A DNA stretch of 42,245 nt, taken from NCBI GenBank assembly GCA_900548465.1, contig URKY01000018.1, positions 1 to 42,245 on the forward strand. The letters run 5' to 3'. The position numbers and the translations under genes were made by a program. Below are positions 1-42,245 of this stretch, one piece after another. The DNA comes from an uncultured Eubacterium sp. (GTDB taxonomy: Bacteria > Bacillota > Clostridia > Lachnospirales > Lachnospiraceae). Numbering within the stretch: the first letter of the stretch is position 1; the number at the start of each line of letters is the position of its first letter. The notes under the pieces are model-generated. The model was not told the origin of the DNA, ran no database searches, and saw only the letters and a list, made by a program, of their open reading frames with translations.

Positions 1-89
1 TTAACAGTGGGTGGAATTTAGTCTTTCATACGGAATTTACTTTTACAAGTCAGCTCTTTAGCCTTTTTATTGCATATTTTTAATATAGT

Positions 90-119
90 TTGACACTACT
101 ATGTAAATTTTTGTAAAAT
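90..119 (+). promoter_or_regulatory. Putative sigma-A promoter of the zinc-ribbon gene pair
   Basis: A perfect -35 TTGACA (90-95) is followed after 18 nt by TAAAAT (114-119), one mismatch from the -10 consensus. It lies about 50 bp upstream of the first coding start. No operator-like repeat is visible. Bases 1-89 hold no feature I could recognise. Confidence 0.6.
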
Positions 120-167
120 AATGTTACGAGTAATATATTCTAATAAGGAAGAAAGGTGGTAAAATTT

Positions 168-1577
168 ATGTTTTGTCCAAATTGTGGTAAAGAACTGAAC
201 CTGACCGGCAGATTCTGTGAATATTGCGGATACGATATGTCAAAGGATTTAGAAGAAGCAGCTGCTAATAAATCTGCTGCTGAATCTAATGCCAATAAAT
301 CCGCATCACAGACAAATCCTGCTTTTACGGGAAATGCTCCTGTAAACGGATCTATGCCTACAGGATCAGCTCCAAAGAAACAACGTAACAACAAAGTACT
401 AATTCCAATCATTGTTGCGGTAGCAGTTATTGCAATTCTTGCAGTAAGCATTATTACTTATGTTTTCTTTGTGCCAAAGAAAGTTAATTTAACAAACTAT
501 GTTGATAAGGTAACTTTCGAGGGCTTTGATACAAGGGGAACAGCTGATATCAAAGTTAACGAAAAGCAGTTAAAGAAGGACCTTGCAAAGAAATTAAAGA
601 AACCTAAGGCTTCTGATTTCACAAAAGGCAAGAAAGACTACGACGACATTCTTGACGGACTACAGGGAATTTTTGACAGTGTAACTGATGAATCTTCTTA
701 TGCTGAGATTCTTATGGACAGTGTCTCGTTCTCTATTGATCCTTCATCAGACTTAAGCAACGGAGACACTGTAAAACTTGTTATTAAATACGATAACGAA
801 GTTGCAAAGAAATTTGGAATTAAATTTACAAAGGATGAAAAAAGTTACAAGGTAAAGGGCTTAAAGGATTTACAGGAGGTTGATCCTTTTGACGGTGTAT
901 CTCTTAGTGTAGAAGGCGTATCCCCTTACCTTTCAGTAAGCATCGTTTCCAACAACTCTACATTCTCTGAATACGATTACAATATTGAGAATGAGGCTGA
1001 ACATTATGCTAAAGGTGATAAAGTCACAGTTTACGTTAACAATGAGACTTTAGAATCTGCGGAAGAAGAATACGGATACAAATTCAAAACCAACAGTAAG
1101 GATTTTACTTTAGACAATGTTCCTGAATATGTCTCTTCTCTGTCACAGTTATCTGATGATGACAACAAGAAGCTTCAAAATCAGGCAAAGGATGTTGTCG
1201 AAGCATATCTGGCACAGGAAGATGAATACTTTGAAGCTTCAGACTTAAAGTACGTAGGTTCATACCTTTTATATTCTAAAGAAATCGGTAATGACTCATA
1301 TTATGGAGACTCAAACGACTATTACTGCGTATTTAGTGCAAAAGTTACCAATAATAAACATTCCAAAACCGTATACTTCCCTGTGCTATTCAAAGACATT
1401 AATAAATGCGGCGAGGATGAAGTTATCTATGAAGAATATAATGAACGTATACCGGGATCTTCTGAAGTAGGGGATTACTACATAAGCGGTTATACAAAAA
1501 TTAAGAAAATGTACAACGAACTTATTGGCTCTAATAAAGCAGGCTTTACAATTGATGCAACAGATGGTTTAAAATAA
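168..1577 (+). CDS. Zinc-ribbon, single-pass membrane protein with a large extracytoplasmic domain
   Basis: Function not recognised. The protein opens with a zinc ribbon (CPNCG...CEYCG, Cys 3, 6, 17 and 20), then a low-complexity Ala/Ser/Asn linker, one strongly hydrophobic helix at about residues 77-102, and about 365 residues rich in Lys, Asp and Tyr that should lie outside the membrane. The layout is that of the common 'zinc-ribbon plus membrane anchor' proteins of Firmicutes. I chose ATG 168 over GTG 156 because GAAAGGTGG (151-159) is then correctly spaced and the protein begins at the ribbon. The next gene, another zinc-ribbon membrane protein, follows 38 nt later, so the two probably share a transcript and may act together. 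The existence of the gene is near certain; its role is unknown. Confidence 0.85.
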   Translation: MFCPNCGKELNLTGRFCEYCGYDMSKDLEEAAANKSAAESNANKSASQTNPAFTGNAPVNGSMPTGSAPKKQRNNKVLIPIIVAVAVIAILAVSIITYVFFVPKKVNLTNYVDKVTFEGFDTRGTADIKVNEKQLKKDLAKKLKKPKASDFTKGKKDYDDILDGLQGIFDSVTDESSYAEILMDSVSFSIDPSSDLSNGDTVKLVIKYDNEVAKKFGIKFTKDEKSYKVKGLKDLQEVDPFDGVSLSVEGVSPYLSVSIVSNNSTFSEYDYNIENEAEHYAKGDKVTVYVNNETLESAEEEYGYKFKTNSKDFTLDNVPEYVSSLSQLSDDDNKKLQNQAKDVVEAYLAQEDEYFEASDLKYVGSYLLYSKEIGNDSYYGDSNDYYCVFSAKVTNNKHSKTVYFPVLFKDINKCGEDEVIYEEYNERIPGSSEVGDYYISGYTKIKKMYNELIGSNKAGFTIDATDGLK

Positions 1578-1615
1578 AATAATAAATATATTCAAATTAA
1601 TAAGGAGGATTTAAA

Positions 1616-2590
1616 ATGGCAAAATTTTGTATGTACTGTGGCAGACCTTTAGCGGAAGGTGAGGTATGTAACTGCCAGAACAACGCTAATACTCAGGAAA
1701 CTGCACCACAGACAGCTGACACTAACACACAGGCTAACGCTCCGGCAGCTGAAGCTAATGTTCAACCTGATAACACTAATGTTCAGGCGCAAACTACTGC
1801 TCAGAACGATTACAATCAGGGAGCAAACCCTAATCAGAACTTTAATCAGGGCGGTCCAATTCCTAATCAGAATTTCAATCAGGGATTCAACCAAAATTAT
1901 AACGAAAATCAAGGAATGCCTTACGGTGCTGCTCCACAGCAGGCTCATTCAAGTGAATTAGGAAATAAAATTAAATTTGTATTTTCAAAAATTGCAGGTA
2001 TGTTCAAGTCACCATCTGCAACAATAAAAGAATTTATAGCAAAAGATGATTTACATTATGGTGTAATCATGATGGCAATTAATATAATTGGAATATTTAT
2101 TATTTCACTTATTGAATTCCTTTATTTAAACAATAAGCTTTATGATATGTTACCTGTTGCAAAACTTTTACTTGTTGCAGTAATAATAGCGGTAATTAAC
2201 ACATTTGGAGCTGCCGGACTGTTATATGCTTTTACTAATAAGACTTTCAAATCCAATACATCCATAGCTCACATTTTTGCAATAAAGGGTGTTACATCTG
2301 TTTTATCTGTTTGTTTACAGGTAGTTACAATTATATTTACACTTCTTAGTGCAAAGCTTGGATTAGTTTTATCAGTAGTTGCATTTATTTACACATCTGT
2401 AATATTTATTGCAAACTATGTTGAAATAGTTAAACTTGACACTGACAAAAAATCTTATGCTTTACTTATTACATACAGCATCGTATTTATAGTTGAAGTG
2501 ATTATATTCTACTTATTCATCTCATCTATCGTATCAGGTGCTCTTGGCTCAGTTTCAAGTCTGTTCTCAAACATTGGCAGTCTTTACTAA
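1616..2590 (+). CDS. Zinc-ribbon multi-pass membrane protein, Yip1-like
   Basis: 324 residues. The N-terminus has a compact Cys4 ribbon (C5, C8, C18, C20). Residues 21-110 are a disordered Asn/Gln-rich stretch with repeated NQNFNQG-type units. From about residue 145 there are roughly five hydrophobic helices, consistent with a YIP1-family membrane domain. The start has an ideal AAGGAGG (1602-1608). It is the second gene of a pair with the preceding zinc-ribbon protein. The TAA stop at 2588-2590 abuts the palindromic element that fills the gap to the convergent aldolase gene. The molecular function is not known; the Yip1 assignment comes from topology plus the ribbon and is tentative. Confidence 0.8.
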   Translation: MAKFCMYCGRPLAEGEVCNCQNNANTQETAPQTADTNTQANAPAAEANVQPDNTNVQAQTTAQNDYNQGANPNQNFNQGGPIPNQNFNQGFNQNYNENQGMPYGAAPQQAHSSELGNKIKFVFSKIAGMFKSPSATIKEFIAKDDLHYGVIMMAINIIGIFIISLIEFLYLNNKLYDMLPVAKLLLVAVIIAVINTFGAAGLLYAFTNKTFKSNTSIAHIFAIKGVTSVLSVCLQVVTIIFTLLSAKLGLVLSVVAFIYTSVIFIANYVEIVKLDTDKKSYALLITYSIVFIVEVIIFYLFISSIVSGALGSVSSLFSNIGSLY

Positions 2591-2614
2591 AAAATACACT
2601 TTATAAAATGGGGA

Positions 2615-2869
2615 GGCAGATAAACAATGTCTCCCTCAAATAATTTTTTTCAATATAATAAAAGGTAGTTTTCAAAACATGTCGCATTTCTATCTTTACT
2701 GCGCCGCATATTAACAATTGCTTCCGCAAACTCAGCCACTTCGTGGCTTCAGACAATGCTCCGCAATTGTAGCTATGCTCGTAAAGATGACGAAATGCTT
2801 CCAATCGTTTTGAAAACTACCTTTTATTATATTGAAAAAAATTATTTGAGGGAGACCTGTTTATCTGCC
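2615..2869. repeat. Palindromic element, copy 1 (conserved core, private arms)
   Basis: Left arm 2615-2678 and right arm 2807-2869 are reverse complements except for one mismatch and one single-base indel. Between them is a 128-nt core (2679-2806) that itself folds: GCATTTC/GAAATGC, ATCTTTAC/GTAAAGAT, CAATTGC/GCAATTG, and an apical hairpin AGCCAC-TTC-GTGGCT. Symmetry continues weakly outward (AAAAATAC near both stop codons), so the whole convergent intergenic gap is one fold-back structure. The core recurs at 25265-25393. No transposase and no credible ORF is inside. It could be a MITE-like element, a structured RNA, or a bidirectional terminator. Confidence 0.85.
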
Positions 2870-2885
2870 TTATTTTAGGGTATTT

Positions 2886-3563
2886 TTAACAATCTGCCAT
2901 TGTTTTGCCCTTACCTGTAATTGATTCAAAATCGTCGTTAAATGCATCGATTGCTGCGTCAATTGCTTTGTTTTTAATAAGACCTTCTATAACATCACAT
3001 GCTACTGTAGATGCTCCGATGCCATACTTTGTAAGTTCAAGTACCTGCTGTGAATTCTTGAAACTTGCTGCAAGAACATCACACTGTAAATTGTTGTTTT
3101 CAAATATATCCTGAATATCCATTGCAACCTGAATACCGTTGTATCCAAAGTTATCAATTCTGTTAACGTATGGTGCTGTATATTTAGCTCCTGCTTTTGC
3201 TGCAAGGAATGCCTGCATTGGTGTGTAAATTGCTGTCGCTGTAATATTTACACCCTGTGGTGCTAATTCTTTCATTGCCTTAAGTCCCTGTGGTGTTGTT
3301 GGGATTTTAACAAATGTATTTGCACCAAGACGTTCTCTAATAACATTAGCTTCCTTAACCATGCCTTCTGCATCTTTTGATACTACCTGAACATGTAATT
3401 CGCCGTCTTTTCCTACGATTTCTCTTAATTCAGACAACACCTCATATGGTGGTCTTTTGCTCTTTGCAAGAATAGATGGATTTGTTGTAACACCATCGCA
3501 TGGGTATAAATCCCAAATTTCTCTTACCTTCTCAATGTTTGCATCATCAATAATTAACTTCAT
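2886..3563 (-). CDS. fsa: Fructose-6-phosphate aldolase / TalC-type transaldolase
   Basis: 225 residues, the usual size of the short FSA/TalC family, an (alpha/beta)8 barrel class I aldolase. The Schiff-base lysine is K86 in TFVKIPTT. N28 (TTNPS), Q59 (HVQV) and Y132 (APYVNRID) sit where FSA-type enzymes have their active-site residues; Gln at that position favours aldolase over transaldolase activity. I placed the start at the Met of MKLIID because TTGGAGG precedes it at good spacing; an upstream frame extension has no such site. It is the last gene of a three-gene operon after a glycyl radical enzyme and its activase, 24 nt downstream of the activase. In E. coli the same trio makes and cleaves 1-deoxyfructose-6-phosphate, giving glyceraldehyde-3-phosphate and hydroxyacetone. 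That substrate here is inferred from context. Confidence 0.88.
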   Translation of the reverse strand: MKLIIDDANIEKVREIWDLYPCDGVTTNPSILAKSKRPPYEVLSELREIVGKDGELHVQVVSKDAEGMVKEANVIRERLGANTFVKIPTTPQGLKAMKELAPQGVNITATAIYTPMQAFLAAKAGAKYTAPYVNRIDNFGYNGIQVAMDIQDIFENNNLQCDVLAASFKNSQQVLELTKYGIGASTVACDVIEGLIKNKAIDAAIDAFNDDFESITGKGKTMADC

Positions 3564-3587
3564 TTTTAATACCTCCAACATTATTTT

Positions 3588-4499
3588 TTAAATTTCTAAA
3601 ATAAGATTTTTTATTCCATTATCTGTAGCAATTTTTCCAAAAGCCCTCATTTGATCATCACTGTATACTGATGGGTTTTCTTCAAAACAAAACTCTTTAT
3701 CCACCATTTTGTACTTAGCCTGAGCCAGTGGATTGTAATTAAGCAATTCATATTTCACATCCGGATATATGCTGCTTATATATTCAGCAATCATTGCAAT
3801 ATTGTCATTGGTTGCCGTCATGGTAGGAATCAGGGGAGTTCTTATAATCACATTTTCACGCTTTCTGGATGTTAACAGCCAATCCAGATTTTGTTTAATT
3901 AAATTGTTATCAACTCCTGTGTATTTCCTATGCAGCTCACTATCAAAAATCTTTAAGTCTGCATAAACGTAATCAATGTACTTCATTGCTTCCTGATATA
4001 TTCTTGTTTGAATATTAGATGCCGTCTCTATTGTTGTTGTTACATTTCTATCTTTTAACCCTTTCAAAATCTCTATTGCAAACTCATGTTGCATAAGAGG
4101 CTCTCCACCGGAAAGTGTTACACCTCCTCCATATTTAAAGAACGGCTCATCCTTACAGGCTTCTTCCACAACCTCATCTGCCGTCATATATCTGGAATCC
4201 ATGGAAATAGCTTTCGAAGGGCAATTGTCAACTATGCGCTCCCAATCTTCCTTCTTTTTGACATCCAAAATTATTTGTCTGTCCGCTTCCCTTACTCCAC
4301 CATTTTCGGCTAAATGAACACATGTGTTACAATGTATACATCTGTTTGGAAAATACAACGGCCTCTGTTTTAACGAAAGTCCTTCGGGATTCTGACACCA
4401 GGCACACCTTAATGTACATCCCTTTAAGAAAACCGTTGTTCTGATACCTTCACCATCATGGACTGAAAATCTCTTGAAGTCAAAAACATATCCCTTCAT
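3588..4499 (-). CDS. Glycyl radical enzyme activating enzyme (radical SAM)
   Basis: About 303 residues. The radical-SAM CxxxCxxC motif is CTLRCAWC (C28, C32, C35), followed by a ferredoxin-like cluster set C54, C57, C60 and C93. The SAM-binding GGE-type motif is TLSGGEPL. It should cleave S-adenosylmethionine reductively and install the glycyl radical on the adjacent GRE. Many relatives carry two extra 4Fe-4S clusters; here I see ligands for only one. The start at MKGYVFDF has GGAGG 10 nt upstream; the upstream ATG is too close to the same site. It sits between the GRE gene and the aldolase gene in one operon, which makes the partner assignment strong. Confidence 0.93.
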   Translation of the reverse strand: MKGYVFDFKRFSVHDGEGIRTTVFLKGCTLRCAWCQNPEGLSLKQRPLYFPNRCIHCNTCVHLAENGGVREADRQIILDVKKKEDWERIVDNCPSKAISMDSRYMTADEVVEEACKDEPFFKYGGGVTLSGGEPLMQHEFAIEILKGLKDRNVTTTIETASNIQTRIYQEAMKYIDYVYADLKIFDSELHRKYTGVDNNLIKQNLDWLLTSRKRENVIIRTPLIPTMTATNDNIAMIAEYISSIYPDVKYELLNYNPLAQAKYKMVDKEFCFEENPSVYSDDQMRAFGKIATDNGIKNLILEI

Positions 4500-4538
4500 A
4501 ATCTCCATACCTCCATCAATGCCTTTTAGCGATGTTTA

Positions 4539-6896
4539 TTAAATATCATTATAACTTGTTCTTGCTATGATTTCATCCTGTAATTCTCCGGCAAGTTCCA
4601 CAAAATATGCAGTATATCCGGCAACTCTTACCGTAAGATTTCTATATCTTTCAGGATCCTTCTTTGCTGCTATAAGATCCTCTTTTCTAACTACGTTAAA
4701 CTGAATATGTGGTATTTCAAGATCCACAAATGCTCTAAGCATTTTTGCAAATTTATTAATTCCCGTTTCAGTTTTGAAAAATTCAGGTAAGAACTTCATA
4801 TTCAAGAGTCCACCATTTGTTGTCCAGCTCTTATCCAGTCTTGATACTGACTTAAGCACCGCCGTAGGACCATGCTCATCTCGTCCATAAACAGGAGACA
4901 TACCACCGTCTGCCAATGGCGTTGTTGCATATCTTCCATCCGGTGTTGCCCCTACATTCTTGCCCATAGGCACATGTGCCGAAACTGTATACATTCCTGT
5001 GTGGTATTTACCACCTCTATAGTTTTTGAATTTTCCGATTCTTTCACGGAAATATCCTGCCCACTTTGCTCCAAGATTATCTACCCACTCAACATCATTT
5101 CCATATTTAGGTACTTTGTTAAGGAGCATTGTTCTTAATACTTCATCGCCTTCATAATTATTCTGAAGTGCTTTAAGCATTCTTTCTTTTGTTACTGTCT
5201 TTTTGTCATACACCATTTCTTTAAGTGCTGCAAGACTGTCGGCAAGATTTGCAACCTGTATCATCTGAATACCTGAGAGGTTGTATTTTGCGCCTCCTCT
5301 TGTAACATCAATTCCTTTGCTCATGCAGTTTCTTATAACTGATGACAAAAATGGTGTTGGGAGAAGATCCATATGAGCCTGTTCAACCTGCTCACATGCC
5401 AAAAGCATCTTGTCCATAAAATAATCAATATTTTCTTTAAATGCTTTTTCCAAATCTTCATATTTTTCAAACGTAGTCAGGTTTCCTCTATCAGGTGCTA
5501 ATTGCTTTCCTGTCAGAAGACACTTTCCATTATTTAGTGTTAATTCTAATGCTTTATTTAAATTAAACATTGCTGCATCTGACCAGCCAAGGTTATCTCC
5601 CTGAGTTGTAAGTTCCACGCATCCTACAATAGCATAATCTCTTGCATCCTTTGGTTCAATCCCCAAATCATCAATCATTGCCGGAACAACTGCCTTGTCG
5701 TTAAAGAACTGTGGCATTCCACTTCCCAAGGATACAACTTTAATCGCAGCCTTTAATAATTTATCACTTGTTTCTTCACACAATCTTACTGAAAGGTTTG
5801 GCTGCGGAAGTCCCAAATGCTCCTGTGACTTAAGGAAAAGGTATGAAAGTTCATTTTCGTATGGATTTCCATCCTCATCCTGTCCACCTATTGCTATATT
5901 AAATCCAATTGGAAATCCTGCAAAAAACTTTGCACTGTTTGAATTTCTCATATATACTATTTCATTAAATTTAAGCCAGAGGTTCTCAATGATTTCCAAA
6001 ACACTTTGATCAGTTTCAATCCCTGCATCAATGTCGTGTTTATAATATGGATACATATATACATCCATTCTTCCCGGTGAAAATGAAGATGCATTGGATT
6101 CCATCTGTAAAATTACGAACAAAAACCATAATGCCTGAGTTGCTTCATGGAATGTTTCAGGCGGTCTCTTTGATATGTTGTCGCAAACATTTGCAACTTT
6201 TCTCATATTCTCGGCCCATTCATCATTATCCTTTGCCTGTTCATTGAGCTGGTCCCTGTATCTTAAGATAAAGTTGACTGCCCCCTCCATAACTATGCTT
6301 ACACTCTTGTAAAACAGTTTTTTCTCTTCATCTGTTTCTTTTTCCAGATAGCTTTCTGCTTCTGCTTTCAATCCGGCAGGTCCCTTTTTAAGCCATCCTG
6401 CGCAATCAGGATTAATATGTCCCTGTGCGTGGTCCTTCTGGTTAATCTTAGCAACTTTTGAAATTTCATCAATTTCTTTACCATATCTCTTTTTAAGAAC
6501 ATCTTCCAGAGATTTTCCCTGCCAGTATGGGTATATAACCTCTCTAAAATATTTAATGTCTTCTTCTCTTACATTAAACTTGTCCTGTGGTCTTGTTGGA
6601 AGAGTTTCAAATTCCTTATCAACCCATGTACTTCCACTTTCAGGAAATACAACTCCGTATCTGACTCCTGCCGTTCTGTTTCCCACTATAAGTTCCTCCG
6701 GTTCAGCACTTATAGCAATTTTTTCAAGGCAAGCCTTAAGAGAATATGCTCTCTGCAAAATTCTCGGTTCATCTTCATGCTTCTTATATGTTTCAGTAAT
6801 AATCTTCGCCTGCTCTATGGAAGCATATCTTGGAACCGAAAGCATTCTGTCTTTCAGGCTTTCAATTCTTTCTGTTTTAACTAACTTATCTACCAT
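4539..6896 (-). CDS. Glycyl radical enzyme, dehydratase/C-O lyase class (YbiW/PflD-like)
   Basis: 785 residues, the typical size of the dehydratase branch. The thiyl Cys and general base are in VGCVE (Cys426, Glu428), and the C-terminal glycyl loop is RVAGYTAYF (Gly760). The single Cys followed by V-E, instead of the paired Cys-Cys of pyruvate formate-lyase, places it among glycerol, diol, hydroxyproline and anhydrosugar enzymes. The operon GRE - activase - FSA aldolase matches E. coli ybiW-ybiY-fsaA and pflD/C-fsaB. Those GREs are reported to open 1,5-anhydroglucitol-6-P or 1,5-anhydromannitol-6-P to 1-deoxyfructose-6-P. No microcompartment genes are present, which argues against a PduGH/CutC-type locus. 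The substrate is inferred; family membership is certain. The promoter and phased A-tracts lie just upstream. Confidence 0.92.
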   Translation of the reverse strand: MVDKLVKTERIESLKDRMLSVPRYASIEQAKIITETYKKHEDEPRILQRAYSLKACLEKIAISAEPEELIVGNRTAGVRYGVVFPESGSTWVDKEFETLPTRPQDKFNVREEDIKYFREVIYPYWQGKSLEDVLKKRYGKEIDEISKVAKINQKDHAQGHINPDCAGWLKKGPAGLKAEAESYLEKETDEEKKLFYKSVSIVMEGAVNFILRYRDQLNEQAKDNDEWAENMRKVANVCDNISKRPPETFHEATQALWFLFVILQMESNASSFSPGRMDVYMYPYYKHDIDAGIETDQSVLEIIENLWLKFNEIVYMRNSNSAKFFAGFPIGFNIAIGGQDEDGNPYENELSYLFLKSQEHLGLPQPNLSVRLCEETSDKLLKAAIKVVSLGSGMPQFFNDKAVVPAMIDDLGIEPKDARDYAIVGCVELTTQGDNLGWSDAAMFNLNKALELTLNNGKCLLTGKQLAPDRGNLTTFEKYEDLEKAFKENIDYFMDKMLLACEQVEQAHMDLLPTPFLSSVIRNCMSKGIDVTRGGAKYNLSGIQMIQVANLADSLAALKEMVYDKKTVTKERMLKALQNNYEGDEVLRTMLLNKVPKYGNDVEWVDNLGAKWAGYFRERIGKFKNYRGGKYHTGMYTVSAHVPMGKNVGATPDGRYATTPLADGGMSPVYGRDEHGPTAVLKSVSRLDKSWTTNGGLLNMKFLPEFFKTETGINKFAKMLRAFVDLEIPHIQFNVVRKEDLIAAKKDPERYRNLTVRVAGYTAYFVELAGELQDEIIARTSYNDI

Positions 6897-6966
6897 AGTA
6901 ACATCCTCTCAATTTCTATATTTAAGGGATATCAACACTATAAATGTGATTCCTTACTCTGATTCT

Positions 6967-6995
6967 ATATTACTATTAGTAGTACGCTAAGTCAA
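6967..6995 (-). promoter_or_regulatory. Putative promoter of the glycyl radical enzyme operon
   Basis: Read on the minus strand: -35 TTGACT (6990-6995), 17-nt spacer, -10 TAATAT (6967-6972). The spacer holds an inverted repeat TACTA-ctaa-TAGTA, a candidate operator. Upstream of the -35 (7001-7040) are A-tracts repeated every 10 bp. The start codon is about 70 nt downstream, with GAGAGGA as ribosome site. Confidence 0.6.
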
Positions 6996-7000
6996 TAGAT

Positions 7001-7040
7001 TTTTTATTATTTTTTATTGTTTTTTATTGTTTTTTATTGT
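7001..7040 (-). repeat. Four tandem 10-bp units: phased A-tracts upstream of the GRE promoter
   Basis: The plus strand reads four units of TTTTTATTGT (the first with one change). On the promoter strand this gives A5-A6 runs spaced exactly one helical turn apart, ending 5 bp before the -35. Such phasing is known to bend DNA and to act as an UP element; the effect here is inferred. AT-rich sequence continues to about 7075. Confidence 0.7.
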
Positions 7041-7138
7041 TTTTAACTTTTATTTTTTACTTTTTAATTTTTTCTTATAAATATAATACATAAAGCACCC
7101 TTGCATTTTCAACAAAAATGCTTTACCTGAATTATAAT

Positions 7139-7528
7139 TTATTTAATTTTTATTTTTTTGACTTTTACAGTCTTCTTATTATTTATATTACCGGCATCCG
7201 GTTGTTCCTTCGGCGGTTCCTCATATTTAAGCAGGTTACTATAATCGTTTTTGCCCCAGCTATAAAGTGTATTATCTTTCTTTACTGCAAGAACATAATC
7301 GCTGCCACAGGATACGCTTCTGACATTATCCATTACTTTAACCGGGAGTTTTGCACCTTCCTTATTATTTCCAATTCCCAACTGTCCGTTTATGTTTGTT
7401 CCAAACATATATAATTCGTCATTTTTTGTAATAACTCCGGTGTTTCTGCTCCATGTTGAAAAATCCCTGAGCGATAACCATACCGGTATGTCAGATTCTA
7501 TCTGATACATCAATCTGATTCTGCTCAA
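7139..7528 (-). pseudogene. Remnant of an RCC1-repeat (beta-propeller) protein
   Basis: The C-terminal half contains RCC1-type blades: ITKNDELYMFGTNINGQLG followed by LAVKKDNTLYSWGKN, then a Lys-rich tail. Only about two blades are present, whereas a propeller needs about seven. The open frame begins at a TTG with no ribosome-binding site, no signal peptide and no recognisable upstream domain. RCC1 proteins of gut Firmicutes are usually large exported proteins, so this is best read as the 3' end of a decayed gene. I found no repeat or mobile element explaining the truncation. Confidence 0.6.
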
Positions 7529-7693
7529 GGATTATGTTCTGTTATTAATGTTTTTCATAATACAATCGTTCTTTATTCTCTTTTATTAATTGTAACATTA
7601 GTCCATATTGTTTACAATGTTTTTCTTACTTACAGTTTGCCTCCAATTTTCCAAATTTTCTAAAATAGTTTTTTTAGTACAAATTATAAAAGT

Positions 7694-7721
7694 TTGAAAA
7701 GAATATTTATAATGCTAAAAT
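7694..7721 (+). promoter_or_regulatory. Possible promoter of the MATE exporter gene
   Basis: TTGAAA (7694-7699), 16-nt spacer, TAAAAT (7716-7721). The region is extremely AT-rich and other -10-like hexamers overlap (TATAAT at 7709-7714), so the choice is weak. Bases 7529-7690 show nothing else recognisable. Confidence 0.35.
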
Positions 7722-7756
7722 AGAATAAAACATAGATAAAATAAGAGAGATACGAT

Positions 7757-9094
7757 ATGTACTATGATTTAACAAAGGGAAAAATTTCAAAAAGTCTTAT
7801 AATGTTTACAATCCCCATGATAGCGGGAAACCTTTTGCAACAGTTCTATAATATAGCGGATACATTAATAGTGGGGCAGGTGCTTGGAAAAAATGCATTG
7901 GCAGCAGTTGGCTCAGCTTATACACTAATGATTTTTCTGACCTCCATATTTCTGGGGCTGAGCATGGGGGCCGGAGCATTATTTTCCATATACAGGGGAA
8001 ATGACAGCGACGAAAATTTAAGAATCGCAGTGGGACAGGCTTTCAGCCTCATTATGTTAGTTACGATTGTCTTAAATATTGCAGTGTACATTTTAATTAA
8101 CCCGATAATGATATTTCTACAGGTACCGGATGAAGTGTATAGGGGAATGAAAATATATCTTTTAATAATATTCATTGGGCTTATAGCAACATCGCTGTAC
8201 AATTTTTTTTCATACCTGTTAAGGGCTTTGGGAAATTCAGTTGTGCCACTGATCTTTTTGGCAGTTTCCACGGTTTTAAATATTGGGCTTGATTTATTAT
8301 TTGTGGTGGTTTTTCCATGGGGAATAAAAGGTGCTGCCATTGCTACGGTAATATCCCAATATGTATCGGCAGTTGGAATTGGTATATATGTGGTTAAATC
8401 CTGTAGGGAATTATTACCAAAGAGAAGTGAATGGCGTCTGGATAAAAAAATATTCAAGGAAATAATAAATCTGTCATCCCTTACATGTCTGCAGCAGTCT
8501 GTAATGAACTTTGGGATTCTGATGGTTCAGGGGTTGGTTAACAGCTTTGGAACTACAATAATGGCAGCATTTACGGCAGGTGTAAAGATAGATACTTTTG
8601 CCTACCTGCCGGTACAGGATTTTGGAAATGCATTTTCAACATTTGTGGCACAAAATTATGGTGCAGAAAAGCATGATAGAATCCGGAAAGGAACAAGAGA
8701 AGCTTTCGCAATCAGCATAATATTCAGCATTATTATTTCGGCATTAGTATGTATATTCGCTGCACCTTTAATGAAAATATTTGTTAGTTCAAAAGATGTG
8801 GAGGTAATTGCAGCAGGCGTGAAGTATCTTAGAATAGAAGGTGCGTTCTACTGTGGAATAGGCTGCCTGTTTTTGCTGTATGGATATTACCGCGCAATTA
8901 ATAAGGCTGAAATGTCCGTAGTACTTACGGTTATTTCCCTCGGAATGAGAGTAATTCTGGCATATATTCTGTCAGCCATAATAGGTGAAACGGGAATCTG
9001 GCTGGCAATTCCTATAGGCTGGGTGCTGGCAGATATTACGGGGATTGCATATATGAAAGCAAGAGAAAAAACTATTTTTTCAAAAAAAGGTTGA
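7757..9094 (+). CDS. MATE-family multidrug/metabolite efflux transporter
   Basis: 445 residues with twelve hydrophobic segments in two six-helix halves, the standard MATE length and topology. The N-terminus (ISKSLIMFTIPMIAGNLLQQ, then IADTLIVGQVLG) is the classic MATE opening. It should export cationic drugs or metabolites by H+ or Na+ antiport across the cytoplasmic membrane; the substrate cannot be told. The ribosome site is weak (GAGAGA). The gene is single: its TGA at 9092-9094 overlaps the -35 hexamer of the next (M-box/mgtE) promoter, so the two are separate transcription units packed end to end. Confidence 0.93.
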   Translation: MYYDLTKGKISKSLIMFTIPMIAGNLLQQFYNIADTLIVGQVLGKNALAAVGSAYTLMIFLTSIFLGLSMGAGALFSIYRGNDSDENLRIAVGQAFSLIMLVTIVLNIAVYILINPIMIFLQVPDEVYRGMKIYLLIIFIGLIATSLYNFFSYLLRALGNSVVPLIFLAVSTVLNIGLDLLFVVVFPWGIKGAAIATVISQYVSAVGIGIYVVKSCRELLPKRSEWRLDKKIFKEIINLSSLTCLQQSVMNFGILMVQGLVNSFGTTIMAAFTAGVKIDTFAYLPVQDFGNAFSTFVAQNYGAEKHDRIRKGTREAFAISIIFSIIISALVCIFAAPLMKIFVSSKDVEVIAAGVKYLRIEGAFYCGIGCLFLLYGYYRAINKAEMSVVLTVISLGMRVILAYILSAIIGETGIWLAIPIGWVLADITGIAYMKAREKTIFSKKG

Positions 9095-9119
9095 CTTTTA
9101 CTTTTTCAGATTGTATTAT
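9091..9119 (+). promoter_or_regulatory. Promoter of the M-box/mgtE transcript
   Basis: TTGACT (9091-9096), exactly 17 nt, TATTAT (9114-9119). It overlaps the stop codon of the MATE gene and places transcription start around 9126, just ahead of the riboswitch. Confidence 0.65.
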
Positions 9120-9147
9120 GACCCCGAAAAGAAAATATTGTACTACT

Positions 9148-9304
9148 TTATCGGTAGGTGAGGTTACCATAGGGATTTGGTTTTATCCTAAGATTGCTGC
9201 CGCGAGATTGTGGAGACACAATTAGTTGGTTAGCAGGCTATGTCGTTAAGGCATAACCTAATGCAATTAATATATGCCCTATGATGCTAAAGCTTGAACG
9301 GTGA
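9148..9304 (+). ncRNA. M-box (ykoK) Mg2+ riboswitch
   Basis: Hallmark conserved blocks occur in the right order: GTAGGTGAGG (9154-9163), GCTGCC (9196-9201) and TGCTAAAGCT (9285-9294). The closing stem pairs TTATCG (9148-9153) with CGGTGA (9299-9304), allowing G-U pairs. A rho-independent terminator follows 18 nt later. The downstream gene is the Mg2+ channel mgtE, the expected target. Known members terminate transcription when Mg2+ is plentiful. Confidence 0.92.
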
Positions 9305-9321
9305 CTTAATTTGTGATTTAT

Positions 9322-9356
9322 ATCCTTCATTGCTCAGGCTTTGAAGGATTTTTTAT
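9322..9356 (+). terminator. Intrinsic terminator, expression platform of the M-box
   Basis: ATCCTTCA (9322-9329) pairs with TGAAGGAT (9342-9349) around a 12-nt loop, followed by a T-tract. Placed between the aptamer and mgtE, it is the expected switch-off hairpin. Confidence 0.85.
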
Positions 9357-9447
9357 TACATAAAAAAGAAAGGTGGTGAGGTTATGGATTCTGGAGCCCA
9401 TTGTTTTATAAAACTTAAAAATTTAATTATCTGGAGGTATATGTATT

Positions 9448-10728
9448 ATGAAAATGAGAAAAGAATTATTTATCAGACTTCTATCAGAACGTCGCTTCAA
9501 AGAATTAAAAGAAAATTTAATGACAATGAATGCAGTAGACATTGCCTCACTGCTTTCACAGTTAGATGACAAGGAAATCGCAATTGTTTTCAGACTTGTT
9601 CCTAAGGATAAGGCTGCTGAAGTTTTCTCCAACATGAACAGCTCCATGCAGTCTGCACTTGTAGAGATTTTCTCTGAAAAGGAATTACGTGAATTATTAG
9701 ACAATCTTTATATGGATGATACCGTTGATATGTTAGAGGAACTTCCTGCTAACCTTGTTACACGTATATTAAATGTTACTCCACAGAACGAACGCAACAT
9801 TATTAATCAGCTACTTAACTACCCTGACGATAGTGCAGGTAGCATTATGACAACTGAATATGTTGATTTGAGTCCTGAATGGACTGTTGCAAAAGCCATG
9901 GCTCATATTAAAAAAACAGGTATTCATAAAGAGACAATCTATACCTGCTACGTAACCTGGCAGCGTAAACTTATTGGCATTGTTTCAGCTAAAGACTTAA
10001 TGACTTCAGATGACAACACTCTGATAAAAGATATTATGGAAACTGAACTTATTTCGGTTTCAACTCATACGGATCAGGAAGAAGTTGCAGGACTTTTTAG
10101 AAAATACGACCTTCTTGCACTTCCTGTTATTGACACTGACAACAGACTTGTTGGCATAGTCACCGTTGACGATGCCATGGATGTTGTAATTGATGAAGCT
10201 ACCGAAGATATTACAAAAATGGCTGCCGTTGCTCCAAGTGAGAAAACATATTTTGAAACCTCTTCTTTTGCCCACGCCAAAAGAAGAATTCCATGGTTAC
10301 TTGTTCTTATGTTTTCATCCATTATAACAGGTAGCATTATTACAAAATATGAAAATGCTTTCGCTGCAATTCCACTTCTTGTTTCCTTCATTCCAATGCT
10401 TATGGATACAGGTGGAAACTGTGGTTCACAGAGTTCAACACTTATAATACGTGGTCTTGCTTTGGATGAAGTACGTTTCAGTGATTTCTTCCGTGTAGTT
10501 TTTAAAGAATTTCAGATATCTATTATTGTAGGAATTGTTCTTGCTACAGCCAACGGTCTTAGAATATTCATTGAATATCACAATTTAGGACTTGCCTTAG
10601 TAATTGCACTTTCATTAATAGTAACTGTGACTCTTTCAAAAATCATAGGCTGTACTCTTCCGGCAATAAATACTCCAGCATCTGTTAATCCTGTCAAACG
10701 TCACCGCTACAATCAATCCATAGTATAG
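9448..10728 (+). CDS. mgtE: Mg2+ channel MgtE, C-terminally truncated
   Basis: 426 residues against roughly 450 for the family. Domains in order: MgtE N superhelical domain (about 1-130), two CBS domains (about 135-255), a plug helix, then membrane helices with the conserved MDTGGNCGSQSS signature. The family normally ends after a fifth helix carrying a conserved Asp of the ion path (D432 of the Thermus protein). Here the reading goes from SKIIGCTLPA directly into a basic tail (KRHRYNQ) and stops, so that helix and Asp are missing. The start has GGAGG 10 nt upstream; an ATG at 9441 is out of frame. The last 16 bp overlap the 3' end of the convergent yolD-like gene. Regulation is by the upstream M-box. 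It may be non-functional, or the region may hold a deletion or sequencing error. Confidence 0.85.
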   Translation: MKMRKELFIRLLSERRFKELKENLMTMNAVDIASLLSQLDDKEIAIVFRLVPKDKAAEVFSNMNSSMQSALVEIFSEKELRELLDNLYMDDTVDMLEELPANLVTRILNVTPQNERNIINQLLNYPDDSAGSIMTTEYVDLSPEWTVAKAMAHIKKTGIHKETIYTCYVTWQRKLIGIVSAKDLMTSDDNTLIKDIMETELISVSTHTDQEEVAGLFRKYDLLALPVIDTDNRLVGIVTVDDAMDVVIDEATEDITKMAAVAPSEKTYFETSSFAHAKRRIPWLLVLMFSSIITGSIITKYENAFAAIPLLVSFIPMLMDTGGNCGSQSSTLIIRGLALDEVRFSDFFRVVFKEFQISIIVGIVLATANGLRIFIEYHNLGLALVIALSLIVTVTLSKIIGCTLPAINTPASVNPVKRHRYNQSIV

Positions 10729-11051
10729 TCCAAACTATAAATATTTTCAAAACAAATCTTACGGTCTACTATCTGTAAAACTCTGCTGTCTCTGTCTATT
10801 TTTGCTACCATACCTGTAATTTTTTGATACTCATCCTTTTCAAAATATATTACGGTTGCTATTGTTCCCTTTTCGAGACTTCTCATTTTTCTGTCTAATT
10901 CTTCTTCCATGTCACCGGATAATTCTATTTTTTCCACTACTATTTTTTCTTTTGCCGCCATTGCCTCCGGCAAGCCTTTTAAAGCAGCAAAAGGCATAAA
11001 CTGTTTAGCCCTGTTCTCTATAGTCATTTTCGTTTTTGGTCTGCCCGCCAT
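10713..11051 (-). CDS. YolD-like protein
   Basis: 112 residues. The opening MAGRPKTKMTIENRAKQFMPFAALKG and the central KGTIATVIYFEKDEYQKITG match the YolD-like family, small proteins regularly encoded beside UvrX/YqjW-type Y-family polymerases in Firmicutes. The biochemical role is not established. It begins 2 nt after the polymerase stop codon, so the two genes form one LexA-controlled operon. Its 3' end overlaps the convergent mgtE by 16 bp, an unusually tight tail-to-tail join. Confidence 0.85.
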   Translation of the reverse strand: MAGRPKTKMTIENRAKQFMPFAALKGLPEAMAAKEKIVVEKIELSGDMEEELDRKMRSLEKGTIATVIYFEKDEYQKITGMVAKIDRDSRVLQIVDRKICFENIYSLDYTMD

Positions 11052-11053
11052 TT

Positions 11054-12316
11054 CTACACACCTGCCTTATGTCCGCCGATTTGTCCGTTTCTTTCTATTG
11101 TTGTGGCTTTATCCTGTAAATCCATTCCCTTAACAATTGCATTTTTTCCGTATTTGTTTTTTATTTCAATCATGGCTTTCTGCATTTTGTTATTCCTTTC
11201 CAATGCACAGGTATCCACAAAAAAACTGTACTTTCTGCATTCTTCCTGAACAACATTATTACATATAATATTAACCCGCTTTATAGGTACATTACGATTC
11301 ACAATTCTCCGGTACAATTCAACTACCTTCGGGATTATCATAATATCCGAATTAGTTTCCATATCAAGTGCCACCGTACCGTGTGCCGGTTTCATATTAA
11401 ATCTGTTAGAATATCCCACATGAAGGGTAATGGACTTTGTTACCAGATTCCTATCTACCATTTCCAGACATACCGTATCCGCCATTTCCTTTATAATAAT
11501 TTCTCCATCCCTGAAATTGTAATCACAGGCAAGCACCTGTCCGCCGGAAATGCTATTATTGTCAGGCTTATATTCCTTAATCTGTTTTATTGTAGTAGTC
11601 TCTCTTCCCCATGCGTGATCTATTAACAGCTCCGCATCAATGCCAAAAATGCCATAGAGAAAATCTTCATCTGCCATGGCAATATCTTTCATAGTCATTA
11701 TTCCATATGATGCCAGTTTTTTGGATATTCCACCTCCGATTCTCCAAAAATCCGTCAAAGGTCTGTGGTTCCACAAAAGCTGTCTGAACCTTTCTTCATC
11801 TAATTCACCTATAAAATCCTCAGAGTGCTTAGCCGTTATATCAAGGGCAATTTTCGCCAGATATAAATTAGTGCCTATGCCACAGGTGGCACGTATTCCC
11901 AGGGTATCATATATGTCCTTCATAATCATCTGCCCCAGTTCTCTTGCCGTAACATTATATAATTTCAAATACTCCGTCACATCCATAAATGCCTCATCAA
12001 TGGAATAAACATGTATGTCATCCTTTGATATATATTTAAGGTAAATGGCATATATGTCCGCCGCATAATCTATATATCTCTGCATTCTTGGCTGAGCAAC
12101 AAGGTAATCTACCCCCTTAGGTATTTCAAATATTCTGCATCTGTTCTTTATTCCCAGTTCTTTCATTGCTGGGGTAATGGCAAGACATATTGTTTTTTCA
12201 GTTCGCTCAATATCCGCCACTACCAACTTCGTTGTCATAGGATCAAGTCCACGCTCTACGCATTCTACTGATGCATAGAAGGATTTTAAATCTATACAAA
12301 TATACATTCTCTCCAT
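11054..12316 (-). CDS. Y-family translesion DNA polymerase (UvrX/YqjW type)
   Basis: About 420 residues. N-terminal catalytic motifs are IDLKSFYASVECVERG (metal-binding Asp and steric-gate region) and VYSIDEAFMDVT (SIDE motif with catalytic Asp-Glu). Helix-hairpin-helix and little-finger regions follow. 'DLKSFYAS' and 'ADIERTEKTICLA' are typical of the UvrX/YqjW branch, not DinB. It should carry out error-prone bypass synthesis in the SOS response. Several in-frame ATGs exist (12328, 12316, 12307); I favour 12316 because family members begin two or three residues before YICIDLKS, but the ribosome site is poor for all. The LexA box lies between its -35 and -10. Confidence 0.9.
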   Translation of the reverse strand: MERMYICIDLKSFYASVECVERGLDPMTTKLVVADIERTEKTICLAITPAMKELGIKNRCRIFEIPKGVDYLVAQPRMQRYIDYAADIYAIYLKYISKDDIHVYSIDEAFMDVTEYLKLYNVTARELGQMIMKDIYDTLGIRATCGIGTNLYLAKIALDITAKHSEDFIGELDEERFRQLLWNHRPLTDFWRIGGGISKKLASYGIMTMKDIAMADEDFLYGIFGIDAELLIDHAWGRETTTIKQIKEYKPDNNSISGGQVLACDYNFRDGEIIIKEMADTVCLEMVDRNLVTKSITLHVGYSNRFNMKPAHGTVALDMETNSDIMIIPKVVELYRRIVNRNVPIKRVNIICNNVVQEECRKYSFFVDTCALERNNKMQKAMIEIKNKYGKNAIVKGMDLQDKATTIERNGQIGGHKAGV

Positions 12317-12348
12317 AATAGTTACCATTAAATTTATCTTTTGAAGAA

Positions 12349-12377
12349 ATTATATCATTCGAACATATGTTTGTAAA
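12349..12377 (-). promoter_or_regulatory. Promoter of the Y-family polymerase operon
   Basis: On the minus strand: -35 TTTACA (12372-12377), 17-nt spacer, perfect -10 TATAAT (12349-12354). The LexA box occupies most of the spacer, so LexA binding should exclude RNA polymerase directly. Confidence 0.8.
12360..12373. promoter_or_regulatory. LexA (DinR) SOS operator
   Basis: CGAACATATGTTTG matches the Firmicute consensus CGAACRNRYGTTYG at every position. Position inside the polymerase promoter makes this a near-certain SOS box. Confidence 0.9.
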
Positions 12378-12394
12378 CTGTAAAAAACAGGCAT

Positions 12395-12440
12395 AAAAAA
12401 AGAGACATATCATAATTTTTCTATGATTTGTCTCTTTTTT
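12395..12440. terminator. Bidirectional intrinsic terminator
   Basis: AAAAAAGAGACA pairs with TGTCTCTTTTTT around an inner ATCATA/CTATGAT stem. Runs of A and T on the two sides let it act in either direction; in context it ends the PTS operon 18 nt after the DeoR stop codon and insulates the SOS promoter. Confidence 0.85.
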
Positions 12441-12457
12441 CTATGCATATAGTTACC

Positions 12458-13222
12458 CTACATATACAATCTCAAATTATACTGTCCGATTTTGTTTATA
12501 ATTTCGGAATCCGTTATTTCATCAACAATTACACCTGTAAAATCATCTGCATATGCATATCTGTAATTTCCCTCTCTTGAGAATTTACTATTTTCCATCA
12601 TCATATATGTAGCATTGCTTGAATCCATAATTGCCTTCTTGGTAAGTGCGTCGTCCGTTGCATATGTGTAAACTTTATTTTTTTCTAAATCAACACCTAC
12701 AACTCCCATAAACGCCTTATCAAAATTAAATTCCGAAATCTGTTTATTAGTGTATCCACCTACAAAGCCATCTCTTCCTCTATTGAGTTTTCCACCTACA
12801 AACAAAAGATTTACTTCTGATTCTGCAGTAAAATTAAGCATTATGTCTATCATGTTGGTTACAACTGTTATGTTCAAATTGGCCTCAACTATCAATTTTA
12901 TTAATTCAATATTAATTGTTGATATATCAAGGAAGATAACATCCCCTTCCTCAATTAATTCAAATGCCTTTCTTGCAATATCCTGCTTCTCTTTGATATT
13001 CTTGCCCTTTCTTTGGGAAACATATCGCTCATGTGTGTTTACACGGTTTCTCATTGCTCCACCGTAAGTTTTTTTGAGCAGCCCTTTTTTTTCTAACAGT
13101 GACAGATCTTTTCTAATACTGTCTTCAGTTACCTCAAACTGTTCGCTTAATTCCTTCACCAAAACAGAACCATTTTCATTCACTAACTCAACAATCCTGT
13201 TTTGTCTCTCTTTAGCTAACAT
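12458..13222 (-). CDS. DeoR-family transcriptional repressor
   Basis: 254 residues. An N-terminal winged helix (MLAKERQNRIVELV, then VTEDSIRKDLSLLEKKGLL, then the signature TYGGA) is followed by the DeoR sensor domain with an FLDISTINIELI-type phosphosugar pocket region. DeoR proteins usually respond to sugar phosphates and repress the operon they belong to. AGGAGGGAG precedes the ATG. It is the last gene of the PTS operon, 37 nt after the HAD phosphatase, so it likely autoregulates the locus alongside the PRD regulator encoded near its 5' end. Confidence 0.9.
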   Translation of the reverse strand: MLAKERQNRIVELVNENGSVLVKELSEQFEVTEDSIRKDLSLLEKKGLLKKTYGGAMRNRVNTHERYVSQRKGKNIKEKQDIARKAFELIEEGDVIFLDISTINIELIKLIVEANLNITVVTNMIDIMLNFTAESEVNLLFVGGKLNRGRDGFVGGYTNKQISEFNFDKAFMGVVGVDLEKNKVYTYATDDALTKKAIMDSSNATYMMMENSKFSREGNYRYAYADDFTGVIVDEITDSEIINKIGQYNLRLYM

Positions 13223-13259
13223 TTCTCCCTCCTTAGCAACTTCTTAACTTTATTTTCTT

Positions 13260-14096
13260 TTATTTTGGAGAATTTGTCAAATATTCTTTTATTGCCAATC
13301 CAACTCCACCTTCATTGTTTCCCACTTTTGTAATATTTTTGGCTGCATTTTTAGCTGCATCCTTTCCGGATAACAATGCGTAGGAAACCCCTGCATATTT
13401 AAGCATTGTTGCATCATTTAGGGAATCACCAAATGCCATAATACTTTCAGGTTGGATATTTAGTTTATCCACAATTCTTTTAATTGCACTCCCCTTATCT
13501 GAACCTTTCACAACAATCTCCATATTTCCATCAAAACCGGCTGAAAATACCAATGATGGAATGTCTTTAAGTTCTGCTGTAACGGACTCTATATATTCTT
13601 TTGGCACCTGATTTATATTTATTTTTTCAACATTATGACTTCTGACAAGTTCCAACACATCATCAGTAGTCTCCAGTATTTTTATATATTCAACCAGAAA
13701 ATCATATGGAAGTGCCTTTATGTCAAAGTAATTGTCATTTGTGTATTGATTAACGTATCCTTTTCCATCAGCATATATTTCATAAATAATTGGATATTTT
13801 TCTATTATACTGATAACCTTCTCAATTGTATCTGTTGGGAAATAATTGCTGTAAATAATTTCATTAGTCCTTCCGTCCATTATAACCGCGCCATTGGATA
13901 AAATCAAATAGTCCACACCACCTAGTGCTTTACTTGCCTCTATGGTTGCCACATTTGTTCTTCCGGTACTTATGGCTGTAATAATGCCTTCTATCTTTGC
14001 CTGCTTTATAGCATCTATGTTAACCTGTGGAATAGTCATATGATCATCCATCACTAAAGTTCCATCCACGTCAGTTGCTATAAATTTTATTTCCAT
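13260..14096 (-). CDS. Cof-type HAD-superfamily sugar-phosphate phosphatase
   Basis: About 278 residues. HAD motif I is ATDVDGTLV (nucleophile Asp and acid Asp), motif II is AISTGR, and motif IV is MAFGDSLNDATML. The C2-type cap between motifs II and III is typical of Cof/YidA hydrolases. It likely dephosphorylates a sugar phosphate, perhaps relieving sugar-phosphate stress from the adjacent PTS; the substrate is unknown. I start at MEIKF because TTGGAG lies 9 nt upstream; an in-frame TTG at 14114 has no site. It lies 7 nt from the DeoR-side operon partner's upstream gap and 25 nt after EI. Confidence 0.88.
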   Translation of the reverse strand: MEIKFIATDVDGTLVMDDHMTIPQVNIDAIKQAKIEGIITAISTGRTNVATIEASKALGGVDYLILSNGAVIMDGRTNEIIYSNYFPTDTIEKVISIIEKYPIIYEIYADGKGYVNQYTNDNYFDIKALPYDFLVEYIKILETTDDVLELVRSHNVEKININQVPKEYIESVTAELKDIPSLVFSAGFDGNMEIVVKGSDKGSAIKRIVDKLNIQPESIMAFGDSLNDATMLKYAGVSYALLSGKDAAKNAAKNITKVGNNEGGVGLAIKEYLTNSPK

Positions 14097-14121
14097 AACC
14101 AATCTCCAATACAATTAATGT

Positions 14122-15819
14122 TTATTTATCCAATAATGCCAATACTTCTTCCTGTGTACTACACTGCATTACCTTATCTGCAAGTTCCCGGCATTCATTA
14201 ACATCGCATTCTGAAATTATTTTTCTTGTCTTTAATACGCTTGTAGCACTAACACTGAATTCATCAAGACCAAATGCAAGTAATAATGGTACAAGTTTAG
14301 CATCCGCTGCAGCTTCACCACACATACCTACCATTATACCTTCTTTTTTACCACATTCAATTATTTTCTTAATGGCTCTAAGAACTGCCGGCTGGTATGT
14401 TGAATACAAATATGCAACCTTTGCATTTCCACGGTCTACCGCCATAGTATATCCTGTTAAATCGTTAGTTCCTATACTAAAGAATGCTGCTTCTTTTGCA
14501 AGAAGATCTGCTATCATACATGCTGCCGGTGTTTCCATCATAACACCTATTTCAATATTTTTGTTGTACTTTATATTTTCGCTGTCCAAATCTTTCATGA
14601 TATCCTTTACTAAAGCTTTTACACTACGTAATTCTTCGATACATGTAACAAGAGGAACCATTATTTTTATTTTGCCAAATGCACTTGCTCTTAATAATGC
14701 TCTTAACTGTACTTTATAAATATCATCTCTCTGAAGACAGAATCTAATTGCTCTAAATCCCAAAAACGGATTTTCTTCTTTATCTAATCCGAGATATGGA
14801 ATTTCCTTATCTCCACCTATATCCAAAGTTCTAATTATAACCGGCTTGCCATTCATTTTCTCAGCAACACTCTTGTATGCCTCAAACTGTTCTTCTTCAG
14901 TAGGGATAGAATCTCTATCCATAAATAAGAATTCTGTTCTGAAGAGTCCAATGCCTTCGCCATCGCACTCTACCGCTTTCTTTGCATCTTCCGGCTTTCC
15001 AATATTGCAAACAAGTTCAACCTTAACACCGTCTTTTGTTACGGATGGCTTTCCTGCATATTTAACTAATAATTCTTTTTCTTTTCTTAATTCATCTATT
15101 TTTACTTTATATTCTTCTATTGTAGCTTCATCCGGTTTTAATATTATTTCTCCTGATGTACCGTCAACAATCACTTCATCACCATTGCTTACCAGACTAC
15201 ATACATTTTCAATGCTAAGAACTGCCGGAATTTCCATGGCTCTTGCAAGTATTGCTGAATGAGAAGTTCTTCCACCTAACTCTGTTATTATTCCTGCTAT
15301 ATTATCAGGATTAATTCCTGCTGTCATAGACGGTGTAAGATCCTTTGCCACCAATACTGTGTCCTTTGGAACCTGTGATATATCAATATCTTCGATTCCA
15401 AGAAGAAGTTTCAACATTCTTGTTTTAATATCTCTAAAATCCGTTGCTCTCTGTTGTAACAATTCATCAGGAATCTGAGCAAACATTTCTGCAGTCTGTT
15501 CGAGAACCTGATCCACTGCTACTTCCGCTGAAACTTTTTCTGCTACAATAAGCGCAGATATCTGTTCCTCAATCATTGGATCCTGTAACATCTGTATATG
15601 ACCTCTGAGAATGTCCGCATCTTTCTTTCCTACTGTTTCATCCATTCTGTCAGCCATAGCATTTGTTGCCTCAACAAATTTTTCGATTCCTTCCTGAAGT
15701 CTGTTTAATTCTGCATCTGTATCTTCGATTTTTTTTGTCTCGATATTTATTTCTTTTTCTTCAATTATGACAACTTTTCCTATTCCTATACCTTCTGATC
15801 CTGCAATACCCTTATACAT
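14122..15819 (-). CDS. ptsI: PTS enzyme I (phosphoenolpyruvate-protein phosphotransferase)
   Basis: 565 residues, the standard EI length. The phosphorylated His is H187 in GGRTSHSAILARAMEIPAVL. The C-terminal PEP-binding barrel shows EFLFMDRD, EIGVMMETPAA and the catalytic GMCGEAA motif. It takes phosphate from PEP and passes it to HPr, encoded 12 nt upstream. EI and HPr lying downstream of EIIA, EIIC and EIIB in one operon is unusual for the general system and recalls dedicated EI-like proteins such as PtsA in the E. coli frw locus. An internal terminator upstream of HPr may set its level. Whether the genome has another ptsHI cannot be told from this window. Confidence 0.95.
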   Translation of the reverse strand: MYKGIAGSEGIGIGKVVIIEEKEINIETKKIEDTDAELNRLQEGIEKFVEATNAMADRMDETVGKKDADILRGHIQMLQDPMIEEQISALIVAEKVSAEVAVDQVLEQTAEMFAQIPDELLQQRATDFRDIKTRMLKLLLGIEDIDISQVPKDTVLVAKDLTPSMTAGINPDNIAGIITELGGRTSHSAILARAMEIPAVLSIENVCSLVSNGDEVIVDGTSGEIILKPDEATIEEYKVKIDELRKEKELLVKYAGKPSVTKDGVKVELVCNIGKPEDAKKAVECDGEGIGLFRTEFLFMDRDSIPTEEEQFEAYKSVAEKMNGKPVIIRTLDIGGDKEIPYLGLDKEENPFLGFRAIRFCLQRDDIYKVQLRALLRASAFGKIKIMVPLVTCIEELRSVKALVKDIMKDLDSENIKYNKNIEIGVMMETPAACMIADLLAKEAAFFSIGTNDLTGYTMAVDRGNAKVAYLYSTYQPAVLRAIKKIIECGKKEGIMVGMCGEAAADAKLVPLLLAFGLDEFSVSATSVLKTRKIISECDVNECRELADKVMQCSTQEEVLALLDK

Positions 15820-15831
15820 AAGCTTTACCTC

Positions 15832-16095
15832 TTACTCTCCAAAATTTGCTGCCTCAAGTTCCTCAATCTTAGCCATTGCAGCTTCTTCATCTTCTCCATC
15901 ACATTCAAATGTAACTTCTGCACCTTTTTTAATACATGCTGAAATTATATTAATCAAACTCTTTGCATTTATTTTCTTATCTCCAAAAAGAATTGAAACA
16001 TCACATACAAATTTTCCCATTTCTTTTGCTACAATACCTGCCGGTCTCATGTGTAATCCTTCATCATTGTTTATTGTTATTGTTTTACTTAACAT
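15832..16095 (-). CDS. ptsH: PTS phosphocarrier protein HPr
   Basis: 87 residues. His15 in GLHMRPAG is the EI phosphorylation site. Ser46 in NAKSLINI matches the HPr-kinase site of Firmicutes, so this could be a true HPr taking part in catabolite control rather than a degenerate paralogue. The C-terminus is strongly acidic. AGGAGGAAG precedes the start. It lies 125 nt downstream of EIIB; that gap holds an intrinsic terminator. Confidence 0.93.
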   Translation of the reverse strand: MLSKTITINNDEGLHMRPAGIVAKEMGKFVCDVSILFGDKKINAKSLINIISACIKKGAEVTFECDGEDEEAAMAKIEELEAANFGE

Positions 16096-16186
16096 ATCTC
16101 TTCCTCCTATATAACTTCAAACTCTCTTTATTTCATTGATTTCTCAAAAATTTTTACTTTCGTTAATCTTTTTGTCTTTCGGTCAG

Positions 16187-16213
16187 AAAAAGGCAGGCGA
16201 TTAGACCTGCCTT
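16187..16213 (-). terminator. Internal terminator between EIIB and HPr
   Basis: On the minus strand AGGCAGG/CCTGCCT closes an 8-nt loop and is followed by T5. It sits 8 nt after the EIIB stop. It should cut off much of the transcript before ptsH and ptsI, giving more sugar-specific EII than EI/HPr. Confidence 0.75.
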
Positions 16214-16220
16214 AGCTCAG

Positions 16221-16532
16221 TTATGCCTGAAGCATCTTTATCATTTTTTCAACAATAGAATCTGCCTGCTTAATTGCTGGGCTAATGCCAATTTTTACTT
16301 TTTTGAGATTGTCAAACCTCTCAACATTTTTGATTGGCATATCAGTTGTTAAAATAACTGCATCTGCTGTTTCAACATCCTCTTTTGTAATTTGGTTTTC
16401 GATTCCGATTGATCCCTGTGTTTCAACCTTACATTCTACACCAGCTTTTTCGCAAGCCTGCTGAATTGCTTCAGCTGCCATATAAGTATGTGCTACCCCT
16501 GATGGGCAAGCTGTAACTGCTAAAAATTTCAT
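16221..16532 (-). CDS. PTS EIIB, fructose family
   Basis: 103 residues, a free-standing EIIB. The phosphocysteine is Cys9 in VTACPSGVAHT, the fructose/Frw-family signature (usually ACPTGIAHT). It accepts phosphate from EIIA and gives it to the sugar bound by EIIC. It lies 92 nt after the EIIC stop, across a perfect hairpin (16564-16593). Confidence 0.93.
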   Translation of the reverse strand: MKFLAVTACPSGVAHTYMAAEAIQQACEKAGVECKVETQGSIGIENQITKEDVETADAVILTTDMPIKNVERFDNLKKVKIGISPAIKQADSIVEKMIKMLQA

Positions 16533-16563
16533 ATCTAATCACTCTCTTTCACTTAATTCTTAT

Positions 16564-16593
16564 ATGAGAACCACCTTTAAAAGTGGTTCTCAT
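16564..16593. repeat. Perfect 11-bp hairpin between EIIC and EIIB
   Basis: ATGAGAACCAC (16564-16574) and GTGGTTCTCAT (16583-16593) are exact reverse complements around an 8-nt loop. On the transcribed minus strand no T-tract follows, so it is more likely an mRNA stabiliser or processing site than a terminator. Confidence 0.7.
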
Positions 16594-16624
16594 TTATTTT
16601 TAATTTTAACTAAAACTCTCGATT

Positions 16625-17854
16625 CTATTCGAATGAAATGTCAACATCTTCAAGTACTTCTTCGTGTTTAACATAATCTTTCTTGAAGATTGCACAAAGT
16701 GCAACGTAGATTGCAACACCGATTAAGATACAAATAATGTAAAGTGGCCAACCTGACATGAAGCTTTCACCCTGAATAACTGGAGCTACGATTAAACCAC
16801 CCCAACAAGCTGACATCTTAGCGCCAACGCCAAGGAATCCTGCGATACCACCGGCAATTGCTGATGAAACCATATTGATAGGAATCATTCTTGTAGGATC
16901 TGCTGCTGTATATGAAATAGCACCTTCTGTGATACCACAGAAGCCCATTGCTATAGCACCGATACCTGCATTCTGTTCTTCTTTTGAGAACTTCTTCTTT
17001 AAAAGTAATGATGCAACACCACATCCAATTGGAGGTACACAAATAGCAATACCAACTGGAGCTGCAAATGTATAAATACCTGTACCTACAAATGCTACCA
17101 TTAAGATTGAGTAAGCAACTTTATTTACAGGACCACCAAGGTCTGTTGCAATCATAAGTGATGCTAATGCACTGATACCTGCAAGTGCTAAGTTTCCATG
17201 ATCACCGTGAGCCATGTTTCTCATAACACCTTCTAACCATGTCATAAATGCTGCGATAGGTGTTCCACATAAGAACATAATAACACCGACAATTAATACA
17301 CCAACTACTGGAATAATGATAATTGATTTAAGCGACTGCATTGATTTTGGAAGAGGAATCTTCTTTAAGTAATGTGCAATAATACCTGCAAGCAAACCAG
17401 CAATAGCTGCTCCGATAAATCCGGCTGATGCTGTACTTACTGATAAGCTCTTATCAACGTAATACTGAACATTGTCAATTGTTGTTAAAACTGCTCCATC
17501 CGGAACCTTTACGCCTTTTGTAATCTCAACTAAGTTCTGAACAGTACTTGCGCCTGTAGGAATGTTCAATGCCATAAATCCACCTGCCATACCTACTGCA
17601 ATACCAGGTCTGTCAGCGATTGAATAAGCAATGTATGCTGCGAATACAGGACACATTAATCCAAGTGCATCAACTCCGATTGTCCATAACCAATAAGGAA
17701 TACCTGAACCCCATCCTGGAGCTGCTCCTTCACCTGTCAATAAAACGGCGATTGCCATTAAGATACCACCACCAACAACAACTGGAATCATGTATGATAC
17801 ACCATTCATAAGATGTGTTTTGGTATGTTTTAAAATATCAACTAACTCTTTCAT
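16625..17854 (-). CDS. PTS EIIC permease, fructose family
   Basis: 409 residues, about ten membrane helices. The family signatures are present: ATDLGGPVNKVAYS and GITEGAISYTAADP (usually GITEGAIPF). It forms the sugar channel and, with EIIB, phosphorylates the incoming sugar. The three separate polypeptides EIIA, EIIC and EIIB resemble Frw-type systems more than fused FruA. The sugar is not determined: neighbouring manA suggests a mannose-6-phosphate-type product, while fruK nearby suggests fructose-1-phosphate. It begins 24 nt after EIIA. Confidence 0.94.
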   Translation of the reverse strand: MKELVDILKHTKTHLMNGVSYMIPVVVGGGILMAIAVLLTGEGAAPGWGSGIPYWLWTIGVDALGLMCPVFAAYIAYSIADRPGIAVGMAGGFMALNIPTGASTVQNLVEITKGVKVPDGAVLTTIDNVQYYVDKSLSVSTASAGFIGAAIAGLLAGIIAHYLKKIPLPKSMQSLKSIIIIPVVGVLIVGVIMFLCGTPIAAFMTWLEGVMRNMAHGDHGNLALAGISALASLMIATDLGGPVNKVAYSILMVAFVGTGIYTFAAPVGIAICVPPIGCGVASLLLKKKFSKEEQNAGIGAIAMGFCGITEGAISYTAADPTRMIPINMVSSAIAGGIAGFLGVGAKMSACWGGLIVAPVIQGESFMSGWPLYIICILIGVAIYVALCAIFKKDYVKHEEVLEDVDISFE

Positions 17855-17878
17855 AACACTCTCCTTTTCTAACTTTTT

Positions 17879-18322
17879 TTATACAGCTCCGATTAAGTCT
17901 ATAACTTCTTCTGCTGTTTTTGCTTTTGCAAGCTGTTCTCTGAAATCATCATGCATAACTTTTCTAAACAAGCCTGCCAAAATTTCGAGATGCCTATCAC
18001 CATGTCCCGGTGATGGAACACCTATCTGGAACACAATATCAACTTCTTCTGAGTCATCCCATTTGATTGGATGGGCAAGACGAACAAATGCAAGTGATGG
18101 TTCCTTTACATGTACTGACTTAGCGTGAGGTGTTGCTACTGAAAAACCAACTGCTGTACTTGAACTTGCTTCTCTTGCCAAAACATCTTTGACATAGCCG
18201 TCCCTGTCAATAAGTCTGTCATCCTTATCCATGGAATCTGCAATAAGATTAATAACTTCTTCTGCACTATTTGCCTCTGCATCAAAAATTACCATTGCCG
18301 AACTCATAAGTTCCTTTGCCAT
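17879..18322 (-). CDS. PTS EIIA, fructose/mannitol family (type 2)
   Basis: 147 residues. The phosphohistidine is H66 in SVATPHAKS, followed by the typical IKWDDSEEVDIVFQIGVP. It transfers phosphate from HPr to EIIB. A strong AAGGAGGAAA precedes the start. It is the first gene of the EII transcript, just after its own promoter and after the terminator closing the regulator gene. Confidence 0.94.
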   Translation of the reverse strand: MAKELMSSAMVIFDAEANSAEEVINLIADSMDKDDRLIDRDGYVKDVLAREASSSTAVGFSVATPHAKSVHVKEPSLAFVRLAHPIKWDDSEEVDIVFQIGVPSPGHGDRHLEILAGLFRKVMHDDFREQLAKAKTAEEVIDLIGAV

Positions 18323-18367
18323 GTTACTTTCCTCCTTCTTTTTAACTTATCACCATTGTGTAATTTT

Positions 18368-18396
18368 ATTCTATATTGAGAATATATTTTTTTCAA
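18368..18396 (-). promoter_or_regulatory. Promoter of the EIIA-EIIC-EIIB(-HPr-EI) operon
   Basis: Minus strand: -35 TTGAAA (18391-18396), 17-nt spacer, -10 TAGAAT (18368-18373). The spacer contains the palindrome ATATT-CTC-AATAT, a candidate operator for the PRD activator or the DeoR repressor. Confidence 0.65.
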
Positions 18397-18404
18397 TTCT
18401 TCCC

Positions 18405-18439
18405 AAAAAAGAAAATTGCACTTAGGTTAGTGCAATTTT
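18405..18439 (-). terminator. Intrinsic terminator after the PRD regulator
   Basis: AAAATTGCACT/AGTGCAATTTT (18412-18422 and 18429-18439) with a 6-nt loop, followed on the minus strand by C-T6. It separates manA-regulator from the EII operon. Confidence 0.85.
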
Positions 18440-18484
18440 CAACAAACAACTTATTATTCTATTATTGTAACATTTTTATTTTTA

Positions 18485-20446
18485 CTAAACTTTTTGCCAA
18501 TTTAGTTCTTTTTTTAGAGTTTCAACCATCTTTTCAGGCGTATCAATCTTTTTAATGCCTTCTATCTTGTCTTCAGACCCTACCATTCTTCCAAAATCTG
18601 TAAAAAATGCTTTTGTTGTTGCCACATTATGGAAGTTCAGTGCCAACAGAAATATAACATTTACCATTTCTCCGCCCCAGTTTACCGGATATGTAAGCTT
18701 TATTACAAACACCTTAGGCTTTATTACATTTTCCGGCATTCCATGCGGGATTGCCACATAGTTTCCAATTGTAGTAGGCTCAATATGCTCTCTATCAATA
18801 ACATCCTGATAAAAATCCTTTGTAACATATCCGTCTTTGCAGAGAATACTGCATGCATCTTTCAATACAGACTCTCTCTTTACCTTTTCATTCACAATCA
18901 TTATATGCTCTTCATCAATCATTTTTGTAAAGGAATCCTTATCCATATGAGGATTAGACACAGCCTCAAAACATGCTGATTTTATTTTATTCTCATCTGT
19001 GGTGCTCACCATTGGTGATATATACACTACATTGTCATCATAATCTATGTTTGGAAGTAGTGACAATATAATGTCATAATCATAATCACCTATATTATCT
19101 ATCTTTCCTGAAGATAATATAGCAACAATTTTTACTTCTTTTATTTTGTCTTCGATTTTTCTTGCTACTATATTGGCTGCTGCAATTCCGCTTGTTCCTA
19201 TTAAGACTGCTTTTGCCTTTTTAATGTTTCGGTGTAATGCGCCTCCTAAAAATAATGCTATAAATGAAATTTCGTGTTCTGTTGGAATAGCCTTACTGTA
19301 CACTTCGTAGAATTTTCCCAATGTAAAACAAATTGCAAATATTCCCGAATACATCTCCTTTATATCTTCTAGGAATGGATTTCTAACTTCAATTCCATAC
19401 TGTGTTCTAATAAAAGATTCCGGAACAAATGACTCTAAGCTTGTTTTTAACAATTCATTTTTCGTTAAATCCACATTTAAAATTTCTGACAAATACTCAA
19501 GAATTTCATTACAGATTTCTTCACATCTTTCATTACCATATATTCTCGGCATATTAAAATCTGTTTTTGCCTGAACTACAGCTGACGCAAATAAAATATC
19601 AATGTATTGCTGCTCGTACTCATTTAATTCCATGTTACAGATTTCCATATATAAATCTGTTACAGTCTCCAAAACCTCTCTTTCGCAGATAGGGCTCTGT
19701 TCTAAACTGATTTTAGACTGCAATTCATTTCCTTTTTTTATTCTAAACAACTGTATAAGCATATACTCCGCCAACATTCTGAAACTATAATCCGTATATG
19801 CTACGTCATATTTTTTCTCTAATTTATGAATTATGTCTACTACTTTTCCTAAGTTATTTTCTCCAAAATTGTTTATCCATACTTCTACCTCCTCTTCATT
19901 CATCCGGTAGTCGTATTTTTCCTGAGTCTTTTTATTTTCAACAGGGTAAAGACAATAATTTTTCATTGCCTTTCTTATGGAAAATTCATCACCTGTTATA
20001 AAAACTCCGTGACCTGATACTCTGTTGATTTTTATTCCATATTTTCTAAGTTCATCGGAAATAGAATTAATATCCTCTCCAATCATCTTCTTACTTACAT
20101 TTAATTCCTCAGAAAACAACGCTAATGTGTAATTATCCCATCCACTTAAAAGAATGTACATAATATATCCCATTCTCTGTTTTTTTGACATTACCGTTTT
20201 CTTTTCTCTTTTTAGATTATTTATCAGTTCGATTTGTTCCTGTGAAAAGTTTGCAACAAAGCCTATCCCGGGCTTCCTATCCAGAATCATTCCTTTTTCT
20301 TTACAAAAATCTGATACTTCCTTAATGTATGTTTTAATACTTCTTTCCGATACTCCCAAATATAATGCTAATGTTCTTGATGTTATAGGGGTTTTATTGT
20401 TCTCTATTAACTTCTCAATTATTTGAAGTGCTCTCTCTGATAACAT
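18485..20446 (-). CDS. PRD-containing PTS-type transcriptional regulator (MtlR/LicR/ManR-like)
   Basis: 653 residues. Domains in order: N-terminal HTH (residues about 1-60, TSRTLALYLGVSERSIKTYI), second Mga-type HTH (about 85-160), two PTS-regulation domains (about 190-400), an EIIB-like domain (about 405-490) and an EIIA-type-2 domain (about 505-650) with a likely phosphohistidine, His568 in AIPHGMP. The usual PRD2 His (LTLHFGA-like) reads FIALFLGGALHR, and the PRD1 equivalent also lacks the expected His. The EIIB-like loop reads VLIGTSGIAAA without the expected Cys. It may therefore sense phosphorylation mainly through His568. It lies 24 nt after manA and is closed by its own terminator, just upstream of the EII promoter it likely controls. 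Confidence 0.9.
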   Translation of the reverse strand: MLSERALQIIEKLIENNKTPITSRTLALYLGVSERSIKTYIKEVSDFCKEKGMILDRKPGIGFVANFSQEQIELINNLKREKKTVMSKKQRMGYIMYILLSGWDNYTLALFSEELNVSKKMIGEDINSISDELRKYGIKINRVSGHGVFITGDEFSIRKAMKNYCLYPVENKKTQEKYDYRMNEEEVEVWINNFGENNLGKVVDIIHKLEKKYDVAYTDYSFRMLAEYMLIQLFRIKKGNELQSKISLEQSPICEREVLETVTDLYMEICNMELNEYEQQYIDILFASAVVQAKTDFNMPRIYGNERCEEICNEILEYLSEILNVDLTKNELLKTSLESFVPESFIRTQYGIEVRNPFLEDIKEMYSGIFAICFTLGKFYEVYSKAIPTEHEISFIALFLGGALHRNIKKAKAVLIGTSGIAAANIVARKIEDKIKEVKIVAILSSGKIDNIGDYDYDIILSLLPNIDYDDNVVYISPMVSTTDENKIKSACFEAVSNPHMDKDSFTKMIDEEHIMIVNEKVKRESVLKDACSILCKDGYVTKDFYQDVIDREHIEPTTIGNYVAIPHGMPENVIKPKVFVIKLTYPVNWGGEMVNVIFLLALNFHNVATTKAFFTDFGRMVGSEDKIEGIKKIDTPEKMVETLKKELNWQKV

Positions 20447-20470
20447 ATCTCTTCCAACTTTCCTTTAACT

Positions 20471-21397
20471 TTAGCAGTATGACATAACTATAGTCATATT
20501 TCCAATGAATTCACATTTATCAACAACTGACGGAATAATAAAATTATCGCCTTTTTTGATTTCAATGTCATTTACACGACCCTCACCGTCAATTATCGTG
20601 ACATTTACAAATGACTTGTCCATTTCATAAGTATATGAGTCCTTTATGTCCCATTTTTCCACTGTGTAATAAGGACATGTTACTAACCTTTCACAAGTTG
20701 TTTCACCATAATTATTGACAATCCTGTCCTGCTTATACTCAACAAACGGAGTCTCAATACAATCTATGCTCTGTTTAACGTGCAGTTCTCTCTTCTTTCC
20801 ATTCTGTAATCTGTCGTAATCATAAACTCTATAGGTTACGTCACTACTTTGCTGTGTTTCAATAAGCAGAGTTCCGCCTTTAATTGCATGGAGGCATCCC
20901 GGATTTATCTGGAAGAAATCCCCTTTCTTAATCGGCACCTCTCTTATAAGTTCATTCCACATTGCATTGTTAATCATGTCTTTTAGCTCGTTTTTATCTT
21001 TAGCATTATGACCTATTACAATGGTGGCATCTTCCTTACAATCCAAAATATACCAGCATTCTGTTTTTCCCAGTGCTCCATTTTCATGTTCTTTTGCATA
21101 TTCATTATTAGGATGTACCTGAATACTAAGATCTGCTTCTGCTCCGATGATCTTCACCAATAATGGAAACTGTTTTCCTTCTATGTTTCCAAATAATTCA
21201 CGATGATTTTCAAAACACCATGACAACGTCTTTCCTGCATATTCTCCATTCTCAATTACACACTCACCACTTTTATGTGCACTGATTCCCCAGCACTCTC
21301 CTGCGTGACTTCCTGCTTCTTCATATCCAAAATCTGAAAGCATTTTCCCGCCCCAGATTGCATCTTTAAATACAGGTTTTAATTTTAGTATGTTCAT
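20471..21397 (-). CDS. manA: Class I mannose-6-phosphate isomerase
   Basis: About 308 residues, the short bacterial class I form (cupin fold, Zn-dependent). QVHPNNEYAKEHENG and PGCLHAIKGG supply the metal-binding His and Glu residues. It interconverts mannose-6-phosphate and fructose-6-phosphate. ATG 21406 directly touches AGGAGG, so I prefer the in-frame ATG at 21397 at correct spacing. It leads the minus-strand unit with the PRD regulator, facing the divergent DUF885 gene across about 130 AT-rich bases that contain a near-palindrome around TTTTATATATAAAA (about 21464-21477). Confidence 0.9.
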   Translation of the reverse strand: MNILKLKPVFKDAIWGGKMLSDFGYEEAGSHAGECWGISAHKSGECVIENGEYAGKTLSWCFENHRELFGNIEGKQFPLLVKIIGAEADLSIQVHPNNEYAKEHENGALGKTECWYILDCKEDATIVIGHNAKDKNELKDMINNAMWNELIREVPIKKGDFFQINPGCLHAIKGGTLLIETQQSSDVTYRVYDYDRLQNGKKRELHVKQSIDCIETPFVEYKQDRIVNNYGETTCERLVTCPYYTVEKWDIKDSYTYEMDKSFVNVTIIDGEGRVNDIEIKKGDNFIIPSVVDKCEFIGNMTIVMSYC

Positions 21398-21534
21398 TCT
21401 GTCCATCCTCCTATATATGATTCATTATTTTTCAACGCTCATTATTACCCCAATTGTAATATCTTTTATATATAAAATATCATAAATTTCATTTTTTTTC
21501 TATATCTTATAATAATAGACTTAAAGGATACATT

Positions 21535-23343
21535 ATGAAAAAATTCATTATATCTTGGCTTCCTTATAAATTAAAAATTCATAAGTTATTTGTTATTATC
21601 GCCTTTTGCCTGATTGGAACTTTTTTGTTTTTCTCCTGCAATTCTCCACGGGATAATTACACCGTACACTACTCCAATAATGAACAGTTCAAATTTGACC
21701 TTTATGCCAATGATCTTTTTGTAAATGAACTGTCTTCTGACGCACTAAGTCTGCATTTTTATTTATCAAATCCCAAGGATTTTGGCATAGACAATGTTCC
21801 TCTAAGCCTTGGAACCTATTCCTACAAAAATATGGCAGACAGTCAGCAGTATTATATTGACCAGTTAAATTATCTTGAATCTCTTGAATATAAAAAACTG
21901 CTTCCAAACCAACAACTTACTTATGATGTTTTACAAAACTATTTTAAAATCGGTCTCGATTTTGGAGACTTGTGCCTGTGCTCTGAAGTTTTAAGTCCGA
22001 CTACCGGCATTCAGTCACAATTTCCTGTTCTTTTTTCTGAATATTCTTTTGCAAATTCTAAAGATATTGACAATTATCTTACTCTGCTTTCAACGCTAAA
22101 AGATTATTATGGTCAAATCTGCAAATTTCAAACTTGTAAAGCCCAAAATAATTGTTTTATAAGCTCTTTTTGTTGTAAAAACATAATTTCCCAATGCAAA
22201 GATTTTATTGGAGATAAAAAGCCTTCTGAAAATCTCTTACATACTTCTTTTTTTAATCGGTTGAATGATTGCAAATTCTTGTCTGAAAATCAAAAGCAAC
22301 AATATATAAACAAAAATTTGTCCGTTTTGGAAAAAGTTGTTTTTCCTGCCTACGAGGAGATTATTAATACTTTAGAAAAACTGTTAAAGGATGGTTATTG
22401 TAAAAATGAAAATGGTCTTTTTTACCTAAAGAACGGCAAGGACTATTACCAGTATCTTGCTACACTGTATACCGGAAGTTCAAAATCCGTTATGGAACTT
22501 AAGTCAGCTATTCAAAATGCTCTTTCTAAAGATGTACGCAAACTATACTCTTTACTTGATATAAATCCGGAACTTGAAAAGCAACTTAATTCTTTAGGCT
22601 CCGAAAACCTAAACCCAAAAGATATTTTAAGTCACCTGCAAAAGAAGGCTTCAAAAGATTTTCCCGAACTCTTCAATGCCCAATATCAGGTTAAATATGT
22701 TGATAAAAGTCTTGAAAATTATTTAAGCCCGGCATTTTATCTCACTCCGCCTATTGATGACCTTAACAAAAACACAATATATATTAACAACAATAAAAAC
22801 AACACTGAAAATCTTTACACAATCCTCGCTCACGAAGGAATCCCAGGGCATATGCTTCAGGCTGACTTTTTTGCATCCACCTCACCTCTACCAATCCGCC
22901 ATGTTATAAATTACGGTGGTTATTCCGAAGGGTGGGCCACTTACGCAGAACTTATGTCCTACCAATATGAATACGATAACCGGCAACTTGCCGACGTCCT
23001 TGCCTGCAACAGTTCCTACTCCCTTGCCCTTTACTCTCTCTGTGATATCGGTGTAAACTATGAAGGCTGGACTTTAAAAGACCTTACTAATTTCCTGAAA
23101 AATTATAATATAAAAGACCAAAAGGTCTGGACTTCTATTTTTCAGACTGTTGTTGAAGAACCTGCAAATTATCTGAAATATTATGGAGGATATTTAGAAA
23201 TTTTAGAAATAAAAGATTCCTTGAAAAAAGAACTTGGAGACAAATTTAATCTAAAAAAATTTCATGCAGCCTTTCTTGCAATCGGTCCCGCCGACTTCGA
23301 CACCGTAAGGAAATGGCTCCCTATAAAATATAATGAATACTAA
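21535..23343 (+). CDS. DUF885-family lipoprotein, predicted metallopeptidase-like
   Basis: 602 residues. A hydrophobic export segment at about residues 18-36 ends in FFSC, a plausible lipobox. The mature part carries the DUF885 hallmarks HEGIPGHMLQ (an HExxxH-like metal site) and SEGWATYAE. The family is believed to be zinc-peptidase related, but a substrate is not known. A weak ribosome site AAAGGA precedes ATG 21535. The gene stands alone, divergent from manA and convergent with fruK, and its codon use is more AT-rich than its neighbours. Lipid anchoring is probable, not certain. Confidence 0.85.
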   Translation: MKKFIISWLPYKLKIHKLFVIIAFCLIGTFLFFSCNSPRDNYTVHYSNNEQFKFDLYANDLFVNELSSDALSLHFYLSNPKDFGIDNVPLSLGTYSYKNMADSQQYYIDQLNYLESLEYKKLLPNQQLTYDVLQNYFKIGLDFGDLCLCSEVLSPTTGIQSQFPVLFSEYSFANSKDIDNYLTLLSTLKDYYGQICKFQTCKAQNNCFISSFCCKNIISQCKDFIGDKKPSENLLHTSFFNRLNDCKFLSENQKQQYINKNLSVLEKVVFPAYEEIINTLEKLLKDGYCKNENGLFYLKNGKDYYQYLATLYTGSSKSVMELKSAIQNALSKDVRKLYSLLDINPELEKQLNSLGSENLNPKDILSHLQKKASKDFPELFNAQYQVKYVDKSLENYLSPAFYLTPPIDDLNKNTIYINNNKNNTENLYTILAHEGIPGHMLQADFFASTSPLPIRHVINYGGYSEGWATYAELMSYQYEYDNRQLADVLACNSSYSLALYSLCDIGVNYEGWTLKDLTNFLKNYNIKDQKVWTSIFQTVVEEPANYLKYYGGYLEILEIKDSLKKELGDKFNLKKFHAAFLAIGPADFDTVRKWLPIKYNEY

Positions 23344-23379
23344 ATAAAGCAGGATTTGTTATTGATTTTGTATTCCCCT

Positions 23380-23510
23380 GTTGCTTTTTCTGCTTAAATC
23401 AGCGATGTTTCGGGCGGAAAAAGCAACATGAATTCTTGATTTCTCTTGCCCATGTGGCTTTCACCTTTCCAACGACGCTTTTCCGGGCGGAAAATACAAC
23501 ATAAATTCTC
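23380..23510. repeat. Two direct repeats with GGGC-loop hairpins
   Basis: CGGGCGGAAAA-nn-CAACAT-n-AATTCT occurs at 23411 and again at 23484, a period of 73 bp with 23 of 26 positions identical. Copy 1 lies in a longer hairpin GTTGCTTTTTC...GAAAAAGCAAC; copy 2 in TTTTCC-GGGC-GGAAAA. This fills most of the 294-bp convergent gap between the DUF885 gene and fruK. I do not recognise the repeat. Confidence 0.55.
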
Positions 23511-23519
23511 CAAAACATA

Positions 23520-23571
23520 AAGAGATTGTGGAAACGTCAATTTCAAAATAACATTCACACAATCTCTTTTA
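23520..23571. terminator. Bidirectional terminator between the DUF885 gene and fruK
   Basis: AAGAGATTGTG (23520-23530) pairs with CACAATCTCTT (23558-23568), with an inner GAAA/TTTC stem and T-richness on the plus strand. It serves the convergent gene pair. Confidence 0.7.
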
Positions 23572-23637
23572 TCAATACTATTTCACCTGCAACAATAAAC
23601 ACTAAATTTAATTTTTCTATAATTGTGTATTACCTGA

Positions 23638-24552
23638 CTAGGCTTCACTACAGAACACTTTTTCAAGTTCTTCCACTTCTTCCTTTGTAGCAAGGTTATC
23701 ACTAAATGCGCTGGCACTTCCTGTAACCAGTCCCTTATTTAAAGCCTTTTTATAGTCGCCGCTCTCCAAATATCCTGCTATGAATCCCGCAACCATTGAA
23801 TCTCCGGCACCTACAGAATTCTTTACCTTGCCTTCAGGACAAGGACTCTTATAAACCTGTCCATCTTCTGCTACCAGAACCGCACCTTCTCCTGCCATAG
23901 ATACAAGGACATTTCTTGCCCCTTTCCCCTGCATCTTTTTAGCATATGGAACCACTTCGTCCCTTGTATTCAATTCCACGTCAAATATTTCTCCTAATTC
24001 ATGGTTATTTGGCTTTATGAAAAATGGCTTGTACTTTAAAACGTTCAACAAAAGATCCTTTGTAGCATCAACTACAATTTTTACGTCCTTATCTTTCAGA
24101 TGTTCCATAATATCGCTGTACATAGTTTCAGGTATAACAGCCGGAATACTTCCTGCCAGCACCAGAATATCTCCATCCTTTATGTTATCTAATTTTTCAT
24201 ATAATTTCTTAATGTCAGATTCCTTAATTGCAGGACCCATTCCGTTAATTTCACTTTCCTGCTGGGCTCTGATTTTTACATTGATTCTTGTTAATCCCTC
24301 TTCAACCTCAATAAAATCGGCATTTACACCATTAACTTCAAGCATTTTCTGAACACTTTTTCCTGTAAATCCTGCAAGGAAACCTAAAGCCGTGTTCTCA
24401 AATCCCAGGTTGCTAAGTACCATGGAAACGTTAATTCCTTTTCCCCCCGGAAACATTAACTCAGCTGATGTTCTGTTAACACTTCCCAATTCAAAATTTT
24501 TAACATCCACAATATAATCAATGGATGGATTAAACGTAACTGTATATATCAT
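23638..24552 (-). CDS. fruK: 1-phosphofructokinase (PfkB family)
   Basis: 304 residues. PfkB signatures are present: N-terminal TFNPSIDYIV and FPGGKGINVSMVLSNLG, and C-terminal VKNSVGAGDSMVAGF with the catalytic Asp. FruK/LacC-type enzymes phosphorylate fructose-1-phosphate or tagatose-6-phosphate; the TFNPSIDY start fits FruK best. ATP-dependent, cytoplasmic, giving fructose-1,6-bisphosphate. GGAGGAAG precedes the start. It follows spmB by 44 nt, an odd operon partner, and is separated from the fructose-family PTS by the DUF885 gene. A role in that PTS pathway is possible only if the product is a 1-phosphate. Confidence 0.9.
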   Translation of the reverse strand: MIYTVTFNPSIDYIVDVKNFELGSVNRTSAELMFPGGKGINVSMVLSNLGFENTALGFLAGFTGKSVQKMLEVNGVNADFIEVEEGLTRINVKIRAQQESEINGMGPAIKESDIKKLYEKLDNIKDGDILVLAGSIPAVIPETMYSDIMEHLKDKDVKIVVDATKDLLLNVLKYKPFFIKPNNHELGEIFDVELNTRDEVVPYAKKMQGKGARNVLVSMAGEGAVLVAEDGQVYKSPCPEGKVKNSVGAGDSMVAGFIAGYLESGDYKKALNKGLVTGSASAFSDNLATKEEVEELEKVFCSEA

Positions 24553-24596
24553 ATTCTTCTTCCTCCATCTGTTACCTTAAAATCAATATAATTTAT

Positions 24597-25121
24597 TTAC
24601 ATTAAATTTGCAAGCAGCACACTGGCAATTGTTCCGGCAATTGTTGACAAAATTGCACCAGCCAAAGTCCATCGGGTTCTCGTTACCTTTGCTGATATAT
24701 AGTATACCGACATTGTGTAGAAAATAGTCTCCGTGCAACTCATCATAAGGGAAGTAACCATTCCCAGGTATGAATCGGGACCATATTTTTTAAAAATGTC
24801 CAAAACCATTCCAGTGGCTGCGGAAGACGAAAATACTTTTACGATGGTGACTGGCATAAGTTCCCCCGGAAATCCAATAGGATTTGTTAATTTACCAAGC
24901 CACCTGCCGAGAAAATCCATAAACCCGGACTCTCTTAGCACTCCCACTGCCACCATCAGACCAATTAAGGTAGGCATAACCTTGATTACCGTTTTTAATC
25001 CTCCTGTAGCACCCTCTACAAAATCATCATATATGTTCTCTTTCTTTATTACACCATAAATTACTATAAACAGCATAACTGCCGGTATTATAAACGAAGA
25101 AATTGTTACAATTATTGACAT
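24597..25121 (-). CDS. spmB: Spore maturation protein B
   Basis: 174 residues, the usual SpmB length; several membrane helices of the nucleoside-recognition (Gate) domain type. Recognisable stretches are GLMVAVGVLRESGFMDFLG and KVFSSSAATGMVLDIFKKYG. In Bacillus, SpmA and SpmB together are needed for full dehydration of the spore core. Here spmA lies about 10.5 kb away, with an antiporter, the ECF operon and an LTA synthase between them. A terminator ends only about 40 bp upstream of the start codon, so its promoter must overlap that hairpin or expression depends on readthrough. Confidence 0.92.
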   Translation of the reverse strand: MSIIVTISSFIIPAVMLFIVIYGVIKKENIYDDFVEGATGGLKTVIKVMPTLIGLMVAVGVLRESGFMDFLGRWLGKLTNPIGFPGELMPVTIVKVFSSSAATGMVLDIFKKYGPDSYLGMVTSLMMSCTETIFYTMSVYYISAKVTRTRWTLAGAILSTIAGTIASVLLANLM

Positions 25122-25160
25122 ACCACTACTCCCTAATTTTACTATTCTATTTTATGGAAT

Positions 25161-25192
25161 AAAAAAAGAACCTATGACAACTACAGGCTCTT
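25161..25192 (-). terminator. Terminator downstream of the antiporter and palindromic element 2
   Basis: On the minus strand AGAGCCTGTAG pairs with CTATGGTTCT-type sequence using G-U wobbles, followed by T7 (25161-25167). Transcripts of the antiporter gene would cross element 2 before stopping here. Confidence 0.7.
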
Positions 25193-25217
25193 TAAAAGAA
25201 AATATCACATTTTTAAA

Positions 25218-25441
25218 GGGGAACATACTCCTGGACAGGAATTAAAAACACTGTTAATTAAAACATGTTGTATTTCTATATTTGCTGCGCCGCATATTAA
25301 CGATTACTTTCGCAAACTCAGTCGCTATGCGACTTCAGACAGTGCTACAGCAATCGTAGCTATGCTCGCAAATATTACGAAATACTGCCAATCGTTTTAA
25401 TTAACAGTGTTTTTAATTCCTGTCCGGGAGAATATTTCCCC
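25218..25441. repeat. Palindromic element, copy 2 (conserved core, private arms)
   Basis: Left arm 25218-25264 and right arm 25394-25441 are reverse complements; the inner 32 nt are perfect and the outer part differs by a few bases. The arms have no resemblance to those of copy 1. The 129-nt core (25265-25393) aligns with copy 1 over its full length at roughly 85 percent by eye, and many differences are paired: AGCCAC/GTGGCT becomes AGTCGC/GCGACT, GCATTTC/GAAATGC becomes GTATTTC/GAAATAC, and CTTTAC/GTAAAG becomes ATTTGC/GCAAAT. It lies 15 bp after the antiporter stop codon, inside its 3' untranslated region, and accounts for most of the 334-bp gap to spmB. Confidence 0.88.
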
Positions 25442-25455
25442 CCAATTTATATTTT

Positions 25456-26799
25456 TTATCTAAGTCTGTTGTAAGATTCTCTTTCTTCGTAGTTTTCTAC
25501 AAGTTTGCTCTCTGCAGGTACATCGGCTCCACCCTTTGGACCCTTAATCATAAATACAGGCTTTAAGATAATTGGAGTAATTATTGTTGTAACAATAACT
25601 ACAATAATTACAGGAGCTACTATACTTGCGCTCATAAGTCCTGCTTCAATTCCCTTATTAGCTACAATTAAGGCAACCTCTCCTCTTGAAATCATGCCAA
25701 CACCGATTCTTAAGCACTGGTAATTCTTGTAGCCACAAACCTTAGCTCCAAGACCACAACCTACAATCTTTGTTAATACAGCAACAATGGTAAGTAAAAC
25801 CGCATATAATACAATCATTCCACCCATATGGGTAATTGCATTTCCATCTACCTTAAGTCCTATACTTGCAAAGAAAATCGGGCTCAAAAACATATACGCC
25901 ACTACATCAAATTTTGATGCAATAAACTGATCTTTCTGTGTCATTGAAATTATTACACCGGCAAAGAATGCACCTGTAATATCTGCAACTCCAAAAAAGT
26001 ATTCAGCTGCAAATGACATTAATAAACAAATAACAAAAGCGATAATTGCATGTCTGTGCTTACCCTTTCCGTCATGCTCGCACCATTTCTTGTAAAATTT
26101 AAAAATAATATATCCAAAAACGACAACAAATACAAAGAACAACACTATCTTCACAAGAACTAACCAAAGCGGTTCACTGCTTCCTGCTGATGAAGAGCCA
26201 CCTGTTCCAAGACTTATTACAATAGTAAGTGCAATAATTCCTAAAATATCATCAATAATTGCCGCACCTAAAATTGCATTTCCTGATGCTGTCTTAAGTT
26301 TGCCCATTTCCTGAAGTGTTTCAACGGTAATACTAACAGATGTAGCTGTAAGAATAACACCTACAAACACTGCCTGCATAAATAATGTACTTGTTTTATC
26401 AGGAGCTATCCAGCCTTCTGCCAAAAACCAGTATGTTAATGCTCCACCACCGATAAGCGGTACAATAACACCAATTATTGCAATTACAAAAGATGCAAGT
26501 CCGCATTTTTTAAGTTCATTAATATCTGTTTCCAAACCTGCGCAGAACATAAGAACAATAACACCAATTTCTGCTAAATGGTCAATAAACGGAGTCTGAT
26601 ATAAAGTAAGATTGACTAAATGATGTCCACCTATTACTGCACCTGATAAGAAATTTCCTAAAACTGCCGGTCCTAATAACAAACCTGCAAGCAAGGCACC
26701 GACTACCTGCGGCATGTTAAATCTTTTAGTTATTAATCCAAATAACTTTGTGCTGCCGAGTATCAATGCCAATTGCCACAAATATCCATATTCTTCCAT
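25456..26799 (-). CDS. CPA2-family cation/proton antiporter (KefB/NapA-like)
   Basis: About 447 residues with some twelve to thirteen hydrophobic segments, the Na+/H+ exchanger fold. FNMPQVVGALLAGLLLGPAVLG near the N-terminus and FCAGLETD...  and FFADITGAFF-like helices later are typical of CPA2. There is no C-terminal TrkA-N/RCK domain, so it is the short form. It should exchange Na+ or K+ for H+. I start at MEEYGYLWQ because AAAGAGGA lies just upstream; the 25 residues that could be read before it lack a ribosome site. Single gene with its own promoter; the 3' untranslated region carries palindromic element 2. Confidence 0.9.
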   Translation of the reverse strand: MEEYGYLWQLALILGSTKLFGLITKRFNMPQVVGALLAGLLLGPAVLGNFLSGAVIGGHHLVNLTLYQTPFIDHLAEIGVIVLMFCAGLETDINELKKCGLASFVIAIIGVIVPLIGGGALTYWFLAEGWIAPDKTSTLFMQAVFVGVILTATSVSITVETLQEMGKLKTASGNAILGAAIIDDILGIIALTIVISLGTGGSSSAGSSEPLWLVLVKIVLFFVFVVVFGYIIFKFYKKWCEHDGKGKHRHAIIAFVICLLMSFAAEYFFGVADITGAFFAGVIISMTQKDQFIASKFDVVAYMFLSPIFFASIGLKVDGNAITHMGGMIVLYAVLLTIVAVLTKIVGCGLGAKVCGYKNYQCLRIGVGMISRGEVALIVANKGIEAGLMSASIVAPVIIVVIVTTIITPIILKPVFMIKGPKGGADVPAESKLVENYEERESYNRLR

Positions 26800-26864
26800 T
26801 TGTAAATCCTCTTTTCTATTATCGTAACTACATTTATATTTACTCTTCTTTTGTAGCCCGATAT

Positions 26865-26893
26865 ATATTAACACTTTATTACACTGAATTCAA
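26865..26893 (-). promoter_or_regulatory. Promoter of the CPA2 antiporter gene
   Basis: Minus strand: TTGAAT (26888-26893), 17-nt spacer, TAATAT (26865-26870), about 65 bp ahead of the start codon. No convincing terminator for the upstream ECF operon is seen here. Confidence 0.5.
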
Positions 26894-26928
26894 TTTATTT
26901 TGTTTTCATTTTTTCTTATTAATTTTAA

Positions 26929-27549
26929 TTAATTAAACATTCCATATTTAACTTTCAAACGCCTGATTTTGGAAAAGATGCTTTTTGAAAGAATCAAAAG
27001 AAAAATCAAAGTTGATAGTCCATGAATAATATTAAAATACAAGCCACTTAAGTAGGTTGCCATAAATGTTGAAAAACGCAACTTATCCGTATACATCAAA
27101 ACTGTTGACGTGTCCATAATGAATCCATAGAGTAAAAATGTAATTAAGAATCCATAAATGCCCAGTAAAATTCTGTTATCTGCATAATATTCTCTTTTTC
27201 CATTAAAAATAATTGCCGATACTAATCCCACCAGACCAAATGCAATCATCTGCCATGGGGTCCAGGGTCCCTGCCCGAAAATAAAATTCGACACAAATGC
27301 CGTTAATACCCCGCAGAGAAATCCCGACTGCTTTCCAAACATTATGCCCGTAATTATTATAATGGCTGCGCAGGGTTTAAACTGTGGGGTTACAATAAAT
27401 ATGGCCCTTCCAACTACTGCCATTGCAGTCATTACAGCCAGCATAACAACTTCTCTTTCCTGTGGTTTTCTTCGCTCAAATGACCACATAAACCAGAGAA
27501 TTGCAGCTATAATAATCACTATGGAAATAACATAATATTCTCTTATCAT
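26929..27549 (-). CDS. cbrT: ECF transporter S component, CbrT-like (predicted corrinoid specificity)
   Basis: 206 residues, about six membrane helices, the S-component size. IIITGIMFGKQSGFLCG and FIFGQGPWTPWQM are characteristic of the S-component group predicted to carry cobalamin. S components bind the vitamin and topple in the membrane when coupled to the EcfAAT motor. Its start overlaps the ATPase stop by 4 nt (ATGA), so it is the last gene of a tightly coupled operon. Corrinoid specificity is a prediction from family memory plus the DUF4430 partners; no cobalamin riboswitch was seen. Confidence 0.75.
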   Translation of the reverse strand: MIREYYVISIVIIIAAILWFMWSFERRKPQEREVVMLAVMTAMAVVGRAIFIVTPQFKPCAAIIIITGIMFGKQSGFLCGVLTAFVSNFIFGQGPWTPWQMIAFGLVGLVSAIIFNGKREYYADNRILLGIYGFLITFLLYGFIMDTSTVLMYTDKLRFSTFMATYLSGLYFNIIHGLSTLIFLLILSKSIFSKIRRLKVKYGMFN

Positions 27550-29096
27550 AGTAAATCCTCCGGTTTTACTGCATTTTCTATTACATCCCTTGTGATTTTC
27601 GAAACTGTTGTAGTATAAAATCTGTTGTTTGAGAAAAATTCTCTATAGTTATTAACACAGAGTATGTCTCCGGTTGCCAGTAATCCACATTTATCCACAT
27701 ATTCTCCACAAAAGTCTAAGTCATGGCTGACAATTATTATGGTTTTTCCCTTAGCACTTAAACTTCTTAACATTTTTCCTAAGGTTTCCTTATCAATGTT
27801 ATCAATTGCCTTTGTAGGTTCGTCCAGCAAAAGTATGTCCGGATCTGCTGCCAATACTCTGGCTAATGCCACTTTCTGCTGCTCCCCGCCGCTAATATCA
27901 TAAGGGTGCCTTTCCAAAATACCTTTAAGCTCCATACTTTTAATAATATTTTCAGGAACATTCTCAAGCTCTTCCTTTACGGTTTCCTTTCTAAACAATG
28001 TCTGCACATCCTGAGGCAACATTCCAATTGTCCCCTTTGCCTTTACTTTTCCCCTTATGGGCCTTAAACTTCCACGCAAAACCTTTAGCAGAGTTGATTT
28101 TCCTGTTCCGTTTCCACCGAGAATGGCAAAAATTTCACCTTTGTTTACTGATATGTTAAGACCTTTCAAAATATCTTTTTCCTTCTTTTCATACCTTGCC
28201 CAGACATTCCTACATATAATTGCAGGATCTTCGATATTGTCCTTTTTTGTATCCGGCAAAATGCTAAAACTTTTATTTAAATATTTCATTTGTTTTCTGG
28301 CCTCTGAAACAGATAGAGGAATTACATCACTTTCGTCGAAGTTCTTAAATATTCTGGCTGACATAGGCATTATTTTTTCAAGGTCACAGTCCATGTCAGT
28401 TTTAATAACCTTCTCCGGTTTTCCGGCACTTAAAATCCTTCCCCTGTACATTAAGATAACCTGATCAGCCCTTTTAAATACACTGTCCGTTCTGTGTTCT
28501 GACAATATAATTGTTATACCCAACTCTTCATTAAGTTTTTTTATTACATCAAGAAACTGCTCTGCCGCAATGGGATCCAGCTGGGAAGTTGGTTCATCAA
28601 GCACAAGGACCTCCGGATCCATAACCATGACAGAAGCGAGATTTAATAACTGCTTCTGACCTCCTGATAATTTATCCGTCTTTTCGAAGTACCAGTCGGT
28701 TATTCCAAAATATTCTGCTATTTCACTAACTCTTGCCCTGATTTCATTAGTTTTTACTCCCAGATTTTCCAAGCCGAATGCCAATTCATGCCATACCTTA
28801 TCTGTCACAATCTGATGCTCAGGATTTTGCATAACGTATCCTATTTTTGTTGCCTGATCCTTCTCATCTAATTTTCTTATGTCCTGTCTGTTATATAATA
28901 TCTGTCCTTCTGATTTTCCCCGAGGTGCGATACAAGGCTTTAATTGTCTTAACAACGTAGTTTTTCCGCAACCGGATTTTCCACATATTAATATAAAGTC
29001 TCCCTGATTTATGCTTATTGAAATATTATCAAGACAGACTTTCCCATTAGTCTCGGGATAACTAAATGTCAAATTTTTTACTTCAATCTGTGCCAT
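27546..29096 (-). CDS. cbrU: ECF transporter duplicated ATPase (two ABC domains), CbrU-like
   Basis: 516 residues, two ABC ATPases in tandem. Domain 1: Walker A GKSGCGKTTLL, signature LSGGQKQ, Walker B VLVLDEPTSQLD. Domain 2: Walker A GGNGTGKSTLL, signature ISGGEQQK, Walker B LLLDEPTKAID. Both sites look catalytically complete. Fusing EcfA and EcfA' in one chain is typical of dedicated (group I-like) ECF systems encoded with their own S component. It overlaps the T component by 19 nt upstream and the S component by 4 nt downstream. It energises uptake at the cytoplasmic membrane face. Confidence 0.93.
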   Translation of the reverse strand: MAQIEVKNLTFSYPETNGKVCLDNISISINQGDFILICGKSGCGKTTLLRQLKPCIAPRGKSEGQILYNRQDIRKLDEKDQATKIGYVMQNPEHQIVTDKVWHELAFGLENLGVKTNEIRARVSEIAEYFGITDWYFEKTDKLSGGQKQLLNLASVMVMDPEVLVLDEPTSQLDPIAAEQFLDVIKKLNEELGITIILSEHRTDSVFKRADQVILMYRGRILSAGKPEKVIKTDMDCDLEKIMPMSARIFKNFDESDVIPLSVSEARKQMKYLNKSFSILPDTKKDNIEDPAIICRNVWARYEKKEKDILKGLNISVNKGEIFAILGGNGTGKSTLLKVLRGSLRPIRGKVKAKGTIGMLPQDVQTLFRKETVKEELENVPENIIKSMELKGILERHPYDISGGEQQKVALARVLAADPDILLLDEPTKAIDNIDKETLGKMLRSLSAKGKTIIIVSHDLDFCGEYVDKCGLLATGDILCVNNYREFFSNNRFYTTTVSKITRDVIENAVKPEDLL

Positions 29097-29935
29097 ACTG
29101 CTGCCTCCTTTACATTAATAACCACCGGTGTCAAACATAACAAACCATACATCAGATAAACCGGAATACTGTTTTTTATCCGGATATATGGATAATAATA
29201 CGTATTCGCTTTTCCAAGGAACAGTGCAAAACAAATCATCAGAAACAAAGACATAATCCATATCATTGCCACAAAATCCCGTCCGGAAATCCTATAGTTA
29301 TTATAATTACTTCTTTTTGTCGCACCATATCCTCTGGCTCTCATGGAATCTGCCGTCTCCACTGATGTTTCCAATGCCCAGGTCATGGTAATACTAAAGA
29401 CCTCTCCGCTTTTCTTTATTTTTTTGATAAATGTGTCAGGCTTTTCTCCTAAATCATTCCCTGCCTGCCTTACATTTTTTTGCTGTCTTATATACTTTGG
29501 AACAAATCTCGCCACCATAGTAATTAAAAGTGCCACGTGAGGCATTACTTTTCCAAGCACTGCCATTATTTTATCTTCACTTATTACCTGATTAAATGTT
29601 GCAAACCACAAAAATGCTGAACTTATTAAAAGTGCAGCACAAATACCATAAATTACTGATTCTAATGTAACGGGGTTTCCTGTAAACATATAAAAAATCA
29701 AGGTTGCTCCCCTATGGGAAAATACAGGATTAATAAGGGATGACACTACAAAAACAGCCATTATTACGCCGAAATATTTAATTCCTGACATTCCCTTTAA
29801 ATTAAAATAATAAATTGCACCACAAATAAAGGATATTACTATCATTCCCATCTGCATTTGGAACATAGTCAATCCTAACACTGTAATATAAAATATTATG
29901 TTAACCATTGGATGATATCTGGAAAATCCGTCCAT
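29078..29935 (-). CDS. cbrV: ECF transporter T component (EcfT), CbrV-like
   Basis: 285 residues with five or more membrane helices and the EcfT coupling motif ADSMRARGYG, whose Ala-Arg-Gly contacts the ATPases. The N-terminus FSRYHPMVNIIFYI is the usual EcfT 'hP-x-hh' opening. It links the ATPases to the S component. It starts 2 nt after the stop of the large barrel/DUF4430 protein and overlaps the ATPase gene, so all four form one transcript. Confidence 0.9.
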   Translation of the reverse strand: MDGFSRYHPMVNIIFYITVLGLTMFQMQMGMIVISFICGAIYYFNLKGMSGIKYFGVIMAVFVVSSLINPVFSHRGATLIFYMFTGNPVTLESVIYGICAALLISSAFLWFATFNQVISEDKIMAVLGKVMPHVALLITMVARFVPKYIRQQKNVRQAGNDLGEKPDTFIKKIKKSGEVFSITMTWALETSVETADSMRARGYGATKRSNYNNYRISGRDFVAMIWIMSLFLMICFALFLGKANTYYYPYIRIKNSIPVYLMYGLLCLTPVVINVKEAAVWHRLK

Positions 29936-29937
29936 TG

Positions 29938-31758
29938 CTATTTCAAATCCTCTCCTAAATTACAGGTATAGTGCCACTCTATTACATCTTTATCTTTTAC
30001 TTTATAATCACTGCATCCAACATTTGGATACTCACCATTTACTTCATACATCCATCCTGAAAGCTTTCCACATGAAAATTCATAAATATTATTTATCCCC
30101 TCAACATATGCTGTTTTAGCGGCAAATGATGCCTCCATAAGAATGTTATTTTTTTTCAGTTCTCTTTTTAAAATGTCATATACGCTATCGTCCTTATATA
30201 AATCCACCTCCTGTTTTTTTAATATGACTCCGTCCTTTGGAACGTAATCCTCCACAGCCTTGTCCAAATCTTTTTTGTTATCAAAAATTGTTGAACATTC
30301 TATTAGAATAGTACATTTTCCGACAGCTTTATTATTAGTGCTTTTGCCACATCCTGAAAATAAAACAGATATTACCAGAAACAATGACAAAAGTTTCTTA
30401 TTCTTTTTAAGCAAATAAAACCCTATTCCAAGTAAAGTAGCAAATAAACCAAACATTACAAATATTTTTCCGGTATTACTTTTTTCTGCTATCTTTTTTT
30501 CAGTATTGTCTTTTGTTGTATCTCTAACAATATTCTCTGAAGTTTCTTCCGTGGATATGGTTGTTTCCCCTGATTTGCCATTAATCTTTTTTTTATTTTT
30601 TCTGTTATTTTTACTTTTCTTATTTTTATCCTGAACTTCTTTTTTTGTTGTAATACTTTCAGTTTTTCCTTCAGTCTGAATTACCTTTTTCTTATTCTTT
30701 TTCCCTGTCTGTTTTTCTGTCTTTTTATTTTTTACTTTATATGATACTGTCTTATTATTTCTTATATTTTTATTGTTGTCTTTCATATCATACAGCCCAT
30801 TTTCATCTTTTAACTGTCTATAATAAGCCGTAAGGGCATACATAGCCTGCTCTGTTGCCATTTGGTTTACATAACTATTATGCGTATGTTTAAATCCGCC
30901 GTCTTTATAAAAACCAAGTAAACCATCAAGTACTGTATTATTATCCTTTATAAATCTCTCGTCAGACACTTCAATTCCCAATGCTGCCATAGCTGTAATT
31001 ACCTGTGCAGTACTTTCACAATTTTCACTTTCATTGCTAATAAATGCTCCCGACTTCTGCTGTCTTTTAGAAAGTAACTCCACGCCTTTATCTACGGCTT
31101 TTTTTACATCTGCTTCTTTATAATATTTCGCCAGTGCCTGAATAACCATTGCTGTCATATCCACGTCTGACTTAGTTCCCATATATGCCCATCCCCCATC
31201 AGATAATTGGGAGTCAATCAGCATGTAAACAAGTTTTTCTCTCGTTGCCTTTTTCCCCTTGTAATCTTTTTTGGGGTCAGGAACATCATAATTTCCTGAA
31301 TCAAAGGCAATTAGTGCAAAAGTTATTCCACTAATACCTGTCTTTACCACATTATCTAATTCTGAAAGAGGGCTTAACAAATCATATCCCGCAAAATCAG
31401 CCGGATTTTGCTCTATAGCTGTAAGTGCCAGAACTACCCTTGCATATTCCGTATATTTTTTGTCTGAAAGAATTCCTGACTTTTTTTTAACTTCAGTTTC
31501 CAGATTATTTACATACTTATCCAAATATGCCTGCGTAAGACTTCCATATCTTGCCAACCCTATAATAAGCCATTCTCCCCCTACGCTTCCATATATAGGA
31601 TTAGTTACCTTTCCCATTTCATATTGTGAAATGTTATCCAGATATGTTTTCGTCTGTTCTTTATTTAATATTGTCTTTCCCATTACCGGCGTTACAGCCA
31701 TTACAACGCAAATCAGCATTATGAGCGCTAAAACACTTTTTTTATAAGTTCTCTTCAT
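29938..31758 (-). CDS. Exported alpha/alpha-barrel protein fused to a DUF4430 (transcobalamin C-terminal-like) domain
   Basis: 606 residues. Signal peptide 1-27. Residues about 35-320 form prenyltransferase/terpene-cyclase-type alpha/alpha repeats with QW-like motifs (DGGW 187-190, DGGF 286-289). Residues 330-430 are a Lys/Asn/Thr-rich linker. NTG, a hydrophobic helix (431-450) and KKNKK look like a wall-sorting tail. A second hydrophobic run, VISVLFSGC, looks like a lipoprotein signal with Cys470. A DUF4430 domain ends the protein (SGWMYEVNGEYPNVGCSDY). Barrel plus DUF4430 is the architecture of animal intrinsic factor and transcobalamin. Both functional parts should lie outside the cell. 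A TTG at 30412-30414 preceded by GGAATAGGG could start the lipoprotein part separately. With the adjacent ECF genes the inferred job is to capture a corrinoid and deliver it to the S component. Confidence 0.82.
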   Translation of the reverse strand: MKRTYKKSVLALIMLICVVMAVTPVMGKTILNKEQTKTYLDNISQYEMGKVTNPIYGSVGGEWLIIGLARYGSLTQAYLDKYVNNLETEVKKKSGILSDKKYTEYARVVLALTAIEQNPADFAGYDLLSPLSELDNVVKTGISGITFALIAFDSGNYDVPDPKKDYKGKKATREKLVYMLIDSQLSDGGWAYMGTKSDVDMTAMVIQALAKYYKEADVKKAVDKGVELLSKRQQKSGAFISNESENCESTAQVITAMAALGIEVSDERFIKDNNTVLDGLLGFYKDGGFKHTHNSYVNQMATEQAMYALTAYYRQLKDENGLYDMKDNNKNIRNNKTVSYKVKNKKTEKQTGKKNKKKVIQTEGKTESITTKKEVQDKNKKSKNNRKNKKKINGKSGETTISTEETSENIVRDTTKDNTEKKIAEKSNTGKIFVMFGLFATLLGIGFYLLKKNKKLLSLFLVISVLFSGCGKSTNNKAVGKCTILIECSTIFDNKKDLDKAVEDYVPKDGVILKKQEVDLYKDDSVYDILKRELKKNNILMEASFAAKTAYVEGINNIYEFSCGKLSGWMYEVNGEYPNVGCSDYKVKDKDVIEWHYTCNLGEDLK

Positions 31759-31791
31759 CTTTATCCTTTACAATCCCATTAATTTAAATAA

Positions 31792-31823
31792 GGTTACCAC
31801 AGAAATACCTTTCCATGGTAACC
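31792..31823 (-). terminator. Intercistronic hairpin, possible partial terminator
   Basis: GGTTACCA (31792-31799) and TGGTAACC (31816-31823) pair exactly around a 16-nt loop; on the minus strand a T-rich stretch (TTATTT) follows. It could leave the first, secreted DUF4430 gene more highly expressed than the transporter genes. Confidence 0.55.
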
Positions 31824-31834
31824 CCATACTTTAA

Positions 31835-32995
31835 CTATTTCTTTATTTTAACTGATTTTACCTTACTCCATTTTCCATAGCTTTTTACTTTTCCAACAAT
31901 AGCGTATGCTCTTACCTTAACATAGCATCTGCTGTTTTTCTTAAATTTCTTTGTTGTAAGTGTAAGCTTTGTAGTATTCTTTACTATACTCTTTTTAAAT
32001 TTTTTGTTATCTGCATATTTGAACTGGTAACCCTTTGCCTTTGCAACTTTCTTTATCTTAATTTTTGCTTTATATTTCTTTACGTTTGTTACTTTGCGGA
32101 TTTTAGTATTTCCAAGTACAACTGTTGGTGCTTCAGTTGTTGGTACCTGAGTTGTTACAGCCGGTGTTGTTACAGCCGGTGTTGTTACTGCAGGTGTTGT
32201 TGTTTCATCTGTTACCTGTTCTGTTGTTTCATCTGTTGCCTGTAATTTTGCAAGAGCATCATCTACTTCCTGTTGCGTTGCATCATATTTTTCTAAAACA
32301 CTAATTGCTTCAGTAAGGTCTTTGTCCTGATTTTCCTTTGCAGAAAGTTCAGCAACCTTCTTTATTAAACTATCCTTGTCAGCTAATTTTGCACTTTCAA
32401 TTCCAGCATACCAGCTTTTAAATCCTATATCTGCACCTGCTGCATAAACGCTGAACTGAACTCTTACAACATCTCCGTCTGCTACAGGCTGTGCATCCAT
32501 ACCGTTGTCTGATTCCTTATTGTTAAGTGCATACATCCATCCTGCTAAATCTGTAAATGAACCGCCTCCTAATTTCTGTTCATCTTCGAAATGGCTGTTT
32601 ACTGTTGTATTTGTTGGAGCATCATAGTGAACTGTGTAACCTCCACCATAATCAGCATCTATACCCGGCATACTTGAAATAGATTCAGGTATATTAACAA
32701 CTCCTGTATCTGCATAACTGATACTGTCTAAATAATATCCATAAGAACTTGTTGTTGCATTTAACTTTATGTTATTCTCCTGTGCTACCTTTTCTAATAC
32801 ATCCTTTACTGAAGCATCCTTATCTACTTCTACTGATGTAGGCTTAAGCAAATACCCCTGTCCTATTGTAAATCTCTCAATTGTAACTGTTACTGTAACT
32901 TTATCATTGGCTTCTGCAAATGTAACTGTCATTGTAGAAACAACTAAAGCTAATGCTAATACTAATGATAAAATTTTCTTTGATACTTTGTTCAT
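31835..32995 (-). CDS. Secreted DUF4430 protein with Thr/Pro linker and basic C-terminal domain
   Basis: 386 residues. Signal peptide about 1-28. A DUF4430 domain occupies about residues 30-195 (KDASVKDVLEKVA, then DLAGWMYALNNK). A short helical stretch follows (about 205-255), then a TTPAV-repeat linker (about 265-290), then about 95 residues very rich in Lys and Tyr (KIRKVTNVKKYKAKIKIKKV) resembling Fn3-like repeats of Firmicute surface proteins. The basic tail probably binds the acidic cell wall. As first gene of the ECF operon it may serve as an abundant surface-bound ligand binder. Corrinoid binding is inferred from the domain and neighbours, not shown. Clear signal sequence and ribosome site AGAAGGAGAAGAAG. 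Confidence 0.85.
   Translation of the reverse strand: MNKVSKKILSLVLALALVVSTMTVTFAEANDKVTVTVTIERFTIGQGYLLKPTSVEVDKDASVKDVLEKVAQENNIKLNATTSSYGYYLDSISYADTGVVNIPESISSMPGIDADYGGGYTVHYDAPTNTTVNSHFEDEQKLGGGSFTDLAGWMYALNNKESDNGMDAQPVADGDVVRVQFSVYAAGADIGFKSWYAGIESAKLADKDSLIKKVAELSAKENQDKDLTEAISVLEKYDATQQEVDDALAKLQATDETTEQVTDETTTPAVTTPAVTTPAVTTQVPTTEAPTVVLGNTKIRKVTNVKKYKAKIKIKKVAKAKGYQFKYADNKKFKKSIVKNTTKLTLTTKKFKKNSRCYVKVRAYAIVGKVKSYGKWSKVKSVKIKK
32151..32199 (-). repeat. Tandem 15-bp repeat encoding TTPAV units
   Basis: About three copies of a 15-mer around GTTGTTACAGCCGGT encode three TTPAV units of the linker in the secreted DUF4430 protein. Such repeats can vary in copy number by slippage without breaking the frame. 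Confidence 0.75.
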
Positions 32996-33030
32996 TTCTT
33001 TCTTCTTCTCCTTCTATAATTATCGCTAAT

Positions 33031-33059
33031 ATTCTATTATAATCCCCCTTTAATGTCAA
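33031..33059 (-). promoter_or_regulatory. Promoter of the DUF4430/ECF operon
   Basis: Minus strand: perfect -35 TTGACA (33054-33059), 17-nt spacer, -10 TAGAAT (33031-33036). A GC-rich hairpin lies immediately upstream. The leader is only about 30 nt, too short for a cobalamin riboswitch. Confidence 0.7.
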
Positions 33060-33061
33060 AC

Positions 33062-33083
33062 AGGCACCGCCCGGAGGCGATGC
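33062..33083 (-). terminator. GC-rich hairpin after the LTA synthase-like gene
   Basis: GGCACCGCC pairs with GGCGATGCC with one mismatch around a CGGA loop, 8 bp past the stop codon. The following T-run is poor (CTGTTT), so termination may be weak. Confidence 0.5.
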
Positions 33084-33090
33084 CCATTCA

Positions 33091-35619
33091 TCATTTATTT
33101 AGAAAGAAAAACTTATCAATTCTATGTTTTTTATCTAAAAGACCGTTATATTGTACCTTTGAATACTCTTCAATATACTTCGTATACTTTGATTTATCAT
33201 CAGGATTATGGAACACTCCGTCATCTCCTGCATAATACATTCCCGTAAGTACAGGAACCTTCTTCTGTAAATCCAAAAGATATTTATTATATCCAGTCAA
33301 ATCAGCTCCAATTAGTTTAAGAAGATTTGATGACAGATAGTTAGCACTCATATTATAATTTTCTTTTGCTTCAATATCATAATTAGCCCAGATTACATAA
33401 GGTGTAGAGTACCAGTCTGATGTCTGCTTTGGTGTAAATTTAGAAACTTTCGTTCCAAACAAATTAGAATAAAAATCTTCACTAAGCGGTGGCTGGTGAT
33501 CACCAAACATTACTATAACCGTAGGTTCATCAACCTTCTCAAAGTATTCAATAAGCTTCTTAAATGCATCATCGGACTTCTTTGCCAATGTAAGATACTG
33601 GTCAACTTCATCATCATCCATTCCCGCACTCTTTGACCTTACATCAATGTCTACAAAACCTCTGTTTCCAACATAACCGCCATGGTTCTGTACTGTAACA
33701 TTGAAAAGATAAAAAGGATCAGATGATGTTTTTCTGTTTTCTTCATAGTCCTTAATGATGTATTCCATATCCGTTTCATCAGATATAAAGTTTCTTATAT
33801 ATGTTGGATTCTCATAATGTTCTTCTGAAAAGAATTCATTGAATCCTAAACTGTTATATACGTTTTCTCTGTTCCAACCACTTCTCTTATATGGATGATA
33901 TGAATTGTTTCCAACATATCCCTGAGCCTTAAGTGTCCTCGTAAGAGAAGGAACTTCACCCTTTACATAATTATTATAAGGAACTGCTCTTGGTGCAAAG
34001 AATGCAAGAGAATTTCCCGTCAAAAATTCAAATTCTGAGTTTGCCGTATTAGCACCCTCTATGGAAACATATAATTTACCCTTTATTGTATTTTTCTTCA
34101 TACTTCTTATAAATGGTAAATAATCCTCTGATGTTTCTAATGTTCCGTCAAAGTTAAAGTCTGCCAGAGATTCATTCATTATAGCAATAACATTAGGCAT
34201 CTTCTTTGATTTAGCATTTGTTTTGCTTGTCTTATCAGATTTATATTTTTCTGCTACTTTTTCCACATCCTTTACTGAATAACCTTCCGGTTTCTCAGTT
34301 TTTACATACTTCCATGATGTGGCAAATGAAAGCATTGTACCATTTACTTCGTATGTAAGTTGTGGTTTCCACTGGCTGTCCTCTATTCCAAGTTTTGTAA
34401 TTGTGTCTGTATTTACATAGAACTGAACCCCTGCAACTGCAAGAACTACTGCAACTACAGCCGTTACAATTCTGCCTTTTTTCTTAAATCCCTTATATGG
34501 CAACATTCCAAGCATAGTGCCTGTAGCCGCCGCATACATACTTATGGACCATAATGCAGAAATATCAAAAGTATACTCAAAGCTGTCTGCAACGTTTAAA
34601 GCAGTACCTACAGAAAGAATATCTGCTGCCAATACCGGAATGCCTCTGAAACTGAATACAAAATAGTTTGTAAGTCCCAGAACAACTGATATTGTCCACA
34701 GGATAATTGCTGCCCACTGCGTCCTGTTAGTTATGGCATAGAATATAATCAGAAGAATGTAATAGATCGCTAAATTGAGAATTCCCTTTAATTCAAAGAA
34801 AAATCCCATAATTTCCCTGATTGAATATCCTGACAATACTTCCACCATAAAATATGCTGCTATTGGTGCTACAGCAAATAACACTCTTGAAATATATTTC
34901 TGAATATTAACATTTTTGTTATATTTTTTCCTTATAATTCCATCTAAACAATGGAATGGTACTGATATGATTATCATTGCAAGAATCATCATAAACAGCA
35001 TAACAAAAAGTGAACGTGATGAATAATATTTAAATTCAAATGCCGGTCTTATATGTGCTCCGTCTTCTACTTTTTTCCCATCTACAATGGCACTACCTTC
35101 AAGATTTGGGTTTTCCTTCAAAGAAGTATAAATTCCAAATCCCTGCTCATTATAGACATTGTCACACTTAACTGACAGTGTATATTCTTCTCCACCTTTC
35201 ATTTCCGGCTCTGTCAGGAAATGAAACGGAATATACTTTCTTGTCTTTATATTTTTTGCTGCTTTCTTTGATGTAGCAATTACATTACCGGACTTGTCTT
35301 TTACTTCAAGTCTTACAATTCCGCTGGAATTTTCATTACCCTGATTATCAAAATAAATTCTTATAACTTCCAGCTTACCGGCATGTGCCTTGAACTTCTG
35401 CTCACACACACTGTTCTTTTGGAGTAGAACCACCTTCTGGCTTGGGTCCTTATATCTCGCTGTACTATAATCGTTGTAGCATAAAGAATTATTAATTGCT
35501 ACAAAAACAATTCCTGCAATTAAAATTGCCATTGCAATTGACCATTTGACAATTGGCCACTTTCTAATTTTGTTCCTGTCATTTCTAAGAAATGATAACT
35601 TATCTTCCTGTTCCATCAT
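33091..35619 (-). CDS. LTA synthase-family phosphoglycerol transferase-like (sulfatase fold), with an extra N-terminal domain
   Basis: 842 residues, longer than the usual 600-700. A membrane helix at about 24-43 is followed by about 155 extracellular residues with a beta-rich, carbohydrate-module look (VVLLQKNSVCEQKFKAHAG to FGIYTSLKENPNLEG), then about six membrane helices (205-405), and the extracellular sulfatase-like catalytic domain (about 475-790). There NANTANSEFEFLTG supplies the nucleophile Thr, NHGGY and MFGDHQPP the metal ligands. Family members polymerise glycerol-phosphate from phosphatidylglycerol or modify surface glycans. The first domain before the membrane helices is unusual for classical LtaS. 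ATG at 35619 or the next codon; an own promoter lies upstream. Confidence 0.85.
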   Translation of the reverse strand: MMEQEDKLSFLRNDRNKIRKWPIVKWSIAMAILIAGIVFVAINNSLCYNDYSTARYKDPSQKVVLLQKNSVCEQKFKAHAGKLEVIRIYFDNQGNENSSGIVRLEVKDKSGNVIATSKKAAKNIKTRKYIPFHFLTEPEMKGGEEYTLSVKCDNVYNEQGFGIYTSLKENPNLEGSAIVDGKKVEDGAHIRPAFEFKYYSSRSLFVMLFMMILAMIIISVPFHCLDGIIRKKYNKNVNIQKYISRVLFAVAPIAAYFMVEVLSGYSIREIMGFFFELKGILNLAIYYILLIIFYAITNRTQWAAIILWTISVVLGLTNYFVFSFRGIPVLAADILSVGTALNVADSFEYTFDISALWSISMYAAATGTMLGMLPYKGFKKKGRIVTAVVAVVLAVAGVQFYVNTDTITKLGIEDSQWKPQLTYEVNGTMLSFATSWKYVKTEKPEGYSVKDVEKVAEKYKSDKTSKTNAKSKKMPNVIAIMNESLADFNFDGTLETSEDYLPFIRSMKKNTIKGKLYVSIEGANTANSEFEFLTGNSLAFFAPRAVPYNNYVKGEVPSLTRTLKAQGYVGNNSYHPYKRSGWNRENVYNSLGFNEFFSEEHYENPTYIRNFISDETDMEYIIKDYEENRKTSSDPFYLFNVTVQNHGGYVGNRGFVDIDVRSKSAGMDDDEVDQYLTLAKKSDDAFKKLIEYFEKVDEPTVIVMFGDHQPPLSEDFYSNLFGTKVSKFTPKQTSDWYSTPYVIWANYDIEAKENYNMSANYLSSNLLKLIGADLTGYNKYLLDLQKKVPVLTGMYYAGDDGVFHNPDDKSKYTKYIEEYSKVQYNGLLDKKHRIDKFFFLNK

Positions 35620-35651
35620 TTTCTCTTTCCTTTGTAATTTTTTACTAATAC

Positions 35652-35681
35652 ACTATAGCATTTTTTTATTAGATTTTACAA
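35652..35681 (-). promoter_or_regulatory. Promoter of the LTA synthase-like gene
   Basis: Minus strand: TTGTAA (35676-35681), 18-nt spacer, TATAGT (35652-35657). The -35 overlaps the stop codon of spmA. Confidence 0.55.
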
Positions 35682-36284
35682 CGTTTTTATTTTCTTTTTA
35701 CACATTATTTTACAAAAAATTATCCCCACTAATGTGCTAATTGTTGTTGCCAATATTGCCGGTGCCACTATTGACGCCGGATTGGCTGAATTGTACTGAC
35801 TTCTATATGCGATCATATTTACCGGAATAAGTTGCAGTGACGAAATATTAAGAACCAAAAATGTACACATTTCATTAGTCGATATATGACTAGGTATAAT
35901 CTCTCCATGCTGTGGTATTTTGTACTTGGACAATTCCTCCATTGCCTTAAGCCCTGCCGGTGTCGCCGCCCATCCCAGTCCCAATATATTTGCAATAATA
36001 TTGGTAATTATATGCGGTCTTGCTTTATGCTCCATTGGAAGATTTGGAAAAAGCCAGTTAATTGCCGGATTTAATCCCTTCTCAGCTTTAGCTATAAGTC
36101 CGCTTCGCCTTGCTATTTCCATAAATCCCATCCACATACTCATAATTCCAAGCATTGTAATGCACATTTTTACAGCATCCTCTGCCGACTCAATGGCACC
36201 GTTTCCTACCTGTTCAATATTTCCTGTTGCTGCTCCATAGATTACTCCAACAACAATCATAAATGCCCATATATAATTAAGCAT
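35676..36284 (-). CDS. spmA: Spore maturation protein A
   Basis: 202 residues of the nucleoside-recognition (Gate) family. Signature regions are MLGIMSMWMGFMEIARRSGL, PNLPMEHKARPHIITNI and NILGLGWAATPAGLKAMEEL, which fit SpmA closely. Several membrane helices. It acts with SpmB in dehydration of the spore core. Normally spmA and spmB are adjacent and overlapping; here they are about 10.5 kb apart on the same strand, so co-expression would need matching promoters. It follows rsmI by 73 nt. Confidence 0.92.
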   Translation of the reverse strand: MLNYIWAFMIVVGVIYGAATGNIEQVGNGAIESAEDAVKMCITMLGIMSMWMGFMEIARRSGLIAKAEKGLNPAINWLFPNLPMEHKARPHIITNIIANILGLGWAATPAGLKAMEELSKYKIPQHGEIIPSHISTNEMCTFLVLNISSLQLIPVNMIAYRSQYNSANPASIVAPAILATTISTLVGIIFCKIMCKKKIKTL

Positions 36285-36357
36285 ATATTCCTCAAAAAAA
36301 TCAAATTTTATTACATAATACGCTGAAAAATTTTAAATATTACAATCATGGCATAAA

Positions 36358-37203
36358 CTATTCATTATTTATTAAGTCATTGTATATTTCCCTTTTTGAT
36401 ACTCCCCTGTCCTTTGCTGCTGCTTTCATTGCCTCTTTTTTATCTTTTCCCATATTTATGTAATATTGCACATGCTCTTCGACGCTCATTTCTTCCCATT
36501 TTTGTCTTTCTTCCCTAATTAAATCTTCTTCAGGCTTTCCGGCAATAACTAAAACAAATTCCCCCTTAGGTTCTTTTTCACTATATTTCAATATTGCCTT
36601 ACTAATTGATGTAGGACATGCCTCTTCATATTTTTTAGTTAATTCCCTGCATATCGTAAGGGGTCTGTCACCTAAAACTCCTTCCAACTCTTTTAATGTT
36701 TTAAGGAGCCTGTGTGGTGCTTCATATATAATTATAGTCCTCGTTTCATTTTTTAACGACTCCAGCACCTTTGCCTTTTCTTTCTTATCCTTTGGTAAAA
36801 AAGCCTCAAATACAAATCTTCTTGTTTTCTGACCTGACATTGTAAGAGCCGTGATGCATGCTGCTGCCCCCGGCAATGACGTAACTTCTATTCCCGCTTC
36901 ATAACACTGCCTTACCAGTTCTTCTCCCGGATCAGAAATTCCAGGAGTACCTGCATCAGTTATTAAAGCAATATTCTTTCCCGCCAGCATAGATTCCACA
37001 AGACTCTTTGCCTTATCATACTTATTAAATTCATGATAACTCGTCATTGGTGTTTTTATTTCGAAATGATTAAGTAATTTTATACTGTTTCTTGTATCCT
37101 CAGCACCAATTAAATCCACTTCCTTTAACGTCCTTATAACTCTATAAGTAATATCCTCAAGATTTCCAATTGGAGTTGCACATAAATATAATTTTCCTGC
37201 CAT
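36358..37203 (-). CDS. rsmI: 16S rRNA 2'-O-ribose C1402 methyltransferase RsmI
   Basis: 281 residues, the standard length. The opening KLYLCATPIGNLEDITYR, then AEDTRNSIKLL, then ITDAGTPGISDPG and PGAAACITAL, are textbook RsmI (tetrapyrrole methylase fold). It methylates the ribose of C1402 in 16S rRNA with SAM. It follows trmN6 by 29 nt in a conserved Firmicute order. Confidence 0.96.
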   Translation of the reverse strand: MAGKLYLCATPIGNLEDITYRVIRTLKEVDLIGAEDTRNSIKLLNHFEIKTPMTSYHEFNKYDKAKSLVESMLAGKNIALITDAGTPGISDPGEELVRQCYEAGIEVTSLPGAAACITALTMSGQKTRRFVFEAFLPKDKKEKAKVLESLKNETRTIIIYEAPHRLLKTLKELEGVLGDRPLTICRELTKKYEEACPTSISKAILKYSEKEPKGEFVLVIAGKPEEDLIREERQKWEEMSVEEHVQYYINMGKDKKEAMKAAAKDRGVSKREIYNDLINNE

Positions 37204-37232
37204 TTTTCCACCATCCCGTATAATTTTTACAG

Positions 37233-37973
37233 TTATTTTTTTCCATAAATTTTAAGAATTTCGTCAGTATATATGCCTTTTTCCCTGTAAACCACCAATG
37301 GTGCCTCAACCTTCATCATAGCCTTTCTGCCACGATGTCCTTCTATCAAAAGCATATTTGCTTCCCTGTCTGCAAAGGGATGAACCATTCTCAAGCCTTT
37401 CGGCTGAATTTTATATTTACTCATTAACTCTATTATTTCCACCAGACGCCTTGGTCTGTGAACCATATAAAATCTGCCTCCCGGTTTTAAAACCTTTGAA
37501 GCCTCTCTTATAACATCTTCCAAAGTACATTTTATTTCATGTCTGGCAATTGCCTTCGGTTCCTCAAAGTTTTTTATTCCGTGATTTTCCGTCATATAAG
37601 GTGGATTACATGTTACAACATCAAAAGTGGCTCCGCCAAAAATTTTCGAAGCCTCTTTTATATCCCCTTTTATAATTTTTACACGTTCATTTAAGTCATT
37701 AAGGCTTACACTTCTCTCAGCCATCAATGCACTTTCTTCCTGAATTTCCAAACCCACAAAAGCTCTTCCATCTGTCTTTGCTGCAAGCAAAATCGGAATA
37801 ATTCCGGTTCCTGTTCCCATATCGAGTACCCGCTCACCTTCCTTTACAGTGGCAAATCCTGATAACAGAACAGCATCCATCCCGAAACAAAATTTATCTT
37901 TATGCTGAATGATTTTATAACCATTCCGCTCTAAATCATCAATTCTCTCGCCTTCATTTAATTTAATATCCAA
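37233..37973 (-). CDS. trmN6: tRNA1(Val) (adenine37-N6)-methyltransferase, TrmN6/YfiC-like
   Basis: 246 residues. SAM-binding motif I is VLDMGTGTGIIPILLA and the N6-adenine catalytic motif is TCNPPYM. The family methylates A37 of tRNA-Val; family members in Firmicutes (YabB) keep this genome position. It begins 12 nt after ricT and precedes rsmI. The substrate is inferred from the family. Confidence 0.9.
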   Translation of the reverse strand: MDIKLNEGERIDDLERNGYKIIQHKDKFCFGMDAVLLSGFATVKEGERVLDMGTGTGIIPILLAAKTDGRAFVGLEIQEESALMAERSVSLNDLNERVKIIKGDIKEASKIFGGATFDVVTCNPPYMTENHGIKNFEEPKAIARHEIKCTLEDVIREASKVLKPGGRFYMVHRPRRLVEIIELMSKYKIQPKGLRMVHPFADREANMLLIEGHRGRKAMMKVEAPLVVYREKGIYTDEILKIYGKK

Positions 37974-37985
37974 GACAAACCTCTT

Positions 37986-38879
37986 CTAATCTAATTTTGA
38001 TTCTTCTGTATCTTCCAATCCCTTTAATTCCTTTAATTCCTCTGCTGCCAAATCAAACTTCTTTTTCCTTGGTCTGAATTTTAATTCATTTACAGAGTAT
38101 TCCTTAACTTCACGCTCATCATTTTGTTCTATAACAATCTTGACTCTCTGACGAAGTACGTTAACACTTAAAACTTCACCTTTAAATCCGTCGAAAGTTT
38201 TTACTGTTTCTCCCACTGAAGGAAGATTTGAATTAAGATATTCATAAGCACTCTGTTCATTCTTCAGGCAACACATTAATCTTCCGCAAATTCCTGATAT
38301 CTTTGTAGGATTAAGTGAAAGATTCTGCTCCTTTGCCATCTTAATTGATACCGGAATAAATTCTGACAGATAAGTGTTACAGCAAAGAGGTCTTCCACAA
38401 ATTCCTATACCTCCAAGCATCTTTGTCTCATCTCTTACTCCAACCTGTCTCAATTCAATTCTTGTTTTAAATACCGCTGCCAAATCCTTAACAAGTTCTC
38501 TAAAATCAATTCTTCCGTCTGCTGTAAAATAGAACAACACCTTATTATTATCAAAAGTGTACTCTGTATCAATCAGTTTCATCTGCAGTCCATGTTTGGC
38601 AATCTTTTCCTTACATACTTTAAATGCCTTTTTTTCCTTCTCAACATTTTCTTCTGCCTTTTTGTCATCTTCCTTTGTTGCAATTCTAATAATAGGCTTT
38701 AATGGCATTACTACATCTTCGTCTTTTTTTTCTGTTATATTGCCAACTACATATCCGTATTCAATTCCCCTTGCTGTCTCCACAATTACATGGTCGCCTT
38801 TTTTTACAGGCAAACCCACCGGATCAAAATTATATATCTTTCCCGCCTGTCTGAATCTAACTCCTATAACTTTTATCAT
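37986..38879 (-). CDS. ricT: RicT/YaaT PSP1-domain protein
   Basis: 297 residues. The PSP1 domain is marked by GICGRPLCCNTYL and GICGRLMCCLKNE, whose Cys residues belong to the 4Fe-4S binding set of RicT. In Bacillus RicT works with RicA and RicF in RNase Y specificity and sporulation control; the partners are not in this window. Its start overlaps the holB stop by 4 nt (ATGA), so translation is coupled. Confidence 0.94.
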   Translation of the reverse strand: MIKVIGVRFRQAGKIYNFDPVGLPVKKGDHVIVETARGIEYGYVVGNITEKKDEDVVMPLKPIIRIATKEDDKKAEENVEKEKKAFKVCKEKIAKHGLQMKLIDTEYTFDNNKVLFYFTADGRIDFRELVKDLAAVFKTRIELRQVGVRDETKMLGGIGICGRPLCCNTYLSEFIPVSIKMAKEQNLSLNPTKISGICGRLMCCLKNEQSAYEYLNSNLPSVGETVKTFDGFKGEVLSVNVLRQRVKIVIEQNDEREVKEYSVNELKFRPRKKKFDLAAEELKELKGLEDTEESKLD

Positions 38880-39937
38880 TTTCCTATCCTTCCTTTTATA
38901 TCTAAAAACAAAACTTCCATTGTTATGTCAAAATTAGCATTTACCCTTATTCTATCCTGAGCGTTATCAATAGCCTTTTGTATATTGTCTAAATTATAAT
39001 AGGAAATTTTGTCTGACATTTCTTCTATCATTTTATATTCATCCTGAAAAATAATCTTTTCAGAAATTCCTGTTGCTTTGTACATTAACACATCTCTAAA
39101 CCAGATTCTCAAAAGATCAAAATATTCATCTAAATGTTTCTTATACTGACTTGCTTTTTTTATGTTTTCAGAGATAATATCCATTCCTGCATGTTCCAAT
39201 GACAAAATCATTCCTACAAGCTGGTCCTTCAACTCCTTAAAATCCTCTGACGCTGCAAATTTTACTGCCTTTCCTGGATTACCCTCTGAAAATGCTGCAG
39301 CAACACCTGCCTCATAACTGCTTATATCATATTCCGACATTAGCTGATTCTTTATGATTTCTTCCCTCACAGGTCTTATATTAAGCAAAACACATCTAGA
39401 CAATATTGTCTGTAAAAATGTATCTGCATTATTTGTCAGCAAAATAATAATGGCATACTCCGGCGGTTCCTCTATTGTTTTAAGCAATGCATTCTGTGCC
39501 TGTGCCGTCATCTTTTCGCTATTCGGAACAATGTATATTTTATATCTGCTACTGTAAGGCTTGATGTCAATGTCATCATTTATCTGTTCTCTTATTTCAT
39601 CTACACCTATACCTGATTTTTCGTATGTTACATATTTAATATCCGGTTGATTTCCTGTATCCGTCTGATGACAGGATTTACACTGTCCACATGCTCTTCC
39701 TGTAATTTCCTCCCCTGCATCACCTTCCGCAAAATCAAATTGCAGATTTTTTTCTTTATACAATTCAGGGTTATTCTTCTCGCACTGAAGGGCTTTAGCA
39801 AATTCCACAGCCAGCTTCATTTTTCCAGTGCCATCTTCTCCGTTAATAATATATGCATGAGAAATTTTTCCCATCTTTATGGCATTTTCAAAATGTTTTA
39901 TTATATGATTTTGTCCAAGAATTCTCCCTGACTCCAT
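38876..39937 (-). CDS. holB: DNA polymerase III delta' subunit
   Basis: 353 residues. AAA+ clamp-loader fold with the Cys zinc module CGQCKSCH and the SRC sensor motif (ILSRCVLL). The Walker A-like loop GEDGTGKMKLA lacks the usual Ser/Thr after GK, as expected for a delta' that does not hydrolyse ATP. It is part of the clamp loader at the replication fork. It lies 82 nt after the guanylate kinase-like gene and overlaps ricT. Confidence 0.93.
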   Translation of the reverse strand: MESGRILGQNHIIKHFENAIKMGKISHAYIINGEDGTGKMKLAVEFAKALQCEKNNPELYKEKNLQFDFAEGDAGEEITGRACGQCKSCHQTDTGNQPDIKYVTYEKSGIGVDEIREQINDDIDIKPYSSRYKIYIVPNSEKMTAQAQNALLKTIEEPPEYAIIILLTNNADTFLQTILSRCVLLNIRPVREEIIKNQLMSEYDISSYEAGVAAAFSEGNPGKAVKFAASEDFKELKDQLVGMILSLEHAGMDIISENIKKASQYKKHLDEYFDLLRIWFRDVLMYKATGISEKIIFQDEYKMIEEMSDKISYYNLDNIQKAIDNAQDRIRVNANFDITMEVLFLDIKGRIGK

Positions 39938-40019
39938 AAAAACCTTTCTATACTTCCGTAATTAAATAACAACTGTAATTCAACTAATATAAAATGCTAA
40001 TCGCACATTTTTCATAATA

Positions 40020-40604
40020 TCATATTTTTCTGATTGTTTCCACAATCTCACCTATACATTTGTCTAAATCACTGTTAATATAGCGTTTATTAATTCCAGC
40101 TTTTCTAATATTTTCCTCTTTAAAATCCTCTTCGTCTGCAATAAATCTTCTGCATAACTCCGTGTATTTTGGATTACTTTGCTCTCTTTCCCTCTTAACA
40201 GCTCTGGAAAGTCTTTCCCCTGTTTCAACTTCAATATATAAAGGAACTACAACATCATCTCCGTAATATTTAGTCATTTCCATATAGGACTGCAATGTTC
40301 CTATATATAAATAGTTATCCTTGCCAAGATTAATCTGACCATCATCGACAGTAAAATAACTCCAAATACCATAAACCGTATCGTAATCCCTACATTCAAT
40401 TATCTTTCCTTCCCACTTTAATTTTTCAAGTTCATCTCTGCCAACAAAGAAATATTCTTTTCCGTTTTCTTCCCCGACTCTCATAGGTCTTGTTGTATAA
40501 CCTACCACTGTTTTAAGATTTAATTCTTTTTTTTCTTTTAAATAGCGAAATATAGTATCTTTTCCACTACAACTCTTTCCCAAAACAAAAAATATCTTTG
40601 ACAT
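40020..40604 (-). CDS. Guanylate kinase-family P-loop protein
   Basis: 194 residues. The P-loop is GKSCSGKDT, followed by the GMP-binding-like VVGYTTRPMRVGEENGKEY and a LID region rich in Arg (RAVKREREQ). This fits guanylate kinase, but the P-loop ends in Lys-Asp-Thr and the GMP-binding segment differs from classical Gmk, so it may be a paralogue with another substrate. It occupies the place where Bacillus has tmk (thymidylate kinase) between the yaaO-like decarboxylase and holB. A weak ribosome site (AGGTGG) precedes the ATG. Confidence 0.8.
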   Translation of the reverse strand: MSKIFFVLGKSCSGKDTIFRYLKEKKELNLKTVVGYTTRPMRVGEENGKEYFFVGRDELEKLKWEGKIIECRDYDTVYGIWSYFTVDDGQINLGKDNYLYIGTLQSYMEMTKYYGDDVVVPLYIEVETGERLSRAVKREREQSNPKYTELCRRFIADEEDFKEENIRKAGINKRYINSDLDKCIGEIVETIRKI

Positions 40605-40629
40605 ATTACCACCTGTTTTTATGTAAACT

Positions 40630-42069
40630 TCACTTTACCACCTTTATTATATTTTCTTTTGCCCCTATCACATTTAATTTTCTTTCTTTATAATACTCTA
40701 CAGCCTTAATAATTTCTGCAGTTATTACCTCTCCCGGTGTTATTATAGGGCTTCCCGGAGGATATAAATATATATATTCAAGGGACACTTTACCTTCTGA
40801 CTCATCAAACTTTATATACTCTCCCTCTGTTTTTTCGGCCTCTGCCAACAGAAGTTTTTGTTCCCTTTCCTTAATGAAAATGTCTTTAGGAATTTTTTTC
40901 AGCTGTTTTTCGTTTCCATAAATCAACTCTAATTCCTTATCAATTTCAATTAGAGCATCTGCTAATTTCATTATAACTTTTTCGTCATCTTCCATTGAAG
41001 TAATTGCCACCACATATTTTAAAGATGCCATTTCCATTTCAAAACAATACTTTTCCCTCAAAATATTCATTAGAATATTACCATCAATTATATTTGTTTT
41101 AATGCCAATTATAATTTTTGTTTTATCATAAGCAAAAATCGAATTCTTTCCTATATTATCTTCCGTAAAAATCTGTAAGTTTCTTAGCCTCTTTGTTTTT
41201 TGAAGAAATTTATCTATACATTCAAGCTGCCTGTTCTGTTTCACCACACCATTTTTTTTCAGATTTGCCACACAATTATAAAGACTTGCCATCAAAACAT
41301 AGGACGGACTACTCGTCTGAAAAACCGCCAAATATTTTTCAATTCTATTAATGTCGACTCTATCCCCCATTACATGCAAAAAGGCTGTCTGCGTCATTGC
41401 ACTTAATGTTTTATGTGCACTTTCAATCACAATATCGGCACCACACTGATAGGCTGCCATCGGCAATTTATCATTAAATCCAAGATGCACTCCATGAGCT
41501 TCATCTACTATTAACACACAGTTATTATCATGAACAATATTAGCTATCTCTTTTATGTTAGAAACTACCCCTTCATATGTTGGTGATGTTAATAACACTG
41601 CCTTAATTTCAGGATTTTCTTTCAATATTTTTTTTATTTTATTAGGATCATATCCACCAAACATATCATATTCTTCAATATAATCAGGATACAGATATTT
41701 GGTTTTTAATCCTCTTATTTCAGCCGCGTTATATACAGATTTATGGCAATTTCTTGCTATTAAAGCAGTATCTCCTACATTTAAAGATGCAAAAATAGCA
41801 CACAAAATACCACTGGTACTTCCATTAACCAAATACCAGCTTTTCTTTGTTCCAAAAAAATCACTTACCTCATTCATTGCATCTTTAATCAAATATTCGG
41901 CATTATGCAGATTATCAAATCCATCTATTTCTGTAATATCAATCTCATATGGATCAATATTCATACCATGAAATAATCTATCTTTTCTCTTATGCCCCGG
42001 CATATGAAATGGGTAAATACCGCTGTCTCTGTATTCAATTAATTTATCATATAAATTCTCTTTTTTCAT
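40630..42069 (-). CDS. Orn/Lys/Arg decarboxylase family PLP enzyme (YaaO-like)
   Basis: 479 residues, fold-type I PLP enzyme. FHMPGHKRKDRL near the N-terminus, NGSTSGILCAI, IVDEAHGVHLGF (PLP-binding Asp) and ESAHKTLSAMTQTAFLHV (Schiff-base Lys) are family signatures. The C-terminal domain ends with YIYLYPPGSPIITPGEVI, typical for this group. It decarboxylates lysine, ornithine or arginine to a polyamine precursor; which one cannot be told. It opens the cluster with the kinase and holB and lies downstream of tRNA-Phe on the same strand. Confidence 0.92.
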   Translation of the reverse strand: MKKENLYDKLIEYRDSGIYPFHMPGHKRKDRLFHGMNIDPYEIDITEIDGFDNLHNAEYLIKDAMNEVSDFFGTKKSWYLVNGSTSGILCAIFASLNVGDTALIARNCHKSVYNAAEIRGLKTKYLYPDYIEEYDMFGGYDPNKIKKILKENPEIKAVLLTSPTYEGVVSNIKEIANIVHDNNCVLIVDEAHGVHLGFNDKLPMAAYQCGADIVIESAHKTLSAMTQTAFLHVMGDRVDINRIEKYLAVFQTSSPSYVLMASLYNCVANLKKNGVVKQNRQLECIDKFLQKTKRLRNLQIFTEDNIGKNSIFAYDKTKIIIGIKTNIIDGNILMNILREKYCFEMEMASLKYVVAITSMEDDEKVIMKLADALIEIDKELELIYGNEKQLKKIPKDIFIKEREQKLLLAEAEKTEGEYIKFDESEGKVSLEYIYLYPPGSPIITPGEVITAEIIKAVEYYKERKLNVIGAKENIIKVVK

Positions 42070-42192
42070 AAAAATGATTATAACATAAATGATAGTATAT
42101 TACGATAATAATAATCGGCCATAAAACATCGCATAACAAATACTTAAATGTATATGCTACTTGTTTTAAGACCGAATTTAAACAATAAAAAA

Positions 42193-42245
42193 TGCCCAGT
42201 TCCGGAATCGAACCAGAGACACGAGGATTTTCAGTCCTCTGCTCT
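42193..42245 (-). tRNA. tRNA-Phe (GAA), 5' part outside the window
   Basis: On the minus strand the anticodon arm is GAGGA-CTGAAAA-TCCTC, giving anticodon GAA, followed by the T-arm TCTGG-TTCGATT-CCGGA and acceptor ACTGGGC with discriminator A. CCA is not encoded. A T-run follows directly and probably terminates it. About 20 nt of the 5' end lie beyond base 42245. Confidence 0.93.

Follow-up and report, generated by a model that had tools for sequence, protein, structure and literature searches.

Two copies of a structured element in a 42,245-nucleotide stretch of DNA from an uncultured Eubacterium species (the window, meaning that entire stretch) are members of a dispersed repeat family that reaches no Rfam cut-off. 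The element is multi-copy and intergenic, its core covaries, its two arms match each other within a copy, and at one site core and arms are absent together from relatives. The reading we prefer, to which we assign a probability of about one in two, is that of a MITE-like mobile repeat in which the arms are recopied by template switching and the cores are kept alike by conversion between copies. On that reading, the family would consist of short, non-coding, MITE-like mobile repeats of Lachnospiraceae-type bacteria, each with a conserved core hairpin and two inverted-repeat arms.

A scan of the window for inverted repeats (arms of at least 20 nt, partners within 600 nt) yielded seven pairs, with arms of 47–50 nt in copies 1 and 2 (Table 1) and 21–25 nt in the other five. 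Both copies fold better than 200 of 200 shuffles (z scores of −17.5 and −14.5), and both are real, far beyond chance. A covariance model, R1, matches copy 1 at 2670–2815 with 168.7 bits and copy 2 at 25256–25402 with 163.2 bits, the latter score coming from a model built partly from copy 2 itself. Copy 1 lies between two convergent genes and copy 2 between two minus-strand genes, one of which encodes a CPA2-type antiporter; the other matches nothing but a hypothetical-protein family, and that weakly. An Rfam 15 scan placed no family at its gathering score on either window element or on 20 further loci, and all nine matches from a permissive scan around copy 2 are sub-threshold.

Table 1. Positions of the two element copies and of other RNA features in the window
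Feature	Position	Strand	Remarks
Copy 1 left arm, outer continuation	2615..2626	+	pairs with 2858–2869 (read from alignment)
Copy 1 left arm	2629..2678	+	50 nt; 100% complementary to 2807–2856
Copy 1 conserved core	2679..2806	+	128 nt between arms
Copy 1 right arm	2807..2856	+	partner of 2629–2678
Copy 1 right arm, outer continuation	2858..2869	+	pairs with 2615–2626 (read from alignment)
Copy 2 left arm	25218..25264	+	47 nt; pairs with 25394–25440, 91% complementary
Copy 2 core, conserved and covarying	25265..25393	+	129 nt between arms; 83% identical to copy 1 core (E = 1.6e-33)
Copy 2 right arm	25394..25440	+	partner of 25218–25264
M-box (magnesium) riboswitch	9143..9312		94.1 bits
tRNA gene	42193..42245	−	truncated by the window end

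Relatives were reached through the antiporter, which led to 39 loci, the nearest of them labelled as uncultured Eubacterium, Eubacteriaceae or Lachnospiraceae. Among 23 genomes of the nearest genus, a DNA search found a single long match, in genome G015, with unrelated arms of its own, and a second, short match (L051) at which no arms were seen. A first covariance model, built from the two window copies and the G015 copy, produced 43 matches in 7 of these 23 genomes, two of them weak or short (E values of 1.7e-4 and 0.53); 30 of the 43 lie in G023, all on a single 2.86-Mb contig. With a second model, at least 38 of 397 sampled genomes of the taxonomic family were matched, a lower bound obtained with at most seven candidates scored per genome, and a fuller search of 19 matching genomes recovered 3 to 27 copies in each. 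At roughly 240 nt including arms, and with up to 30 matches per genome, the element is short, non-coding and dispersed, as MITEs are. All 45 entries examined lie in or beside intergenic gaps, with every gene layout represented.

Searches beyond the covariance models returned little: a pattern scan of the genome contigs for the core gave no matches, one IMG/VR pattern scan gave ten stretches that match only as short seeds, another gave three stretches without a model match and the remaining three gave nothing, a phage search with the window core gave four weak matches with E values of about 5, and the other phage and plasmid searches gave none. Contigs carrying L097 (in G015) and L098 (in G014) break at the same base within the core hairpin, and draft assemblies may therefore under-count the family. 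Small open reading frames overlap some copies in the list of reading frames. A T-box leader precedes the element at L066 in G001 and at L058 in G002, two species in which the copy stands ahead of the start of the same gene; at L083 in G023, the sequence immediately upstream of the copy holds a Clostridiales-1 RNA and a fluoride riboswitch.

The preliminary description had stated that the cores of copies 1 and 2 differ by at least five compensatory pairs and that their fold is conserved, and both statements hold. Six two-sided changes, read from a three-copy alignment, separate the two cores, and 17 of the 52 pairs in that alignment show a two-sided change. Among 43 distinct rows, in an alignment fitted to the structure and therefore biased towards it, 86.6% of cells pair compared with 65.8% after shuffling, two-sided cells number 386 compared with 103.9, and the covariation score is 0.460 compared with 0.128 for shuffled and 0.055–0.080 for slid controls. 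The core thus covaries very strongly against both kinds of control. Ordinary wobble is rare in it: among 1,902 reliable cells, 1,737 are Watson–Crick pairs, 36 G-T and 46 A-C combinations; without two columns, A-C outnumbers G-T by 41 to 14. This excess could represent wobble pairing on the other strand. Because of it, and because genes in tandem settings read opposite to the chosen core orientation in 23 of 33 entries, the element may function as a minus-strand RNA, and such wobble could count against a purely DNA-based reading.

Outside the core, complementarity rather than sequence is kept, as had been claimed from the window alone. When the two flanks of a copy are aligned starting at the core edge, the left–right score exceeds that of every one of 150 re-paired controls in 43 of 45 entries; complementarity within copies is also seen across genera. 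The match is strongest near the core: against the 99th percentile of 599 same-genome re-pairings, inverted homology is in excess in 40 of 41 copies over the first 30 nt, in 15 at 30–75 nt, in 6 at 45–110 nt and in none at 75–130 nt (L053 and L060, near-duplicates, and L068 and L093, short, being left out of the 41).

Between copies the arms behave quite differently. Among 29 copies in G023 (L093 set aside), arm identity is 0.80 within a copy and 0.55–0.57 between copies, where a shuffled null gives 0.50 with a 95th percentile of 0.63. Seven G023 pairs with core identities of 0.94–0.97 have arms at 0.58–0.60; one of the seven, L070/L083, has common arms (0.83/0.77). The transition is sharp, at least in G023, where it was measured: in the 17 pairs whose cores reach an identity of 92% or more, column identity falls from 64–100% inside the core to mostly 11–64% a few bases outside, with some columns higher.

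A comparison across genomes gives within-copy and between-copy left–right identities of 0.77 and 0.56 for G023, 0.82 and 0.57 for G414, and 0.76 and 0.55 for G214 (re-pairing p ≤ 0.0005 for each), 0.82 and 0.64 for G402, and 0.77 and 0.68 for G253. It used 20 of 27 G414 matches and 15 of the 16 G214 matches were read; copies that are short, divergent or poor in arms were omitted (L093, L068, L285, L236, L239, L271 and L162), among which L236 and L239 have arm scores of 4 and 2, counter to the rule. In G414, with L366 left out, seven copies form an arm-sharing group, and other pairs with cores near 93% identical have unrelated arms. For G023, G414 and G214, the arms thus mostly bear no relation from one copy to another, even where the cores they enclose are as much as 97% identical. 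In G396, G319, G265 and G390, however, within-copy and between-copy values are equal or nearly so and same-side arms agree at 0.85–0.98. The earlier statement that arms share nothing between copies therefore applies, for the most part, to the first three genomes but fails in these four, where copies with common arms, the very finding named beforehand as contradicting it, were encountered. The rule is not absolute.

Whether copies have their terminal inverted repeats in common divides the genomes in the same way: they do in G396, G319, G390 and G265 and mostly do not in G023, G414 and G214. In G319, a 24-bp palindrome is matched 60 times in forward and 66 times in reverse orientation when three mismatches are allowed, compared with none for the control. 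Units lie between copies of this palindrome, whose outer halves vary and whose inner halves are constant. At L191/L192, for example, it separates tandem cassettes composed of the element and a second hairpin family (spacings of 321–326 nt).

The shared ends of G396 copies also reveal how arms change. Over a 20-nt end in 12 copies (L271 left out), 11 changes are identical on both sides, 20 are one-sided and 2 are discordant. Independent arms would be expected to yield 0.73 both-sided changes, although some variants are common to several copies, so the 11 are not all separate events. Another locus in this genome, L290, is a coreless version in which the two arms meet in a short shared word, representing either a deletion or a coreless form.

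A second example is provided by the L222 site, at which the element is common to G414, G427, G426 and G423. Between G414 and G426, 6 of 22 arm positions have changed alike on both sides and 2 on one side, with arms matching within these copies at 22/22 and 20/22 positions; G423 has indels and was left out of the count, although by reading its arms still match each other. By eye, a partial second right core end and right arm stand in tandem behind the element at this site in G426 (L350) and G423 (L362). At another site, locus A, a comparison of G009 with G015 and G016 aligns the flanks on the minus strand but the element on the plus strand, at 83–84%. The core is therefore inverted relative to the same flanking genes, an observation made at one site and one that recombination between arms would equally produce.

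These both-sided changes, together with the inversion, make arm-to-arm recopying the best fit to the matching of arms, and of the three explanations offered in the preliminary description, arm-to-arm conversion emerges as the best supported. The lack of a wobble preference in the arms also favours recopying. The 20 one-sided changes in the same 12 G396 copies, which are not rare, count against it. According to PMC8604942 (in the part available), template switching between inverted repeats homogenizes arms and inverts spacers, and according to PMC7202029 (likewise in part) it makes Escherichia coli quasipalindromes more perfect. The spacer inversions given for yeast in the available text of the former are 2–5 bp, compared with about 130 nt here.

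Template switching leaves the unrelated arms around near-identical cores unexplained, and a second process is therefore needed. Vertical drift alone is too slow to have produced unrelated arms around 97% identical cores, since the L222 arms of G414 and G427 differ at only 1 of 22 positions. The second process would be either conversion between cores, which we favour, or movement of the core alone. Conversion has modest support from a weak test: compatibility between adjacent core sites exceeds the permuted level, as conversion predicts, at p < 0.05 in 6 of 9 settings (p from 0.0035 to 0.10), with the other three above that level. It ranks higher because core and arms are absent jointly at L209 and because arms are common to copies with similar or identical cores in four genomes.

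At the L209 site, start codon and promoter block are 271 nt apart in G414 and 41–62 nt apart in six relatives (G427, G426, G425, G424, G420 and G419), in which core and both arms are missing together and no palindrome is present. In G422 and G423 this spacing is 112 and 97 nt, and a remnant or a different insertion may account for the surplus; in G118 the promoter block was not found. An imperfect direct repeat of 14–16 nt flanks the G414 element and is single in relatives, as read from the alignment at this one site; no donor of the arms was found among the 26 other G414 loci, a point against the preferred reading. At the copy 2 site, the window carries the whole element between stop codon and terminator, whereas four of seven relatives have only about 8–16 nt there (read from the alignment), a weaker case because the relatives are only about 71–78% identical in flanking DNA. 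For copy 1, the only good match in the genus spans the downstream gene alone, which leaves no empty site to read; the L214 site in G427 is ambiguous, and G214 is the sole genome of its genus. In the comparison of empty sites proposed in the preliminary description, L209 lacks arms and palindrome in six relatives, but at L222 the coreless G422 retains a left-arm-like stretch. That stretch may be a deletion remnant, because by flank identity G422 lies between element-bearing relatives.

An unlikely alternative, if the strongest of those considered, is that only the core moves, bounded by AAAC and GTTT edges, and that it inserts into the middle of palindromes or of hairpins such as terminators, with arms that belong to the landing site. 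The sharp core edges and the unrelated arms around near-identical G023 cores would follow naturally, as would the G319 units between copies of a palindrome that varies in its outer halves and is constant in its inner ones. Many G214 arms resemble terminator stems by eye, and L075 in G023, whose core is 97% identical to that of L070, lacks matching arms and adjoins an apparent separate hairpin. A palindrome to land in is nevertheless missing from the six short L209 relatives, and the short spacing between stop codon and terminator in four relatives at the copy 2 site and the arms common to copies in four genomes also count against such movement. Insertion into terminators, an idea prompted by G214, was checked by counting T tracts, which show no preference for a side (right 3 and left 4 of 13 in G214; 9 and 6 of 29 in G023). 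It is likewise unlikely that the core alone, with edges defined to within a base or two, makes or adopts self-complementary arms at each landing site, for example by fold-back, self-primed synthesis, in which case its terminal inverted repeats would arise afresh with every insertion instead of being inherited.

Fold-back synthesis that duplicates one flank as an inverted copy once the core has inserted is quite improbable as the origin of the arms. This proposal draws on the left-arm-like stretch of G422 and on the inverted homology that extends to 30–75 nt in 15 of 41 copies and to 45–110 nt in 6, but no copy exceeds the 99th percentile beyond 75 nt and the G422 stretch has the alternative origin given above. 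The arms common to copies in G396, G319, G390 and G265 also speak against it, and because core and both arms are absent from six L209 relatives, a pre-existing palindrome and inverted flank copying are both disfavoured there. Least probable of all is selection on an RNA duplex, such as a terminator or stability element, with ordinary compensatory changes keeping the arms paired: strong core covariation, the intergenic positions and a possible minus-strand wobble bias in the core agree with it, but copies occupy all gene layouts and G-T is no commoner than A-C in the arms (21 versus 24 within 25 nt, 32 versus 38 beyond, a weak test in which copies were pooled irrespective of orientation).

Under the preferred reading of recopied arms and converted cores, the unit would arrive together with its arms, presumably moved by a putative trans-acting protein. 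The hairpin would then cause a replicating polymerase to switch template and recopy one arm from the other, so that a mutation in a single arm would be either erased or copied to the opposite arm. Over time, the arm sequence would drift while complementarity stays, and the same switching could flip the core between the arms. Conversion between copies would keep the cores of one genome alike. As it cannot run past the core edge, at which homology ends, it would leave near-identical cores between unrelated arms.

With tens of copies in a genome, the family provides a natural setting for separating homogenization of arms within copies from homogenization of cores between copies. It indicates that the ends of a mobile element can be inverted repeats and still differ from copy to copy, contrary to what sequence-based repeat finders assume, and that a widespread structured element of gut bacteria can lie below every Rfam cut-off. 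If the core moves alone, a new way to make transposon ends would be implied.

Among the open-licence papers covered, including the available parts of two reviews (PMC2229807 and PMC10969869), neither this family nor a class of elements defined by copy-specific self-complementary arms was found. As described in those parts, MITEs and small repeats such as RUP, BOX, Correia and RPE are similarly short, non-coding, multi-copy, intergenic and hairpin-forming, but differ from the present family, in which a conserved core is flanked by arms that vary between copies and match within them. The G396 copies resemble MITEs also in having terminal inverted repeats in common. Quasipalindrome template switching also makes arms alike and inverts the spacer, and in the available portions of PMC7202029 and PMC8604942 it is a mutational process rather than an element, whereas here its proposed target is a mobile family of dispersed copies whose structured spacer measures 130 nt. 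The coding palindromes of Nematomorpha mitochondria likewise vary in sequence between species while keeping arm identity, although they sit inside mitochondrial genes and are not described as mobile in the accessible text of PMC6649704. Integron attC sites, too, are reported to preserve structure with little sequence conservation (PMC2727003), unlike the element described here, which has a strongly conserved centre.
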